Source: Bacteroidia bacterium (GTDB taxonomy: Bacteria; Bacteroidota; Bacteroidia; UKL13-3). Taken from it: a stretch of 64,000 bases of DNA. The stretch's first letter is position 1, and each line of letters begins with the position of its first letter. The notes below the pieces were generated by a model. The model did not search any database. It had not been told where the DNA came from and saw only the letters and a program-made list of their open reading frames with translations. The stretch is taken from contig JALONK010000009.1 in NCBI GenBank assembly GCA_025454975.1, forward strand, positions 1 to 64,000, in the 5' to 3' direction. Position numbers and translations under genes: made by a program. This document shows, piece after piece, positions 1 to 64,000 of this stretch.

Positions 1-2
1 GC

Positions 3-290
3 GGGTTTCAAATTATAAATCCCTATTATGATGACTTTCAGGCTCACTTAGATTTTATTGATGATATTATCATTGTTGTAGCCAACAATTCATCCAAAGG
101 AAGAGAAACAATAAAACTTTACAAGCTTTATCGCCCTGAATTAGCTGAGGATAGAGCTAGTGAATTACAGCTTAATCAACAAACAGTAAATCAACAATTA
201 ATGGCAAGGCTCACATCAACAACAATTGACCAAGCCACAATTGACCAAATAAATGCGGTAATCGCACAAATACCAACTTGGACATTATGA
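3..290 (+). CDS. 3' end of an unidentified protein (partial at window edge)
   Basis: Open frame from base 3 to TGA 288-290 (GFQIINPYYDDFQAHLDFIDDIIIVVANNSSKGRETIKLYKLYRPELAEDRA...IPTWTL); its stop overlaps the hsdM ATG by 4 bp (ATGA), suggesting one operon. Confidence 0.6.
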   Translation, partial: GFQIINPYYDDFQAHLDFIDDIIIVVANNSSKGRETIKLYKLYRPELAEDRASELQLNQQTVNQQLMARLTSTTIDQATIDQINAVIAQIPTWTL

Positions 291-1774
291 GTAACAACAC
301 ATCTAGTATAGTAAGTAAAGTATGGAGTTTCTGTAATCCCCTGCGTGATGTAGGCGTGGGTTATGGAGATTATTTAGAGCAACTCACTTATTTGCTTTTC
401 TTAAAAATGGCTGATGAATACAGCAAGCCACCACATAATAGGAAACTGCCCATTCCAAAAGAATACAATTGGGAAAGTTTAACCAACAAAAAAGGAGCAG
501 AACTGGAATTGCACTATGCAACTTTACTTCGTGAATTAAGCACCGCTAAAGGAATCTTAGGTCAAATATTTACCAAGAGCCAAAACAAAATTCAAGACCC
601 TGCAATGCTTGCCAAAATCATTGATATGATTGATAGTGAGCAATGGTTGGTAATGGGTGCAGATGTGAAAGGGGATATTTACGAAAAACTCTTAGAGCAA
701 AATGCACAAGACGTAAAAAGCGGTGCGGGACAATATTTTACACCACGTCCATTGATTCGGGCAATGGTAGAATGTATTCAGCCACAGCCAATGAAAACCA
801 TTGCCGACCCAAGTTGTGGAACGGGTGGTTTCTTTTTAGCTGCTTACGATTACATAGTAGAGAATAACAAACTGGATAAGGAGCAAAACAAGTTTCTGAA
901 AATGCAAACCTTTTTCGGGAACGAAATTGTTGCTGGAACAAGACGTTTGGCTTTGATGAATTTGTTCTTACATAACATAGGTGACATTGAAAGCGATAAT
1001 TTCATTTCCCCTGCTGATGCTTTGATTGCTGCTTCTCCCACAACTTACGATTATGTTTTAGCCAACCCTCCATTCGGCAAAAAGAGCTCACAGACTTTTA
1101 CCAATGACGAAGGAGAACAAGAAAAAGACGACCTAACTTATAACCGTCAAGACTTTTGGGCGACTACAAGTAACAAACAATTGAACTTTGTGCAACACAT
1201 ACGTTCAATGCTTAAAACTACAGGACAAGCAGCCATTGTCTTACCTGACAATGTATTATTTGAAGGCGGTGCAGGTGAAACAGTTCGTAAAAAACTTTTA
1301 GAAACAACAGACCTGCATACAATTCTTCGTTTACCGACAGGAATTTTCTATGCACAAGGTGTAAAAGCAAATGTGCTTTTCTTCGACAATAAACCTGCAT
1401 CAAAACAACCTTGGACAAAAGATATTTGGATATACGATTTCAGAACCAACATTCATTTTACACTGAAAAAGAATCCGCTAAAACTTGAAGACCTAAGAGA
1501 CTTCATCAATTGCTACAATCCCGACAATAGACATAAACGAAAAGAAACCTATAACGCAGACACAAATCCTGAAGGACGTTGGCGAAAGTTCACTTACAAT
1601 GAAATCATCAACCGTGACAAGACATCACTTGATATCAACTGGATAAAAGATAAATCATTGGCAGACTTAGATAATCTGCCCGATCCTGATATCTTGGCAG
1701 CAGAAATCATTGAAAATTTGGCAGCCGGATTAGAAAGCTTTAAAACGATTGTAGCGGCCTTAAATAATAAATAA
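287..1774 (+). CDS. hsdM: Type I restriction-modification system DNA methyltransferase subunit (HsdM)
   Basis: N6-adenine MTase motifs ADPSCGTGGFF and NPPFG; N-terminal HsdM-like domain (YGDYLEQLTYLLFLKMADE). ATG at 287 preferred over TTG at 278. Confidence 0.92.
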   Translation: MSNNTSSIVSKVWSFCNPLRDVGVGYGDYLEQLTYLLFLKMADEYSKPPHNRKLPIPKEYNWESLTNKKGAELELHYATLLRELSTAKGILGQIFTKSQNKIQDPAMLAKIIDMIDSEQWLVMGADVKGDIYEKLLEQNAQDVKSGAGQYFTPRPLIRAMVECIQPQPMKTIADPSCGTGGFFLAAYDYIVENNKLDKEQNKFLKMQTFFGNEIVAGTRRLALMNLFLHNIGDIESDNFISPADALIAASPTTYDYVLANPPFGKKSSQTFTNDEGEQEKDDLTYNRQDFWATTSNKQLNFVQHIRSMLKTTGQAAIVLPDNVLFEGGAGETVRKKLLETTDLHTILRLPTGIFYAQGVKANVLFFDNKPASKQPWTKDIWIYDFRTNIHFTLKKNPLKLEDLRDFINCYNPDNRHKRKETYNADTNPEGRWRKFTYNEIINRDKTSLDINWIKDKSLADLDNLPDPDILAAEIIENLAAGLESFKTIVAALNNK

Positions 1775-1827
1775 GCTTTTTTGAAATGAAAGACATTTTT
1801 CAATACAATTCAATTGAATCATCCGTT

Positions 1828-1850
1828 CACGCGGACGTGTCGTCCGTGTG
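1828..1850. repeat. Imperfect inverted repeat (hairpin), 10-bp arms, 3-nt loop
   Basis: cacgcggacg-tgt-cgtccgtgtg, one G:T-type mismatch, between hsdM and the AraC remnant. Confidence 0.6.
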
Positions 1851-1863
1851 TAGTTATGTTTAG

Positions 1864-1995
1864 TCACAAACTAATTATTTTGACCAGTCACATTTTATTA
1901 AAGAGATAAAAAAATATACCGGTGTAACCCCAACAGCATTAAAGAAAAACGAAAATGACCGATTTATACAATTAACAACCATCAAAGGACTTTAA
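1864..1995 (+). pseudogene. 3' remnant of AraC-family transcriptional regulator (C-terminal HTH)
   Basis: Frame reads NYFDQSHFIKEIKKYTGVTPTALKKNENDRFIQLTTIKGL*, matching the AraC C-terminal signature (FxDQSHFxKxFKKxxGxTPxxY); preceded by in-frame TAG, no N-terminal portion. Confidence 0.8.
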
Positions 1996-2026
1996 TTTTG
2001 CAAGCTCACAACCTAAACAACATAAC

Positions 2027-2419
2027 ATGGTAAAGTTTGGATACACACTTTTATACGTATCAAATGTAACAAGGTCAATTGAGTTTTATGAACAAGCATT
2101 TGGCTTTGAGCGAAAATTTATAACACCTGAAAATGACTATGGCGAACTTTTATCCGGTGAAACAACAATTTCATTTGTTTCAAAAGAATTAGCAAATTCT
2201 AATCTAAAAAATGGCTTTATCGAAAGCTCTCCATCCGACAAGCCTTTTGGAATAGAGTTAGCGTTGGTTACCGACAATGTTCAAGCCATCGTTGATAAAG
2301 CAATAGCACTCGGCGGATTATTAACCGAACAACCAATCCAAAAGCCGTGGGGACAAACTGTAGCATACATAAGAGATATTGACGGATTTTTACTTGAAAT
2401 CTGTACACCAATAACGTAA
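2027..2419 (+). CDS. VOC family (glyoxalase/bleomycin resistance-like) protein
   Basis: MVKFGYTLLYVSNVTRSIEFYEQAFGFE...WGQTVAYIRDIDGFLLEICTP, typical VOC fold pattern. Confidence 0.9.
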   Translation: MVKFGYTLLYVSNVTRSIEFYEQAFGFERKFITPENDYGELLSGETTISFVSKELANSNLKNGFIESSPSDKPFGIELALVTDNVQAIVDKAIALGGLLTEQPIQKPWGQTVAYIRDIDGFLLEICTPIT

Positions 2420-2756
2420 GAAACAAAGCACAATATCCACTATTAAGGATAAATTTTCTTACACTCCTTTAAAATTATAAACTCCTTATTTAGTGCATTT
2501 TATTTTTGTGTTTTCCAGTATTATTTCAAGTTCAAAGCTATTTTAAAACATATTATGAATACAATACCAACTATTCATGACTATACCATTAGTTAACATG
2601 TAATTTTAGGTCGAGTATTATACAATTACGACATTGCTACCGGTTCTACTTCAAAGGTTTTTATTTATCTTGGCGGCAGGTATTAATTATGCCCTAAGGC
2701 ACATTTATAGTTGCGTATAGGGTAAGTTTTTAGTTAAGTATAAAGAAACTTGGCAC

Positions 2757-3341
2757 ATGATAGATAAACTTGTACAACACATACATACTAAAATCAATCA
2801 TCACTTAGATGAAAGTGAAATTAAGTTGCTATCTGAAGTTTTTACTTATAAAAAGCTGCGTAAACATCAATACTTAATTCAGTAAGGTGATATTTGTAAC
2901 ATGGGTGCTTTTGTATTAAAAGGAGCACTTAAGAAATATACAATTGATGATAACGGGAAAGAAAATATTTTAGAATTATACATTGAGAATTGGTGGGCCG
3001 GCGATAAAGAAAGTCTTTTACAAGGTACGCCAACCCCATATTATATTGATGCTTATGAAGACACGGAACTTCTGGTGATAACAAAAGATAACTTTATACA
3101 TAAACTTAGTAAACTTCCATTTATCAGCCAATTAAACAATGTGTTAACCGAACGACAATCTTTTCATTTAATGAAACGATTACACTCTTCACAAACCTTT
3201 ACTGCCGAACAAAAATTGGAACAGTTGCAGCATACTTACCCTGAGTTTTTTCAAAGGTTTCCGCAACATATCATCGCCTCTTATTTAGGTATGACAAAAG
3301 AAACACTTAGTCGCATCCGAAGTAATTCCTTAAAAAAATAA
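2757..3341 (+). pseudogene. Crp/Fnr-family transcriptional regulator interrupted by in-frame TAA
   Basis: Frame from ATG 2757 (MIDKLVQHIHTKINHHLDESEIKLLSEVFTYKKLRKHQYLIQ*GDICNMGAFVLKGALKKYTIDDNGKENILELYIENWWAGD...SYLGMTKETLSRIRS) with TAA at 2883-2885 inside the cNMP-binding domain; both halves share one frame. Confidence 0.78.
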
Positions 3342-3363
3342 CTACTTATACAGGCCAAAATCG

Positions 3364-3377
3364 TTGATCTATATCAA
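3364..3377. promoter_or_regulatory. Perfect FNR/CRP-type box TTGAT-CTAT-ATCAA
   Basis: Sequence ttgatctatatcaa matches TTGATNNNNATCAA; extended 7-bp arms cgttgat/atcaacg (3362-3379), ~80 bp upstream of the YceI ATG. Confidence 0.7.
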
Positions 3378-3458
3378 CGTTATTTTTTGCTTTACCTCAT
3401 CTGTTACAATCCCCTTCCTGCCTCATCTTTGTTGGGTTCAATTTAAAAAAATATTGTA

Positions 3459-3986
3459 ATGAAAAAATTAATTTATCCTTTGATGATTACCATATTTTTG
3501 GGTTCATCGGCATTTAAAGTAGTTCATAATGCAACACTTTGGAAAGTAAAAGAAGATGCGTATTCGGTAAAGTTTACCAGCAACAAATTTGATGGCACCT
3601 TTAGTGGGTTAAAAACTGAATTGCTTTTTGATGAAAATAACCTTGCTGCAAGCAAAATGATAGCCACCATTGATGCCAATACTATAAATACCGGTAATGG
3701 CATGCGAAATGGACATGCAAAGAAAGGGTTAGATACAAAAAATTTTACAACAGTTAAATTTGTATCCACCTCGATTGAAAAAGCCACAAATGGCTATGCA
3801 GTTATTGGCAATTTAACCATTAAAGATGTATCAAAACAAATAAAGATTCCATTCACCTTTACAAAAACACCTGATGGTGGAATATTTGCAGGGTCTTTCT
3901 CAGTTAAACCTGCCGAGTATAAAGTAAATAAAAGTGGTACGCCTGAACAATTGGATTTTCAACTTCAAGTGCCCGTAACGAAATGA
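3459..3986 (+). CDS. YceI family protein, secreted
   Basis: Signal peptide then AYSVKFTSNKFDGTFSGLKTELLFDENNLAASKMIATIDANTINTGNGMRNGHAKK...; YceI-like pattern. Confidence 0.9.
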   Translation: MKKLIYPLMITIFLGSSAFKVVHNATLWKVKEDAYSVKFTSNKFDGTFSGLKTELLFDENNLAASKMIATIDANTINTGNGMRNGHAKKGLDTKNFTTVKFVSTSIEKATNGYAVIGNLTIKDVSKQIKIPFTFTKTPDGGIFAGSFSVKPAEYKVNKSGTPEQLDFQLQVPVTK

Positions 3987-4399
3987 ACTGGAAACAAACT
4001 TTTTTAATTGGGATAGCAGGCAGCCTGCTATCCTCAATGGCAAGTGTAATTTATATGGCTATTTATAAACAAGCCTTACTTGCCGATTTTACTAAAATTG
4101 CCGGTGTGTCAAATATTATTTCAGCTTGCACCATTGGTTGTTTTCTTATGGCCATTGGTTATAAACTAGCTATTGTATGGAAGGGGTTAAAAACTATAGC
4201 TTGGTTAAATATAGTTTATGCATTATTTAGTTTTGCAAGTATTGTTGGTGTATTTGGGTTTAACTTACCCTTAGACACCGAATCGCCCGAGCTTTTTCCG
4301 GGGATGATTGTGCCGATGCATTTTTTTCCTGTTCTATCAGTAGTGGCTATCTTGCCATTTTTTATTTCTTTCGAATCAAATAAAATTGATCCATCATAA
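3983..4399 (+). CDS. Small multi-pass membrane protein of unknown function
   Basis: 138 aa with several hydrophobic segments; ATGA overlap with the YceI gene. Confidence 0.75.
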   Translation: MNWKQTFLIGIAGSLLSSMASVIYMAIYKQALLADFTKIAGVSNIISACTIGCFLMAIGYKLAIVWKGLKTIAWLNIVYALFSFASIVGVFGFNLPLDTESPELFPGMIVPMHFFPVLSVVAILPFFISFESNKIDPS

Positions 4400-4460
4400 T
4401 CAAATAGAGTAGGGAAGATGTAATTATTTTAAAAGTAATTACATAAGGATGATTAACAAT

Positions 4461-4485
4461 AAAGGTCGCTTTTGTAGCGACCTTT
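4461..4485. terminator. Intrinsic terminator-like hairpin between convergent genes
   Basis: aaaggtcgct-tttgt-agcgaccttt, perfect 10-bp stem. Confidence 0.75.
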
Positions 4486-4490
4486 ATCAT

Positions 4491-4817
4491 TTAGTGTGAG
4501 ATAATTTCTTCGTAAGCAATAGAAAGATGTGATTCGTGATATACACACTTCCCGTTTTTAATAACCAATGCTTGTGGCGATTGATGGGTAATGCCATAAT
4601 GATCGGCAATTGCATTTGAAATCATACGGTATGCCAACAAATCAACAAAATAAGCTTTCATTTGGTTATCGCTTGTCCATTGTTTTTCTAACCTGGATAA
4701 TCCCGTACTGCTAATGCTGCACCTGGTACTGTGTTTAAAAATAAGTATAGGTTCGGTATGCGATAACACATCAATATCGGTTAACTGATCTATATCTTGA
4801 AAAGGAATCCAGTTCAT
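4491..4817 (-). CDS. ytxJ: Bacillithiol system redox-active protein YtxJ-like (monothiol thioredoxin-like)
   Basis: FKHSTRCSISSTGLSRLE...YFVDLLAYRMISNAIADHYGITHQSPQALVIKNGKCVYHESH, YtxJ/DUF2847 pattern. Confidence 0.85.
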   Translation of the reverse strand: MNWIPFQDIDQLTDIDVLSHTEPILIFKHSTRCSISSTGLSRLEKQWTSDNQMKAYFVDLLAYRMISNAIADHYGITHQSPQALVIKNGKCVYHESHLSIAYEEIISH

Positions 4818-4819
4818 GT

Positions 4820-5785
4820 TTATGCAGTTAAAGTAGGGGCATGTTTTGCTGAAAGGTAACGTTCGGCATCAAGTGCAGCCATACATCCGCTACCCGCGGC
4901 AGTAACAGCTTGGCGGTAAATTTTATCCTGAGCATCACCACAGGCAAATACACCTTCAATATTTGTTTTGCTGCTTCCCGGTATGGTTTTGATATAGCCG
5001 GTTTCGTCCATGTCAATATATGGTTTAAACACTTCGGTGTTGGGTTGATGTCCGATAGCTACGAAAAATCCTTGAATAGGAAATTCAGTTTTTTCTCCGG
5101 TTTTATTGTTATGAATTCTAACACCTTCTACTTTAGTTTCTCCTAAAATTTCATCAGTTTCACTGTTAAATAAAATCTGAATATTAGGGGTGTTTTCAAC
5201 GCGATGTTGCATAGCTTTAGACGCTCTGAATTCATCACGGCGAACAATCATATAAACCTTATTACAAATTTTGGCTAAATAACTTGCTTCTTCGCAAGCC
5301 GTATCTCCGGCGCCAACTATAGCAACATCTTTACCTCGAAAGAAAAAACCATCACATACAGCACACGCAGAAACACCTTTACCATTTAGTTTATCTTCAC
5401 TGGGTATACCTAACCATTTTGCAGAGGCTCCTGTTGAAATAATTACCGTTTCTGCCAAAACTTCTTTTTTCTCGTCAACTATAATTTTGTATGGCGGTTT
5501 TCCTGAAAAGTCAACTTTGGTTACCATGCCATAGCGCACATCTGTACCTAAACGTTCAGCTTGCTTTCTGAAATTTTCCATCATTTCCGGTCCCATGATG
5601 CCATCAGGATAACCTGGATAATTTTCAACCTCGGTTGTGATGGTTAATTGTCCACCCGGCTGCATACCTGCATATACCACAGGTTTCATATCGGCTCTTG
5701 CAGCGTAAATTGCGGCGGTGTATCCGGCAGGACCACTTCCAATAATCAAACATTCAATGTGTTCTGTGTTGTTGTCTGTACTCAT
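4820..5785 (-). CDS. trxB: Thioredoxin-disulfide reductase
   Basis: FAD motif GSGPAGYTAAIYAARA, active site CAVCDG, NADPH motif GAGDTACEEA, C-terminal ACGDAQD. Confidence 0.96.
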   Translation of the reverse strand: MSTDNNTEHIECLIIGSGPAGYTAAIYAARADMKPVVYAGMQPGGQLTITTEVENYPGYPDGIMGPEMMENFRKQAERLGTDVRYGMVTKVDFSGKPPYKIIVDEKKEVLAETVIISTGASAKWLGIPSEDKLNGKGVSACAVCDGFFFRGKDVAIVGAGDTACEEASYLAKICNKVYMIVRRDEFRASKAMQHRVENTPNIQILFNSETDEILGETKVEGVRIHNNKTGEKTEFPIQGFFVAIGHQPNTEVFKPYIDMDETGYIKTIPGSSKTNIEGVFACGDAQDKIYRQAVTAAGSGCMAALDAERYLSAKHAPTLTA

Positions 5786-5954
5786 GTATATTACAATTTT
5801 TATCTTTTCTTCTGATAATTTTACTTGGGAAAATTACATATAAATCTAACATGCTTTTCCCTAAGTTTCCAACAATAATGATACCCTCCTTAAAGTGATA
5901 ACTTCGAGTTATATTCTATTTAAGTTGATAATCAAAGAAAGTGTAACGCATAAA

Positions 5955-5978
5955 AAAAGCTACCGATTGGTAGCTTTT
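5955..5978 (-). terminator. Terminator hairpin downstream of tRNA-Arg
   Basis: aaaagctacc-gatt-ggtagctttt with an A-run on + (U-run on the minus transcript), directly after the tRNA. Confidence 0.8.
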
Positions 5979-6054
5979 GGTGGTCTCGACAGGATTCAAA
6001 CCTGTAACCTTCTGATCCGTAGTCAGATGCTCTATTCAGTTGAGCTACGAAACC
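5978..6054 (-). tRNA. tRNA-Arg (anticodon ACG), CCA encoded
   Basis: Minus strand: GGTTTCGTAGCTCAACTGAATAGAGCATCTGACTACGGATCAGAAGGTTACAGGTTTGAATCCTGTCGAGACCACCA; paired acceptor stem, anticodon loop CTACGGA, TTTGAATC T-loop. Confidence 0.95.
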
Positions 6055-6118
6055 TTTTAATTGAGGGATGCAAAATTAACTTTTCCGATTGATTATGCAA
6101 GTCCTCAATTAAAAAAAA

Positions 6119-6592
6119 TTAATTTAATCCGGCTAATGTTTCGTCAATAGCTTTGAAATCAGGTAAATCACCGGGGCTTTCCAATACTTGTGCATATTGA
6201 ATAACACCATTTTTATCTACAACAAATGCAGCACGTTTAGCAACTCCTTGCATACCGAATGCAGGAAAAACCTCATGTAATGCGCCATAAGCTGTTGCGG
6301 CTTCGCGATTAAAATCACTTAACAAATCAAAAGGTAAGTGTTGTTCTTCTTTAAATTTTCCTAAGGTAAATAAACTATCAACAGAAATAGCCACAACATC
6401 AGCTTTGTCGTTTTTATACATGGTGATAGCATCTCTAACTGTGCATAATTGGATGGTACAAACTCCTGTAAATGCCAACGGGAAAAAGTGTACTACCAGG
6501 TTTTTACCTTGGAAGTCGGCTAAGGATACTTGTTTTTTTTCGGTGTTAAATAAATTGAATGATGGTGCTTTGTCACCTTTTTGAATTGTCAT
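6119..6592 (-). CDS. Peroxiredoxin (AhpC/TSA, redoxin family)
   Basis: GDKAPSFNLFNTEKKQVSLADFQGKNLVVHFFPLAFTGVCTIQLCTVRD with the peroxidatic Cys motif. Confidence 0.93.
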   Translation of the reverse strand: MTIQKGDKAPSFNLFNTEKKQVSLADFQGKNLVVHFFPLAFTGVCTIQLCTVRDAITMYKNDKADVVAISVDSLFTLGKFKEEQHLPFDLLSDFNREAATAYGALHEVFPAFGMQGVAKRAAFVVDKNGVIQYAQVLESPGDLPDFKAIDETLAGLN

Positions 6593-6639
6593 AATGTTAA
6601 ATTTTATAAATAACAGTTAAATTATAGTTGTTGTTTTTT

Positions 6640-7374
6640 CTAGCTGCGAATTCGTTTAATTATTCTGAGTTTATGGGTATAGTCGCCTTTTTCTTGATTC
6701 TTTATGCCGTAGTGATCGAGTTTATCAATCCTAACTTTACCTGATGCATGGATAATATCTTCTTTATTTAACATAAGTCCGACATGGGTAATTTTACCTT
6801 CCTGGTTATCAAAGAAGGCCAAGTCGCCACATTCAATTTGCTCATTAAATGAAATGGTTTCTCCATATTCGGCTTGTTGATAGGCATCACGTGGCAGATT
6901 AATTCCGCACCTGCGATAAAGGATTTGAGTAAATCCACTGCAATCAATACCTGCCGGTGTTCTACCACCCCACAAATATGGTGTATTAAGAAACTGTTTA
7001 GCCAATTCATCTATGGCATTGATGGTTTCTACTTGTGTTGGAATTAATATGCCTAATGCTTCTTGGAAGTTTTTTTCTACCGGTAAATAACACCCAAAAG
7101 GTAAATATATAGGATTTGAATTCAGTTGAGCAACCAAATAGGGGAAGTTTGACTGAACAGTTTTTATGAAATCACTGCTTTGCACCAGTGTATGTTGATT
7201 GCTGCTGATGTATCCTTCGTAGTCGGGATTTAAACAATGCACCTTGTACCAATCGTTTTCTGCTTCAAGCACCTCGTATGTTTCCCCAAATAAAAGTTGA
7301 GTAACCATTTCGGAAGTGGATGTTGCCTGTTTTCTAACGGCAATAGCAGGATGTAAACAGATGCCGTATTTCAT
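6640..7374 (-). CDS. NlpC/P60 (C40) peptidase with N-terminal SH3-like domain
   Basis: YLWGGRTPAGIDCSGFTQILYRRCGINLPRDAYQQAEYG...HVGLML...IHASG; NlpC/P60 Cys and His motifs. Confidence 0.93.
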   Translation of the reverse strand: MKYGICLHPAIAVRKQATSTSEMVTQLLFGETYEVLEAENDWYKVHCLNPDYEGYISSNQHTLVQSSDFIKTVQSNFPYLVAQLNSNPIYLPFGCYLPVEKNFQEALGILIPTQVETINAIDELAKQFLNTPYLWGGRTPAGIDCSGFTQILYRRCGINLPRDAYQQAEYGETISFNEQIECGDLAFFDNQEGKITHVGLMLNKEDIIHASGKVRIDKLDHYGIKNQEKGDYTHKLRIIKRIRS

Positions 7375-7464
7375 TTGGTTAAATGCGTATTAAAAAAGTT
7401 TAAAACAAATGGCATATTTCGACACAATTATAGTTATTATTGAAACAAATATTGCATCCTATAC

Positions 7465-7815
7465 ATGAGTAGTGAAAAAATAGATTTGAGTTATCTTTTA
7501 ACCGTTGGTGGCGACGATATGGAATTTGTAAGAGAAATGTTGGATATGTTTTTAAATTCTGCTCCAATAGAGGTAAATAATATTTCAACACATTTCGCTA
7601 GTGGCGATTATCAGGCGATGGCAAGTGCTGCGCATAAAATCAAAGCCCCCATTCAAATGATGGGCGAACACGAAATGGCCGACATCATTATTCAAATTGA
7701 AACAATAGGTAAGAATAACGAAGGAATAGCTGAGCTACCTAATTTAATTGCAAAACTTAAGATTGAACTGGAGAAAGTTATCGTGAAAATTAATGATTTG
7801 GATACTCAAATGTAA
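7465..7815 (+). CDS. Hpt (histidine phosphotransfer) domain protein
   Basis: MASAAHKIKAPIQMMGEHEMADIIIQIE, Hpt HKxK-type phosphoacceptor helix. Confidence 0.85.
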   Translation: MSSEKIDLSYLLTVGGDDMEFVREMLDMFLNSAPIEVNNISTHFASGDYQAMASAAHKIKAPIQMMGEHEMADIIIQIETIGKNNEGIAELPNLIAKLKIELEKVIVKINDLDTQM

Positions 7816-7831
7816 TTGCCGTACATGAAAC

Positions 7832-7862
7832 AAAAAACGCCAACATATAGTTGGCGTTTTTT
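7832..7862. terminator. Bidirectional intrinsic terminator
   Basis: aaaaaacgccaac-atata-gttggcgtttttt, perfect 13-bp stem between convergent genes. Confidence 0.9.
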
Positions 7863-7883
7863 ATTAAATATTCTTTCTGTTGA

Positions 7884-8591
7884 TTAGAATTTCATACCAA
7901 GACGAATACCGGTAGTGAATAAAGTAAAACCAGATTCGCTTCCACCTAAGGCTTTTGATTTTTGACTTCCAACTTCAACTTCTACATCTCTTTGAGATGT
8001 CATAGCATAACCCCAAGTGAATTCACCACCTAAATAAATAGCTTCAGTAAAGTAGTAATCTGCACCTGCAATCAGATTAAAACCAAAAGTTCTACTACCT
8101 CTAGGACCGTTGTAGTTTTGGCCATCAAATCCGTCATGAGCACCTGTAATAGTTGCTTTTGTTCCGTTAGAGAAACCTACATTTGGATCGTAGTTATCCC
8201 ATTCCTCACTGGCAGAGTTAAATACGAAATTTAATTCAGCACCAACATATGGTGAGAATTTTGAGGTTCCGGCAAAATGTTTTTCAATACCGGGTTTAAA
8301 GGTAAATGTCGAACTTTTTTGTGTACGAGTTCCTACTTTACCAGTTCCATCTTGATTTTCGGCAGCTTCGGTTTTATCACTTGAACTAATAAATGCGAAT
8401 TGCGCCCTAGCTGCTAAATCGTCGCTTAAAAAGTAACGCGCCCTAATATTGGGTGTAAAAAGGCTAATTGGAGCAGTTCCGGTTTGAAAGTTTAATTGTG
8501 TTTCTAAAGTAAAGTCGCCACTAGTAGCTTTTTGAGCGAATGATGCAAATCCGATTGCAACAAATTGGGCTAATACTAAAATTTTTTTCAT
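7884..8591 (-). CDS. Outer membrane beta-barrel protein
   Basis: Signal peptide; alternating barrel-like strands ending GIRLGMKF (C-terminal Phe). Confidence 0.85.
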   Translation of the reverse strand: MKKILVLAQFVAIGFASFAQKATSGDFTLETQLNFQTGTAPISLFTPNIRARYFLSDDLAARAQFAFISSSDKTEAAENQDGTGKVGTRTQKSSTFTFKPGIEKHFAGTSKFSPYVGAELNFVFNSASEEWDNYDPNVGFSNGTKATITGAHDGFDGQNYNGPRGSRTFGFNLIAGADYYFTEAIYLGGEFTWGYAMTSQRDVEVEVGSQKSKALGGSESGFTLFTTGIRLGMKF

Positions 8592-8818
8592 AAGATTTTT
8601 TGTTTGATTACCTCACAAAGATATAGTGATTTAAAACTTCAATTTTCGTATTAAATGCTTCTTAAAGTTGTTAATAATGGCTTTTAGATACATTTTTCTA
8701 AATCATTTAACATCTAAACCTGTTGATTTGATTAAGGAAATGAATTGTCTGTTTTTTATGACAATTCTTAAAAGTTATGCCCAAGCTTCCATATTAAAGG
8801 CATTTATTTTAATGGTTT

Positions 8819-9472
8819 TTACCAACCTTCGGCCCCAATTAATGGAACAAATTTGAAGTCCGATAATACAATTTTTTCGAATTTTGTTGAAGATTTTCTG
8901 ACAACCGTAATCATTTTTTGAGACTTTTCATCACCAACCGGTATAACCATGATGCCGCCTATGGCGAGTTGTGCAGCCAATGTTTTAGGTATCACTGGAG
9001 CCCCCGCTGTAACCAATATTTTATCGAATGGAGCTTCGGCCGGCCAGCCTTTTGTGCCATCTCCACACAACGTGTTTACATGGTATCCGAAGTATTGAAT
9101 CATTTCTTTGGCTTTAATTAATAAGGCATCGTGCCTCTCAATACTGTAAACATTTGCCTTTAGTTCAGCAAGAATACAACATTGATAACCGCTGCCTGTA
9201 CCAATTTCTAATACCTTATCTCCCGGAGAAATTTGTAACAGTTGTGTTTGATAAGCCACAGTGTATGGTTGTGAAATGGTTTGCCCTTCCCCAATAGGGA
9301 ATGCCTTATCCTCGTAGGCATGACTTTCAAATGTTTTATTGAAAAAATAATGACGTTGAATTTTTCCTATGGCAGCCAATACCTGCTCATCATGAATTCC
9401 CTTTTCGCGTAGCTCACCTACCAGTTTTTTTCTGGCACCTTTATTTTTATAGGAATCAATATAATTTGTCAT
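8819..9472 (-). CDS. pcm: Protein-L-isoaspartate O-methyltransferase
   Basis: IGEGQTISQPYTVAYQTQLL...GDKVLEIGTGSGYQCCILAEL...VTAGAPVIPKTLAAQL, PCMT motifs. Confidence 0.95.
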   Translation of the reverse strand: MTNYIDSYKNKGARKKLVGELREKGIHDEQVLAAIGKIQRHYFFNKTFESHAYEDKAFPIGEGQTISQPYTVAYQTQLLQISPGDKVLEIGTGSGYQCCILAELKANVYSIERHDALLIKAKEMIQYFGYHVNTLCGDGTKGWPAEAPFDKILVTAGAPVIPKTLAAQLAIGGIMVIPVGDEKSQKMITVVRKSSTKFEKIVLSDFKFVPLIGAEGW

Positions 9473-9486
9473 AACAACTTACAAAA

Positions 9487-9503
9487 GTGCATTTAAAATG
9501 CAC
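9487..9503. repeat. Perfect palindrome gtgcattt-a-aaatgcac (operator-like)
   Basis: 8-bp arms in the divergent pcm / Gfo-Idh intergenic region. Confidence 0.6.
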
Positions 9504-9563
9504 CTGTTGTGTTAATTTTTTTAACAGTGCCATGTGAATTGGTGCAGGTGTATAGTTTATTGA

Positions 9564-9623
9564 TGTAAACCTGTAATGCCTTGTGAATAAACAGTAAAAT
9601 TAAAGGTTTACACTGAAAGGCAT
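9564..9623. repeat. Two interleaved inverted repeats (A-B-A'-B' order)
   Basis: A tgtaaacct 9564-9572 / A' aggtttaca 9604-9612; B atgcctt 9576-9582 / B' aaggcat 9617-9623. Confidence 0.6.
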
Positions 9624-9653
9624 ACTTCTATATTCGTATTGCACAAATACACT

Positions 9654-10598
9654 ATGATAAAAGTAGGAATAATTGGGGCAAATGAGTTAGGTAAAAAACA
9701 TGCATCACAGTTTTTGCAGATTCCTGATTTTGAACTGGTAGGTTTTTACGATCACACTCCAACAGTTGCCAAACAATTTGAAGAAGAAAACCGAATCAAG
9801 TTTTTTTCTCAATTAAACGAGCTGATTGATGCCGTTGATGCGGTTGATATTCTTTCACCCGTGGGTACTCACTACAGATATGCCTCACAAGCCATCCGTA
9901 AATCAAAACATGTGTTGCTTAATGGTTTATTAAGTGAAGATATCAGAGAAGCCAAACAACTGAGTGAACTCGCCATTGAAGCAAATGTAAACCTGAAAAT
10001 ATTACATGAAGATAAGTTTCACCCCGAACTAAAAACTTTTAAAAGAATGGTAAAACGCCCGGGATATGTTGAACTTAAACGCTATCAGAATAAGGTATTA
10101 AGTGTAAGTAACGATTCGATGATATTTGGAATGATATTGAGTGATATTGATTTGCTTACTTATATAATAGGCTCGAATGTGAAAAAAGTTATTGCCAATG
10201 GTGCAGCCGTTTTTAATACCTATACCGATTTTGTAAATGTTCGATTAGAGTTTGATAATGGATGTGTAGCCAATTTAATGTGTGGTAACTTTATTAATGG
10301 CGACCATAGTTATATTCGTGCTTACCAAAAATCGGAATGTATTACCATGGGATTAAATGATTTTGAAATAACTAAGTTGGTAAGGGATGATAGAAATGAA
10401 ATGGTGTTAACTGAAATTACACCTAAAACAGCCAAAAAAACTGATGTTGTTAAACTTGAGTTAGAATATTTTGCTCAGTCAATTACCAGTAAAACAAAAC
10501 TCTCTCTTGATACACACCAAAGTTATCAAAACTTAAGAATCGCCTATCAAGTAATAGAGAAGATGTATCCCAGTACTTTATTTGATTATAATAGTTAA
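9654..10598 (+). CDS. Gfo/Idh/MocA family oxidoreductase
   Basis: MIKVGIIGANELGKKHASQFLQIPDFELVGFYDHTPTVA, Rossmann nucleotide binding; ATG 9654 preferred. Confidence 0.88.
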   Translation: MIKVGIIGANELGKKHASQFLQIPDFELVGFYDHTPTVAKQFEEENRIKFFSQLNELIDAVDAVDILSPVGTHYRYASQAIRKSKHVLLNGLLSEDIREAKQLSELAIEANVNLKILHEDKFHPELKTFKRMVKRPGYVELKRYQNKVLSVSNDSMIFGMILSDIDLLTYIIGSNVKKVIANGAAVFNTYTDFVNVRLEFDNGCVANLMCGNFINGDHSYIRAYQKSECITMGLNDFEITKLVRDDRNEMVLTEITPKTAKKTDVVKLELEYFAQSITSKTKLSLDTHQSYQNLRIAYQVIEKMYPSTLFDYNS

Positions 10599-10660
10599 TG
10601 CTACTGTTTTACTTGTGTTAGATTGTTGAAGCCAATTTATTACATTTGCCTAAATCAGAA

Positions 10661-11542
10661 ATGAAAAAATCTAACGCATTTATCCTTATTCTAGCCGGAT
10701 TTGTTTGGAGTGCCTGTAAGGTATTTGATAATGAAGTTGTAGTGCCGGCATATATTTACATTCCGAGTTATACATTCCAAACAAGGGCCGAAGGTCCGAA
10801 TGGAAATGAAGGTGACTCAACCAGCCGTTTCCTTGATATGTGGATTTTTACCAAAGGAAATATTGAAGGTGGTTTTGGTTTGCCAACACTAATACCAATT
10901 CAGCGACAAGGATTAACTGAAATTGGTGTTGATGCAGGTATTCTTCGCAGTGGACAAAACAATGAAAGGTTGCCTTATCCATTAGTAGATCGTTATTTCA
11001 CTACATTAAATTTGCAACCCGGTAAGGTAGATACCATTATTCCAACCTTTAAATATGTGGATGGAATTACTTTTAAAATGATTGAAGACTTTGACCGTAT
11101 TGGTAACCGCTTTGAATTTAATATTCGTCAGGAAGGGGATACCCTCATCAGGTTTACAGGTGATAGTGCCAGAAATAAAGAACGTTTTTCCGGGAGATTA
11201 ATACTTACTGATTCATCTGATTTTGTTCGATTAGTAACCGTTGATGAATTTAACTTGAATGCACGCGTATCTCCGGTGTATTTAGAGATGGACTATAATA
11301 CAGATGTGATCTTGTTTGTTGGTTTGTTTGTTTCAGATGCATCGGGCTCAACTGTGCGACAAGTTCCATTATTTAATGCATTTCCAACATCAGGCTGGAA
11401 TAGAGTATATATTGATTTAACTAAAGACATTACGACTTTACCGCTTGATAACCGTTATAAACTCTACATTCAATTAATTAGATCAAAGGGCTCGCCTATG
11501 CCCAATGTTATGTTGGATAATATAAAATTGATTGAAGGTTGA
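10661..11542 (+). CDS. Lipoprotein of unknown function
   Basis: MKKSNAFILILAGFVWSAC lipobox; exact TACATTTG (-7-like) at 10641-10648 overlaps the upstream TTG start, supporting ATG 10661. Confidence 0.8.
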   Translation: MKKSNAFILILAGFVWSACKVFDNEVVVPAYIYIPSYTFQTRAEGPNGNEGDSTSRFLDMWIFTKGNIEGGFGLPTLIPIQRQGLTEIGVDAGILRSGQNNERLPYPLVDRYFTTLNLQPGKVDTIIPTFKYVDGITFKMIEDFDRIGNRFEFNIRQEGDTLIRFTGDSARNKERFSGRLILTDSSDFVRLVTVDEFNLNARVSPVYLEMDYNTDVILFVGLFVSDASGSTVRQVPLFNAFPTSGWNRVYIDLTKDITTLPLDNRYKLYIQLIRSKGSPMPNVMLDNIKLIEG

Positions 11543-12957
11543 TAAAGTTCAGACGTCATACATTATTATTCATTTCTTTTGATTTTGTGGCTGCAATGCT
11601 GGCATGGTTCAGCTTTTATGCCTATCGAAAATTGTTTATCGAACCTGATAAATTTGGCTATGCCGTACCGGTTGAAGCTACAGGAAACCTATATATGGGC
11701 TTGTTGTTGATTCCGACCTACTGGGTTGTACTATATTTTTTTTCAGGTACGTATGCTGATGTGTGGCGTAAATCAAGAATCAAAGAAATTTCTAAAACCT
11801 TATCCATTTCAGGTTTAGGAGTTATAATACTTTTTTTCGCCTTATTGTTGGATGATGAAGTAAAGTCGTATGAACAGTATTATAAAACCATTGTAGCCTT
11901 ATACCTCCTTCATGTTTGTTATACCATTTTTGTTAGAATTATTGCAGCCACGCATATAAAGTCGTTAATTAATAAACAGCTCATCGGCTTTAAAACAATA
12001 GTGGTTGGGAATAATCAACAAGCTATTGATTTGGTAAATGAACTGAAACAAGATGGAAGCAAACAAGGATATTTATTACATGGATTTGTTACTGTTAATG
12101 AAACGCCTTCATCTTCTTTATCATCTGTTATTTCTTACCTTGGTAATTACGACACTTTACCTCAATTAATAAAACAACACCAAATTGAAGAAGTAATTAT
12201 TGCTGTTGAGTCATCGAATCATAAAGCCATTACAGAGGTAACAAATTTATTAGAGGATGTTCCGGTAATTTTAAAAATTGTTCCCGACTTGTTTGATGTA
12301 GTGAGTGGTTCGGTAAGAATGCAAAACGTATTAGGTACTGCACTTATCGAAATAAACAACCAATTGATGCCGGCTTGGCAAATGGCAACCAAACGTATCA
12401 TTGACATTGTGGTATCTTTAGTTGTGTTGATTCTATTGTCGCCGCTATACCTCTTTTTAGCAGTAGCCGTTAAATTTTCTTCTGAGGGTCCAATATTTTT
12501 TAAGCAGGTTAGAATTGGCCTGCATGGTAAGCATTTTAACATCATAAAGTACCGTACGATGTATATAAATGCCGAAGCTAATGGCCCTGCATTATCTTCA
12601 AAAAATGATAAACGTATTACGGCCATTGGTAGAACTTTACGTAAATATCGTTTAGATGAAATACCTCAGTTTTATAATGTATTGGTAGGCGATATGAGTT
12701 TGGTTGGTCCACGTCCGGAGCGACAATATTATATTGACCAAATTATGCAGGTAGCACCTCACTATAAACACTTGCAAAGGGTAAGGCCGGGCATTACTTC
12801 TTGGGGAATGGTAAAATATGGGTATGCAGAAAATATTCAACAAATGGTTGAACGATTAAAGTTTGATATTTTATATATAGAAAATATGAGTTTAGCTATG
12901 GACTTCCGTATTTTAATTTATACCGTAAAAACCATTTTACAAGGCAGAGGTAAATAG
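11539..12957 (+). CDS. Exopolysaccharide biosynthesis polyprenyl glycosylphosphotransferase (initiating sugar transferase)
   Basis: N-terminal TM helices, CoA-binding-like domain, C-terminal KRIIDIVVSLVVLILLSPLYLFLAVAVKFSSEGPIFFKQVRIG...DEIPQFYNVLVGDMSLVGPRPE. Confidence 0.95.
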   Translation: MIKFRRHTLLFISFDFVAAMLAWFSFYAYRKLFIEPDKFGYAVPVEATGNLYMGLLLIPTYWVVLYFFSGTYADVWRKSRIKEISKTLSISGLGVIILFFALLLDDEVKSYEQYYKTIVALYLLHVCYTIFVRIIAATHIKSLINKQLIGFKTIVVGNNQQAIDLVNELKQDGSKQGYLLHGFVTVNETPSSSLSSVISYLGNYDTLPQLIKQHQIEEVIIAVESSNHKAITEVTNLLEDVPVILKIVPDLFDVVSGSVRMQNVLGTALIEINNQLMPAWQMATKRIIDIVVSLVVLILLSPLYLFLAVAVKFSSEGPIFFKQVRIGLHGKHFNIIKYRTMYINAEANGPALSSKNDKRITAIGRTLRKYRLDEIPQFYNVLVGDMSLVGPRPERQYYIDQIMQVAPHYKHLQRVRPGITSWGMVKYGYAENIQQMVERLKFDILYIENMSLAMDFRILIYTVKTILQGRGK

Positions 12958-12959
12958 CA

Positions 12960-15056
12960 CTAACTGATATGGCCCCATTTCAATTTTTGTTGATAGCTTA
13001 TTAATTGACGTTTTAATTGCTCGTGTTGAGGATGGTTTAAATTTGGATCGTGTTGCAAAATAAGTTGTGCAGCCTCTCTAGCTTCTTTCAATACATCTTG
13101 ATCTTTTGATAAATCAGCAATTTTTAAATCTAATACACCACTTTGTGCTGTTCCTTCCAATTGTCCCGGTCCGCGAAGTTTTAAATCCACCTCCGAAATT
13201 TCGAACCCATTGTTTGATTCGCACATGGTTTTTATTCTAAGTTTACTATCACTACTTAATTTATAGCCCGTCATTAACACACAAAAACTTTGTTCGGCTC
13301 CTCTTCCCACCCTTCCTCTTAACTGGTGTAATTGCGATAAACCAAAACGTTCGGCACTTTCGATAATCATAACACTTGCATTAGGAACATTAACACCAAC
13401 TTCAATAACCGTAGTAGCCACCATTATATGTGCTTCACCCCTTACAAACCTGCCCATTTCTGCATCTTTTTCCTGAGCTTTCATTTTACCATGTACCATA
13501 GCAATTTGATATCGTGGCATCGGGAAATGTTTTACCAACTCATCGAACCCATGTTGAAGGTTCATATAATCCATTTTTTCACTTTCCTCTATCAACGGAT
13601 AAACAATATATACTTGTCGTCCTTTTGCAATTTCTTCCCTCATAAATCCATATACCGCTAAACGGTTAGTGTCGAACCTATGAACAGTTTTAATTGGTTT
13701 ACGACCTGCCGGAAGTTCATCAATGGCACTTGTATCCAAATCGCCATATAAAGTCATGGCAAGTGTTCTTGGAATTGGTGTTGCCGTCATCACCAACATG
13801 TGTGGCGGTATATGATTTTTTTTCCATAATTGCGCGCGTTGTTCAACTCCAAAACGATGTTGCTCATCAATAATGGCCATGCCCAACTGCTTAAACTGTA
13901 CGCTCGACTCAATTAAAGCATGTGTTCCAATTAATATATGTACATCACCATTTAGCACAGCTTCCCTCACAGCTTTTTTCTTTTTGGCAGGTGTTGATCC
14001 GGTTAATAATTCAACACGTACTTGCATTTTATTGATAAGGGTTGATATGGTTTCAAAATGTTGTTGTGCAAGTATTTCAGTTGGGGCCATCATACATGCT
14101 TGGTGGTTATTATCCAATGCCATTAGCATACTCATTAAGGCAACAACTGTTTTTCCGCTGCCCACATCACCTTGCACTAATCTATTCATTTGTTTCCCCG
14201 ATTTAACGTCAGTTCTTATTTCCTTCAACACTCTTTTTTGTGCGTTGGTAAGCGCAAATGGCAGATGTTCATTAAAAAAAGTATTAAAATAAAAACCAAT
14301 ATTAGGCATGGGAATTCCTGCAATGGTTTGGGTGCGTTTAACTTTGTACCTTAATAAACGCATCTGTACAAAAAAGAACTCTTCAAATTTTAACCGGTAC
14401 TGAGCGGCTGCAAGTAATGTATTAGATTGTGGGAAATGGATATGTAAAAGTGCTTCCTTCTTAGGTATAAACTCGAATTTTTTTATCAGGTGAGGAGGTA
14501 AATTATCTTCAACTTCAAATCGTTTATCCGTAATTAAGTGATGCACTATTTTCATCAACACCTTCGAATCAACTCCCCGGGCTTTCATTTTTTCGGTAGT
14601 TGGATACAAAGGCATGATGTGTTTATAAAGTTTTTCTTGCGCTTGTTCAGGGTCTTCAATGGTGGGATGTGGCATATTGATATAACCATTAAATTCGGCC
14701 GGTTTTCCAAATACTAAATAGGTTTTACCTTGCTTTACTGATTCTTCAATCCATTTAATTCCTTTGAACCATACCAATTCCATCACACCGGTACCATCAT
14801 TCAACTCGGCCACCAAACGCTCTGCCTTTCCTTGTCCTACGCGCTTCATACTTGTAATTCTACCTTTAATTTGCAGGTACGACATGTCAGGCAAAATGTC
14901 TTTAATGGCATAAACCTGCGAGCGGTCGATATGACGGTAAGGAAAATGGTAAAGTAAATCGCCGAAAGTAAAAATACTTAGCTCTTTCTTCAGTATTTCA
15001 GCTCGCGCTGTTCCAACACCTTTTAAGTACTCTATCGGCGTATTTAAAAATTCCAC
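12960..15056 (-). CDS. recG: ATP-dependent DNA helicase RecG
   Basis: QGDVGSGKTVVALM Walker A, DEQHRFG, MTATPIPRTLAMTLYGDLD, QLRGRVGRG; RecG wedge N-terminus. Confidence 0.97.
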   Translation of the reverse strand: MEFLNTPIEYLKGVGTARAEILKKELSIFTFGDLLYHFPYRHIDRSQVYAIKDILPDMSYLQIKGRITSMKRVGQGKAERLVAELNDGTGVMELVWFKGIKWIEESVKQGKTYLVFGKPAEFNGYINMPHPTIEDPEQAQEKLYKHIMPLYPTTEKMKARGVDSKVLMKIVHHLITDKRFEVEDNLPPHLIKKFEFIPKKEALLHIHFPQSNTLLAAAQYRLKFEEFFFVQMRLLRYKVKRTQTIAGIPMPNIGFYFNTFFNEHLPFALTNAQKRVLKEIRTDVKSGKQMNRLVQGDVGSGKTVVALMSMLMALDNNHQACMMAPTEILAQQHFETISTLINKMQVRVELLTGSTPAKKKKAVREAVLNGDVHILIGTHALIESSVQFKQLGMAIIDEQHRFGVEQRAQLWKKNHIPPHMLVMTATPIPRTLAMTLYGDLDTSAIDELPAGRKPIKTVHRFDTNRLAVYGFMREEIAKGRQVYIVYPLIEESEKMDYMNLQHGFDELVKHFPMPRYQIAMVHGKMKAQEKDAEMGRFVRGEAHIMVATTVIEVGVNVPNASVMIIESAERFGLSQLHQLRGRVGRGAEQSFCVLMTGYKLSSDSKLRIKTMCESNNGFEISEVDLKLRGPGQLEGTAQSGVLDLKIADLSKDQDVLKEAREAAQLILQHDPNLNHPQHEQLKRQLISYQQKLKWGHIS

Positions 15057-15149
15057 GATGCAAAATAATTTAATTAGCGTTGTACATCAACAATATTTTC
15101 CTCATCAGGTTGTGTATTATTACTCCAATCAATACGTTAATTTCGTTGA

Positions 15150-16274
15150 ATGAAGTTTCGAATAATTATTTCTTTGTTGTTAATCAATACTAGTATTGTT
15201 TTAGGCAACAACAATCAATTGTATCCGGTTATTATAAAAGGTAAGTATGGCTATACCAATAAGGCAGGCGAACTAAAGATAAAAGCCATATATGATTACG
15301 CTGAAAATTTTTATGAAAATCGCGCAGTAGTGGCTTTAAACAACATGCCTTGTGTTATTGATTTAAACAATAAGCGGATTATTGATACCGGTGTTTACAG
15401 CCAAATTCAACGTTACAGTGAGGGGCGTTGTAAGGTTGTAAATTTCACCAACGAACAATTTTTTATTGATACCCTTGGTAAAGTATTATTTAAGGTAGAT
15501 CCGCAGTATTATGATGCCAGGCGATTTAAAAATGGATTGTCGAATGTATCTAAGCAGGTTGATGTACATACCTTAAAGTTTAACCATGATATTGTTAATT
15601 TAGGCTATAAATTCGGTTTTATTAATGAAAAAGGGGAGGAGGTGATTCCATTAATATATGACGATGCCGACGATTTTGAAAATGGTTTTTGCAGGGTTAG
15701 GCTGGGCACTAAATTCGGTATTATTAATACCAAGGGTGAAGAGGTAGTACCCATAAAATACTATAATATCGGGAAGTTTCTTGAAGATTTTGCCGTGTTT
15801 GATAATGGCGGAAAATATGGTTATTTAAATACCAAAGGGGAAGTAATAATACAACCCGCTTATAAATATGCTTATGATTTCAGCGAACAATTGGCAGGAG
15901 TAATGGTTGATGGAAAGTTTGGTTTTATTAATACATCCGGAGCTCTTGTAATTCAAGCAAAATACGAAGCTGTTCGTCCGTTTTCTGAAGGATTGGCCGC
16001 TGTAAAATTAAATGGCAAATGGGGGTTTATAGATAAGCAAGGAACCCCAAAAATTGGTTTTGTATTTGATGATGCCACCTTATTTGCCGACGGAAGATGT
16101 GCAGTTTTAGTAAAACGTAAATGGGGCTTTATATCATCCGACGGTAGAACAGCAATTCCGTTTGAATTTGATGCAGTTGGTACCTTTAATGATGGAATTG
16201 CCGAAGTAATGATAGGGCAGATTTCAGTGTATATGACAAAATCAGGAATGATTATTCCTGATTTAAAGAAGTAG
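15150..16274 (+). CDS. WG-repeat protein, secreted
   Basis: Signal peptide and at least six repeats of the form KWGFIDKQGTPKIGFVFDDATLFADG. Confidence 0.92.
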   Translation: MKFRIIISLLLINTSIVLGNNNQLYPVIIKGKYGYTNKAGELKIKAIYDYAENFYENRAVVALNNMPCVIDLNNKRIIDTGVYSQIQRYSEGRCKVVNFTNEQFFIDTLGKVLFKVDPQYYDARRFKNGLSNVSKQVDVHTLKFNHDIVNLGYKFGFINEKGEEVIPLIYDDADDFENGFCRVRLGTKFGIINTKGEEVVPIKYYNIGKFLEDFAVFDNGGKYGYLNTKGEVIIQPAYKYAYDFSEQLAGVMVDGKFGFINTSGALVIQAKYEAVRPFSEGLAAVKLNGKWGFIDKQGTPKIGFVFDDATLFADGRCAVLVKRKWGFISSDGRTAIPFEFDAVGTFNDGIAEVMIGQISVYMTKSGMIIPDLKK

Positions 16275-16285
16275 AGAATAACTCG

Positions 16286-17944
16286 TTATTTTGTTTGGTC
16301 AACCGACTTTATAAGCCTGCTGCTTGTAGTTATTCCATTTTGCTTAACCAACACATAATATGTTCCGGCCGATAAATTATTAATATTAACCGCAGCAGGA
16401 TTAGCGTTGTTAAACGTTAGTTTTTGAACTACCGCACCGAAGCTATTACAAATAGTAATTTCAATAGGTGATGCATCGGAGTTGCTTAATCCAACCCTTA
16501 CTAAATCACTTGCAGGATTAGGGGCCAATGTTACTTCTTGAAAAGGAATTGCACTATTGTTACCGGTTGGGGTATTGTTTACGGTTCCTGTATTTCCAAC
16601 TTCAAATTTTCCGCTTATTTTTCCGGTCTCCGGATCCACCATAGTATATTTACCCGCAGGCAAATTAGCGGCCGAAGTAGGTTCACCAACGCTATTTACT
16701 TTAATACTGCTTACCTGTTTGTTCGTTTCGTCGAATACCAATACCCATCTTTCAGAAGTGTCGGTATTTACGGATGCATGCTGCGTAATGCTATTCATTG
16801 ATTTTAACTGAATATCATAACCCGTTAAGGTTGAATAGTCTTTATCAAAAATAGTTATTGCCGTGGCATACTCTTGTTCATCAGTATTACCATAGAAAGT
16901 GTTTTTATAATTTGCTCCGCCCAGCGACTTAATGAGATAAGTTCCTGATTCAACACCTTTAAATTCATAATATCCTTTGTTGTTGGTAAAGGTAATCTGA
17001 GATAATTCATATTGATTTTCTTCTGAGTTAAAAACCAATAATTCAACCCTGTATTTATTGGCATAAGTAGCATCTGCAAATACAGTTCCGCTAATAACAC
17101 TGGCAGTTTCTTGTATCACCTTATCAACTGTTATTGATTTAAATGATTCGGCTTTACATTGGGCAACAGGCCTGATAACAGTTAATGTTACCTGATAGTT
17201 GCCCGGTTTTTTGTAGCGATGAACAGGTTTTCTTTCGGCAGATGTTGAACCATCTCCAAAATTCCAATAACATGAACTTTCTTCATCAGCATAAGCCATA
17301 AAATGATAGTCGGAAGCATAACCTGCGTAAAAATCGAATGAGGCATTACAGTTTATCGCTTCATTTGATTTGTTTTTGATAGCTGTTTCCTTTGGTCCGT
17401 CAGTATTAATGTCTGTATTGTTAGCATTGATTCTTGTTTCAGGAAATTCGTTAATACTTATCGGATGCTGTCTGGTATCAGTATTCGTGGCAAGTATATA
17501 TTGATTGGGTTTACTTGTGATGGCTCGTTTTGTATAAACAAAATTGTTGTTCAAAGAAAGATTTCCATTAGCAACTTTGCGGGTACTGTATGTTCTTTCA
17601 GCATCCCGAGATATGCTGTTTGAAGACATCAGTAATTGTTGATCTTCCATTAAAAATGATTGTTGTTTTTGGTTAGGAATAACTTTTGTTTCCTCCAAAC
17701 CTTTATTGTTTGCATCAACACCATTGGAATTCATTTGGTATTGTTGCTTAACATAATATCCGCAAGTAATACCGGCTAATACAATAGCCAGTAAAATAAT
17801 GAGCTTGTAAAGGTTTCGGTTGCGTAAAAACCTATTTTTGCGGGCATGAATTTCTTGAAGCAAAGCCATATCCGGCTCCGGTTCATAGTTACTCAGTTTT
17901 TCCCTGATAAGCTCATCAAATCTATTTAAGTTCTCGGTACTCAT
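16286..17944 (-). CDS. Membrane-anchored PKD-domain protein with C-terminal T9SS type A-like sorting domain
   Basis: ~45-aa cytoplasmic N-term, one TM (LIILLAIVLAGITCGYYV), PKD (YWNFGDGSTSAERKPVHRYKKPGNYQVTLTV), C-term LAPNPASDLVRVGL...NNLSAGTYYVLVKQNGITTSSRLIK. Confidence 0.85.
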   Translation of the reverse strand: MSTENLNRFDELIREKLSNYEPEPDMALLQEIHARKNRFLRNRNLYKLIILLAIVLAGITCGYYVKQQYQMNSNGVDANNKGLEETKVIPNQKQQSFLMEDQQLLMSSNSISRDAERTYSTRKVANGNLSLNNNFVYTKRAITSKPNQYILATNTDTRQHPISINEFPETRINANNTDINTDGPKETAIKNKSNEAINCNASFDFYAGYASDYHFMAYADEESSCYWNFGDGSTSAERKPVHRYKKPGNYQVTLTVIRPVAQCKAESFKSITVDKVIQETASVISGTVFADATYANKYRVELLVFNSEENQYELSQITFTNNKGYYEFKGVESGTYLIKSLGGANYKNTFYGNTDEQEYATAITIFDKDYSTLTGYDIQLKSMNSITQHASVNTDTSERWVLVFDETNKQVSSIKVNSVGEPTSAANLPAGKYTMVDPETGKISGKFEVGNTGTVNNTPTGNNSAIPFQEVTLAPNPASDLVRVGLSNSDASPIEITICNSFGAVVQKLTFNNANPAAVNINNLSAGTYYVLVKQNGITTSSRLIKSVDQTK

Positions 17945-18519
17945 AAATTTAATGATGCGTTTTGTTGTTGTTGTATAAGTTTCATTAAAAAATTTCTTGC
18001 TCTGGCTAGTTGTGATTTCGAAGTACCTTCTGAAATCCCTAACATTTCGCCAATTTCGTTATGCTGATAACCTTCAATTACATATAAATTAAAAATCGTT
18101 CTATAACCATCAGGCATCAGTTGAATAAGTTTTAATAACTCGTCAACTGCCAATTTATTTAAAATATTAGGTTCAAATCCAATATCATAAGCGGCGTCAA
18201 TGTCGCTATGGTTGTTTAGTTTTAAATTTTTATGGTAATGTTTAATAGCAGTGTTAATCATAATACGTTTTATCCAACCTTCAAATGAACCTTCTGATTT
18301 AAAAGATTTAAGGTTAAGATAAACCCTAACAAATCCATCTTGAAGAATGTCTTTTGCATCATCTTTATTTTTAGCATAGCGTATACACACCCCCGTCATT
18401 TTACCTGCAAACCTGCGGTAAAGCTCGTTTTGGGCGAGTATATCATTATTCAAACAGCGTTGAATAAGTTCATGCTCTGCTAAATCTTTTATGCGTTCCA
18501 ATTGGTAAGTATTAACCAT
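17941..18519 (-). CDS. ECF-type RNA polymerase sigma-70 factor
   Basis: Sigma region 2 and 4 motifs (KNKDDAKDILQDGFVRVYLNLKSFKSEGSFEGWIKRIMINTAIKHYHK; GYQHNEIGEMLGISEGTSKSQLARAR). ORF extends to 18609 but Met at 18519 is likely. Confidence 0.93.
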   Translation of the reverse strand: MVNTYQLERIKDLAEHELIQRCLNNDILAQNELYRRFAGKMTGVCIRYAKNKDDAKDILQDGFVRVYLNLKSFKSEGSFEGWIKRIMINTAIKHYHKNLKLNNHSDIDAAYDIGFEPNILNKLAVDELLKLIQLMPDGYRTIFNLYVIEGYQHNEIGEMLGISEGTSKSQLARARNFLMKLIQQQQNASLNL

Positions 18520-18702
18520 AAGACTCCTAATTCTCGGATAGGGTTGCGCCTTTAATAAAAAATAACATAACCTTCTATCAAAGTAAGGAATAAAAGCGCA
18601 TCCAATCAATGGCAGAACTGACTGATGTAGCGGTAAATTGAATTTTTAAGGACTTTTTAGGTTCTATTAAATTAGGCTTAAAGAGAAAGGTGTAAGCATA
18701 TT

Positions 18703-20235
18703 TTACTTTTCTAACACTTCATACATATCTAATCTGCGGTCTTTCCAATTTAAAACAGTTCCGGTATTTCTCGCCCTTTCTATAGCAGCTAAATCAAGGT
18801 CGGCAATTACCACAGTTTCAATATTGGTGCTGCATTCACCCGCAATTGCATCAGGCGGAAATGAGAAATCACTTGGTGTATAAATTCCAGATTGTGCATA
18901 GTTAATATCCATATTATCTACTGATGGAATATTCCCAATTGTTCCCGCTGTTGCAACAAATATTTGATTTTCTACGGCCCTGCTTTGTGCGCAAATTTTT
19001 ACACGGAGGTGACCATGTTTTTCGTCGGTACTAAACGGTACAAACAAAATTTTTGCTCCTTTCTGACATGCAATACGTGACATTTCAGGAAATTCAACAT
19101 CGTAACAAATATTAATGGCAACCTTTCCGCAATCAGTATTAAATACTTTAATTTCATTTCCGGGTTTCACTCCCCACCATTTTGATTCGTTGCTGGTGAT
19201 ATGAATTTTATATTGCTTTTCATAAGTGCCGTCTCTTTTAAACAAATAGCTGATGTTGTACAGGTTGTCGTTCTCTACTTGTAAATGTGTGCCGGCAATA
19301 ATGTTAATGTTATATTCAATGCTTAATCTGGAAAACAGTTGAATATAATCTTCGGTATATTCATCAATTTTTCTGATACTGTCTTCCGGACTCATACTTT
19401 TATATTCGTGAAGCGATAAAAGTTGTGTAGTAAATAATTCAGGGAAAACAGCGAAATCACTTTTATAATTGCTGGCAACATCTGTAAAGTATTCACATTG
19501 TTGGGCAAATTCTTTGAACGATTTAATTTTTCGAAGTTCATACTGGATACAACACACCCTCACTTTTTTCATTAATACACTTCTTTCCTTGGTTTCAGGA
19601 ATGTAATCCAGGTTTATCCACTCTAGTAAGGTTGCATAACCTTCACTTTCTTTGTCATCAGGAAGGTAATCTTTAATGATACGTTGAATAGTAAAACCTT
19701 GAGATAACTGAAAGGTGAGAACGGGGTCTTTAATTTTTTTCTCAATTACTCTTTTTACATAAGCACGAACACCAAATTTGTTGCTATGTCTGAAATAATT
19801 TGGCAGTCGTCCGCCAATTAATATTGATTTTAAGTTTTTATCTACGCACAATTGCCTGCGCATGTCATACAAACGTCGTCCAATTTTCAATCCCTGGTAA
19901 TCGGGATGAACCATTACCTCTATTCCATACAAAGTATCACCTTCTTCATCATGATTGGTAATAAATCCGTTATCACAAATTTCTTTCCAAGTATGGTCGT
20001 CATCGTACTCATCCCAACTAATAATCAGGCTAGTTGCCGAACCAACAATTTTTCCTTCATATTCAATTACCTGCATGCCTTCATTAAAAATTTTAAATTG
20101 ACTTTCAAGCATTTCATAACTCCACGGTTCATTATCAGGAAAACAAATGGCTGATAATTCTATGATATCTTCAAAATCGCTTTTTTCGGCGGTACGTTCA
20201 ATTAACTTTGGTTTTCTTGGCGGTCTGGTCTTCAT
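18703..20235 (-). CDS. Bifunctional GNAT N-acetyltransferase / carbon-nitrogen hydrolase
   Basis: N-terminal GNAT (GIEVMVHPDYQGLKIGRRLYDMRR), C-terminal nitrilase with FPELFTT, YKIHIT, NICYDVEFPE. Confidence 0.92.
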   Translation of the reverse strand: MKTRPPRKPKLIERTAEKSDFEDIIELSAICFPDNEPWSYEMLESQFKIFNEGMQVIEYEGKIVGSATSLIISWDEYDDDHTWKEICDNGFITNHDEEGDTLYGIEVMVHPDYQGLKIGRRLYDMRRQLCVDKNLKSILIGGRLPNYFRHSNKFGVRAYVKRVIEKKIKDPVLTFQLSQGFTIQRIIKDYLPDDKESEGYATLLEWINLDYIPETKERSVLMKKVRVCCIQYELRKIKSFKEFAQQCEYFTDVASNYKSDFAVFPELFTTQLLSLHEYKSMSPEDSIRKIDEYTEDYIQLFSRLSIEYNINIIAGTHLQVENDNLYNISYLFKRDGTYEKQYKIHITSNESKWWGVKPGNEIKVFNTDCGKVAINICYDVEFPEMSRIACQKGAKILFVPFSTDEKHGHLRVKICAQSRAVENQIFVATAGTIGNIPSVDNMDINYAQSGIYTPSDFSFPPDAIAGECSTNIETVVIADLDLAAIERARNTGTVLNWKDRRLDMYEVLEK

Positions 20236-20350
20236 GCCTTCATGCTGTTTAACTTACAAGTTTACATCATTATTCGATAAAATAAGGATTTAACATTGTG
20301 TTTGTCAGTTTAAGGTGTTTATTTCACGGCATATTTTAAAATAAATATTC

Positions 20351-21166
20351 ATGGTATCCTTACAAACCATCATCGAACAAGCCTGGCTCGAGCGTGAATT
20401 ATTGAAAGAGGCAGAAACTCAACAAGCCATACGAGAAGTGATTGAGCAATTAGATAAAGGTAAAATACGAACAGCACACCCAACCGACAACGGTTGGCAA
20501 GTGAATGAGTGGGTAAAAAAAGCCGTTATTTTATATTTTCCAATTCAACAAATGCAAACCATTGAGGTTGGTCCGTTTGAATTCCACGATAAAATGGCTT
20601 TAAAGCGTGATTATGCTTCGCAAGGTGTAAGGGTTGTGCCACACGCCATTGCACGATATGGTGCTTTTTTGCAAAAGGGTGTTATTATGATGCCAAGCTA
20701 TGTGAATATTGGGGCTTATGTTGATGAAGGTACTATGGTAGATACGTGGGCAACCGTTGGCAGTTGCGCACAAATTGGTAAACATGTTCATTTAAGCGGT
20801 GGTGTTGGTATAGGTGGTGTTTTAGAACCTGTGCAAGCTGCTCCGGTTATTATAGAAGATCATTGTTTTATTGGCTCGAGGTGCATAGTTGTGGAAGGTG
20901 TAATTGTAGAAAAAGAAGCAGTACTTGGAGCAGGTGTTACCTTAACCATGAGTACAAAAATAATTGATGTTACAGGTAATACTCCGGTTGAATATAAAGG
21001 AAGAGTGCCTGCGGGAAGTGTTGTTATTCCGGGAAGTTATACCAAACAATTTCCTTCGGGCGATTTTCAAGTTCCTTGCGCTTTAATCATCGGTAAGCGA
21101 AAAGAATCAACCGATAAAAAAACATCTTTAAATGATGCATTAAGAGAACATCACGTTGCTGTATAA
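20351..21166 (+). CDS. dapD: 2,3,4,5-tetrahydropyridine-2,6-dicarboxylate N-succinyltransferase
   Basis: Left-handed beta-helix hexapeptides (GAYVDEGTMVDTWATVGSCAQIGKHVHLSGGVGIGGVLEPVQA), DapD hallmark. Confidence 0.97.
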   Translation: MVSLQTIIEQAWLERELLKEAETQQAIREVIEQLDKGKIRTAHPTDNGWQVNEWVKKAVILYFPIQQMQTIEVGPFEFHDKMALKRDYASQGVRVVPHAIARYGAFLQKGVIMMPSYVNIGAYVDEGTMVDTWATVGSCAQIGKHVHLSGGVGIGGVLEPVQAAPVIIEDHCFIGSRCIVVEGVIVEKEAVLGAGVTLTMSTKIIDVTGNTPVEYKGRVPAGSVVIPGSYTKQFPSGDFQVPCALIIGKRKESTDKKTSLNDALREHHVAV

Positions 21167-21168
21167 AC

Positions 21169-22272
21169 ATGCGCATAGGATTTGATGCTAAACGGGCTTT
21201 TAATAATAAAACTGGGTTAGGAAACTTTTCAAGATTTCTAATCAAACAATTGGTGCAACAATTTCCTGAACATGAGTATTTTTTGTTTACCCCTAAAATT
21301 AATCCTGATTTTGCAAATTTTGTAAGTGGTAAAAATGTACATATCATCAGTCCTGAGCAATTTTTACATAAACGATTTTCTTGGTGGTGGCGAAGTAATT
21401 ATATAAGTTCATACTTTACATCATTACAATTGGATGTGTTTCATGGATTAAGTAACGAATTGCCATTAAATAGTGAAAAAACCTCAACTAAACTTGTAGT
21501 TACCATTCACGATTTGATTTTTTTAAGGTATCCGCAGTATTACCCGCTGATTGATCGCTTGTTTTATAAGCTTAAATTTAAGTCGGCCTGCACACGTGCT
21601 GATCGTGTTCACGCAATTAGCCGCCAAACTGCCAAAGATATTCTGCAATTTTATGCGATAGATGAAAGTAAAATACATACCATCTATCAATCTTGTGATG
21701 AGCAGTTTTTGCATGCTTCTTCTATAATCAATGTGGAAGAAACTTATGCGCTAAAAACTCCGTATTTCATTAGTGTAGGTACACCTGAGCAGCGCAAAAA
21801 ACAAGATTTTATTATTAAAGCTTTTGCACAAAGCAATACAAATCATTCACTTGTTTTTGTTGGAAAAGAAACCCCCTTTGTGCAACAACTTAAATCTTTA
21901 ACACAATCACTTAACCTAACAGATCGTGTTCAATTTTTACATCAAGTACCCTTTCATCATTTTCCTAGTTTATATAGAGGTGCTACCGCTAGTGTTTATG
22001 CCAGCGAGTTTGAAGGATTTGGGATACCCGTGTTAGAATCACTTGCCTGTAAAACACCGGTGTTTGCTGCACATACATCAAGCCTAACAGAAGCCGGTGC
22101 GCAATTGGCTAAGTATTTTGATGATGCACAACCGTCAACGCTCACTCAATTGTTTAACACTCCGGTTGAACCATTAAATGACGAAGAATGGAATGCATAT
22201 TTGTTAAGTTTTAACCCACAAACTTTAGGTAAGCAGTACATGGATTTGTACTTGGATTTATTTCGTGATTAA
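21169..22272 (+). CDS. Glycosyltransferase family 4 (GT-B)
   Basis: MRIGFDAKRAFNNKTGLGNFSRFLI...GTPEQRKKQDFIIKAF...YRGATASVYASEFEGFGIPVLESLACKTPV. Confidence 0.93.
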   Translation: MRIGFDAKRAFNNKTGLGNFSRFLIKQLVQQFPEHEYFLFTPKINPDFANFVSGKNVHIISPEQFLHKRFSWWWRSNYISSYFTSLQLDVFHGLSNELPLNSEKTSTKLVVTIHDLIFLRYPQYYPLIDRLFYKLKFKSACTRADRVHAISRQTAKDILQFYAIDESKIHTIYQSCDEQFLHASSIINVEETYALKTPYFISVGTPEQRKKQDFIIKAFAQSNTNHSLVFVGKETPFVQQLKSLTQSLNLTDRVQFLHQVPFHHFPSLYRGATASVYASEFEGFGIPVLESLACKTPVFAAHTSSLTEAGAQLAKYFDDAQPSTLTQLFNTPVEPLNDEEWNAYLLSFNPQTLGKQYMDLYLDLFRD

Positions 22273-22962
22273 ATGTTTTTTGATGAATTTATCCATCATC
22301 TCTTGTCGGTATTGTTCAGATAATGGCAATGATTTTTGACCAATAATAACTTCATTATTAGATACAAAATTTACAAATCTTGTATTTACGGCAAACGAAC
22401 GGTGAATGCGAATAAATTTGGTGTCATTCAGTTGTTCCAAAATTGCTTTTAAACTAATCCAAACCAAATGTTGCCGGGCTTGTTGAAGGTGTATTTTCAC
22501 TAATTTATCTTCAGCCTCTAAATATAAAATTGCTGATTTTTGTAAAGCAACAAATTGGCTCTCCGATCTAATAATCAACAAATCATCATCCAGTTGTTTT
22601 CCTAACTCTTTTATGGCCTTATGTAAAACAATTTGAATTTGTTCAGGGGCAACCGGCTTGCATAAATAATAAAACGCGTCTACCTCATAGCTTTGAGAGC
22701 CAAAATCTCTGTGATTACTTAAGAACACAACTATTGGTTTATAGGTTAAGCTTTTAGCCAAGTCAATTCCACTTAACTCAGGCATCTCAATATCAGTTAA
22801 AATAATTTCAGGTTTATGCACCTGTGCATATTGTTTGGCCTCTTGTGGTGAATGAAAAGTAGCAACGATGTTAATTTCAGGAATTAACTCGAGGTATTCG
22901 GCTAATATTGCCGCATCTACTGTTGAGTCATCCACAATCATGCAAGTAAATTGTCGTTTCAT
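22258..22962 (-). CDS. LytTR-family response regulator
   Basis: Receiver domain (IVDDSTVDAAIL, PEIILTDIEMPELSGIDLA, KPV) plus LytTR (IYLEAEDKLVKIHL, FIRIHRSFAVNTRFV). Confidence 0.94.
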   Translation of the reverse strand: MKRQFTCMIVDDSTVDAAILAEYLELIPEINIVATFHSPQEAKQYAQVHKPEIILTDIEMPELSGIDLAKSLTYKPIVVFLSNHRDFGSQSYEVDAFYYLCKPVAPEQIQIVLHKAIKELGKQLDDDLLIIRSESQFVALQKSAILYLEAEDKLVKIHLQQARQHLVWISLKAILEQLNDTKFIRIHRSFAVNTRFVNFVSNNEVIIGQKSLPLSEQYRQEMMDKFIKKHLITK

Positions 22963-23056
22963 CCTGCGAGCTATTTAAGGGTAATTTGCGGAATTTACAC
23001 GGTATTTTACGGAATAAAAAATATTTTGTTAGGGAAACTTTCCATATTTGATATGC

Positions 23057-23157
23057 AATAGTTTCATAACACTGGCTTTATTCATGGCTTAGCCAGAACT
23101 GCATTTATCGGAAGATAGCAGTAGATTGAGCTTACCTCGTGTAAGCTCAATTTTTTT
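23057..23157 (+). ncRNA. Candidate small RNA of three consecutive hairpins ending in an intrinsic terminator (5' end approximate)
   Basis: ctggct/agccag (23072-23096), actgc/gcagt with inner atc-GGAA-gat (23098-23122), attgagcttac-ctcgt-gtaagctcaat + T7 (23125-23157); no + strand CDS upstream to need the terminator. Confidence 0.45.
23125..23157 (+). terminator. Intrinsic terminator
   Basis: 11-bp perfect stem followed by T-run. Confidence 0.85.
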
Positions 23158-23238
23158 ATATCCACAATAGCCCTGTGTATTTCATCGTTTCTTATGTGCA
23201 AAGTTTAATTACATTTGTGTGTTCACAATACAATTTTC

Positions 23239-24111
23239 ATGAGTGCAACTGAACCTAAAATAAAACGTAAACGAAAAATATCCTATTTGCCTTCTATTAT
23301 AAGTATTACTATGGTATTATTTATGTTGGGCCTGTTTGGGTTTATTTTAATTAACGGTAAAAAACTCGAGCAATACCTGCGTGAAAGGTTTCAATTAACT
23401 GTATTTTTTAAAGAAGAAGCACAAGAGCAAGACATTTTGCAAATAGTGAATCAATTAAAAAGTAAAGAATTTACCAAAGAAACTATATATGTGAGCAAGG
23501 AACAGGCTGCACGCCAGTTCTCAACAGATATAGGTCAGGATTTTGTTGGCTTTTTGGGCTTTAATCCATTATTGCCAAGTGTTGAACTCTACCTAAAGTC
23601 ATCCTATACTAAACCTTCACAAATTAAAAACATTGATGTGGAGCTTAGGCGCTACCCACAAGTTCAAGATGTAGTATATCAACAAAGCATTTTAGATGTA
23701 TTAAATAAGAATATGCAAACCATAGGAGGTATTTTAGTAGCCATGAGTTTACTTTTCTTATTTATTTCAGTGGTTTTAATTAATAATACCATCAGGTTAA
23801 ATTTATATGCACGAAGGTTTATTATTAAATCTATGCAAATGGTTGGAGCAACACATGGATTTATTATTAAACCTTTTGTGATTAAAAGTTTATTACATGG
23901 ATTATATGGCGGGATATTGGCTTGTTTATTACTGGCAGGTTTAATCAGCAGTATTCCAAATTGGATTGAAGGTATTGAAACCTTATATGATAATACACAA
24001 TTTGCAATTTTATTTGTTGTGATTATTATTGTAGGAGTAATCATCAGCATGGTGAGTAGTGCAATTTCAACTAATCATTATCTGAAACTAAAAATTGATG
24101 ATTTATATTAA
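23239..24111 (+). CDS. ftsX: Cell division protein FtsX (ABC permease)
   Basis: FtsX topology, FLGFNPLLPSVELYLK; ATG 23239 preferred because exact TACATTTG (-7-like) lies at 23210-23217 over the longer start. Confidence 0.93.
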   Translation: MSATEPKIKRKRKISYLPSIISITMVLFMLGLFGFILINGKKLEQYLRERFQLTVFFKEEAQEQDILQIVNQLKSKEFTKETIYVSKEQAARQFSTDIGQDFVGFLGFNPLLPSVELYLKSSYTKPSQIKNIDVELRRYPQVQDVVYQQSILDVLNKNMQTIGGILVAMSLLFLFISVVLINNTIRLNLYARRFIIKSMQMVGATHGFIIKPFVIKSLLHGLYGGILACLLLAGLISSIPNWIEGIETLYDNTQFAILFVVIIIVGVIISMVSSAISTNHYLKLKIDDLY

Positions 24112-24116
24112 GAGTA

Positions 24117-24368
24117 ATGCAAAAGACTAACGTAAAAAAACAGGCAGATAAGTCGGCCGTAACGCCCAAAGCAGAACAGTTTTTCCTGTTTGGCAAAACA
24201 AATTATACTTTAATGATTATTGGTATAATTTTAATTGTAACCGGATTTTATTTAATGGCAGGTACGGATGATATTTTCAGTACAACCAAATTAACCGTTG
24301 CTCCAATTTTTGTGATGTTAGGATTAGCTGTTGAAATCGCAGCTATTATGTGGAAGAAAAAAGACTAA
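24117..24368 (+). CDS. DUF3098 family small membrane protein
   Basis: [54 protein letters not shown], two TM segments, between ftsX and uppP. Confidence 0.9.
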
Positions 24369-24369
24369 T

Positions 24370-25161
24370 ATGTCAATTTTTGAGGCCATTGTTTTGGCCA
24401 TTATTGAAGGTATTACCGAGTTTTTGCCGGTATCGTCAACCGGTCACATGGTTATTACATCCTCTTTAATGGGCATTGCCACCAGCGAATATGTAAAAAT
24501 GTTTACCGTGGCCATACAATTCGGGGCTATACTAAGTGTAGTGGTTCTTTATTGGAAACGATTTTTTCAAAGTACCTCGTTTTATTTCAAACTTTTCATA
24601 GGGTTTATACCTGCACTTGTTTTTGGCTTTTTGTTTAATGACTTTATAGATGGCTTGTTGGAAAACGCTTTCGTGGTTGGTTTAAACTTGTTTTTAGGTG
24701 GTGTTTTTTTATTATTTGTGGATGGCTGGTTTAAATCTAATGAAGAATTGGTGCAAACTGAATTATCTTATAAAACGGCTTTTAAAATCGGATTATTTCA
24801 AGTTATTGCCATGTTGCCCGGCGTGTCGCGATCGGCTGCTACCATTGTTGGCGGCTTAACCCAAGGTTTAAATCGTAAACATGCTGCCGAATTTTCATTC
24901 TTTTTGGCCGTTCCAACCATGTTGGCCGCTACTGCTTATAAAATGTTAAAGTACCAAAAAAGTATCGGATTTAAAATGGATGATATGCAACTATTATTCA
25001 TAGGAAACCTCGTAGCTTTTATTGTTGCTGCAATAGCCATTAAAGCATTTATTGGTTTTCTCACTAAATACGGTTTTAAAGTTTTCGGATGGTACAGGAT
25101 TGTGGTTGGGTTAATTATTATTATCCTTTACAGCCTGGGTTATAATCTTGAAATTTTATAA
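24370..25161 (+). CDS. uppP: Undecaprenyl-diphosphate phosphatase
   Basis: [18 protein letters not shown] and [16 protein letters not shown] motifs; ATG 24370. Confidence 0.97.
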
Positions 25162-25889
25162 TGAACCTTCAACAAATTAATGTAGAGGAGGGTTCGGTGC
25201 TTATAATAAATAAGCCGTTACATTGGACAAGTTTTGATGTAGTTAATAAAATCAGATACCATTTACTTAAAAACCTTCATCAGTATAAAACCATATTACC
25301 CGGTGAAAAAAGAAAGGTTAAAGTGGGCCATGCAGGTACATTAGACCCATTGGCAACCGGTGTTTTGATTGTATGCATAGGTAAGGAAACAAAAAATATT
25401 GATTCCTATATGGCAACGGAAAAGGAATATGCAGGCATCATTACCGTTGGTTATACTACTCCATCATATGATTTAGAAACAGAACCCGATGCATTTTACC
25501 CAACCGAACATATTACAACATCGTACATTCATCAAACTGCTAGTTCGTTTTTAGGTGAACAACAACAATATCCACCTTTGCATAGCGCTATTAAAAAGGA
25601 TGGAAAACGTTTGTATGAAGCAGCTAGAGCAGGGGAAAATGTTGAAGTTGAGCCTAGGAAAATTGTTATTCATTCGTTTGAAATTACTGCCATTGATGGT
25701 AACCAAATTCATTTTAAAGTAAAATGCAGCAAGGGTACTTATATTCGTTCTCTTGCGTATGATTTTGGAAAACGCCTGCAATCAGGTGCGTGTTTAACTG
25801 CCTTATGCCGAACGGCTAGTGGAGAATTTAAGCTGTCATCCTCAATAACTGTAGATGAAGCATTGGCTATGGTTGAAAACAAGGTATAA
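25161..25889 (+). CDS. truB: tRNA pseudouridine(55) synthase TruB
   Basis: KVGHAGTLDPLATGVLIVCIGKETK, QQYPPLHSAIKKDGKRLYEAARAG, KCSKGTYIRSLAYDFG. Confidence 0.97.
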   Translation: MNLQQINVEEGSVLIINKPLHWTSFDVVNKIRYHLLKNLHQYKTILPGEKRKVKVGHAGTLDPLATGVLIVCIGKETKNIDSYMATEKEYAGIITVGYTTPSYDLETEPDAFYPTEHITTSYIHQTASSFLGEQQQYPPLHSAIKKDGKRLYEAARAGENVEVEPRKIVIHSFEITAIDGNQIHFKVKCSKGTYIRSLAYDFGKRLQSGACLTALCRTASGEFKLSSSITVDEALAMVENKV

Positions 25890-25928
25890 AGCATTTCATA
25901 ATTTTATTATTTTTGAACACCTATTTGT

Positions 25929-26864
25929 ATGAAAGTTTACCGTAGTTTATCAGACCTACCCCGAATAAAAAATGCTGTAGTTACGCAAGGAACTTTTGAT
26001 GGTGTTCATGCTGCCCATCGGGTTATTATCAATCGAATTAAACAATTGGCAGCCAAACATGATGGTGAAACAGTTGTTATTACATTCGATCCTCATCCAC
26101 GCATGGTATTGTTTCCTGACGACCACGGATTAAAATTGTTGCATACATTAGATGAAAAAATTGAAGCATTAGAAAATGAAGGTGTGGATCATTTGGTTAT
26201 TATCCCATTTACCTTAGCGTTTTCACGATTATCTTCATTACAATTTATCAGAGATATTATTGCTACCCAAATTGGAACTAAGATTTTGGTTATTGGTTAC
26301 AATCATCGCTTTGGTAAAAATAGGGAAGGCACATTCGAACACCTAAAAGAATATAGCTCTTTATATGGATTTGAAGTGGAAGAGATTCCGGAGCAAGATA
26401 TTGATGAAGTGTCGGTAAGTTCAACACGAATTCGACACGCACTTGAAGCAGGTAATGTAACGCTTGCAGCAAAATATTTAGGACGATTTTATGATTGTGA
26501 AGGCGTTGTTGTGAAAGGAAAGCAGTTGGGCAGAACCATTGGATTTGCTACTGCGAACATAGCCGTAACCGACACAAATAAATTGATTCCTGCAAATGGT
26601 GTTTATGCGGTTCGAGTTTTTATCAACAATACTGTCCATCATGGTATGCTAAATTCAGGTATGCGTCCAACTGTTGATGGAATTACTCATGCCATTGAAG
26701 TTCACCTGTTTGATTTTAGTGTAGATATATACGGTGCTAAAATCAAAGTTCAATTTGTTGATAAGTTGCGTGATGAACAGAAGTTCAATAGCCTTGACGA
26801 ACTGAAAAATCAGCTCGAAAAAGATAAATTGCATGCATTAGAGGTATTCTCTAAGCATGAATAA
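25929..26864 (+). CDS. ribF: Bifunctional riboflavin kinase / FAD synthetase
   Basis: TQGTFDGVHAAHRVII, GYNHRFGKNREG, SSTRIRHALEAG, GRTIGFATANI. Confidence 0.96.
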   Translation: MKVYRSLSDLPRIKNAVVTQGTFDGVHAAHRVIINRIKQLAAKHDGETVVITFDPHPRMVLFPDDHGLKLLHTLDEKIEALENEGVDHLVIIPFTLAFSRLSSLQFIRDIIATQIGTKILVIGYNHRFGKNREGTFEHLKEYSSLYGFEVEEIPEQDIDEVSVSSTRIRHALEAGNVTLAAKYLGRFYDCEGVVVKGKQLGRTIGFATANIAVTDTNKLIPANGVYAVRVFINNTVHHGMLNSGMRPTVDGITHAIEVHLFDFSVDIYGAKIKVQFVDKLRDEQKFNSLDELKNQLEKDKLHALEVFSKHE

Positions 26865-28234
26865 TGAAGATAAAATTTTTTCTGTATATATATTTATTGT
26901 TGTCGGGTACTTTTGTTTATGCACAAGTTCCATTAGATGTGAATCCACCTTCCAAAAAGCAAGTGGTTGACAGTGCAGCAATATTTCAAGCAAAGTATGA
27001 TAGTTTGGTCAAATACATGATGTCAACCTATCATTTAGATAGTAACGAATTTACCCAAGAACAGGATAGTTTGGTTGATGACAGCTCTACTTTAGTTAAA
27101 ACTGTTGATTCATTAAATCAATCAATTAAAACCGAAACTGTTGTTCATCCTAAAGATGCATTAACTGTGGTGGTACCAACAATTCCTTTATCACAACCGA
27201 AAGAATCAAACGTTTCCGTTGCTACTATTGCCACAACAACAAATCAAAATCCTGTTGATACCCCAACTCCTGCCAAGCCAATTGTGCAACCACCGTTTGA
27301 TCAAGATGAATCGCCTTATGGAGAAGATATTAATCCTGAACAATTGCTGGTTGATTCAATTGAGATTATAGATAGTGAAGGTGATGAGGCTGAAAGCAGA
27401 GGAGATGAAGAAGGTGAATTTGATAAACAGTTTACCGGATATAGCGATGTAAGTTATTGGGATTTATGGCGCGACCCGAATTTTAAATTCCAGCAAGCCA
27501 TGATACCGGCCGGGCATCATTATCCTTTTGATTGGGACACGATAACCATCAATCCATATAAAATATCTTTAGCGGATATGAATGATACCATTTTACTTCG
27601 CTTGAAGGATAGTATGGATTGTGCATTTCATCCTCCTGCCATTGGTGATCTAACTTCTGGTTTTGGTCCACGCAGATGGGGTAGAAAATTGAAGTTTCAT
27701 TATGGTGTTGATGTGCGAATGGAAATTGGTGACCCTGTTTACGCAATTTTTGATGGAGTGGTGCGTATTGCTAAACGTAGTACAGATTATGGTTATGTGG
27801 TGCTAATTCGTCATTACAACGGATTGGAAACTTTATATGCCCACTTTGATCAGCTATTGGTTTATCCCGGAAAACCTGTTCGAAGCGGAGAAATCATCGG
27901 ATTGTCGGGAAACACCGGAAGAAGCACAGGCCCGCACCTTCATTTTGAAGTGCGTTTTAAAGGTGAAAAAATTGACCCTAATAAAATTATTTATTTTCCC
28001 TCAGGTTCGCTTTTAAGTGATACATTGCAAATTGATAGGCAATGTTTTTCGCACCTCAAGTTATACAAAGCCCAACAAGCAAAATTACAAACACGCTATT
28101 ATGTTGTTAAACGCGGTGATACCTTAGGAAAGATTGCTTATAAAACCGGAGTGCCTGTTAAAACTTTAGCGAGATTAAACAGAATATCTTCTAAAACTAA
28201 ACTAAAGGCAGGACGACGAATCAGATTGAGGTAA
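26864..28234 (+). CDS. M23 peptidoglycan DD-metallopeptidase with C-terminal LysM
   Basis: FGPRRWGRKLKFHYGVDVRMEIGDPVYA...SGNTGRSTGPHLHFEVRF; LysM YYVVKRGDTLGKIAYKTGVPVKTLARLN. Confidence 0.96.
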   Translation: MKIKFFLYIYLLLSGTFVYAQVPLDVNPPSKKQVVDSAAIFQAKYDSLVKYMMSTYHLDSNEFTQEQDSLVDDSSTLVKTVDSLNQSIKTETVVHPKDALTVVVPTIPLSQPKESNVSVATIATTTNQNPVDTPTPAKPIVQPPFDQDESPYGEDINPEQLLVDSIEIIDSEGDEAESRGDEEGEFDKQFTGYSDVSYWDLWRDPNFKFQQAMIPAGHHYPFDWDTITINPYKISLADMNDTILLRLKDSMDCAFHPPAIGDLTSGFGPRRWGRKLKFHYGVDVRMEIGDPVYAIFDGVVRIAKRSTDYGYVVLIRHYNGLETLYAHFDQLLVYPGKPVRSGEIIGLSGNTGRSTGPHLHFEVRFKGEKIDPNKIIYFPSGSLLSDTLQIDRQCFSHLKLYKAQQAKLQTRYYVVKRGDTLGKIAYKTGVPVKTLARLNRISSKTKLKAGRRIRLR

Positions 28235-28250
28235 ACTTTATAAATTGTTT

Positions 28251-29276
28251 ATGAATACTATCATTGATTTAAGAAGCGATACAGTTACTAAGCCAACCCC
28301 GGAAATGCTTACTGCCATGATGGAAGCAAAAGTGGGTGATGATGTGTATGGGGAAGATGAAACAGTGCTTGCTCTCGAACATAATTTGGCAAATATGTTT
28401 GATATGGAAGCAGGATTGTTTTGTCCGAGTGGAACCATGACCAATCAAATTGCTATTCAAATTCAAACCCAACCCGGAGATGAAGTTATTTGTGCAGATA
28501 ATGCGCATATATTTAAATATGAAGGAGGTGGAATGGCATCAAATTCAGGAGTGCAGGCAAGATTGATTCCCAGTGTTTATGGAAAAATAAAAACACAAGA
28601 TATTGATTCGGCAGTGAATGCAGTTGACGTGCACTTTCCACGAACATCACTGGTATGTTTAGAAAATACAAGCAATAGGGGTGGTGGAAGCTTTTATACC
28701 AAGGAAGAGTTACTTGAAATATATCAGTTATGCAATAAACATAATCTTCCTTTGCATTTAGATGGTGCTCGTGTGTTTAATGCTTTGGCAGTTGCTGATT
28801 ATGATGCAACCTTTTTAGGAAATAAGTTTAAAACCATATCTGTTTGTTTAAGCAAAAGTTTAGGCGCTCCTGTTGGTTCGGTGTTGCTGGGTAGCAACGA
28901 GTTAATTCAACAAGCTAAACGTGTTCGCAAACGTATGGGTGGTGGAATGCGCCAAGCAGGTTATATCGCTGCTGCCGGATTATATGCAATTCAACACCAT
29001 GTTCAATTATTGCCTACCGACCATCAACATGCTGCATTTATTGCACAAATGTTGCAGCAACAATCTTTTGTTGAAGGAATGCTTCCCGTTAAAACCAATA
29101 TCATAATTTTTAAGTTAACCAACGCCGACGTTGCAGATAAGTTTCAACAGTTTTTGAAAACGAATCATATCTTGGCCAATAAGGTTTCTGCAACAGAGTT
29201 GCGTTTTGTTTTTCATTTAAACATTACTTCTGATCATGTTTCTGAATTAGCTGAATGTATAAAAAGATTTAACTAA
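28251..29276 (+). CDS. Low-specificity L-threonine aldolase (PLP, fold type I)
   Basis: IDLRSDTVTKPTPEMLTAMMEAKVGDDVYGEDETV...LHLDGARVFNA...SVCLSKSLGAPVGSVLLG. Confidence 0.95.
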   Translation: MNTIIDLRSDTVTKPTPEMLTAMMEAKVGDDVYGEDETVLALEHNLANMFDMEAGLFCPSGTMTNQIAIQIQTQPGDEVICADNAHIFKYEGGGMASNSGVQARLIPSVYGKIKTQDIDSAVNAVDVHFPRTSLVCLENTSNRGGGSFYTKEELLEIYQLCNKHNLPLHLDGARVFNALAVADYDATFLGNKFKTISVCLSKSLGAPVGSVLLGSNELIQQAKRVRKRMGGGMRQAGYIAAAGLYAIQHHVQLLPTDHQHAAFIAQMLQQQSFVEGMLPVKTNIIIFKLTNADVADKFQQFLKTNHILANKVSATELRFVFHLNITSDHVSELAECIKRFN

Positions 29277-29375
29277 CAAGTAGATTATCAAACATTTGTT
29301 AGAGTTTTAGCATCATTTTTTTCTTGGAAGTATAATTCTACTCTGTTAACTTTACTTGAGTTAAATGAGCAAAAT

Positions 29376-29702
29376 ATGAAACAGCAAGCTATTCCGGTTG
29401 ATATGATTTCCCGATTTGATGTAACCGAAAGTATTGATGTTATTAAGCAACAATTGGTAGATGAAGGTTATACAATCGAGGCTACCGACGAACTTATTGC
29501 AGCAATAAGAAAGCAACGTTACAACAAAAAAGTAAACAAGGCCATAGCAGTTATTGCAGTTGGCTTAATGTTGTTATTTGCCGGTTTTTTCTGTACTATT
29601 TGTTTTCATAACACCACACTAAACTATCAAATTTCTTTGTATGGTTTTACCTCATTAGGTATCACCTTGGTGTTTATAGGAATGATTATGATTTTTGGAT
29701 AA
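29376..29702 (+). CDS. Small two-TM membrane protein of unknown function
   Basis: 108 aa; hydrophobic C-terminal half. Confidence 0.7.
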   Translation: MKQQAIPVDMISRFDVTESIDVIKQQLVDEGYTIEATDELIAAIRKQRYNKKVNKAIAVIAVGLMLLFAGFFCTICFHNTTLNYQISLYGFTSLGITLVFIGMIMIFG

Positions 29703-29703
29703 A

Positions 29704-32103
29704 CTATTTTTGTTTCACATATTTTTCGAGCCAACTATCCATTTCCCATAACATGTGTAGTATGTTTTCACGAGCGGCATAACCATGACTTTCAAAAGGT
29801 AACAAAACCAACCTGGCTATACCTCCATTACCTTTTATTGCTTGAAATAATCGTTCGCTTTGAAGGGTAAAGGTTCCCGGATTATTATCTGCATCTCCAT
29901 GTATTAACAGGATGGGTGTTTTTAGTTGATGAGCATAAGTGAATGGCGACATTTTTTGATATACTTCTTGGGCTTGCCAATACGAGCGTTCTTCCGATTG
30001 AAATCCAAATGGTGTTAATGTTCGATTATAAGCCCCGCTGCGAGCAATACCGGCAGCAAACAATCCTGAATGAGCCAATAGATTTGCTGTCATAAATGCT
30101 CCGTACGAATGTCCCATTACAGCACATCTTTTCGGATCAATTATCCCCATGCTGTCTAAAGTTTGAATGGCAGCTTCAGCATTGGCAAGCAATTGTTCAA
30201 TATAAGTGTCGTTTGGTTCTTCATTGCCCTTTCCTATGATTGGAAATTGAGCATCTTCGAGCACTGCGTATCCCCTTAATACCCAAAATACAGGTGATGC
30301 CCAGTTAATAGCTATAAATGCATGAGGTGATTCTTTAATTTGTGCTGCGGTTTTATCATCTTTAAACTCAGTTGGATAAGCCTCCATTAATAAAGGTAAA
30401 CGGTTTTGTTTACCTGTTACATAACCGGGAGGTAAGTATAATGTGGCTGATAATTTCACTCCATCCTTGCGTGTATAATAAATTTTTTGTTTGCGCACAG
30501 AAGCTAATGATTGGTATGGATTTACCCGAAAGGTTAATTGTGTAATTTTATTTTTTGCGGCATAATTTCTAAGATATAAGTTTGGATAAACTGTTGGACT
30601 TTCAATAGATGTTAATACTAATTTTTTATCTGCATCAATCAGCCTTACAATTCTTTCATAAGTAGTTTTTCCATCAGCTTGCCATATGCGTAATTTTTTA
30701 AATGTGAGTGTATCAATGATGTCTAAAAATGGTTTGTTACCTTCAGGTGAATATCCTTCTCCAATCAAATAGATACTGCCGGTTGAAGTGTATTGAATTA
30801 CCTCACGGTTGTAGCTATTAAAAGTAGTAACCACATTTCCCGGATCGGTATAAACATCTTCACTGCTTCTATTCATTATTTCTTTTTTGCCCCCGTTATT
30901 AAAGTTTACATGATACCATCGTGTGTTTCTGGTTTTATACCAAAAGTCGGTAACCAATGCAAATCCTTTTTCACCAAAAACTATATTCCTTAATCGGTTG
31001 GGCAATGATAATATTGCTTTTGCCGAACCTCCCTTCATGTCTTGCTCATAAATTACATCACGGTATTCACTCGCTACGGCTGGGTCGCCACCATCCGGTG
31101 CTTCACACCAAATTAAAGTTGCAGGTTTATCATTCCTCCACATGATGTTTCTTTTACCGGCTTCAACCGCATCAAAACTAATTGGTGTTTTATCTTGCAA
31201 CGGACGAACGTAAAACAAGGCTTTTACGTTGTTACTGATACTTAAAATATTTACATGAGTAGGGAAGAAACTGTAAGGTAAAGTATAACTAAATGGTTCA
31301 ATTACGGTTTCTACTAACCAAAATTGATTATCGGGTGAAGGTGAAAGACGTTTGTAGATGGCAGGAGGGAGATGGTTTTTTGTTTTGCCGTCAACACCTA
31401 CAAATTCAATTGATGATTCGGTATAGTATTTAAATTTTGTTTCGTCTTGCTTGTTTCTTAATAAATCTTGATAAGTTCGGGCTGCTGACTTATTACCTGT
31501 GGCGTCTTGAACAGTTGGTCCTTTTGGTAATTCAGCCACATCGCTGTATTTCGTTTTATTACCTTTGTTTTTGTAATAGATGCCTGATTCATCATCAGCC
31601 CAAAAATAAGCGGCACCCATCACGTTATTTAACTGGTTTGCAATTACCTCCTTTGCTTCTCCGGTTCCAACGTCAATCATCCATAAACTTAAACCCGACT
31701 CGTTCACTTGAATGAAAGAAACATAATGTTCAACCGGTGAAAATTGAATTGATTTAGCTTTAAGCGGAACCGGTAATCCTTTAAGTGGAATGTTTTTTCC
31801 ATTTAAAACCTGTAGTTGTATCCCGGTATAATATGGGGCTCTCGACTGATCAAAGTTATTAGGATTTATTCTTAATCCAGCTAAGCGTAACTCAGGAGCA
31901 GCAAGTTCTTCCAGTTCGTTATACAAAGGGCGTTCCAATAATAATAAATACTCATTGTTTCTGCTTATCAGGGTTTGTAAAGGAGCTTTTACATCTGCCA
32001 ACTCCATAATTTCTTTTGGTGGTTGTTGAAATTGGATTTGAGCATGGCTTACCCAAGTTGTAAGAACTAAACAAATAGAAAAGATAATATTTTTCATACG
32101 CAT
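29704..32103 (-). CDS. Prolyl oligopeptidase family (S9) serine peptidase, secreted
   Basis: Signal peptide; MGHSYGAFMTANLLAHSGLFAAGIARSGAYNR, HGDADNNPGTF, ESHGYAARENILH catalytic motifs. Confidence 0.95.
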   Translation of the reverse strand: MRMKNIIFSICLVLTTWVSHAQIQFQQPPKEIMELADVKAPLQTLISRNNEYLLLLERPLYNELEELAAPELRLAGLRINPNNFDQSRAPYYTGIQLQVLNGKNIPLKGLPVPLKAKSIQFSPVEHYVSFIQVNESGLSLWMIDVGTGEAKEVIANQLNNVMGAAYFWADDESGIYYKNKGNKTKYSDVAELPKGPTVQDATGNKSAARTYQDLLRNKQDETKFKYYTESSIEFVGVDGKTKNHLPPAIYKRLSPSPDNQFWLVETVIEPFSYTLPYSFFPTHVNILSISNNVKALFYVRPLQDKTPISFDAVEAGKRNIMWRNDKPATLIWCEAPDGGDPAVASEYRDVIYEQDMKGGSAKAILSLPNRLRNIVFGEKGFALVTDFWYKTRNTRWYHVNFNNGGKKEIMNRSSEDVYTDPGNVVTTFNSYNREVIQYTSTGSIYLIGEGYSPEGNKPFLDIIDTLTFKKLRIWQADGKTTYERIVRLIDADKKLVLTSIESPTVYPNLYLRNYAAKNKITQLTFRVNPYQSLASVRKQKIYYTRKDGVKLSATLYLPPGYVTGKQNRLPLLMEAYPTEFKDDKTAAQIKESPHAFIAINWASPVFWVLRGYAVLEDAQFPIIGKGNEEPNDTYIEQLLANAEAAIQTLDSMGIIDPKRCAVMGHSYGAFMTANLLAHSGLFAAGIARSGAYNRTLTPFGFQSEERSYWQAQEVYQKMSPFTYAHQLKTPILLIHGDADNNPGTFTLQSERLFQAIKGNGGIARLVLLPFESHGYAARENILHMLWEMDSWLEKYVKQK

Positions 32104-32115
32104 GTATATTGTAAA

Positions 32116-32150
32116 AACAGCCCTTTAAGTGTGATACCAAAAGGGCTGTT
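32116..32150 (-). terminator. Intrinsic terminator closing the SMC-like operon
   Basis: aacagcccttt ... aaagggctgtt 11-bp arms, U-run on the minus transcript. Confidence 0.8.
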
Positions 32151-32170
32151 ATAGAAAATAAAAATTTTAT

Positions 32171-32713
32171 TTATTCGGCTTCTTCTTCAACCGTATTCTG
32201 TTGCAGTTTCCCTTTCGCAAAGTTTTTGGCAAAATCCATAAACACTTTGTAAGCAGGAGTGAAGGTGAATTTTTTATCGGAATTTCTATCAATAATATTC
32301 CTTCTGTTTAAGGTACCGATAAATTGTTTACGGGCTTCACTGTTTTTCAGTTGATTATTGTTTTGTATAAGGTCAACATACGATGAATTGTCGAACAAGT
32401 TATCAATCTGTTCAGCATCAAATTCGGCATATTGAATTTCGTCTAAAAAGTTCTTGCCTTCTTTATCAAGTTCATAACATAAAAGTCCGATAAAAATACA
32501 GATGTCGCGGCTAAGCATTTCCATCGTTTCTTCACTAATTAAATAGGCGTAATCAGATTTTATATCAAGATAAAAATCGAAGGTTTCTTTAAAAAACTTG
32601 CCATAAAAGTCGGTATTGTTTTTTAATTCAATAAACTTCGCATCGGTTGCCAAAATAAATTTGCCATCCAATAAATCACCTACAATTTCTTTATGATATC
32701 TAGGAAAGTCCAT
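32171..32713 (-). CDS. Putative kite subunit (MukE/MksE/JetB-like) of an SMC-like complex
   Basis: 180 aa, helical, winged-helix-like C-terminus (RNIIDRNSDKKFTFTPAYKVFMDFAKNFA); 14-bp overlap with the upstream kleisin-like gene. Assigned mainly by context. Confidence 0.6.
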   Translation of the reverse strand: MDFPRYHKEIVGDLLDGKFILATDAKFIELKNNTDFYGKFFKETFDFYLDIKSDYAYLISEETMEMLSRDICIFIGLLCYELDKEGKNFLDEIQYAEFDAEQIDNLFDNSSYVDLIQNNNQLKNSEARKQFIGTLNRRNIIDRNSDKKFTFTPAYKVFMDFAKNFAKGKLQQNTVEEEAE

Positions 32714-33902
32714 ATCGTTTTATTTTAATTTTTGGTACACGTAAATTCATTTCTGTAGTTCTTATCACCATGCGATCGGCCGAGGCATCAAACTCCAATT
32801 CAATATCGTCTTCAAATAGGAGTGTGCTTAGTGAGAAGAATTTTTCTGTTTCAATTTCTTTATATTCACCCCTCAAGGTTTTTCCTGCCCATTCAAAAAA
32901 GTTTGGCATTGGTAATTCCTTAATCATGGCATCACGATAAAATTCTTTATTGAAAATCCATTTATCTTTTGCATTTAAATCGGGCTCATCTAAATAAATA
33001 TCGCTGGTATACATGTATTCCTGCACATATTCTAAGGCATTAAAATACATGGCATTATTGTATGGATAAGCACGTTTTGATTTTGGCACAAATGGACCTT
33101 TTACTTTGTCAGGATTTTTTAAAAATTCAATCCACCCTGTTAAAATCATTGATTCACTTCTAATGCGCTCAATTAACGGTAAAAGTTCGTTGGTTAATAT
33201 TTTCGACTGACGCAATAAGTCGTCATTTGTTTGTACCAAAAAGGTATAAAGTTTTTCAAACTGTTGACGAGCGGTTTCATCATCAAAGTTTAAACGACGG
33301 ACATTTATATATTGCGAAATATCTAATAGCCTGTTGGTGATAGATTGGCTATGACTAACATCTAAAATTGAATTTAATGGAGTGATGTAATAATCAATCC
33401 AAAAACTTGCTTTACGAACCTTTTCTCGGTAGTCTATTTTGTCAACATTCGATTTGAGTTCTTTGGTTTCACTAATCAACCTAATTGTATTTTTTTCTAC
33501 GGCTTCGGTAAAATCACGTACTTCATTATATAAATCAGTGATGCGTTGTAATAAAATATTACGGTCTTTACCAATGCCTTCTTTTATTTTTTTGAATAAT
33601 GAAGTGATGGAGTGTTCATATTTTTCAATGGTTTCAGGCAGCAACGGTTTAAACTCGCTGAGGATAAACTCAAGGAACTTAAAATATACAGGCCTGATTT
33701 CATAGTCATCAGCAACCTTCTTGAAAAATTTGTATTCGATTAGTTTGTTAAGAATGTCGTGATCATATTGCGACATAATTTTATTCAATACTTCTCTCTT
33801 AACAAGACCTTCTTTCACTTGTATATCAAACAACTCTTTAATCATGTCGTAATAGTTCGACATGAAATTGAGGATTGTTTTTGGTTCGACTCTAATGCTC
33901 AT
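32700..33902 (-). CDS. Putative kleisin subunit (MukF/MksF/JetA-like)
   Basis: 400 aa: N-terminal wHTH-like part (VKREVLNKIMSQYDHDILNKLIEYKFFKKVADDYEIRPVYFKFLEFILSEF), long helical middle, beta-rich C-term; between the SMC and kite genes. Confidence 0.6.
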   Translation of the reverse strand: MSIRVEPKTILNFMSNYYDMIKELFDIQVKEGLVKREVLNKIMSQYDHDILNKLIEYKFFKKVADDYEIRPVYFKFLEFILSEFKPLLPETIEKYEHSITSLFKKIKEGIGKDRNILLQRITDLYNEVRDFTEAVEKNTIRLISETKELKSNVDKIDYREKVRKASFWIDYYITPLNSILDVSHSQSITNRLLDISQYINVRRLNFDDETARQQFEKLYTFLVQTNDDLLRQSKILTNELLPLIERIRSESMILTGWIEFLKNPDKVKGPFVPKSKRAYPYNNAMYFNALEYVQEYMYTSDIYLDEPDLNAKDKWIFNKEFYRDAMIKELPMPNFFEWAGKTLRGEYKEIETEKFFSLSTLLFEDDIELEFDASADRMVIRTTEMNLRVPKIKIKRYGLS

Positions 33903-33924
33903 AATGTGATGTTTGGTTAAAGAA

Positions 33925-36585
33925 TTACACTTCCAGTTTTAAGTTTTTATCTAAAACTTCACCATAAGCAGCATTGGTTTTTTCGTTGATGTTAATTTTA
34001 CCTGTGCTTCTGAAAATAAAATAATATTTACCAAAGCCCGGTACAGCGTCAGGTGCAGCAAAAATTGGAATAAAATAATGGTCTTTACAAAAACGTACCA
34101 GTTCCGGACGATTTTGTTTATCAATTGTTGCTACCTCATCAATAAACAAGGCAATTCTATTTTCATGGTCGGCAACTGCCAAACGATTAATAATATTCAT
34201 GATAATCACCAAACGAATCATTTTGTCGGTTCCATCACTTTCAATTTGCTGACTTAAATCTACTTGTTTGGTGCTGCCTTTTCTGCTTAAGTGTAAGGTA
34301 ATATCAAATAAATCATCAAACTCTATTTGTGCCCCGGTTTCTAAATAGTGATCAAGCACCTTTAAGTTTTCACTGTTGTCGAACTCAAACATCAACTGTC
34401 CGCTTACCTGTTGAATCTGACTTATTTTTTTTACCTCATCCACCAATCGTTTGTTATCAATCAATTCAATCGTAAGCGATTCAATATCGGAAATACGTGT
34501 TTGCGAAAGTTTAGAGTTAAACTTATTGTAAATAAATTCTTTAAACTCTTCATATCTTTTTAATAAGGTGTAGGCAGGGTTTGCAAACTGTGTTGATATA
34601 CTCTCCAATAACGATTGAATACTTCTTTCTTTATCTTCAACTAAAGCTACCTCTTCTTCTACATATTTAATAAAATCGTTTTCATCAGCGAAAGTACTTT
34701 GTAATTTATCTCTTAGTTTTTCAAATAAATGGTCTTTGTTTGATTTTAGCGTGATGCGGTCTTGCCAGTTAAGCTTAATTTTATTAAACAACTGGTCTAA
34801 ACTTTCATTGGTCTCAAATTCCTCTCCTGTTAGTCCTAACTCATCAATTTCATGCTTCATTTCAATGAGCCTGTTGATGCGTTCCTGACGTTTTTGTTTA
34901 TCGTCTAATAAATCCCTCAGCTCATTACTTTTTCTTGCAATGGTTTTTGCGATTTGTTTTTGCGCGGTTTCAAATTGCTCTTTCTGCGCCATCAAATCGT
35001 TAATATCAGCTTTTAATCGCTCGGCATTTTTTACTAATTGTGGTTTAGTTTTAATGCGGTTAAGCTTAATTTTTATTTCATCAATTTTTGTGGTGATGCC
35101 ATTCAATTCGTTAATAGAGGCTTCCATGTCCTTCACCACCTTTAACAAACTTTCTTGTTGAGCTCTATCTTCTTTTAGTGCGGCTAATTCATCCTTTAAT
35201 TCATCAACATTTTTAAAATCTTTAATGGTAATGTTTTTTGATAAATCAATCTGACCATCAAATATGGTAAGGGTTTGACTAATCTTATGTATTTGTTTAA
35301 GAACCTGATCTCCCGGTAAACTACTTACCTGCTCACTTAAAATTGAATTTAATAATTTTCGGTTTTCAACTGAACCCGAAATTTTATTAATTAATAAATT
35401 GCTATAGTTTTTTACCTGCATTTCAATGCGAGTAATTTGGTCGGTTATTCTAACAATCTTGTTTTCAATTTGCTGGCTGTTTAACTTTTGCAATTCAGCC
35501 ATAGTAATTCGACTTTCAATACTTTTTCTTTGCAGGTCGAGATTAGCTAATTGTTCGTTTAAAATATTAACCGGTTCATACGAATCAATTTCTTTTAATT
35601 CACTCTCTTTTTCTGCCAATAACGAACTGCGTTCCCTGATTTCAACTTCCTTACCACCAATTTTTCTGTCGAGTTCAGCTTTTTCGGGAATTAAATCCTC
35701 ATTGATTTCTGTATTTAATTTACCAATACTTTTGTCCTTTTCATGCAATTGTACCTGAAGTTCGGGTAAGGTATGGTTATAACTTTTATTAAATCCAAAA
35801 TACAACTCGCTTAAAATACGGGCTTTTGCGTTGTATTGACTAACCAATTCTCTGAAATCATCAAACTCATTTTTAACCGATTTAAGGTTACGAATTTCAT
35901 TATTGATTCGTTTAAGATCTAAAATGTCTTTTTTGTTTTTTTGCGAAAAATTTAACGTTTCATTTTCCCTGTTATCCGCTACAATAAGCGCTTCTTTTAA
36001 GTTTTTATTGGTAATTAACTTGGTATTGATTAAATAACGATAGATACGTGAAAAGTTATTACTTATACCTTCGCTTCTAACGCTATCATCAAGCCATACC
36101 ACACCATTGTTGCGCTTACCTCTTTGGTAAACAAATTGGAATACCTCGCGTTTATCTTTAAACATTTCAAGACCTAAACCTGAGGCGGCAATTTGTTCTT
36201 TTACCTCCTCAAATTTTAACAATCGTTTATCGTCGCCAATAAAAAAGTCTTCTTTATATTCACTATCAAACTTGTAGTATTCTAAATTACTTTCAGCATC
36301 CCTTTTTACCAAAATACTGTAATATGATTTTTTAAATACTTCGAATACAATATAACTTTGATTATGGTTAGGGAAATAATGATGAATGGTTTCTTTGTCA
36401 CCTTTACGATTACCACTAAAACTCATTTTTTGTCCATCAATGATGAATAAAAAGTTGAGGGCATATATAAGTGTACTTTTTCCAATATTGTTAGGCCCTA
36501 CCAATTGTAGGCTATCGCAATCATCCAGGCGCACTTCGGCTTTCCCGTACACTTTACTGTTTAAAACAATTACACGCGTTAACAT
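33925..36585 (-). CDS. SMC-like ATPase (MukB/MksB/JetC-like), 886 aa
   Basis: N-terminal Walker A LVGPNNIGKSTLIYALNFLF, long coiled-coils, C-terminal signature QQIESDGTDKMIRLVIIMNII, Walker B IALFIDEVATID. Confidence 0.85.
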   Translation of the reverse strand: MLTRVIVLNSKVYGKAEVRLDDCDSLQLVGPNNIGKSTLIYALNFLFIIDGQKMSFSGNRKGDKETIHHYFPNHNQSYIVFEVFKKSYYSILVKRDAESNLEYYKFDSEYKEDFFIGDDKRLLKFEEVKEQIAASGLGLEMFKDKREVFQFVYQRGKRNNGVVWLDDSVRSEGISNNFSRIYRYLINTKLITNKNLKEALIVADNRENETLNFSQKNKKDILDLKRINNEIRNLKSVKNEFDDFRELVSQYNAKARILSELYFGFNKSYNHTLPELQVQLHEKDKSIGKLNTEINEDLIPEKAELDRKIGGKEVEIRERSSLLAEKESELKEIDSYEPVNILNEQLANLDLQRKSIESRITMAELQKLNSQQIENKIVRITDQITRIEMQVKNYSNLLINKISGSVENRKLLNSILSEQVSSLPGDQVLKQIHKISQTLTIFDGQIDLSKNITIKDFKNVDELKDELAALKEDRAQQESLLKVVKDMEASINELNGITTKIDEIKIKLNRIKTKPQLVKNAERLKADINDLMAQKEQFETAQKQIAKTIARKSNELRDLLDDKQKRQERINRLIEMKHEIDELGLTGEEFETNESLDQLFNKIKLNWQDRITLKSNKDHLFEKLRDKLQSTFADENDFIKYVEEEVALVEDKERSIQSLLESISTQFANPAYTLLKRYEEFKEFIYNKFNSKLSQTRISDIESLTIELIDNKRLVDEVKKISQIQQVSGQLMFEFDNSENLKVLDHYLETGAQIEFDDLFDITLHLSRKGSTKQVDLSQQIESDGTDKMIRLVIIMNIINRLAVADHENRIALFIDEVATIDKQNRPELVRFCKDHYFIPIFAAPDAVPGFGKYYFIFRSTGKININEKTNAAYGEVLDKNLKLEV

Positions 36586-36927
36586 AATCTTTACTTGATA
36601 TAATTCGGGTACAAGTTAACCGTGCCTGAATTGTAGTTACCCACCTTTTATACACACTTCGCAAAGTGTTGATGGTGTAATGGTTGAGGCATTTACAGAA
36701 GGTGTGGTAAAAATTATATGATGCTAACTTTCTTTTTCAATGACTCAATTTATTACCATAATCGCCTAAAGATTCTGATGTTTTATGATTTCTTTAGTCT
36801 AAATTTAGTGTAACTACTTAAATTAATATTCTTTTATTACATCTTGTAAATGAGTTGAATGTAAATTATATACATTAAATATGATTATTTATATATTTTG
36901 CGTTATTCATATACCATTTTTATAAAT

Positions 36928-39900
36928 ATGTTATTTAGAACAATTTTTAGAACTATCTCCCTTATACTTTTATTGGTTACAATAGTTCAAGCACAGCCTC
37001 TTCCTAAAGGATTATTATGGGAAATTTCAGGAAAGGGTATGACCAAACCATCTTACTTATATGGTACCATGCATGTAAGCAGCAAGTTGGCCTTTAACCT
37101 AAGTGATTCCTTTTTTATTGCATTGAAAAACGTGGATAAAGTTGCTTTAGAAAGTACACCTGAAAATTGGTTGGAGGAGTTTTTTGCAACCGGATTTATG
37201 AGTCATCTGATGCGAGTTGAAGCCGAAGAATCGAACCAAAGTACCCAGGTTATTAATCCTAATTCTTTCGCTTGGTTTGATGATAACTATCCCAAAAATT
37301 ATGTATTACAAGCACTGGCAGTTGATCCTGCCATTCTTAATCAATTAATGTTTAGGCATACCAGTAATAAACAGGATTTTGAAGAAGATACTTATTTAGA
37401 CCTTTATATCTTTCAACTTGCGAGCAAACTGAAAAAGCCTGTGTTGTCGGTTGAAGACTTGGATGAAAGTTTGCAATTGGTGATGAGGGCATATTCAGAT
37501 ATGTATCCTGAAGATAAACAAAGGAAGTATATCGAAAACTTTGATGAGTTATTGGAAGAATATTATCGTCAGGCTGATTTATTTCAACTTGATTCTTTGG
37601 TGAAGGCACAAGGTTACAGCAGTAACTACATGGAAAATATGCTTTATATCCGTAATAAAAATATGGTGCATCGCATGGATTCTATCATGCGCACCGGAAG
37701 TTTATTTACCGGCGTTGGTGCTTCTCATTTACCGGGAGATAAAGGTGTTATAGCTCTGTTACGCGAAATGGGTTATCAAGTGCGTGCAGTAAATCTCGGA
37801 CAAAGAAATTCATCGTTACGTAAAAAATTAGATGCCATTAATGTTCCAATTACTTATCAGAAATTTACCGCCCCCGACGGATTGTTTAGCGTTGAAGCAC
37901 CGGGTAAATTATTGGTGATGCCTGATAATAGTATTAGTCAACAATACCTTTACAGTGATATGATGAATGGTGCTTTTTATTCGGTTACTCGTATCAAACA
38001 TTTTTCGTCGTTCTATGGCTATGATGAGGCTGATTACCGCAAAAGTATAGATAGCATGTTATATGAATATATACCGGGTGATATAGTTTCGCAAAAAACT
38101 ATTGACCAAAATGGATATGTTGCCTATGATATCACCAATAAAAATAAGCGAGGTAATTTACAGCGCTACCGAATTATTTTTACTCCAATTGAATTAATTA
38201 TTTTTAAAACAGGTGGTAAAGGAAATTATGTAAAAGAATTTGGTGAACAGTTTTTTAAATCAATCGTGTTTAATCAACCTCCATTACTCACACAACCTTA
38301 TCGAAATACTGAGCTAGGATTTGAAATAGCATTACCTGTGATGCCTATTTCAAACTATGAAAAGGCTGTGTTAAGTAATTACACGCCCGGAAGTATTATT
38401 TATCAGGCGGTGCACAACCGTGAACGCTATTTTATTTTAACATCTCCATTTTTTAATACGTCGTATATCGAAGAAGATACTGTTGAATTAAACATTGCGG
38501 CCTTCGGTTTCGAAAGGAAAACCAACCTTATGCGCAACACGCATCAATACAAAAATATTTCAGGCTATCCCGCCTTATTTTGTACCTATCGCCATAAAGA
38601 AAAAGGTACAAGCATGGCAGCAGTATATGTAATTAAAGGGGCAAGTGTTTATGTGTTTTCAGTTTGGGGCGATAATCCACAAATTTCAAATGAAGCCATT
38701 CAAGTATTAAATTCAATAAAACTTATTGAAAAAGTAGCTCCGGAAGCTAAATTTCAAACCGATACCATTCATCGTTTTACATTAAAATCATCGGTTAGTT
38801 TGCCTCCTGATATTAATGCTTACAATATGTCGTTTAAAAAACGTGAGGATAAACGAGCGCATTTAGATTTACGCGAAAAAATTGAACTTAAAGAAGCGGC
38901 CACAGGCGAAAAGGTTATAATTAAATGGACGCGTAGAAATAAGTATGAATATTTTAAAGATACTGCCTCCTTATGGAAATCATTAATAACCAATAATTAT
39001 TTTTACAACACCTTCAATAAAAAAGTAACCTACTTTAAGAATAAAAATTATTTTGGTGCTGTTGTTGAACTAACGGATTCTAATTCGAGTCGTTGTATCC
39101 TGCACAAAATTTTTATAAGTGGCCGATTCGAGTATCAATTAACTGCTGTTGTTGATACCATTACCAAAGGAAATAATTTTGTAAAAACCATCTTCGAATC
39201 ATTTGAACCTATTACTACTGATTCGTTCAACCTTTTTGCAAATTCAGGCAATCGTTTTTTAAATGATATTATTTCTGATGATTCCACTACTTATGCCCAA
39301 GCTCGCGAGCTTAGTAAAGATGTTGATTTAGATAAAACTAATGTGAATCAAATTTTAGAAACCATTCCTAAATTAAAGGATGATAAACACAAAAAAGGAT
39401 TGGAACAAGAGTTGATTTTAGCATTAGGTAGAACTAAAGATCCTAAAGTTTTACCTATACTTAAGTTGTGGTACGAAAATGCAGGCGATGATTATGAAAA
39501 GCAATTTTCTATTTTAAAAGCACTGGCAAGGTTTAAGACGAAGCAATCATATACCCTTTGCCGCGATTTGTTAATAAAGGAACCTCCATTTTTAACCGGC
39601 AATTATTATTATGATGGGTTGTTTAGCGAGCTGCGTTCTAATGATTCATTATTTAACAGCATATTATTTTTTCCTGAATTATTTAAATTAACCAGGTATG
39701 ATGAATACAGGCAAGAGGTTTATGAAATGTTATCTTGGGCAATTGACAGCAATAAGATTACAGTTGCACAATATCAACCATATTTAAATGATTTAATTAA
39801 TGAAGCAAAAAAGCAACTGAAAAAAGAATTAACTAATGATGATAAAGAAAAGTACTATGCGAATTATATGGTGGAGTCATATAATAATATTCTAATTCAT

Positions 39901-40500
39901 CATTATGATTTGCCTCAAGTTAAAGAATATTTCGATAAGCAACTTAAAGCAAAGAATTATGTAGTGAAACTTAATACAGTAGCTCTTTTGTTAAAACATA
40001 AAAAGGCTGTTGATGATACAATTGTTTTTAATTTAAGCGAAAACCTTACTTCAAGAACTGATTTCTTTAGTGCGTTAAAGGAATTTAAAATTGAAGATAA
40101 GATGCCTGCACAATTCAGAACACGCGATGCTTTGGTATATGCCGAAGTAAAAGATGATTTAACCCCTGACTACGGTGATGATAAACTAGATACCATTGTA
40201 TTTGTGGCCATGGATACTACTTATTTTAAAGGAATTAAAGGTATTGTGTACTTTTATAAGTATAAAATGGAAAACAGCGATGATTGGAATACCTATGTTA
40301 CAGGTATGTATGATTTTGATTCCAATACATATAAATTACTGCGTTACATAGGCGCTCAAGGTGAGGTGTTCAATGAGAAAGGAAGTTGGCAAGAACAATT
40401 TTTTGAAATGGTTGAACAAGCTAAACAACGCCAAAGGGCCTATGGTTATGGCTCTTTTAATTTCTCAAGAAACTTCTTTGAAGAATATCCGGAGGAATAA
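36928..40500 (+). CDS. TraB/GumN family protein with very long C-terminal extension including HEAT-like helical repeats
   Basis: Signal peptide; GKGMTKPSYLYGTMHVSSKLAF, VEDLDESLQ, FTGVGASHLPGDKGVIALLREMGYQVRAV; then ~900 aa with repeated beta modules and helical repeats. ATG 36928 preferred. Confidence 0.85.
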   Translation: MLFRTIFRTISLILLLVTIVQAQPLPKGLLWEISGKGMTKPSYLYGTMHVSSKLAFNLSDSFFIALKNVDKVALESTPENWLEEFFATGFMSHLMRVEAEESNQSTQVINPNSFAWFDDNYPKNYVLQALAVDPAILNQLMFRHTSNKQDFEEDTYLDLYIFQLASKLKKPVLSVEDLDESLQLVMRAYSDMYPEDKQRKYIENFDELLEEYYRQADLFQLDSLVKAQGYSSNYMENMLYIRNKNMVHRMDSIMRTGSLFTGVGASHLPGDKGVIALLREMGYQVRAVNLGQRNSSLRKKLDAINVPITYQKFTAPDGLFSVEAPGKLLVMPDNSISQQYLYSDMMNGAFYSVTRIKHFSSFYGYDEADYRKSIDSMLYEYIPGDIVSQKTIDQNGYVAYDITNKNKRGNLQRYRIIFTPIELIIFKTGGKGNYVKEFGEQFFKSIVFNQPPLLTQPYRNTELGFEIALPVMPISNYEKAVLSNYTPGSIIYQAVHNRERYFILTSPFFNTSYIEEDTVELNIAAFGFERKTNLMRNTHQYKNISGYPALFCTYRHKEKGTSMAAVYVIKGASVYVFSVWGDNPQISNEAIQVLNSIKLIEKVAPEAKFQTDTIHRFTLKSSVSLPPDINAYNMSFKKREDKRAHLDLREKIELKEAATGEKVIIKWTRRNKYEYFKDTASLWKSLITNNYFYNTFNKKVTYFKNKNYFGAVVELTDSNSSRCILHKIFISGRFEYQLTAVVDTITKGNNFVKTIFESFEPITTDSFNLFANSGNRFLNDIISDDSTTYAQARELSKDVDLDKTNVNQILETIPKLKDDKHKKGLEQELILALGRTKDPKVLPILKLWYENAGDDYEKQFSILKALARFKTKQSYTLCRDLLIKEPPFLTGNYYYDGLFSELRSNDSLFNSILFFPELFKLTRYDEYRQEVYEMLSWAIDSNKITVAQYQPYLNDLINEAKKQLKKELTNDDKEKYYANYMVESYNNILIHHYDLPQVKEYFDKQLKAKNYVVKLNTVALLLKHKKAVDDTIVFNLSENLTSRTDFFSALKEFKIEDKMPAQFRTRDALVYAEVKDDLTPDYGDDKLDTIVFVAMDTTYFKGIKGIVYFYKYKMENSDDWNTYVTGMYDFDSNTYKLLRYIGAQGEVFNEKGSWQEQFFEMVEQAKQRQRAYGYGSFNFSRNFFEEYPEE

Positions 40501-40534
40501 TGTTTCAAAAACCTCCTTATTAAAATAACTTATT

Positions 40535-40566
40535 AAAGGTGACTGTTTATTATGGTCACCTTTTTT
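40535..40566 (+). terminator. Intrinsic terminator
   Basis: aaaggtgac ... gtcacctttttt after the TraB gene. Confidence 0.8.
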
Positions 40567-40651
40567 ATTTTTTAACTAATTGTAGATGGATTAATTCGCT
40601 GCTATTTCATGCATAAGCTTCGTAATGGAAATCCATGTTGTATCAAACAAG

Positions 40652-40687
40652 CATAAAAAAAACACGCCTAAGCGTGTTTTTTTTATG
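40652..40687. terminator. Bidirectional intrinsic terminator
   Basis: cataaaaaaaacacgc-ctaa-gcgtgttttttttatg, perfect 16-bp stem. Confidence 0.9.
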
Positions 40688-40699
40688 TTATTGTTAACA

Positions 40700-41044
40700 T
40701 TAAATGTGCATTCTGTTTTTCTTAAACATTAACTGGTCTTCCGACTCTACATGGTCAGGATCAGGAACACAGCAATCAACCGGACATACAGCAGCGCATT
40801 GTGGTTCTTCATGAAAACCTACGCATTCGGTACATTTTCCGGTTACAATAAAATAAGTATCATCAGATTTAGGAGCAAATCTTTTATTTACATCAACCGA
40901 CTCTCCATCAATTTCGATGGTTCCGGTTAATGAATTTCCATCAGCCCAAGCCCACTCAGCTCCGCTTTCATATATTGCGTTATTAGGACATTCTGGTTCG
41001 CATGCACCGCAATTGATGCATTCGTCGGTAATCATTATAGCCAT
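40700..41044 (-). CDS. 2x[4Fe-4S] ferredoxin
   Basis: CINCGACEPECPNNAIYE and CTECVGFHEEPQCAAVCPVDC. Confidence 0.95.
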   Translation of the reverse strand: MAIMITDECINCGACEPECPNNAIYESGAEWAWADGNSLTGTIEIDGESVDVNKRFAPKSDDTYFIVTGKCTECVGFHEEPQCAAVCPVDCCVPDPDHVESEDQLMFKKNRMHI

Positions 41045-41131
41045 AGTATATTTTTCTTTTTAGTAGTTTATAACAAATGCAAAATAAGTTTTGTTGCTTT
41101 GCATAAAAAAATTGAATCATTCTAAATAGAC

Positions 41132-42142
41132 ATGAATTTTCAACAAGCAATTCAAACATACAAACAACTTGGCTTATTTTTTAAACAGGCAGCCGCTGAA
41201 GATTTATCGGTTTTTCATCAGGCTTATGTTACTAATAATTGGTTTACAGTTGATTATATAAAAAATGCCCTTCATGCTTGGTCGGAAGAGCTAACGGAGT
41301 CATCATTAACAAATTGGTTTTCGGCATATACCGAACCCCATACACAACAAAAAAAAGTTGCCATAATAATGGCGGGAAATATTCCTTTTGTTGGTTTGCA
41401 TGATTTATTATGTGTTTTAGCAACAGGCCATTCGGCATTGGTTAAATTATCTTCTGATGATTATGTATTGATGAAATGGGTAATTGATGCATTAATTGAT
41501 ATCAACCCATCATTAGCGAATGATATTACGGTTGCTGAAGGAATGTTACCCAAGGGTTTTGATGCAGTTATAGCAACAGGAAGCAACAATACCAATCGTT
41601 ATTTTGAGGCCTATTTTAAAGGAGTACCGTCGTTGTTACGAAAGAGTAGGAGCAGTGTGGCCGTTTTAACAGGTAATGAAACACCTGAGGATATTCAACT
41701 AATAGGGAAAGATATTTTCACCTATTTTGGTTTAGGATGCAGGAATGTCTCAAAAATATATGTTCCTGAAGGATACGACTTAACTTTCTTCCTCGACCAT
41801 ATTCAATCTTTTTATAGTCATATTGATCATCATAAATATGCAAACAACTACACTTACCATAAGGCCATATTATTGATGAACCTTACACCACATTTAGATA
41901 ATAATTTTTTACTGGTAAAGGAGGATACACACCTAGCATCGCCACTCTCCGTTTTGTTTTGGGAATCTTATAAAAATGAAACTGATTTAATGTATAAACT
42001 ATCCTTAAAACAGGATGAAATACAATGTGTGGTTAGCAAAATTAAAATTGGTGATTCAGTTCCATTAGGTCGAGCTCAATATCCTGCCATCTCCGGCTAT
42101 GCTGATGGTATTGATACGATAAATTTTTTATTGAACATTTAA
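41132..42142 (+). CDS. Acyl-CoA reductase (LuxC-like)
   Basis: VAIIMAGNIPFVGLHDLLCVLATGHSALVKLSS, FTYFGLGCRNVSKIYVPEGYD. Confidence 0.88.
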   Translation: MNFQQAIQTYKQLGLFFKQAAAEDLSVFHQAYVTNNWFTVDYIKNALHAWSEELTESSLTNWFSAYTEPHTQQKKVAIIMAGNIPFVGLHDLLCVLATGHSALVKLSSDDYVLMKWVIDALIDINPSLANDITVAEGMLPKGFDAVIATGSNNTNRYFEAYFKGVPSLLRKSRSSVAVLTGNETPEDIQLIGKDIFTYFGLGCRNVSKIYVPEGYDLTFFLDHIQSFYSHIDHHKYANNYTYHKAILLMNLTPHLDNNFLLVKEDTHLASPLSVLFWESYKNETDLMYKLSLKQDEIQCVVSKIKIGDSVPLGRAQYPAISGYADGIDTINFLLNI

Positions 42143-42144
42143 AA

Positions 42145-42645
42145 TTATTCGAACTCAATAAGCATTTGGTTCTTATCAACAGCCGTGCGTTCGCTCACGG
42201 TTATTTTTTTAATCACTGCATCCGATGGCGATTTAATAACATTCTCCATTTTCATGGCTTCTAAAACCAATAATGCATCTCCTTTTTTTACAGCATCACC
42301 AGGCTTAACGTGAATACGCAATACAAGTCCGGGCATAGGAGCTTTTACTGAGTTCACCTTATCCGAGGCCATTTTATCCATGCCTAATTTTTTCAGGAGT
42401 TGGTCAAGCTCATTTTCTACATTCACTCGGTAAGTAATACCATTTATAACAATACTTAATATTTTACCTTTTTCGTCTTTATCTGTCAATTCGATTGTTA
42501 ACGACTGATCATTTATAATTGCATGATACTTATCTGCTCCTATTTTAATCCAATCCATGTTCATTTCTTCACCATTCAATAGCAGGCTCGAATTATCTTT
42601 TTTTAAGGTGAATTCGGTTAGTTCATTTACTTTTAAGGTAAGCAT
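42145..42645 (-). CDS. Biotin/lipoyl-attachment (BCCP-like) carboxylase subunit
   Basis: VKAPMPGLVLRIHVKPGDAVKKGDALLVLEAMKMENVIKSP, biotinylation site AMKM. Confidence 0.95.
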   Translation of the reverse strand: MLTLKVNELTEFTLKKDNSSLLLNGEEMNMDWIKIGADKYHAIINDQSLTIELTDKDEKGKILSIVINGITYRVNVENELDQLLKKLGMDKMASDKVNSVKAPMPGLVLRIHVKPGDAVKKGDALLVLEAMKMENVIKSPSDAVIKKITVSERTAVDKNQMLIEFE

Positions 42646-42686
42646 TTATTTGTATGTTTTAAGAATTATTACTTTATTGTAAGCCT

Positions 42687-45287
42687 ATGATTAAACAACG
42701 ATTTACATTTTTAGTATTATTAAACCTTGTTTATATAATAAGCGGTTGCAATTTAATTAAATTCAATCCATCCCCAAAAACGGGCGAGCAAATTGTAAAT
42801 CCTAAAGTTGAAGTTCGCGAAACAACCATAAAAACAGTACCATCATTTAAAGCTACTGAAACTAGGATAATTGATTTGGTGCACATGAAACTTGCCGTTC
42901 AGTTTAACTACGAAAAGCAACATGTTATTGGTCAGGCGTTTTTATTTATCAAGCCATACTTCTACGAGTTAAATAGTTTTGAACTTGATGCGAAAGGTTT
43001 TGATATTAAACGTGTGGCCTTAATATCAAATCAAACTGATACGCTATTATTAAAGTATGAGTATAACAAAGAAAAGTTAAAAATAACTTTAGATAAAACT
43101 TACAACAAAAGCCAAACATTTCAGGTGTTTATTGACTATGTAGCTAAACCAAATGAAATTATTACCGAAGGTGGCAATGCAATTCAAGATGATAGAGGTT
43201 TGTATTTTATTAATCCATTAGGTAAGGAGGAAGGTAAACCTCGTCAAATATGGACTCAAGGTGAAACGCAATCGAACTCATGTTGGTTTCCAACAGTTGA
43301 TATTCCAAACGAAAAAATTACCCAAGAAATTGCCATTACAGTAGATGACAAAGACATTACCTTAAGCAATGGCGAGTTGATGATGAGTAAGATAAACAGC
43401 GATGGTAAGCGAACTGATTATTGGAAACAAACAAAACCTCATGCACCTTATTTGGTGATGCTGGCAGTTGGAGAATTTGCACAAGTTAAAGACTTTTGGC
43501 GTGATAGTATTCCGGTTGATTATTATGTTGAACCGGCCTATAAACCTTATGCTAAAATGATTTTCGGCAATACTCCGGAAATGTTAGAAGTATTTAGTAG
43601 AAAGTTAGGTGTTGATTACCCTTGGGATAAATACAGCCAAATTGTGGTTAGGGATTTCGTAAGTGGAGCCATGGAAAATACCTCGGCAGTAATACATTTC
43701 GACAGGGTTCAACATGATGCACGTGAACACTTAGACCAACCTTATGAAGATATCATAGCACATGAATTGTTTCATCATTGGTTTGGTGATTTAGTAACAT
43801 GTGAAAGTTGGTCGAATCTTCCCCTTAACGAAAGTTTTGCTACCTATGGCGAATATATTTGGAATGAACATAAATATGGTCAACTGTTTGCCGACCATGA
43901 ATTTAACAGAAACTTATTTGCGTATTTAGCTTCAAAAAACAAGCATAAAGTTGAACCTATAAGATATCATTACCACAATAGAGATGAGATGTTTGACGTG
44001 GTAAGTTATCAAAAGGGGAGTTTAATTTTACATCAACTTCGAAAGATGATTGGCGATGAAGCATTTTTTTCTGCACTAAAATTGTACCTCACACGCCATG
44101 CCTTTAACACCGCCGAAATAGCAAATCTGCGCATGGCATTTGAAGAAATCACCGGGCAAGATTTACAATGGTATTTTAATCAATGGTTTTTAAAGGCCGG
44201 CCATCCTGAACTTTTTGTAAATTATTCTTATGGTGAAAACAAAAACGAAGTAACTGTAGAAGTTACTCAATTACAAGATTCTAATTATGTATATCAATTG
44301 CCGATTTTAATTGATGTATATGGTGCCGGCGGCAAAACGTCAACATCAGTTAACATCAATAAAAGTAAACAAACAATAACCATCAAACATACCTCGCCAA
44401 TCTCTTTTGTTGTATTTGATGCCGATAAGCGATTGTTAGCTAAAATTAACGAAACTCAATCGCATGAAGCTTATGCCAATATGTTGTTTGAAGCGCCTTT
44501 GTATCGTGATAAATTACTTGCACTAAATGGTTTTTGTGAAGATTTACCTGATTCGTTTAGTGCGAAGGATTTGCAAACAATTCAATTTTTGTTAAGGCAT
44601 AAAGAATGGCCGATTCGTGAATTGGGTTTGCTTGCATTTGAATCAATTGACAGTTTAAATACACAATTATTTTTAACCGATTTAAACAAAATTGCTAATT
44701 CAGATTATAAAGCAAGTAATAGGGCATTAGCCATAAAAGCATTGCAAGAGTACAATGCCATTCAGTTTTCTAATGTATTCGAACAAAAACTTAACGACTC
44801 TGCATATTCAGTTGTGAAAGCAAGTATTCAAGCACTTGGAGCAGTAAATCCACAATATGCTATTGAAAAAACCAAATCACTTCGTACCATAAAAAATGGT
44901 GGTGTACAGCTTGCTATTGTAAAGCTTATTGTAACAGCTTCAAACAATGATGAAAATGAATATTTCAGTACCATCTTAGGTAAATATGGTTTTACTAATT
45001 ATGCTATTATTGCCGAGTTCGGCAGATATATAATGAAATCAAACAAAGCTATTCAATTTAAAGGCGCAAAGGTTTTTGCTTCTTATTTCCCGAAGGCCGA
45101 TAAAAACTCGAAAGTGGTTTTAACACAGCAGGTAAAATTATTGGTTCAGGATTTAAACAATAAAAAAGAAAATTTAATAGCGCCATTTAAACAGCAAAAT
45201 AATCAAACACAATTACCCGAGCAGGTTTCAGCGGAGGTTAAAGTGATTGATGAATTAATTGCTGCATTTAAAAATAGTGTGCAATAG
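42687..45287 (+). CDS. M1 family metallopeptidase
   Basis: FVSGAMENTSAV, HELFHHWFGDLVTCESWSNLPLNESFATY (HEXXH-X18-E). Confidence 0.96.
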   Translation: MIKQRFTFLVLLNLVYIISGCNLIKFNPSPKTGEQIVNPKVEVRETTIKTVPSFKATETRIIDLVHMKLAVQFNYEKQHVIGQAFLFIKPYFYELNSFELDAKGFDIKRVALISNQTDTLLLKYEYNKEKLKITLDKTYNKSQTFQVFIDYVAKPNEIITEGGNAIQDDRGLYFINPLGKEEGKPRQIWTQGETQSNSCWFPTVDIPNEKITQEIAITVDDKDITLSNGELMMSKINSDGKRTDYWKQTKPHAPYLVMLAVGEFAQVKDFWRDSIPVDYYVEPAYKPYAKMIFGNTPEMLEVFSRKLGVDYPWDKYSQIVVRDFVSGAMENTSAVIHFDRVQHDAREHLDQPYEDIIAHELFHHWFGDLVTCESWSNLPLNESFATYGEYIWNEHKYGQLFADHEFNRNLFAYLASKNKHKVEPIRYHYHNRDEMFDVVSYQKGSLILHQLRKMIGDEAFFSALKLYLTRHAFNTAEIANLRMAFEEITGQDLQWYFNQWFLKAGHPELFVNYSYGENKNEVTVEVTQLQDSNYVYQLPILIDVYGAGGKTSTSVNINKSKQTITIKHTSPISFVVFDADKRLLAKINETQSHEAYANMLFEAPLYRDKLLALNGFCEDLPDSFSAKDLQTIQFLLRHKEWPIRELGLLAFESIDSLNTQLFLTDLNKIANSDYKASNRALAIKALQEYNAIQFSNVFEQKLNDSAYSVVKASIQALGAVNPQYAIEKTKSLRTIKNGGVQLAIVKLIVTASNNDENEYFSTILGKYGFTNYAIIAEFGRYIMKSNKAIQFKGAKVFASYFPKADKNSKVVLTQQVKLLVQDLNNKKENLIAPFKQQNNQTQLPEQVSAEVKVIDELIAAFKNSVQ

Positions 45288-45290
45288 CTT

Positions 45291-45986
45291 ATGGTAACAA
45301 ATAATGAAACACTCATTAATGCCACTATAAATTATGTAAAGCAGGTACTAAATGGAGCTGAGGCAGGTCATGATTGGTGGCATGTACAACGCGTTCATCG
45401 CATGGCTAAAGCAATTGCAACAAAAGAAGGAGCAAATGTTTTGGTAGTTGAATTAGCCGCACTTCTGCATGATATCGCAGATGCAAAATTTCATCAAGGA
45501 GACGAAAAAATTGGTCAGGAAATGGCCGCTTCTTTTCTTCATCAGATGCATGTGGATGAAACCATAATTAATGATGTTATGCATGTTATTCAACATATTT
45601 CTTTTAGAAAAACTTTTGAGTCTAATCAAACAGAAATTAGTTTGGCCTGCAAAATTGTGAGTGATGCAGATAAGCTGGATGCCATTGGTGCTATAGGTAT
45701 TGCCCGAACTTTTAACTACGGTGGATATAAGAATCGTGCAATTTATGATCCCTCTGTTCAACCTCAAAAATACTCATCTGCATTAACTTATGTAAATAGT
45801 TCTTCGCCTACCATTAATCACTTTTATGAAAAACTTTTGTTGATTAAAGATATGATGTGGACTTCAACCGGAAAGGAATTGGCGATAAAACGACATGCGT
45901 TTATGGAGCAGTTTTTAAAACACTTTTATGAAGAATGGGATTTTACTGAACAGGAATTAACTCATAATCCTCCAACTTTAAAATAA
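45291..45986 (+). CDS. HD-domain phosphohydrolase
   Basis: HDWWHVQRVHRMAKAIA...LAALLHDIADAKFH...VSDADKLDAIGAIGIAR. Confidence 0.93.
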   Translation: MVTNNETLINATINYVKQVLNGAEAGHDWWHVQRVHRMAKAIATKEGANVLVVELAALLHDIADAKFHQGDEKIGQEMAASFLHQMHVDETIINDVMHVIQHISFRKTFESNQTEISLACKIVSDADKLDAIGAIGIARTFNYGGYKNRAIYDPSVQPQKYSSALTYVNSSSPTINHFYEKLLLIKDMMWTSTGKELAIKRHAFMEQFLKHFYEEWDFTEQELTHNPPTLK

Positions 45987-47061
45987 AGAGGTAGTTGTTT
46001 AAATAATATCCATTCTTGTTTTTTTCAAAAAGAAAAACACTTCCTGTTCCCAACCATTTCTTTTGGCCGATTACCTCCATTATCTTTTTTCCTTGAGTTG
46101 CCAACGCATTTCCAAACAACAACATTTGATCATAACCTCTAAAGGCTGCTTCACTTGGTTCTGTAAAATATTTTTCACGATAGGCTGCTATAAATTGCTT
46201 CACTTCCTCACGTTTGTAGTCAACATAAAATGGGCTTACCAATCGAAGGTTACAACGCATAAACAACGCATAGTCCGGATTTTTAAAATCTAACCATTGC
46301 ATTAATCCATAAGTATGTAAACCTTTAACAGTTGAAGTATCTTTAATTGTTCTTAATACCTTATTTACACTTGTTTCGGTTGCAGTAGCAATAATGATGT
46401 GGTTGTTTGAGGTGCTTGATTTATACAGTTGCAAATCTAAAGCACTATTGTATTCAAGTAAGGTGATTTTATTCTTTTTGTCGGCTACTAATCCTTTAAA
46501 TCCTTCATGAATACTTTTGCCAATAACACTTTTATCAGCCACTACAATTATGGCTGCCTGAGGATCTATTGAATAAATATGCTTTAATAAGATGCCGGCA
46601 TAACTTGACAAGTCGGGGTTAGCCGATAACCAAAAATTGTGTTCAATTTTGTTTTTCGAAAAGGTCATTAACGGCGATACGTGGTAAACTTCATTCTTTT
46701 TTGCAAACGTCGAAACTACTTTGTTTCCACCTTGTCTAACCGGACCAATAATCAGTTCACTTTCCTTAAACAATTGTTTTTGGGTTATTCTTACCGTTGT
46801 ATTGCTGTCGTTTTCGGTGTCAAAAACACTTACCCTCACACTTAATTTCATTTTTTCGAATGAGTCGAGCGCAATAGTAGCACCTTGATAATACTCACGT
46901 GAGAGGTTACCTAATTCAGCATTTTCATGATTGGGATTACTGATAATCTGTTTGCTACAAAATGGAAGTAAAATACTTATGTTGGCTGCCTTTTTTTGTT
47001 GGGCAGTTGCGGCCAATGTGAGTATGAAACTTAGCAACAATAACGATAACTTATTTATCAT
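45943..47061 (-). CDS. Periplasmic-binding-fold (type 1 PBP-like) protein, secreted
   Basis: Signal peptide MINKLSLLLLSFILTLAATAQ; ISILLPF...YYQGATIALDSF...LIIGPVRQGGNKVVSTFAKKNEVYHVSPL; Met at 47061 preferred. Confidence 0.8.
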   Translation of the reverse strand: MINKLSLLLLSFILTLAATAQQKKAANISILLPFCSKQIISNPNHENAELGNLSREYYQGATIALDSFEKMKLSVRVSVFDTENDSNTTVRITQKQLFKESELIIGPVRQGGNKVVSTFAKKNEVYHVSPLMTFSKNKIEHNFWLSANPDLSSYAGILLKHIYSIDPQAAIIVVADKSVIGKSIHEGFKGLVADKKNKITLLEYNSALDLQLYKSSTSNNHIIIATATETSVNKVLRTIKDTSTVKGLHTYGLMQWLDFKNPDYALFMRCNLRLVSPFYVDYKREEVKQFIAAYREKYFTEPSEAAFRGYDQMLLFGNALATQGKKIMEVIGQKKWLGTGSVFLFEKNKNGYYLNNYLFILKLEDYELIPVQ

Positions 47062-47125
47062 ATATGCAAGTATACAGTAATTATTCCGAATAGAGGAGGA
47101 TAACTCCGTACAAATCAAAAGATTA

Positions 47126-48262
47126 TTAACGTGCTGTATAAATCCAAGCTTCCGGATTAACATTTTTTTGGATGCTATCCATTAAAGCCACGGCCTCTTC
47201 ATAGGTTGCTACTCGTTGATAGCTTACCCGGTTGCAATTAATTTTTTCATTTAACAACAATTCGGCTTTAAATCCTTTAGCTTTAAGTTCTTCATAAAAG
47301 CGCTCGGCATTTTTAGCTTTACAAAATACACCTCCGATTATGTAATATCCTTTGGCTGTTTTGGCTGAAGTTTGAATTGGCAATTCAGGTGCTGCAGCCG
47401 GATTATTTACCAGGTTTTCCTCTGAATGAACTTCTTCAAACGTTGATAATACCAAGGCTAAGTTTTTTACATTATATTCAACGAAATCAGGTTCAACAAT
47501 AGGTGTGGTATCAATAGTTACAGGTGTGGTAATTTCTTCCTTTACTTCCGGCGCTGGAATGGTTTCCACAGGTGTAGCAGCCTGGTTTTGCTTTGAAAAT
47601 AAGGAATCGAACCACGAATGAATACCGGTAGTATTAATTTCAATTCCACCGTTGTTTTGCGACTGATTTAAGTACAAATAGCCGTTAATGCCAAGCATAG
47701 CAATCAAGGCAAGTGTTAATACTTTTAACCCGGTATATTTTGCCCTGTTAAATTTTCTTGGCTTAGTAACTATCGTTCGATCTTTAAAAATACGGGTAGC
47801 TGTAGAAATTGATTTTTGTTCGCCTCCCGGTTTGGCTTGCAAAGGAAACAATCCAAAGCTACCATAATAAAAGTTGTTTTGCTTATCCGGTAGAAATACG
47901 TAGTTGGCTTCTGCATTTAACCGGAATGTGCCAAAATGGTCAATTTCAATTTGTTTTTTTTGAGTTAATTCTTCCTGTAATTTCAGCACTAATGAATTAA
48001 TATACTCAATAGCTTCGGTGTACGAAATGTTTAACTCAAGCGAAACATTAAGTGCAAGCAGTCCATCGTTTACTTTTAGGTTTTGGTTAAACATCACCCG
48101 TTTACCAGGTGGTAAAACAATATGGCTAACTTGGTCTATTTTGGCCGACTCTTTATTACAAACAAATCCTCCAAATTGAGGTACAATAACACAATCATGC
48201 TTAAACAGCAGCGACTTAATTGTACTCCAAACAGGATCAGATGTAATTTTTTGCACCATCAT
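47126..48262 (-). CDS. HU-CCDC81-like domains + TM helix + C-terminal SPOR domain protein
   Basis: N-term CVIVPQFGGFVCNKESAKIDQ...VMFNQNLKVNDGLLALNVS...IEIDHFGTFRLN; TM VLTLALIAMLGINGYLYL; SPOR GYYIIGGVFCKAKNAERFYEELKAKGFKAELL. Confidence 0.88.
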   Translation of the reverse strand: MMVQKITSDPVWSTIKSLLFKHDCVIVPQFGGFVCNKESAKIDQVSHIVLPPGKRVMFNQNLKVNDGLLALNVSLELNISYTEAIEYINSLVLKLQEELTQKKQIEIDHFGTFRLNAEANYVFLPDKQNNFYYGSFGLFPLQAKPGGEQKSISTATRIFKDRTIVTKPRKFNRAKYTGLKVLTLALIAMLGINGYLYLNQSQNNGGIEINTTGIHSWFDSLFSKQNQAATPVETIPAPEVKEEITTPVTIDTTPIVEPDFVEYNVKNLALVLSTFEEVHSEENLVNNPAAAPELPIQTSAKTAKGYYIIGGVFCKAKNAERFYEELKAKGFKAELLLNEKINCNRVSYQRVATYEEAVALMDSIQKNVNPEAWIYTAR

Positions 48263-48335
48263 AAGAAGTGCAAAATAATGTCCTGTTACGAGTTAATCAA
48301 ATATAAAACCCGATTCTATTACAAAATCAAATCTA

Positions 48336-49988
48336 TCAGAATGTTATGGTTAATCCTGCCAAAACATTAAATCCGAAAACAGGGAAATTGTTCCACCGTT
48401 GATATTGGTTATTGGTGATATTATTGAATTGAATGAATAAGCCGGTATTTTTATTGTATTTGTATGATAAACCAACGTTTACATCAGCAAATGCCGGCAA
48501 ATTTTCTTGTTTATCAGATGGTAAAGTAATCATGCTACGTTTGTTCATGGTATAAATATCACCTTTCAACAAAAACTTATTACCAATATTATACAACAAG
48601 GCTGTTCGCGTTGTAAATGTTGGCATACTAAAAGGTTTTTCAACGCTTTCAACGTTATATCCAGTGTAGTTTAGGATAAATTGTAAATGAAATTTATCAC
48701 CAAATTCATGATTCAATTCCGCTTTTATAATGGTAACCCTGATGGTAGAAGTATCAAATAAAATACGTTGCCCCAAGGTTGTTGAATCCAAGGCATAAAA
48801 CATCATGTTTTGTATTTGCGCACTTCCGGCTTGGATACTAAATCCTGTTTGTCCACTAATTTCACCTCTTAATCCTGCGTAAAACTCAAATTTATTGTTG
48901 GTATTCGCTAGAGTCCATGCAGATGTGAATGGGTTTTCCTGAAACACCCTTCTGTTGGTTAATGGTTGGTAATTACCGGTTAAGCCACCATAAAAAGTTA
49001 AGGCTTTAGGAATTAGTTGTATAGCTGCTTCAACATTTGGATAAACAAAAAAGTTAGTTGTATTGCTGTCATTAAACAAAGTAGCATTCAATCCTAGTCT
49101 TAAATACGCATTGTTAGAAAACGATAATGTGTATTGTGGGTTTAATTGAATAAATAATCGGTTATAATTGAATGCTTCATTTTCAACGGTATTGGTATGC
49201 ACCATTATTTTCACTTGAAGAGGATTTCCTTGAAGTCGTTTGGTAAATAATCCGCTTAACTGAAAATCATTTTCTATATTTTTTTTATTGTCTACAAAAT
49301 TGTAGAAATGTGCTGATAGGTCGTACCTTAATTTGCTTGTATCTTTGGTAATATTGCTGTATCCCGCTGATAAGTCGAGGGCAGCATATTGCCTCCTCAT
49401 GTTGTTATCAGATACCACTCTTTCAGTTTGTGGAAATCCATACAAATGAATTACGTTTCTATTAAAAGCAACATCTACATTTACCACGCCTTTGGGAAGA
49501 AATCTTTTGCCCCAAAGTTTTAAACTATTATCGGAAAAATCCCGATTTAATTTACCTGATGGATTAGCACTAAAATGTCGGATGTAAACTCCGGCTTGTG
49601 AGGTTTTGTTTCTTGTGGTATGAACATAAGCTTCTAATAATGGACTGTTATAATTACCATATCCGATTTTAAAAAAGTTAGATTTCAATTTCGATAATAC
49701 TGCAGTACCCATGGCTAAAGGCTTAATGGTGTATATGGTTGAAGGGGCATTTAACCTTACCGAAGGCAGTGTGTATTCGAGTTTAGGTGCTTTAACTTCC
49801 GGTACTTCCGGATTTGGGTTGCTGGGTATTTTTATAATGTCGGCTAAAATCGGTTTGAAATCTTTGATTACGTCAAAATCACCCGTGCGTAAAGTGTCTT
49901 GTGCCTTTGCCGAATATGTAGAAATAACCATCAGCATCAAGTAAATCAAGATATATTTGATATTAATATTTTTCATTTTCGGTAGCAT
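48336..49988 (-). CDS. Outer-membrane receptor-like beta-barrel protein
   Basis: Signal peptide; barrel-like strands, C-terminal FNVLAGLTITF. Confidence 0.8.
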   Translation of the reverse strand: MLPKMKNINIKYILIYLMLMVISTYSAKAQDTLRTGDFDVIKDFKPILADIIKIPSNPNPEVPEVKAPKLEYTLPSVRLNAPSTIYTIKPLAMGTAVLSKLKSNFFKIGYGNYNSPLLEAYVHTTRNKTSQAGVYIRHFSANPSGKLNRDFSDNSLKLWGKRFLPKGVVNVDVAFNRNVIHLYGFPQTERVVSDNNMRRQYAALDLSAGYSNITKDTSKLRYDLSAHFYNFVDNKKNIENDFQLSGLFTKRLQGNPLQVKIMVHTNTVENEAFNYNRLFIQLNPQYTLSFSNNAYLRLGLNATLFNDSNTTNFFVYPNVEAAIQLIPKALTFYGGLTGNYQPLTNRRVFQENPFTSAWTLANTNNKFEFYAGLRGEISGQTGFSIQAGSAQIQNMMFYALDSTTLGQRILFDTSTIRVTIIKAELNHEFGDKFHLQFILNYTGYNVESVEKPFSMPTFTTRTALLYNIGNKFLLKGDIYTMNKRSMITLPSDKQENLPAFADVNVGLSYKYNKNTGLFIQFNNITNNQYQRWNNFPVFGFNVLAGLTITF

Positions 49989-52900
49989 TATAATTTTTGA
50001 ATTTCTTTTTCAGGTTTAGGTTGAGTTTTAACCTTATTGTTTTCCTCTTCCGCAATAATTAGTTTTAATTTATCGGCAGCCTGACTCTTAATTGAGCCCT
50101 CTTCAGCGTTTTCAATTACACTTTGCAAAGTAGCTTTAGCTTGAAAATAATCTTTTTGTGCCGTATATAAATCGGCTAATAACAAGAAAGATTTTTCATA
50201 CCATAAATCGTAAGAGGCAAACTTTTCTGCTATTTCAAAAATTGATTTCTTGGCATTTACGTAATCCTTATTTCTAAATTGAATAAATGCCATATTATAT
50301 TTTGCTTCAGCGGCATAACTATTTTTGGTTTCTTTTAATAAATATTGCCAACCAATTGCAGCACTGTCAAATTTTTCCTGCTGCATGTAAAATCTTGATA
50401 TAATTAAATTAGCATCTAACAACCCATCTTTAGTGGTAAGTCCGGAATTAACATATTTAAATGAATAAATCGCTGCCGAGTCTACCGGCATAATTAGCAT
50501 TGAAGTTTTTAACATACCGGTTACGGCAACTTGCATATTGTCCCTTCCACCGGCAATTCGCTCTAATGCACTATAAAATTCAAATGATTTTTTCCAGTTC
50601 TTTTTATTGTAATACAATACGGCCGTTTGTCGCGTTGCCCTTTCAGTAAATTCATTTCTATTTTGTAAGGCAACATATTCGTAGGCCGTTAATGCTTCAT
50701 CAAAATTCTTTAATTTAAAATCGCATTCGGCTTTATAATAATTAGCTTTTAAGAAAAAGTAACCACCATTAAAACGATTAATATATTGCCCCATGAGTTT
50801 CGAAGCTTTAGTGCAATCACCATTTTTATATTGGTTGAAGGCTGCTTCATAGGTTATTGAATCTTGGTAAGATGGCGAGATAGATTTACAATTGGTTTCT
50901 TTTATATACTCAAGATAAGCATCTAAATCACCTTTATTAATATAAATTTTTTCAACCAACTCTAGTGCATTTTTGGCTTCTTCCGTATTACAATATTGAG
51001 TTGATAACACTTTAAAGGTAGCTAATGCTTCATCTTCTTGTTTATTGTTATAGTATGATAAACCTTTATATTGGATTGCTCTTTTGATGTAGGCACTGCG
51101 TGGGTAATTTTTTATGATGTTATCAAATCCATCTACGGCAGCACTGTAATTTTCTGTTTGCAATTCAACATAAGCAATTTCAAAAACAGCATCATCAATA
51201 TAAGGAGATTTTTTATACTCATTCACCAATCTTTTTAAAGTATTGATTTTATCCTCATTTTTAGCCAATACCCCATATATCATAGCTTTTTGATATAACG
51301 CATAATCACTTCCATTTAATTTTTTATTCACTATCATATCATAATGATCAATAGCACGGAAGTATTCTTTTGAAACAAAATAACAATCTGCAACACGTAA
51401 AGCAGCATCTGTGTATAGTTCGGGAGTGTTAATGGCGTGACTGGTTTCCAAAAATTTTTTAAATTGTAATACAGCTTGATTAAACTCTTCCTGTTTTATA
51501 TTACAATATCCTAAATTATAATATGCAAGGGCATAAAAACGAGTGAATTTGATATCATTTTCGAAACTCAAAAATGTATTATAAAGTTTAGCAGATTCGC
51601 TAAAACGGCTTTGTTTGTAGGCAATTTCTCCTAGCCAAAAATGGGATTGTGCATATAATTTTTTATCAAAATCAAATACCTGCGATTTTTTAAAATAGGT
51701 TTCGGCACCATTAAAATCATTGTTTATATAAAGTTCCTCGGCGTAATAATATAATACCCGCTGATATGCTTCTTGGTTTGATTGTGTTTGTTTTTTTATA
51801 CTTTCAATTACAGTTATGGCTTGTTTGTAATTTCTGGTGCTCATTAATAAATCACCTAAAACACTTCGCGCGTCATCAATATAGTTGCTTTCAGGAAATT
51901 CATTTACAAACTTTACTAATTCTTTTAAAGCATCGGCATGGTTAAGTTCATAGCTAATTTTAGCAAAATTAAATAAGGCAAGTTCAGTTATTTCTCTATC
52001 AAATTTTAATTTATATGCGCGTTCAAACGCAGTTCGTGCCGATGTTTTTTTGTCTGATTTAATATAACATTCAGCAAGGTGATATAATGCAAATTGTGCC
52101 GTTGTATCGGCCTTATCAGTTATTCTGCTAAATTGTTCAATGGCTTTTTCATATGTTCCGGTTTGAAAATAAGCATATCCAACCCTGTATATATCAGCCG
52201 AATTTAATGGGATTGGCGGATTAGTATTATAATTGATTAGGTAGGGAAGTGCTTTAGCAAATTGTTGCAGGTTAAAGTAACTTTGACCAATAATTCCGGC
52301 AACATCATCTGCCACATCTTTATTAGTTATGCTGTCGCTTAAGGTTATTACCTTTTCATATTGTTTTCTTGCAAAGTAAATTTGAGCAATGTACACCTGC
52401 GATAATGGTCCGAATGATTTAGATTGTTTAATTTTTTCAAAATGAGCAAGAGCTTCGTCATACTTAAGTTCCTTATATACAACATAACCGTAATAATAGT
52501 TGGCCGGTTCGAAGTATTTATTCTTTTTATCTTTAATGTATTGAAATGAAAGTTTGCTTCCTTTAAAGTCATCTGTTTTAAAGTAACAATAGCCTTTTAT
52601 AAACCAATATTCATCTGCCTCTTCCTGTGTAAGGTTTATGGCTTCAACTTGATTTAAATACTGAATGGCTCTTTTATTATCCTTATTGCGATAAAAAAAT
52701 CGGCCCAACTGAAACAAGGCCAATTTAGCTTTAGGATGATCAGGGTATTTGTCGTTTATTTCAGTTAAAAGTGCAATGGCATCTGCATTAAACAACTCCA
52801 TGGCACATACAGCGGAATAATATTGAGCATTTATGCTGTTTTCTCTTTCTGTGCTCACTTTCAGAAATTCATTAAATAATTGTTGAGCAGGTGCATATTT

Positions 52901-53032
52901 TTCGTCTAAATACAACTCGTATGCATCACGATATAACTTTTGCTCAACTGCGTGCTGGGCAGTTTTTTGCCCCTGTGCAACAGGCAACAAAAAGCACAAC
53001 AGGCTAATGGCACCAATAAACTTTAGCTTCAT
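49988..53032 (-). CDS. Tetratricopeptide-repeat protein (1014 aa)
   Basis: Signal peptide and many TPR units (AYELYLDEKYAPAQQLFNEFLK; AYYNLGYCNIKQEEFNQAVLQFKKFLE). Confidence 0.93.
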   Translation of the reverse strand: MKLKFIGAISLLCFLLPVAQGQKTAQHAVEQKLYRDAYELYLDEKYAPAQQLFNEFLKVSTERENSINAQYYSAVCAMELFNADAIALLTEINDKYPDHPKAKLALFQLGRFFYRNKDNKRAIQYLNQVEAINLTQEEADEYWFIKGYCYFKTDDFKGSKLSFQYIKDKKNKYFEPANYYYGYVVYKELKYDEALAHFEKIKQSKSFGPLSQVYIAQIYFARKQYEKVITLSDSITNKDVADDVAGIIGQSYFNLQQFAKALPYLINYNTNPPIPLNSADIYRVGYAYFQTGTYEKAIEQFSRITDKADTTAQFALYHLAECYIKSDKKTSARTAFERAYKLKFDREITELALFNFAKISYELNHADALKELVKFVNEFPESNYIDDARSVLGDLLMSTRNYKQAITVIESIKKQTQSNQEAYQRVLYYYAEELYINNDFNGAETYFKKSQVFDFDKKLYAQSHFWLGEIAYKQSRFSESAKLYNTFLSFENDIKFTRFYALAYYNLGYCNIKQEEFNQAVLQFKKFLETSHAINTPELYTDAALRVADCYFVSKEYFRAIDHYDMIVNKKLNGSDYALYQKAMIYGVLAKNEDKINTLKRLVNEYKKSPYIDDAVFEIAYVELQTENYSAAVDGFDNIIKNYPRSAYIKRAIQYKGLSYYNNKQEDEALATFKVLSTQYCNTEEAKNALELVEKIYINKGDLDAYLEYIKETNCKSISPSYQDSITYEAAFNQYKNGDCTKASKLMGQYINRFNGGYFFLKANYYKAECDFKLKNFDEALTAYEYVALQNRNEFTERATRQTAVLYYNKKNWKKSFEFYSALERIAGGRDNMQVAVTGMLKTSMLIMPVDSAAIYSFKYVNSGLTTKDGLLDANLIISRFYMQQEKFDSAAIGWQYLLKETKNSYAAEAKYNMAFIQFRNKDYVNAKKSIFEIAEKFASYDLWYEKSFLLLADLYTAQKDYFQAKATLQSVIENAEEGSIKSQAADKLKLIIAEEENNKVKTQPKPEKEIQKL

Positions 53033-53080
53033 AAAAAGTTTTTCTTTTTAACAACGTCGAAGCTAAAGCTACGCTACATT

Positions 53081-55369
53081 TTAGAAGGAATAATTTATCC
53101 CCAGTGTGGGAATAATAGGCAACTGATTGATACGTGTAAAGCGTGAACGGTCGAAATAAAATATATTTTCCCTGTTATAAACGTTGGTAGCGCCCACAGT
53201 TGCGGTTAGTGACTTGCTTTTGCTGAAATTCATTTTTTTAGACAGTGATACATCCAATCGGTGGAAAGTAGGTAATCTTCCACTGTTAATATCAGTAAAA
53301 TAGAAACCTAGATTTCCATTTTGATTCAAATAATCATTGTTTAACCCTCTAGAAACATCTAAACGTTCGTAATAACCTTGGGTTTGAGTAAATGGAAATC
53401 CTGAACCAAAATTCCAACGTGCATTTAAATTCCAACTACGTTCTTTATCAAAGCTGTAGGTAAGCACTAAGTTTACATTATGTCTTCTGTCGAAATGCGG
53501 AAAATAAGAACGGCGACCATCGAATCGTTCAACAAAAGTTAAGCTGTAAACTGCCCAAAAATAAATTTTCTTAAATTCATACGTGTATTTAAAATCCATA
53601 CCATACGAACTTCCATCTTCAACAATAAAATCTAACCTTTGAAATTCGGGTTTATCTATTTGTGAGGTGTTATATATTTTATCTCGGTTAATGTTGGTAA
53701 GTTGGGTGAATTTCTTATAATATCCTTCGATGTTAATCTGTTGATGTTTACCTAAGTCGAATTCGAATCCGGCACCCGAATGCCAAGCCTTTTGTAACCT
53801 GCTTTCAACCGGTTCACCACTGAAGGTGCGTGGCAGTACGTCGGGGCCTGATAAAAAGCCATAAAATAAATTAACCACATCTTGATCACTTACCGCCGCT
53901 AATAGGTTTTGCGAATAAAATCCAGCGGCCGCCTTAAACCTAATTTTGTCGGTAACATTATATTTAAGGGCAAGGCGTGGTTCAGGACTAATTTCACTTA
54001 AACTTACATAAGCTTGTATGCGAATGCCCGGTTCAATTAAAAAACGTCCTATTGATTTTTTATACCTCACATAACCTGAGATTTCTGTTGTATAATCAGT
54101 TTGTTCCAAACCATAACCAAAAGGATTTACATATTTAAAGTCTGTAGTAAATCCATTCAATTCAATACCATATTTAACATCATCTTTTCCTGAAAAATAG
54201 GTGAAATTTACATTGATATTAAAGCCATTAATAGAGCTTTCTCGCGGTAACCCATCTGCTTCTTTTTGCTCCATCTTGTAACCCGAATAAGTAGCTGCAC
54301 CATTAATCAAAGTTGATCCTTCCGGAACAATGTAAAAATTAGCTCCAAATCCTGATGAATTCCATGCATACGATGTTTGAGGAAATTTAACTTGGTCGTT
54401 AAAATTAAATCCAAACAAATTTAGTTTAGACCCTCCGCCACTTATAAAACTTGTTTTTCCATACACGTCAGTAAAACTAAATGGTAAACCATCTTTACCT
54501 GCATAACTATACAATGCAGGGGCTGTTCTATCCAAATATGATGTTTTATATGAAAATATTACAGAAGACGAGCCACCATCTTCGGTAAACTTACTGATTG
54601 GTCCTTCTAATAAAACTTTTCCGGTAATTGGTGACACGTTTACTTTTCCTGAAAACTGTGTTTTATTACCTTCTCTGGTGTTCACATCAATAACAGCGCC
54701 TATTCGCCCACCATATTGTGCTCCAAATCCGCCTGCATAAACATCAGCACTTCTGATAATGTCGGCATCGAACACACTAAATAAACCAATGGAGTGAAAT
54801 GGATTATAAATGGTCATGCCATCTAATAAAATTTTATTATGCACGGGTGTACCGCCTCTAATATATAATTGGCCACCCTGATCACCCGAAAACACAACTC
54901 CTGGAAGCACTTGAAGGTATTGTGCCAAATCAGGTTCGCCTCCAAACGCGGGTAACATTTTTAGCTCTTTTTGTGTGATGGTGTTTACCGATATTTTTAC
55001 TTCATTTTTATCTTTTTGACGCTGACCAATAATTTTAGCTTCTTCAAGTTTAATTGTACTTTTTTTAGCGAATAAGTTTTGATTTAAAATTTTTCCTGCA
55101 ACAATTTCAATCTTTGCAATAGCGGTATCATAACCAATCGCAACACATTTTAGGGTATACAATCCCGGTTTTATTTTGGTTAAGGCGAAAAAACCATTCA
55201 TATCTGTTGTCCGTCCAACCATTAATTCTTGGATAAAAACTGTGCTGAAAATAAGAGGTTCGCCATTATCTTTATCGTAGGCAAATCCGCGTACCTCACC
55301 GGTTTGTCCAAAAGCATCGGTACTTAATAAACAAGCAATAAGGAAAATAATACAATTTAATCTGTTCAC
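53081..55369 (-). CDS. TonB-dependent receptor with N-terminal CarboxypepD_reg-like domain
   Basis: GEVRGFAYDKDNGEPLIFSTVFIQEL..., plug domain LAQYLQVLPGVVFSGDQGGQLYIRGGTPVHNKILLDGMTIYNPFHSIGLFSVF. Confidence 0.95.
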   Translation of the reverse strand: MNRLNCIIFLIACLLSTDAFGQTGEVRGFAYDKDNGEPLIFSTVFIQELMVGRTTDMNGFFALTKIKPGLYTLKCVAIGYDTAIAKIEIVAGKILNQNLFAKKSTIKLEEAKIIGQRQKDKNEVKISVNTITQKELKMLPAFGGEPDLAQYLQVLPGVVFSGDQGGQLYIRGGTPVHNKILLDGMTIYNPFHSIGLFSVFDADIIRSADVYAGGFGAQYGGRIGAVIDVNTREGNKTQFSGKVNVSPITGKVLLEGPISKFTEDGGSSSVIFSYKTSYLDRTAPALYSYAGKDGLPFSFTDVYGKTSFISGGGSKLNLFGFNFNDQVKFPQTSYAWNSSGFGANFYIVPEGSTLINGAATYSGYKMEQKEADGLPRESSINGFNINVNFTYFSGKDDVKYGIELNGFTTDFKYVNPFGYGLEQTDYTTEISGYVRYKKSIGRFLIEPGIRIQAYVSLSEISPEPRLALKYNVTDKIRFKAAAGFYSQNLLAAVSDQDVVNLFYGFLSGPDVLPRTFSGEPVESRLQKAWHSGAGFEFDLGKHQQINIEGYYKKFTQLTNINRDKIYNTSQIDKPEFQRLDFIVEDGSSYGMDFKYTYEFKKIYFWAVYSLTFVERFDGRRSYFPHFDRRHNVNLVLTYSFDKERSWNLNARWNFGSGFPFTQTQGYYERLDVSRGLNNDYLNQNGNLGFYFTDINSGRLPTFHRLDVSLSKKMNFSKSKSLTATVGATNVYNRENIFYFDRSRFTRINQLPIIPTLGINYSF

Positions 55370-55525
55370 GTAAATGAGTTCTTTTTAAAAAAGGTTTGCA
55401 AGAATAAAGGATTTCTTACAGACTCAGTAATTTAAAAATTGGTTGTATAACTTGACAAACGATAAGGCATTTCACTTGTTTAGCGTTGTTTTAATGTTAT
55501 TTTTGCCATTATGGTGAAACGAGTT

Positions 55526-57976
55526 ATGAAAAAATACACTTTACTTGCTATATTATTATCTTGTTTGTCAGTTACTTATAATGTAGCCTTGGCACAAAAA
55601 AGTATTTCATTACGAAACATTCAAGAGGTTAAAGTGGATGAACTTTCTGATGATCAAATAAAAATGTTTTTAGTAGAGTTGAAAAATGCCGGTTATTCAC
55701 CTGCACAACTTCCACAATTAGCCGCACAAAGGAAAATGCCAACCGAAGAGATTGATAAATTGCTTGGCAGAATAAATAAAATAGAAAATCCTGGATCTGA
55801 TGCGGGTTCATCTCAACAATCCGAAAGAACTTTGAATGATGATGCTGCGCTTGCTAAAGATAAAACAGATCAATTATTTAAATCATTAGAGAAACAAGTG
55901 TTTGGAGCTGAATTATTTAATAACAAAAACCTAACCTTTGAACCTAATATAAAAATTCCTACTCCGGCAAATTATGTGTTGGCAACCGACGATGAATTAA
56001 TAATTGATGTTTATGGTTTCAGTGAAGCTACTTACCGTTTAAAGGTATCACCTGAAGGTAGTATCCGAATTCCTAATATTGGTCCGGTGCAGGTTTCGGG
56101 AAATACTATTGAAGCAGCCAGACGAAAAATTACTTCGAAGTTGGTAAGTATATATTCAGGTATTGGTACAGGTGAAACCGGCGTTAATATTACTTTAGGC
56201 GCAATCAGAAGTATTAAGGTAATTATTTTGGGTGAAGTAAATTTACCCGGAACTTACACCTTACCTTCTTTGGCCACAGTATTTAATGCATTATATGCGA
56301 GCGGTGGTCCGAACAAGAATGGGTCATTCAGAAACATAAAGGTAATACGTAACGGAAAGGTAATCGCGGTGGTGGATGTGTATGATTTTTTATTGAAGGG
56401 AGAATCAAAATCTAACATCAGATTAAATGACCAGGATGTTATTAAAGTGAGTCCTTATCAAAATCGTATTGAATTAACAGGTGAAGTGAAAAGGCCTGCT
56501 TATTATGAGGTAGAAGAAAAAGAAACGTTAAAAGATGTAATTCAGTTTGCCGGTGGTTTTACTGATGAAGCTTACAGAACACGAGTAAAAGTAATACGCA
56601 ATGGCGCAACTGAAAAAAGCGTTGCCGATGTACCAAATGAAATGTTTACCTTTTTTCTTCCTCAATCTGGTGATGTATTTGAAGTTGGTAAGTTGTTGGA
56701 TAGATTTAGTAATAGGGTAATCATTAGGGGTGCAGTTTTTCGTCCGGGTTATTATAGTTTAGAACCGGGAATGACCATTTCCGGATTAATTAAAAAGGCT
56801 GATGGACTTAAAGAGGATGCGTTTTTAAACCGAGCAATTGTATATAGGCTTAAGGATGATAACAGTTTAGAGATATTGAGCTTTAACTTGGGAGAAATTC
56901 TTAAAGGTGTGGGAGATTTTGTTTTAAAACGTGAGGATGTAATCGAGATCAATTCCAAACTTGAATTAAAAGAGCAATATAACTTTACCATAAAGGGAGA
57001 GGTGTTAAGGCCTGGAACTTATCCTTATGCAGACAATGCAAGTGTAGAAGATTTAATTATAGCCGCCGGTGGTATTAAAGAAAGTGGGTCGAGAAAAAAG
57101 ATTGAAATTGCCAGAAGAGTTTCAGGTAAGGATGGTGTAGTTAATACAGAATCTTCTGAAATTATATCTGTTGAAATAAATGAGGATTTAAAATCTGATA
57201 AACCAATAAATTTAATGCCTTATGATATCGTTAGTGTATTTTCTTTACCGGGTTATACTTCACAAAAAATGGTATTAATTGAAGGTGAAGTGTTGTATCC
57301 GGGCGAATATGCAATTGCTTCAAAAAAGGAAAGAATATCAACACTAATTAAACGAGCCGGCGGTGTTAATCCTTCAGGTTTTTTAGAAGGAGCTGTATTA
57401 ATCAGAACGAAAAAGTTTACTAAAGCAGAGGAAATTATTTTTAATCAGAAATTAGAATCAATTAAAAAAGAAGCTAAAGACAGTGCAAGGTTGCAAGAGA
57501 TAATAAATAATGAGTTGTCGAACAGGACCTCTATTGTAGGTATAAATCTTAAAAAGATTCTGGAAAACCCCGGGTCGAGGTTTGATTTGTTTTTAGAAGA
57601 AGGTGATTTAATAAGTATTCCTACCGAAAGACAAACGATAAAAGTGAGTGGTGAAGTATTATATCCTGTTCGTATTCCTTATCAAAAAGGACGACGATTT
57701 GGCAGTTATGTTAATGGGTCGGGTGGGTACTCACAAAAGGCATTAAAGCGCAGGGGTTATGTAGTTTATGCTAACGGAATTGTTAAATCAACCAGAAATT
57801 ATTTGATTTTCAAAGTGCACCCGAAGATTAAACCGGGAAGTGAAATAATTATTCCGCCGCAGCAAGAACGACGTAAGGTGGCTTTAGCTGAAATTGTTGG
57901 TGTTACTTCGGGATTATCAACTATTGCTTTGTTAATTTTTACGATTATCAATGCCAATAATTCAGGAGGGAACTAA
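55526..57976 (+). CDS. Multi-SLBB polysaccharide export outer-membrane protein (Wza-like)
   Basis: PANYVLATDDELIIDVYGFSEATYRLKVSPEGSIRIPNIGPVQV followed by repeated SLBB units (GEVNLPGTYTL, GEVKRPAYYEV, GAVFRPGYYSL, GEVLRPGTYPY, GEVLYPGEYAI). Confidence 0.95.
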   Translation: MKKYTLLAILLSCLSVTYNVALAQKSISLRNIQEVKVDELSDDQIKMFLVELKNAGYSPAQLPQLAAQRKMPTEEIDKLLGRINKIENPGSDAGSSQQSERTLNDDAALAKDKTDQLFKSLEKQVFGAELFNNKNLTFEPNIKIPTPANYVLATDDELIIDVYGFSEATYRLKVSPEGSIRIPNIGPVQVSGNTIEAARRKITSKLVSIYSGIGTGETGVNITLGAIRSIKVIILGEVNLPGTYTLPSLATVFNALYASGGPNKNGSFRNIKVIRNGKVIAVVDVYDFLLKGESKSNIRLNDQDVIKVSPYQNRIELTGEVKRPAYYEVEEKETLKDVIQFAGGFTDEAYRTRVKVIRNGATEKSVADVPNEMFTFFLPQSGDVFEVGKLLDRFSNRVIIRGAVFRPGYYSLEPGMTISGLIKKADGLKEDAFLNRAIVYRLKDDNSLEILSFNLGEILKGVGDFVLKREDVIEINSKLELKEQYNFTIKGEVLRPGTYPYADNASVEDLIIAAGGIKESGSRKKIEIARRVSGKDGVVNTESSEIISVEINEDLKSDKPINLMPYDIVSVFSLPGYTSQKMVLIEGEVLYPGEYAIASKKERISTLIKRAGGVNPSGFLEGAVLIRTKKFTKAEEIIFNQKLESIKKEAKDSARLQEIINNELSNRTSIVGINLKKILENPGSRFDLFLEEGDLISIPTERQTIKVSGEVLYPVRIPYQKGRRFGSYVNGSGGYSQKALKRRGYVVYANGIVKSTRNYLIFKVHPKIKPGSEIIIPPQQERRKVALAEIVGVTSGLSTIALLIFTIINANNSGGN

Positions 57977-57979
57977 TAC

Positions 57980-58996
57980 ATGAGTTCAGATAGTAAGATA
58001 CAATTTGCGGTTGTTGGCTGTGGGCATATAGGTAAACGCCATGCTGAGATGATTAAACGCAATGATGAATCGTTGTTGGTGGCATTAGTAGATATAAAAA
58101 GGAGAGAGGAGTTGAATCTAGAACAATTTGCCGATATACCACTTTATGATTCGGTTGAGAAAATGCTCGCTTCGCATCCCGATGTTGAAGTAGTGAACAT
58201 CGCAAGTCCGAATGGTTACCACGCACAACAAGCCTTATTGTGCTTATCAGCAGGAAAACACATTGTTGTTGAAAAGCCAATGGCTTTAAATAAATCTGAT
58301 GCTGAAAAGGTAATTTTTAAAGCACTTCAAGTACATAAACATGTTTTTGCAGTTATGCAAAATAGGTATTCACCACCTAGTGTTTGGATAAAAGATGTAA
58401 TTGAAAAAGGCATACTGGGTAAGGTTTTTATGGTTCAGTTAAACTGTTATTGGAACCGAGACAACCGCTATTACAAGCCTGATAGTTGGCATGGTAAGAA
58501 AGATTTAGACGGAGGAACCTTATTTACACAATTCTCTCATTTTGTAGATATCATGTATTGGTTGTTTGGAGATATACAACATATTCAAGCAAGGTTTAAC
58601 GACTTTAATCACAAAACATTAACTGAATTTGAGGATAGTGGATTTGTAAGTTTTGAATTTGTAGATGGTGGAATGGGTTGCATTAATTATTCAACAAGTG
58701 TTTGGGATAAAAATTTGGAAAGCAGCATGACCATTATAGCTGAAAATGGAAGCGTTAAAATCGGCGGTCAATATATGAATGAAGTGGAATATTGCCATAT
58801 TAAGAACTATGAGATGCCGGTGTTAGCTCCAACTAATCCCGGTAATGATTATGGTGCCTATAAGGGGTCGGCACAAAATCACCATTACGTGATTGAAAAT
58901 GTTGTAGATGTTTTAAAGGGCAGAGCTCCAATAACCACCAATGCTTTAGAAGGTTTAAAAGTGGTTGATATTATTGAACGGATTTATAATGTATAA
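57980..58996 (+). CDS. Gfo/Idh/MocA oxidoreductase (nucleotide-sugar dehydrogenase type)
   Basis: FAVVGCGHIGKRHAEMIKRN...VVNIASPNGYHAQQALLCLSAGKHIVVEKPMAL. Confidence 0.94.
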   Translation: MSSDSKIQFAVVGCGHIGKRHAEMIKRNDESLLVALVDIKRREELNLEQFADIPLYDSVEKMLASHPDVEVVNIASPNGYHAQQALLCLSAGKHIVVEKPMALNKSDAEKVIFKALQVHKHVFAVMQNRYSPPSVWIKDVIEKGILGKVFMVQLNCYWNRDNRYYKPDSWHGKKDLDGGTLFTQFSHFVDIMYWLFGDIQHIQARFNDFNHKTLTEFEDSGFVSFEFVDGGMGCINYSTSVWDKNLESSMTIIAENGSVKIGGQYMNEVEYCHIKNYEMPVLAPTNPGNDYGAYKGSAQNHHYVIENVVDVLKGRAPITTNALEGLKVVDIIERIYNV

Positions 58997-59016
58997 AAAT
59001 TTAAAGCGATATTTCA

Positions 59017-60063
59017 ATGGATAAACCTAATGAAATTACGATAAAGGAAATTGTATTGTCGTTTATAACCTGGAAAAATTACTTGTTAACCAAATGGAAG
59101 CAAGTGATTTTAACTGCTGTAACCTTTGGTTTAATAGGTTTGACCTATGCATTCATGCAAAACAAACTTTATCAAGCTGAGCTAACTTTTGCTTTAGACG
59201 AAAAAGGAAGTGCAGCAAGTTCGTATGCCAGTATAGCCAGTCAATTTGGGATTGATATTGGCAAAGGTGATGGAGGAGTATTTGTCGGCGACAATATTAT
59301 GGAATTATTCAAATCAAGATTAATTATAGAAAAAACCCTTCTTTCAAAACAAAATCACCCTTCCGATACCGATTTGATTTTAAATTATTACATCAAAACC
59401 TTTGAGTTTGATAAAGGATGGGAAGATAAAGAGCAATTAAAAGATTTAAAGTTTACCTCCACCCAACCGCGTCATACATTTTCAAGAATACAGGATAGCA
59501 TTCTAGGACTTGTTTCATCAAGCATCAAAAAAAATAACTTGTTGGTTGAGAAATACGATAAACGACTCAACATTATTAGTGTTAAAGTGAAATCATTTAA
59601 TGAGCGGTTTTCTAAAATGTTTTGCGAAAAACTTGCTGAAAATGTGCATGCATTTTATATCGAAAGTAAAACTAAGAAAATTAGAAGGTCGGTTGATTTA
59701 TTACAAAACCGTGTTGACTCAGTCCATCAGGCTTTAATTGGAGAAATGTATGGATTGGCGGTTAACCAAGATCAAAATATTAACCCTAGTCGCATGCAAG
59801 GAAAGGTTGGATTAAATCAGAAGCAAATTAATATCCAAATGTTAACTTCAATGTATGTTGAACTTACTAAAAATCTTGAAATATCACGATTAACCTTGAT
59901 GAAGGAGGAACCACTTATTCAGGTAATTGAGCGACCTATTGCACCCCTTCCTTATACAAAACCAAGTAAGTTAATATCTTTAATTATCGGAGGTTTTCTA
60001 GGTGGATTGTTGAGTGTTGCTTATTTTGTAATCAAAAAAATCTTACGTAATAGTGTTCAATAA
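59017..60063 (+). CDS. Wzz-type chain-length determinant protein (no BY-kinase domain)
   Basis: Two flanking TM segments, coiled-coil periplasmic part, ...VIERPIAPLPYTKPSKLISLIIGGFLGGLLSVAYFVIKK. Confidence 0.88.
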   Translation: MDKPNEITIKEIVLSFITWKNYLLTKWKQVILTAVTFGLIGLTYAFMQNKLYQAELTFALDEKGSAASSYASIASQFGIDIGKGDGGVFVGDNIMELFKSRLIIEKTLLSKQNHPSDTDLILNYYIKTFEFDKGWEDKEQLKDLKFTSTQPRHTFSRIQDSILGLVSSSIKKNNLLVEKYDKRLNIISVKVKSFNERFSKMFCEKLAENVHAFYIESKTKKIRRSVDLLQNRVDSVHQALIGEMYGLAVNQDQNINPSRMQGKVGLNQKQINIQMLTSMYVELTKNLEISRLTLMKEEPLIQVIERPIAPLPYTKPSKLISLIIGGFLGGLLSVAYFVIKKILRNSVQ

Positions 60064-61369
60064 ACATCCCAATTGGCGCAATTACCTTAAGGTTAATTTT
60101 ACTAAGCTGCTTAAATCTCAGTTTGTAAAAGTTTCTTTTTTTTCATCTATTGCCACAGGGATACGATTGATTACTTCATTTGCTTCAGCTAAAATCATGG
60201 CTGTATATTTAGGTCCTGCCGGTCTTGGATTACTCGGACAGTTTAGTAGCTTTATTTCCATAATTTTAAATGCCTCAACAGGCGCTATTAATAATGGTAC
60301 AACCAAATATTTAGCAGAATATACAGGGGATGAACCTAAACAATTAGGTATTATTAAGGCATCTTTTATTGTTGCTATTTGCTGCTCGATAATAACTGGA
60401 TTAATAACAGTAATATTCGCAAATTATTGGAGTGAAGTATTACTTGATTCAATAGCATATAGTTATATTTTTATATTATTTGGCGCAAGTATTTTACTGT
60501 ATTCTTTCTTTTTTATTACCATGTCAGTAATAAATGGTTTACAGCATTATAAATTGTTCAACATCATCAGCACTATTTCATCTGTTATAGGTTTAGGCTA
60601 TTCTGTTTTGCTTATTAAAACGTATGGCCTAGATGGCGCTCTCATTGCATTGGCTACTTCACAATCCATCATGTTTGTGCTGTTTATGTTTTCTACTTCT
60701 ATCCTAAAAAAGGGAATACAAGTTTATCGCTCAACTGTAGATAGAACCATCTATAAGAAATTATTTCAATTTTCATTAATGACCGTGTTTAGTGTGATTG
60801 CATTGCCGGTGGCACAAATTATTATTCGGAAATTTTTATTGTGGTATCAAACCTCAACCGACATGGGGTTTTATGAAGCGATTAATAGAATTTCAACCAT
60901 CTATTTAACTTTAATTACAACAACGCTTTCTATATATTACCTACCAAAATTATCATCTATAACCAATAAAAATTTACTGAGAAAAGAAATCCTCACAGGT
61001 TATAAATTGATAATCCCAATAACGATTTGTTTATTATTTTTTGTTTATGTTTTAAAACAACAAGTAATCCGAATCGTGTTTGCACCTTCATTCGAAGCTA
61101 TGGAAGGTTACTTTTTACCCCAAATTATAGGCGATTTTTTTAAGATTGCATCGTGGTTATTAGCTTATCAAATGTTAGCTAAGGCCATGACTAAAATGTT
61201 TATTATAACCGAAGGACTTTTTACCATTTCTTTAATTTTATTGTCGTATATATGTATTAAGAATTATGGAGGGATAGGTTCGGTTTATGCTTATGCAATT
61301 AACTATTCACTCTATTTTTTCACAATGATCTATTTGTTCAGAGATCTAATTCTTAAACGATTTAATTGA
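60053..61369 (+). CDS. wzx: O-antigen/polysaccharide flippase (Wzx-like, MVF superfamily)
   Basis: Multi-TM; ASAKIMAVYLGPAGLGLLGQFSSFISIILNASTGAINNGTTKYLAEY. GTG start overlaps the Wzz gene. Confidence 0.9.
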   Translation: MFNKHPNWRNYLKVNFTKLLKSQFVKVSFFSSIATGIRLITSFASAKIMAVYLGPAGLGLLGQFSSFISIILNASTGAINNGTTKYLAEYTGDEPKQLGIIKASFIVAICCSIITGLITVIFANYWSEVLLDSIAYSYIFILFGASILLYSFFFITMSVINGLQHYKLFNIISTISSVIGLGYSVLLIKTYGLDGALIALATSQSIMFVLFMFSTSILKKGIQVYRSTVDRTIYKKLFQFSLMTVFSVIALPVAQIIIRKFLLWYQTSTDMGFYEAINRISTIYLTLITTTLSIYYLPKLSSITNKNLLRKEILTGYKLIIPITICLLFFVYVLKQQVIRIVFAPSFEAMEGYFLPQIIGDFFKIASWLLAYQMLAKAMTKMFIITEGLFTISLILLSYICIKNYGGIGSVYAYAINYSLYFFTMIYLFRDLILKRFN

Positions 61370-62457
61370 TGCGAATATTATTGATAGGTGAATATAGTAA
61401 TGTCCATTGGACTTTAGCTGAAGGCTTAAATAAAATTGGACATCAAGCAGTTGTAGCATCAGGAGGCGATGGCTGGAAAAACTATAGTAGGCATATAGAT
61501 TTCAACTTTAAGAATAGGTTGGATGTATATAAATTTTTAGCAACTTTACCATTTAATAATAAATTTAAAGGTAATGATGTTGTACAGTTCATCAACTTCC
61601 GCTTCTTGTTTGAAGAAAAACAGGACTACCTCAATAAGTTATTATTTAATTTCTTTAAGAAATATAACAATAAAACTTTTTTAGGTGCTTTTGGTGATGA
61701 TTATTTTTGGGTTAAATCATGTATAGATAAACAGTTTAAATACACACAATTTGATTTTATAGATAAAAAAGATGATAAACATTTGTCTCAGGTTCTACAA
61801 CTTTTATCGGCATCAAGCAAAGAACTAAATACATTTATCGCTAATCAATCAAATCGAATTATAGCAGGGTTGTATGAATATTATATGGCCTATCATCATC
61901 AACCCTACCAAAACAAATTATCATTTATCCCTTTCCCAATTAATACTGATAAGTTTAAATATAGTGAGAATAAAGTTAGCAACGGACTAATTAAAATATT
62001 TATAGGTATTCAGGAAAATCGTATAAAATGGAAGGGGATAGACGTGTTGTTGAAGGTACTGAGGGATTTCGCACAAAAATACCCTTCAGATATTGAGTTA
62101 GTTGAAGTTTCAAATGTTCCTTTCGAGAAATATACAGCCTTATATGAAAGTTGCAATGTATTGGTTGATCAATTATATTCATACAGTCCGGCCATTAACG
62201 CCTTAACTGCCATGGCAAAAGGTAAAATTATTTTGGGTGGAGGCGAGTCAGAAATGTATCAGCTCTATCAAGAAAAAGAAAATTTCCCGGTGCTGAATGT
62301 TATTCCTGACGAGAACCAAATTAGCGCACAACTGGAATATTTGTTAGCTAATAAATCAAACTTTGAGGAAATGGGCTACAATAGTGCTAGTTTCGTTGGT
62401 AAACATCATAATTATATTGATGTAGCCAAACAGTACGAAAAACTTTACCTTTCATAA
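61369..62457 (+). CDS. Glycosyltransferase (GT-B-like)
   Basis: MRILLIGEYSNVHWTLAEGLNKIGH...; C-terminal YESCNVLVDQLYSYSPAINALTAMAKGKIILGGGESE. Confidence 0.75.
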   Translation: MRILLIGEYSNVHWTLAEGLNKIGHQAVVASGGDGWKNYSRHIDFNFKNRLDVYKFLATLPFNNKFKGNDVVQFINFRFLFEEKQDYLNKLLFNFFKKYNNKTFLGAFGDDYFWVKSCIDKQFKYTQFDFIDKKDDKHLSQVLQLLSASSKELNTFIANQSNRIIAGLYEYYMAYHHQPYQNKLSFIPFPINTDKFKYSENKVSNGLIKIFIGIQENRIKWKGIDVLLKVLRDFAQKYPSDIELVEVSNVPFEKYTALYESCNVLVDQLYSYSPAINALTAMAKGKIILGGGESEMYQLYQEKENFPVLNVIPDENQISAQLEYLLANKSNFEEMGYNSASFVGKHHNYIDVAKQYEKLYLS

Positions 62458-62464
62458 CAAGTTT

Positions 62465-63613
62465 ATGAATAAAAAACGCATTTTGTTTTTAATAGATACG
62501 CTTGAAAACGGTGGTGCTGAAAAAGTATTAACAACACTTTTGTTGAAGCTTAACAAAGAAAAATTTGATTTAACTGTTATGCTTTTGTACAATAAAGGTA
62601 TTTACTTAAAACAGTTGCCGGATCATATTCACATTAAATCAATATTTGAAGATAATAATCCATCTAATGGTAAGCTCAGGTTTTTAGTTTATGATTTATA
62701 TACTAGAGTCATTTTAAAACTCATACTAAAATTACCATATTTTGGCAAGTGGTGGTTGGGTTTAAAAAAGGGACAATATGATACGGCTATTTCTTTTTGT
62801 GAAGGCTATAACAGCCTTGTTTTGAAGAATATATTAAATGTGTTTACTAGCACAGCCATTTGGATTCATACCGATTTAAGTAAACATATTATTGCTGATA
62901 AACTAAAGGGAGTATCAGGCTTATTCAATAGGGTAAACAAAATTATTTTTGTTTCTAATGAAGCGAAAGAAGGTTTCGTTAATAAATTTGGTTCGCAACA
63001 TGATCAAAAACTAGAGGTTGTTTATAATTTTATTGATAGAGAATCTATTGAACTTCTGGCAACTGAAGCAATTCCGTATCGCAAAAACGCTTTTACAATT
63101 ATTTCGATAGGCAGATTACAACCTGAAAAAGGTTTCGATAAGTTAATCAACGCACACCATTACCTGATACAAAAGGGGTATTCAATTGAAACCATCATTC
63201 TTGGAAATGGCCCGCTTTTCGAAAAATATAATCAATTAATTGATTCACTTAAAATACAAGCCAGTTGCAGGTTATTGGGTTTTATTCCCAATGTTTATCC
63301 GTATATAGTTATGTCTGATATGTTAGCCTTGGTTTCTGATTATGAAGGTTTACCAACGGTTATCTGTGAGGCAATGATTTTAAAGAAGCCAATTTTATCA
63401 ACTGAAATAACAGGAGTGATACACTTGCTTAACCATGGTGAATTTGGAATGATGGTAGAAAACAACCAAGAGGCTATTAATAAAGGAATTGAGCGACTAA
63501 TAACCGACGATAATTTAAGAGCACAATACTCTAAAACCTTAGATAAATCTCAAGATAAATTTATATTTTTACCGACAATTGATAAAATAGAAAAATTGCT
63601 TCTAAAAATATAG
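62465..63613 (+). CDS. Glycosyltransferase family 4
   Basis: ILFLIDTLENGGAEKVLTTLLLKL...ISIGRLQPEKGFDKLINAH...SDYEGLPTVICEAMILKKPILST. Confidence 0.95.
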   Translation: MNKKRILFLIDTLENGGAEKVLTTLLLKLNKEKFDLTVMLLYNKGIYLKQLPDHIHIKSIFEDNNPSNGKLRFLVYDLYTRVILKLILKLPYFGKWWLGLKKGQYDTAISFCEGYNSLVLKNILNVFTSTAIWIHTDLSKHIIADKLKGVSGLFNRVNKIIFVSNEAKEGFVNKFGSQHDQKLEVVYNFIDRESIELLATEAIPYRKNAFTIISIGRLQPEKGFDKLINAHHYLIQKGYSIETIILGNGPLFEKYNQLIDSLKIQASCRLLGFIPNVYPYIVMSDMLALVSDYEGLPTVICEAMILKKPILSTEITGVIHLLNHGEFGMMVENNQEAINKGIERLITDDNLRAQYSKTLDKSQDKFIFLPTIDKIEKLLLKI

Positions 63614-63619
63614 CTTGAT

Positions 63620-64000
63620 ATGCCATTGGTTAGTGTACTTATGTCGGTTTATAATGGTGCGGAATATCTGGAGGATGCTATTGACAGTATACTTAGCCAA
63701 ACATTCAGTGATTTTGAATTTATAATTACTAATGACTGTTCCTCTGATAAAACGGGCGAAATATTAGAACTCTTTGCAAATAAAGATGAAAGAATAATTG
63801 TAATACATAATCAGGTAAATAAAGGCCTTCCACATTCGCTTAATGCCATGTTAGCACTTGCAAAAGGTAAGTTTATTGCACGAATGGATGCTGATGACAT
63901 AGCTAAATTAAATCGGTTTGAAACTCAAGTGAAGGTGCTTCAACATAATCCTGAAATAGGAGTTGTATTTAGTGATACCATTTTTATAGATAATGAAGGT
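63620..64000 (+). CDS. Glycosyltransferase family 2 (partial, runs off window)
   Basis: ATG 63620: MPLVSVLMSVYNGAEYLEDAIDSILSQTFSDFEFIITNDCSSDKTGEILE...RMDADDIA. Confidence 0.93.
   Translation, partial: MPLVSVLMSVYNGAEYLEDAIDSILSQTFSDFEFIITNDCSSDKTGEILELFANKDERIIVIHNQVNKGLPHSLNAMLALAKGKFIARMDADDIAKLNRFETQVKVLQHNPEIGVVFSDTIFIDNEG

Follow-up and report, generated by a model that had tools for sequence, protein, structure and literature searches.

The DNA analysed here (the window, 64,000 nucleotides) contains an SMC-kleisin-kite operon with no nuclease gene beside it, which raises the question of whether the encoded complex is a housekeeping condensin, a decayed Wadjet or a system using a different effector. 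The first of these options, all three offered by the initial annotation, fits best; given that no sign of degeneration is seen in the trio, plain Wadjet decay is unlikely. The locus touches on a broader open question, namely whether MukBEF-like condensins descended from plasmid-defence machines (PMC10586767). Chromosome-acting complexes without JetD are known, namely MukBEF and the MksBEF of Pseudomonas aeruginosa (PMC7617805, PMC10586767), the latter of which is thought to derive from JetABCD through loss of JetD (PMC10586767). Below, f1 denotes the family of the window genome and f5 and f9 other families; G-numbers are genomes and L-numbers loci.

Architecture of the operon and its subunits

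Three tightly packed genes occupy the minus strand, as the initial annotation had described: an SMC subunit gene (MukB/MksB/JetC-like, 33925..36585, 886 aa), a kleisin gene (MukF/MksF/JetA-like, 32700..33902, 400 aa) and a kite gene (MksE-like, 32171..32713, 180 aa). The SMC and kleisin genes are separated by a 22-bp spacer (33903..33924, minus strand), and the kleisin and kite genes overlap by 14 bp. The operon ends, again as described, in a hairpin with a T tail that is its probable terminator (32116..32150, minus strand); its perfect 11-bp stem, in which 32150-32140 pairs with 32126-32116, encloses a 13-nt loop and is followed by TTT, and it is missing from the terminator-scanner output because the scanner accepts loops of up to 8. 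The divergent intergenic region of 312 bp at the other end (36586..36897, minus strand) presumably contains the promoter, where the best sigma-70-like match is TTGAAA-16-TATAAT at 36740-36713, the number of such matches in the region being no higher than expected by chance. The flanks encode an S9-type peptidase, RibF, an M23 peptidase, a threonine aldolase, a ferredoxin, an acyl-CoA reductase-like protein and an M1 peptidase (names assigned by inspecting translations), with no obvious integrase, transposase or defence gene among them. The arrangement is not due to chance, as the intact operon recurs in about 50 genomes, and every homologous locus examined has the order SMC-(JetD)-kleisin-kite. 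The operon is thus SMC-first, as first noted; however, its order is not reversed, B-(G)-F-E being a cyclic permutation of the usual F-E-B-(G) (kleisin-kite-SMC-nuclease).

The short, 886-aa SMC protein has the layout of a MukB-type ATPase, with an N-terminal head (residues ~1-210), a coiled-coil arm (~216-396), a small hinge-like middle (~400-460), a returning arm (~461-695) and a C-terminal head (~696-886). It carries the Walker A (GPNNIGKST), signature (ESDGTDKM) and Walker B (LFIDEVATID) motifs noticed at the outset, and the Walker A core, the S-G-T of the signature and the D-E of Walker B are invariant in 19 homologues. By sequence it shows generic ATPase matches only, and the MukB N-terminal Pfam family does not match it. 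MukB takes the top four places among the PDB matches of its AlphaFold model (pLDDT 72, pTM 0.42; E 1e-14 to 6e-13), ahead of Rad50 and JetC, with condensin and Smc5/6 next. The N-terminal head weakly matches AAA_21, AAA_15 and an SbcC-like PHROG, as well as PADLOC AriA (E 2e-8 over residues 28-134). An AriA identity was rejected, the match being limited to the common ATPase head and no AriB-like partner being seen alongside. That the protein is a RecN/SbcC/RloC/AriA-type ATPase with unrelated neighbours is barely credible, since these weak matches cover mainly the common head, whereas the whole model best matches MukB, the CxxC zinc hook of Rad50 and SbcC is absent (the only Cys residues are at 23 and 833), and the same operon encodes an MksE kite and a neighbour with a kleisin-like fold.

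The 180-aa protein belongs to the MksE/MukE kite family, matching Pfam PF21980 (MksE) at E 6.4e-22 with a score of 79 bits, where the cut-off is 27. The 400-aa protein matches no sequence-family profile, and its assignment as a MukF-type kleisin is supported at the level of fold and by position. Its AlphaFold model, built from 22 homologues and of moderate quality (pLDDT 76, pTM 0.43), predicts an N-terminal winged helix, a helical middle (a bundle), a linker and a C-terminal winged helix, and its three best matches among 350,542 PDB chains are JetA of JetABCD, MukF of MukBEF and MukE-MukF, at E values near 0.01. Sequence profiles of all three proteins retrieve nothing relevant from the PDB chains past generic coiled coils. 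In hhalign comparisons with kleisin-first Bacteroidota Mks sets, which rest on shallow alignments, the SMC gives a weak match (probability 52%), the JetD-like protein of some relatives a weak match with its DxD aligned, and the kleisin and kite (MksF included among the targets) none. Given the MksE match of the kite and the folds of the SMC and the kleisin, the trio is a divergent MukBEF/MksBEF-type complex of the Wadjet group, in agreement with the initial proposal.

The JetD-like gene at the SMC-kleisin junction

The initial annotation described the operon as lacking a nuclease, which is correct for the window and, as far as JetD_C and short-JetD searches can detect, for its genome and nearly all other f1 members, including the single-contig genome G324; a very divergent nuclease could still lie elsewhere in the window genome. 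However, a JetD-like TOPRIM protein of 261-279 aa is encoded exactly between the SMC and kleisin genes, at the position of the 33903..33924 spacer, in G327, G313 and G315 of f1 and in G186 of f9. Within f1 it thus accompanies the kleisin in 3 of 52 genomes, the other 49 having no nuclease, and outside f1 it was seen in a single genome. The TOPRIM residues E142-N143 and D185-Y-D187 are invariant in these proteins. The G327 copy matches Pfam JetD_C (26.7 bits, cut-off 22) and PADLOC JetD1 (E 1e-6) and the G186 copy more weakly; the G313 and G315 copies were assigned by homology to these two. A further genome, G377, retains an in-place remnant of ~15 N-terminal and 42 C-terminal residues, from which the middle, including the TOPRIM residues, has been deleted.

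The JetD-like proteins share 33-38% identity in every pair, whereas the SMC proteins of their hosts share 43-74%, and the gene is AT-richer than its own operon in the three f1 carriers. G327 and G313 are each nested among JetD-less sisters, and, with four carriers, parsimony on the kleisin-kite tree requires four JetD changes. One and the same lepB/aroC site of genus g142 holds the operon with the nuclease in G327 and without it in G354, and the kleisins of G313 and G379, from one genus, are 98.3% identical in DNA although JetD is present in G313 alone. A single ancestral Wadjet with later JetD losses was set aside, on account of the uniformly low JetD identities, whatever those of the SMC, and of the nesting. 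Together with the four-change parsimony, these data fit better with JetD having been repeatedly gained or exchanged at one site, plus at least one loss (G377). Since the divergence among the JetD copies greatly exceeds that of the operons hosting them, the nuclease resembles an optional, plug-in part. A phage or viral origin was also rejected, as the kleisin has no phage match and the JetD-like protein no match to plasmids or viral contigs.

Two further observations concern the junction. Between G313 and G379, dS is 0.09 for the kleisin, compared with 0.57 for the 3' end of the SMC gene (84 codons) and 0.45 for the kite, a contrast that suggests local recombination around the JetD site. The SMC-kleisin spacers of G371 (415 bp), G308 (241 bp) and G377 (430 bp) are filled by repeated AT-rich units carrying the inverted repeat AGCCGTT..AACGG, where a neighbouring genus has JetD.

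Distribution, selection and probable role

A survey of Bacteroidota for the trio, suggested with the initial annotation, finds it in about 50 genomes, in most of f1 and as one copy. Of the 64 f1 genomes, 52 have the kleisin; among the 45 of high quality it is present in 38, with no match in the remaining seven. Outside f1, SMC homologues occur in G347, G333 and G186, all of other families, at 30-55% identity. The kleisin-kite tree clusters by genus, with 12 changes over 13 groups (the minimum being 12) against 33 in shuffles, g1 and g145 not forming single clades; since deep f1 branching consists of open forks with long outgroup branches, no root state was read from it. Neither ScpA nor the Smc hinge was found in any of the 35 f1 genomes tested, including G324 (3.24 Mb). 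Of 23 other relatives, four have ScpA and the same four have the hinge, and ScpA occurs in 247 of the 297 genomes of a phylum sample, which places f1 in a part of the Bacteroidia from which Smc-ScpA has been lost. The trio is not strictly essential, nor is it obligatory in genomes without Smc, because seven high-quality f1 genomes yield no kleisin and the five trio-less f1 genomes that were re-searched yield no alternative MukB-type SMC. In many other Smc-less Bacteroidia neither the trio nor an alternative MukB-type SMC was found. Candidates for the latter in f5 and other Smc-less families were rejected as weak P-loop matches, mostly to short stretches of the ATPase head.

Selection has acted strongly on the operon. 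In pairs of nuclease-free genomes dN/dS is mostly 0.01-0.06 for SMC, kleisin and kite, with a maximum of 0.068, and every complete copy examined has an open reading frame of full length; selection thus keeps the complex as a functional unit without JetD. The initial annotation had held that a JetD homologue linked to the operon in close relatives would make it an ordinary Wadjet. The linkage exists (three of 52 f1 genomes, one genome of another family and the G377 remnant), but the conclusion does not follow, because the great majority of genomes maintain the trio without the nuclease under strong purifying selection. Across loci there is no conserved extra gene beside the trio and no mobile genes were seen there; in g142 the operon lies between lepB (upstream) and aroC (downstream), downstream of parA-parB-dapB and thus within the parA-parB-dapB-lepB cluster.

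Taken together, the trio probably organises the chromosome, extruding DNA loops at the expense of ATP, in a Bacteroidota family without Smc-ScpAB; in a few lineages an inserted JetD would have made it plasmid-cleaving. Loop extrusion, the chromosomal role and DNA cleavage by JetD are what we infer, largely by analogy with MukBEF and JetABC. The SMC heads would bind and hydrolyse ATP, the kleisin would close and dimerise the motors, and the kite would stabilise the kleisin and contact DNA, so that chromosomal DNA would be entrapped and extruded into loops with the energy of ATP. The default form of the operon encodes no nuclease; with a short JetD-like TOPRIM protein encoded between the SMC and kleisin genes, the same motor may turn into a plasmid-cleaving, Wadjet-like device, in which a small circle, once fully extruded, would be cut. 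The trio has the look of a defence machine that became a chromosome organiser or serves as one in addition. More tentatively, it could be the main condensin of its Smc-less family, the SMC-kleisin junction being a socket that repeatedly gains and loses divergent JetD-like nucleases and so switches the motor between chromosome folding and plasmid destruction.

Nuclease-free defence seems unlikely: plasmid or phage DNA would be recognised by complete extrusion and then silenced or compacted, as by Smc5/6, or a different, unlinked effector would be recruited. The three genes are of known defence-group ancestry, relatives with JetD in the operon resemble Wadjet, and the JetD copies diverge fast and, in f1, have a higher AT content than the adjoining genes, both common traits of defence genes. 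However, single-copy presence in most of f1, clustering by genus, low dN/dS, housekeeping surroundings and the lack of adjoining mobile or conserved extra genes and of phage (kleisin) or plasmid (JetD-like) matches argue against it. An ordinary Wadjet with its nuclease supplied in trans is very unlikely. Complete kleisin-kite-SMC-JetD operons do exist in two f1 genomes, apart from the nuclease-free trio (L104:3111-9666 in G314, with a DUF3375-containing JetA and a 390-aa JetD with DUF3322 and JetD_C, and a similar set at L105:4994-11582 in G330), but the window genome and nearly all of f1, G324 included, give no JetD match from which such a nuclease could come. That the operon is the decaying remnant of a Wadjet deprived of its JetD is highly improbable; the deletion within the G377 gene and the loss of the trio from some f1 members would suit it, but the reading appears already largely refuted by the intact genes and low dN/dS of nuclease-free genomes, and the four-change parsimony points to JetD gains rather than to one ancestral JetD lost many times.

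In favour of the chromosome-organising role, ScpA and the Smc hinge are missing from f1, the operon has housekeeping neighbours, and G314 and G330 possess a canonical JetABCD in addition to their nuclease-free trio. Moreover, f1 has retained one operon in two forms, nuclease-bearing and nuclease-free, and in one genus both forms occupy an identical chromosomal position. The pairs G327 and G365 or G354, and G313 and G379, thereby offer natural before/after comparisons for a transition between defence and condensin. The case of Bacteroides is a separate one: ScpA is missing from f5 genomes (e.g., G021, G057, G103) and from many Smc-less relatives, and no MukB-type SMC turned up in those re-searched. 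This fits the open question of which complex folds Bacteroides chromosomes, which the trio does not solve, as such an SMC was not found in the f5 genomes tested.

Known systems and kleisin-first operons

The trio shares with Wadjet (JetABCD, synonymous with MksBEFG) an SMC, a kleisin and an MksE-family kite in one operon and, in a few relatives, a JetD-like TOPRIM protein with conserved E and DxD. However, the canonical order is mksF-E-B-G (PMC10123090), and the window has neither this order nor a JetD gene in the operon; 49 of 52 kleisin-bearing f1 genomes have no nuclease, the SMC has 886 aa, and the trio-linked JetD (261-279 aa) is shorter than the canonical one (~390 aa in L104/L105) and hardly detected by JetD models. 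MukBEF of E. coli and its relatives is likewise nuclease-free and chromosome-borne, in genomes without Smc-ScpAB, and its MukB is closest in fold to the trio SMC. In contrast to MukBEF, the trio has a much shorter SMC that does not match the MukB N-terminal Pfam, is SMC-first, carries JetD in some relatives and is not universal in its own family. P. aeruginosa MksBEF coexists with Smc-ScpAB, whereas trio genomes have no detectable ScpA or Smc hinge and a permuted operon. Smc-ScpAB shares the general tripartite architecture, but Smc hinge and ScpA were not found in the f1 genomes, and the trio kite is of the MksE type. This permuted, nuclease-optional variant of the Mks/Wadjet group is new. The latest survey of the group kept candidates with MksB >890 aa and MksF 400-1200 aa (PMC7617805) and may have missed this branch, since 40 of 41 full-length SMCs have at most 890 aa and 38 of 50 kleisins fewer than 400.

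Kleisin-kite-SMC order is found in L104-L112. At L108, L110, L111 and L112 (G335, G337, G343 and G346, Bacteroidia that also have neither ScpA nor Smc hinge), kleisin-first mksF-E-B operons have no obvious JetD-like neighbour, and at L108 the signal peptidase gene lepB lies two genes upstream. In two other kleisin-first operons the SMC gene is followed by a gene for a TOPRIM-like protein of 312-317 aa (L106:6369-7307 and L109:10670-11623), which barely scores with JetD_C or Spo11 TOPRIM models and is probably a divergent JetD overlooked by the standard models.
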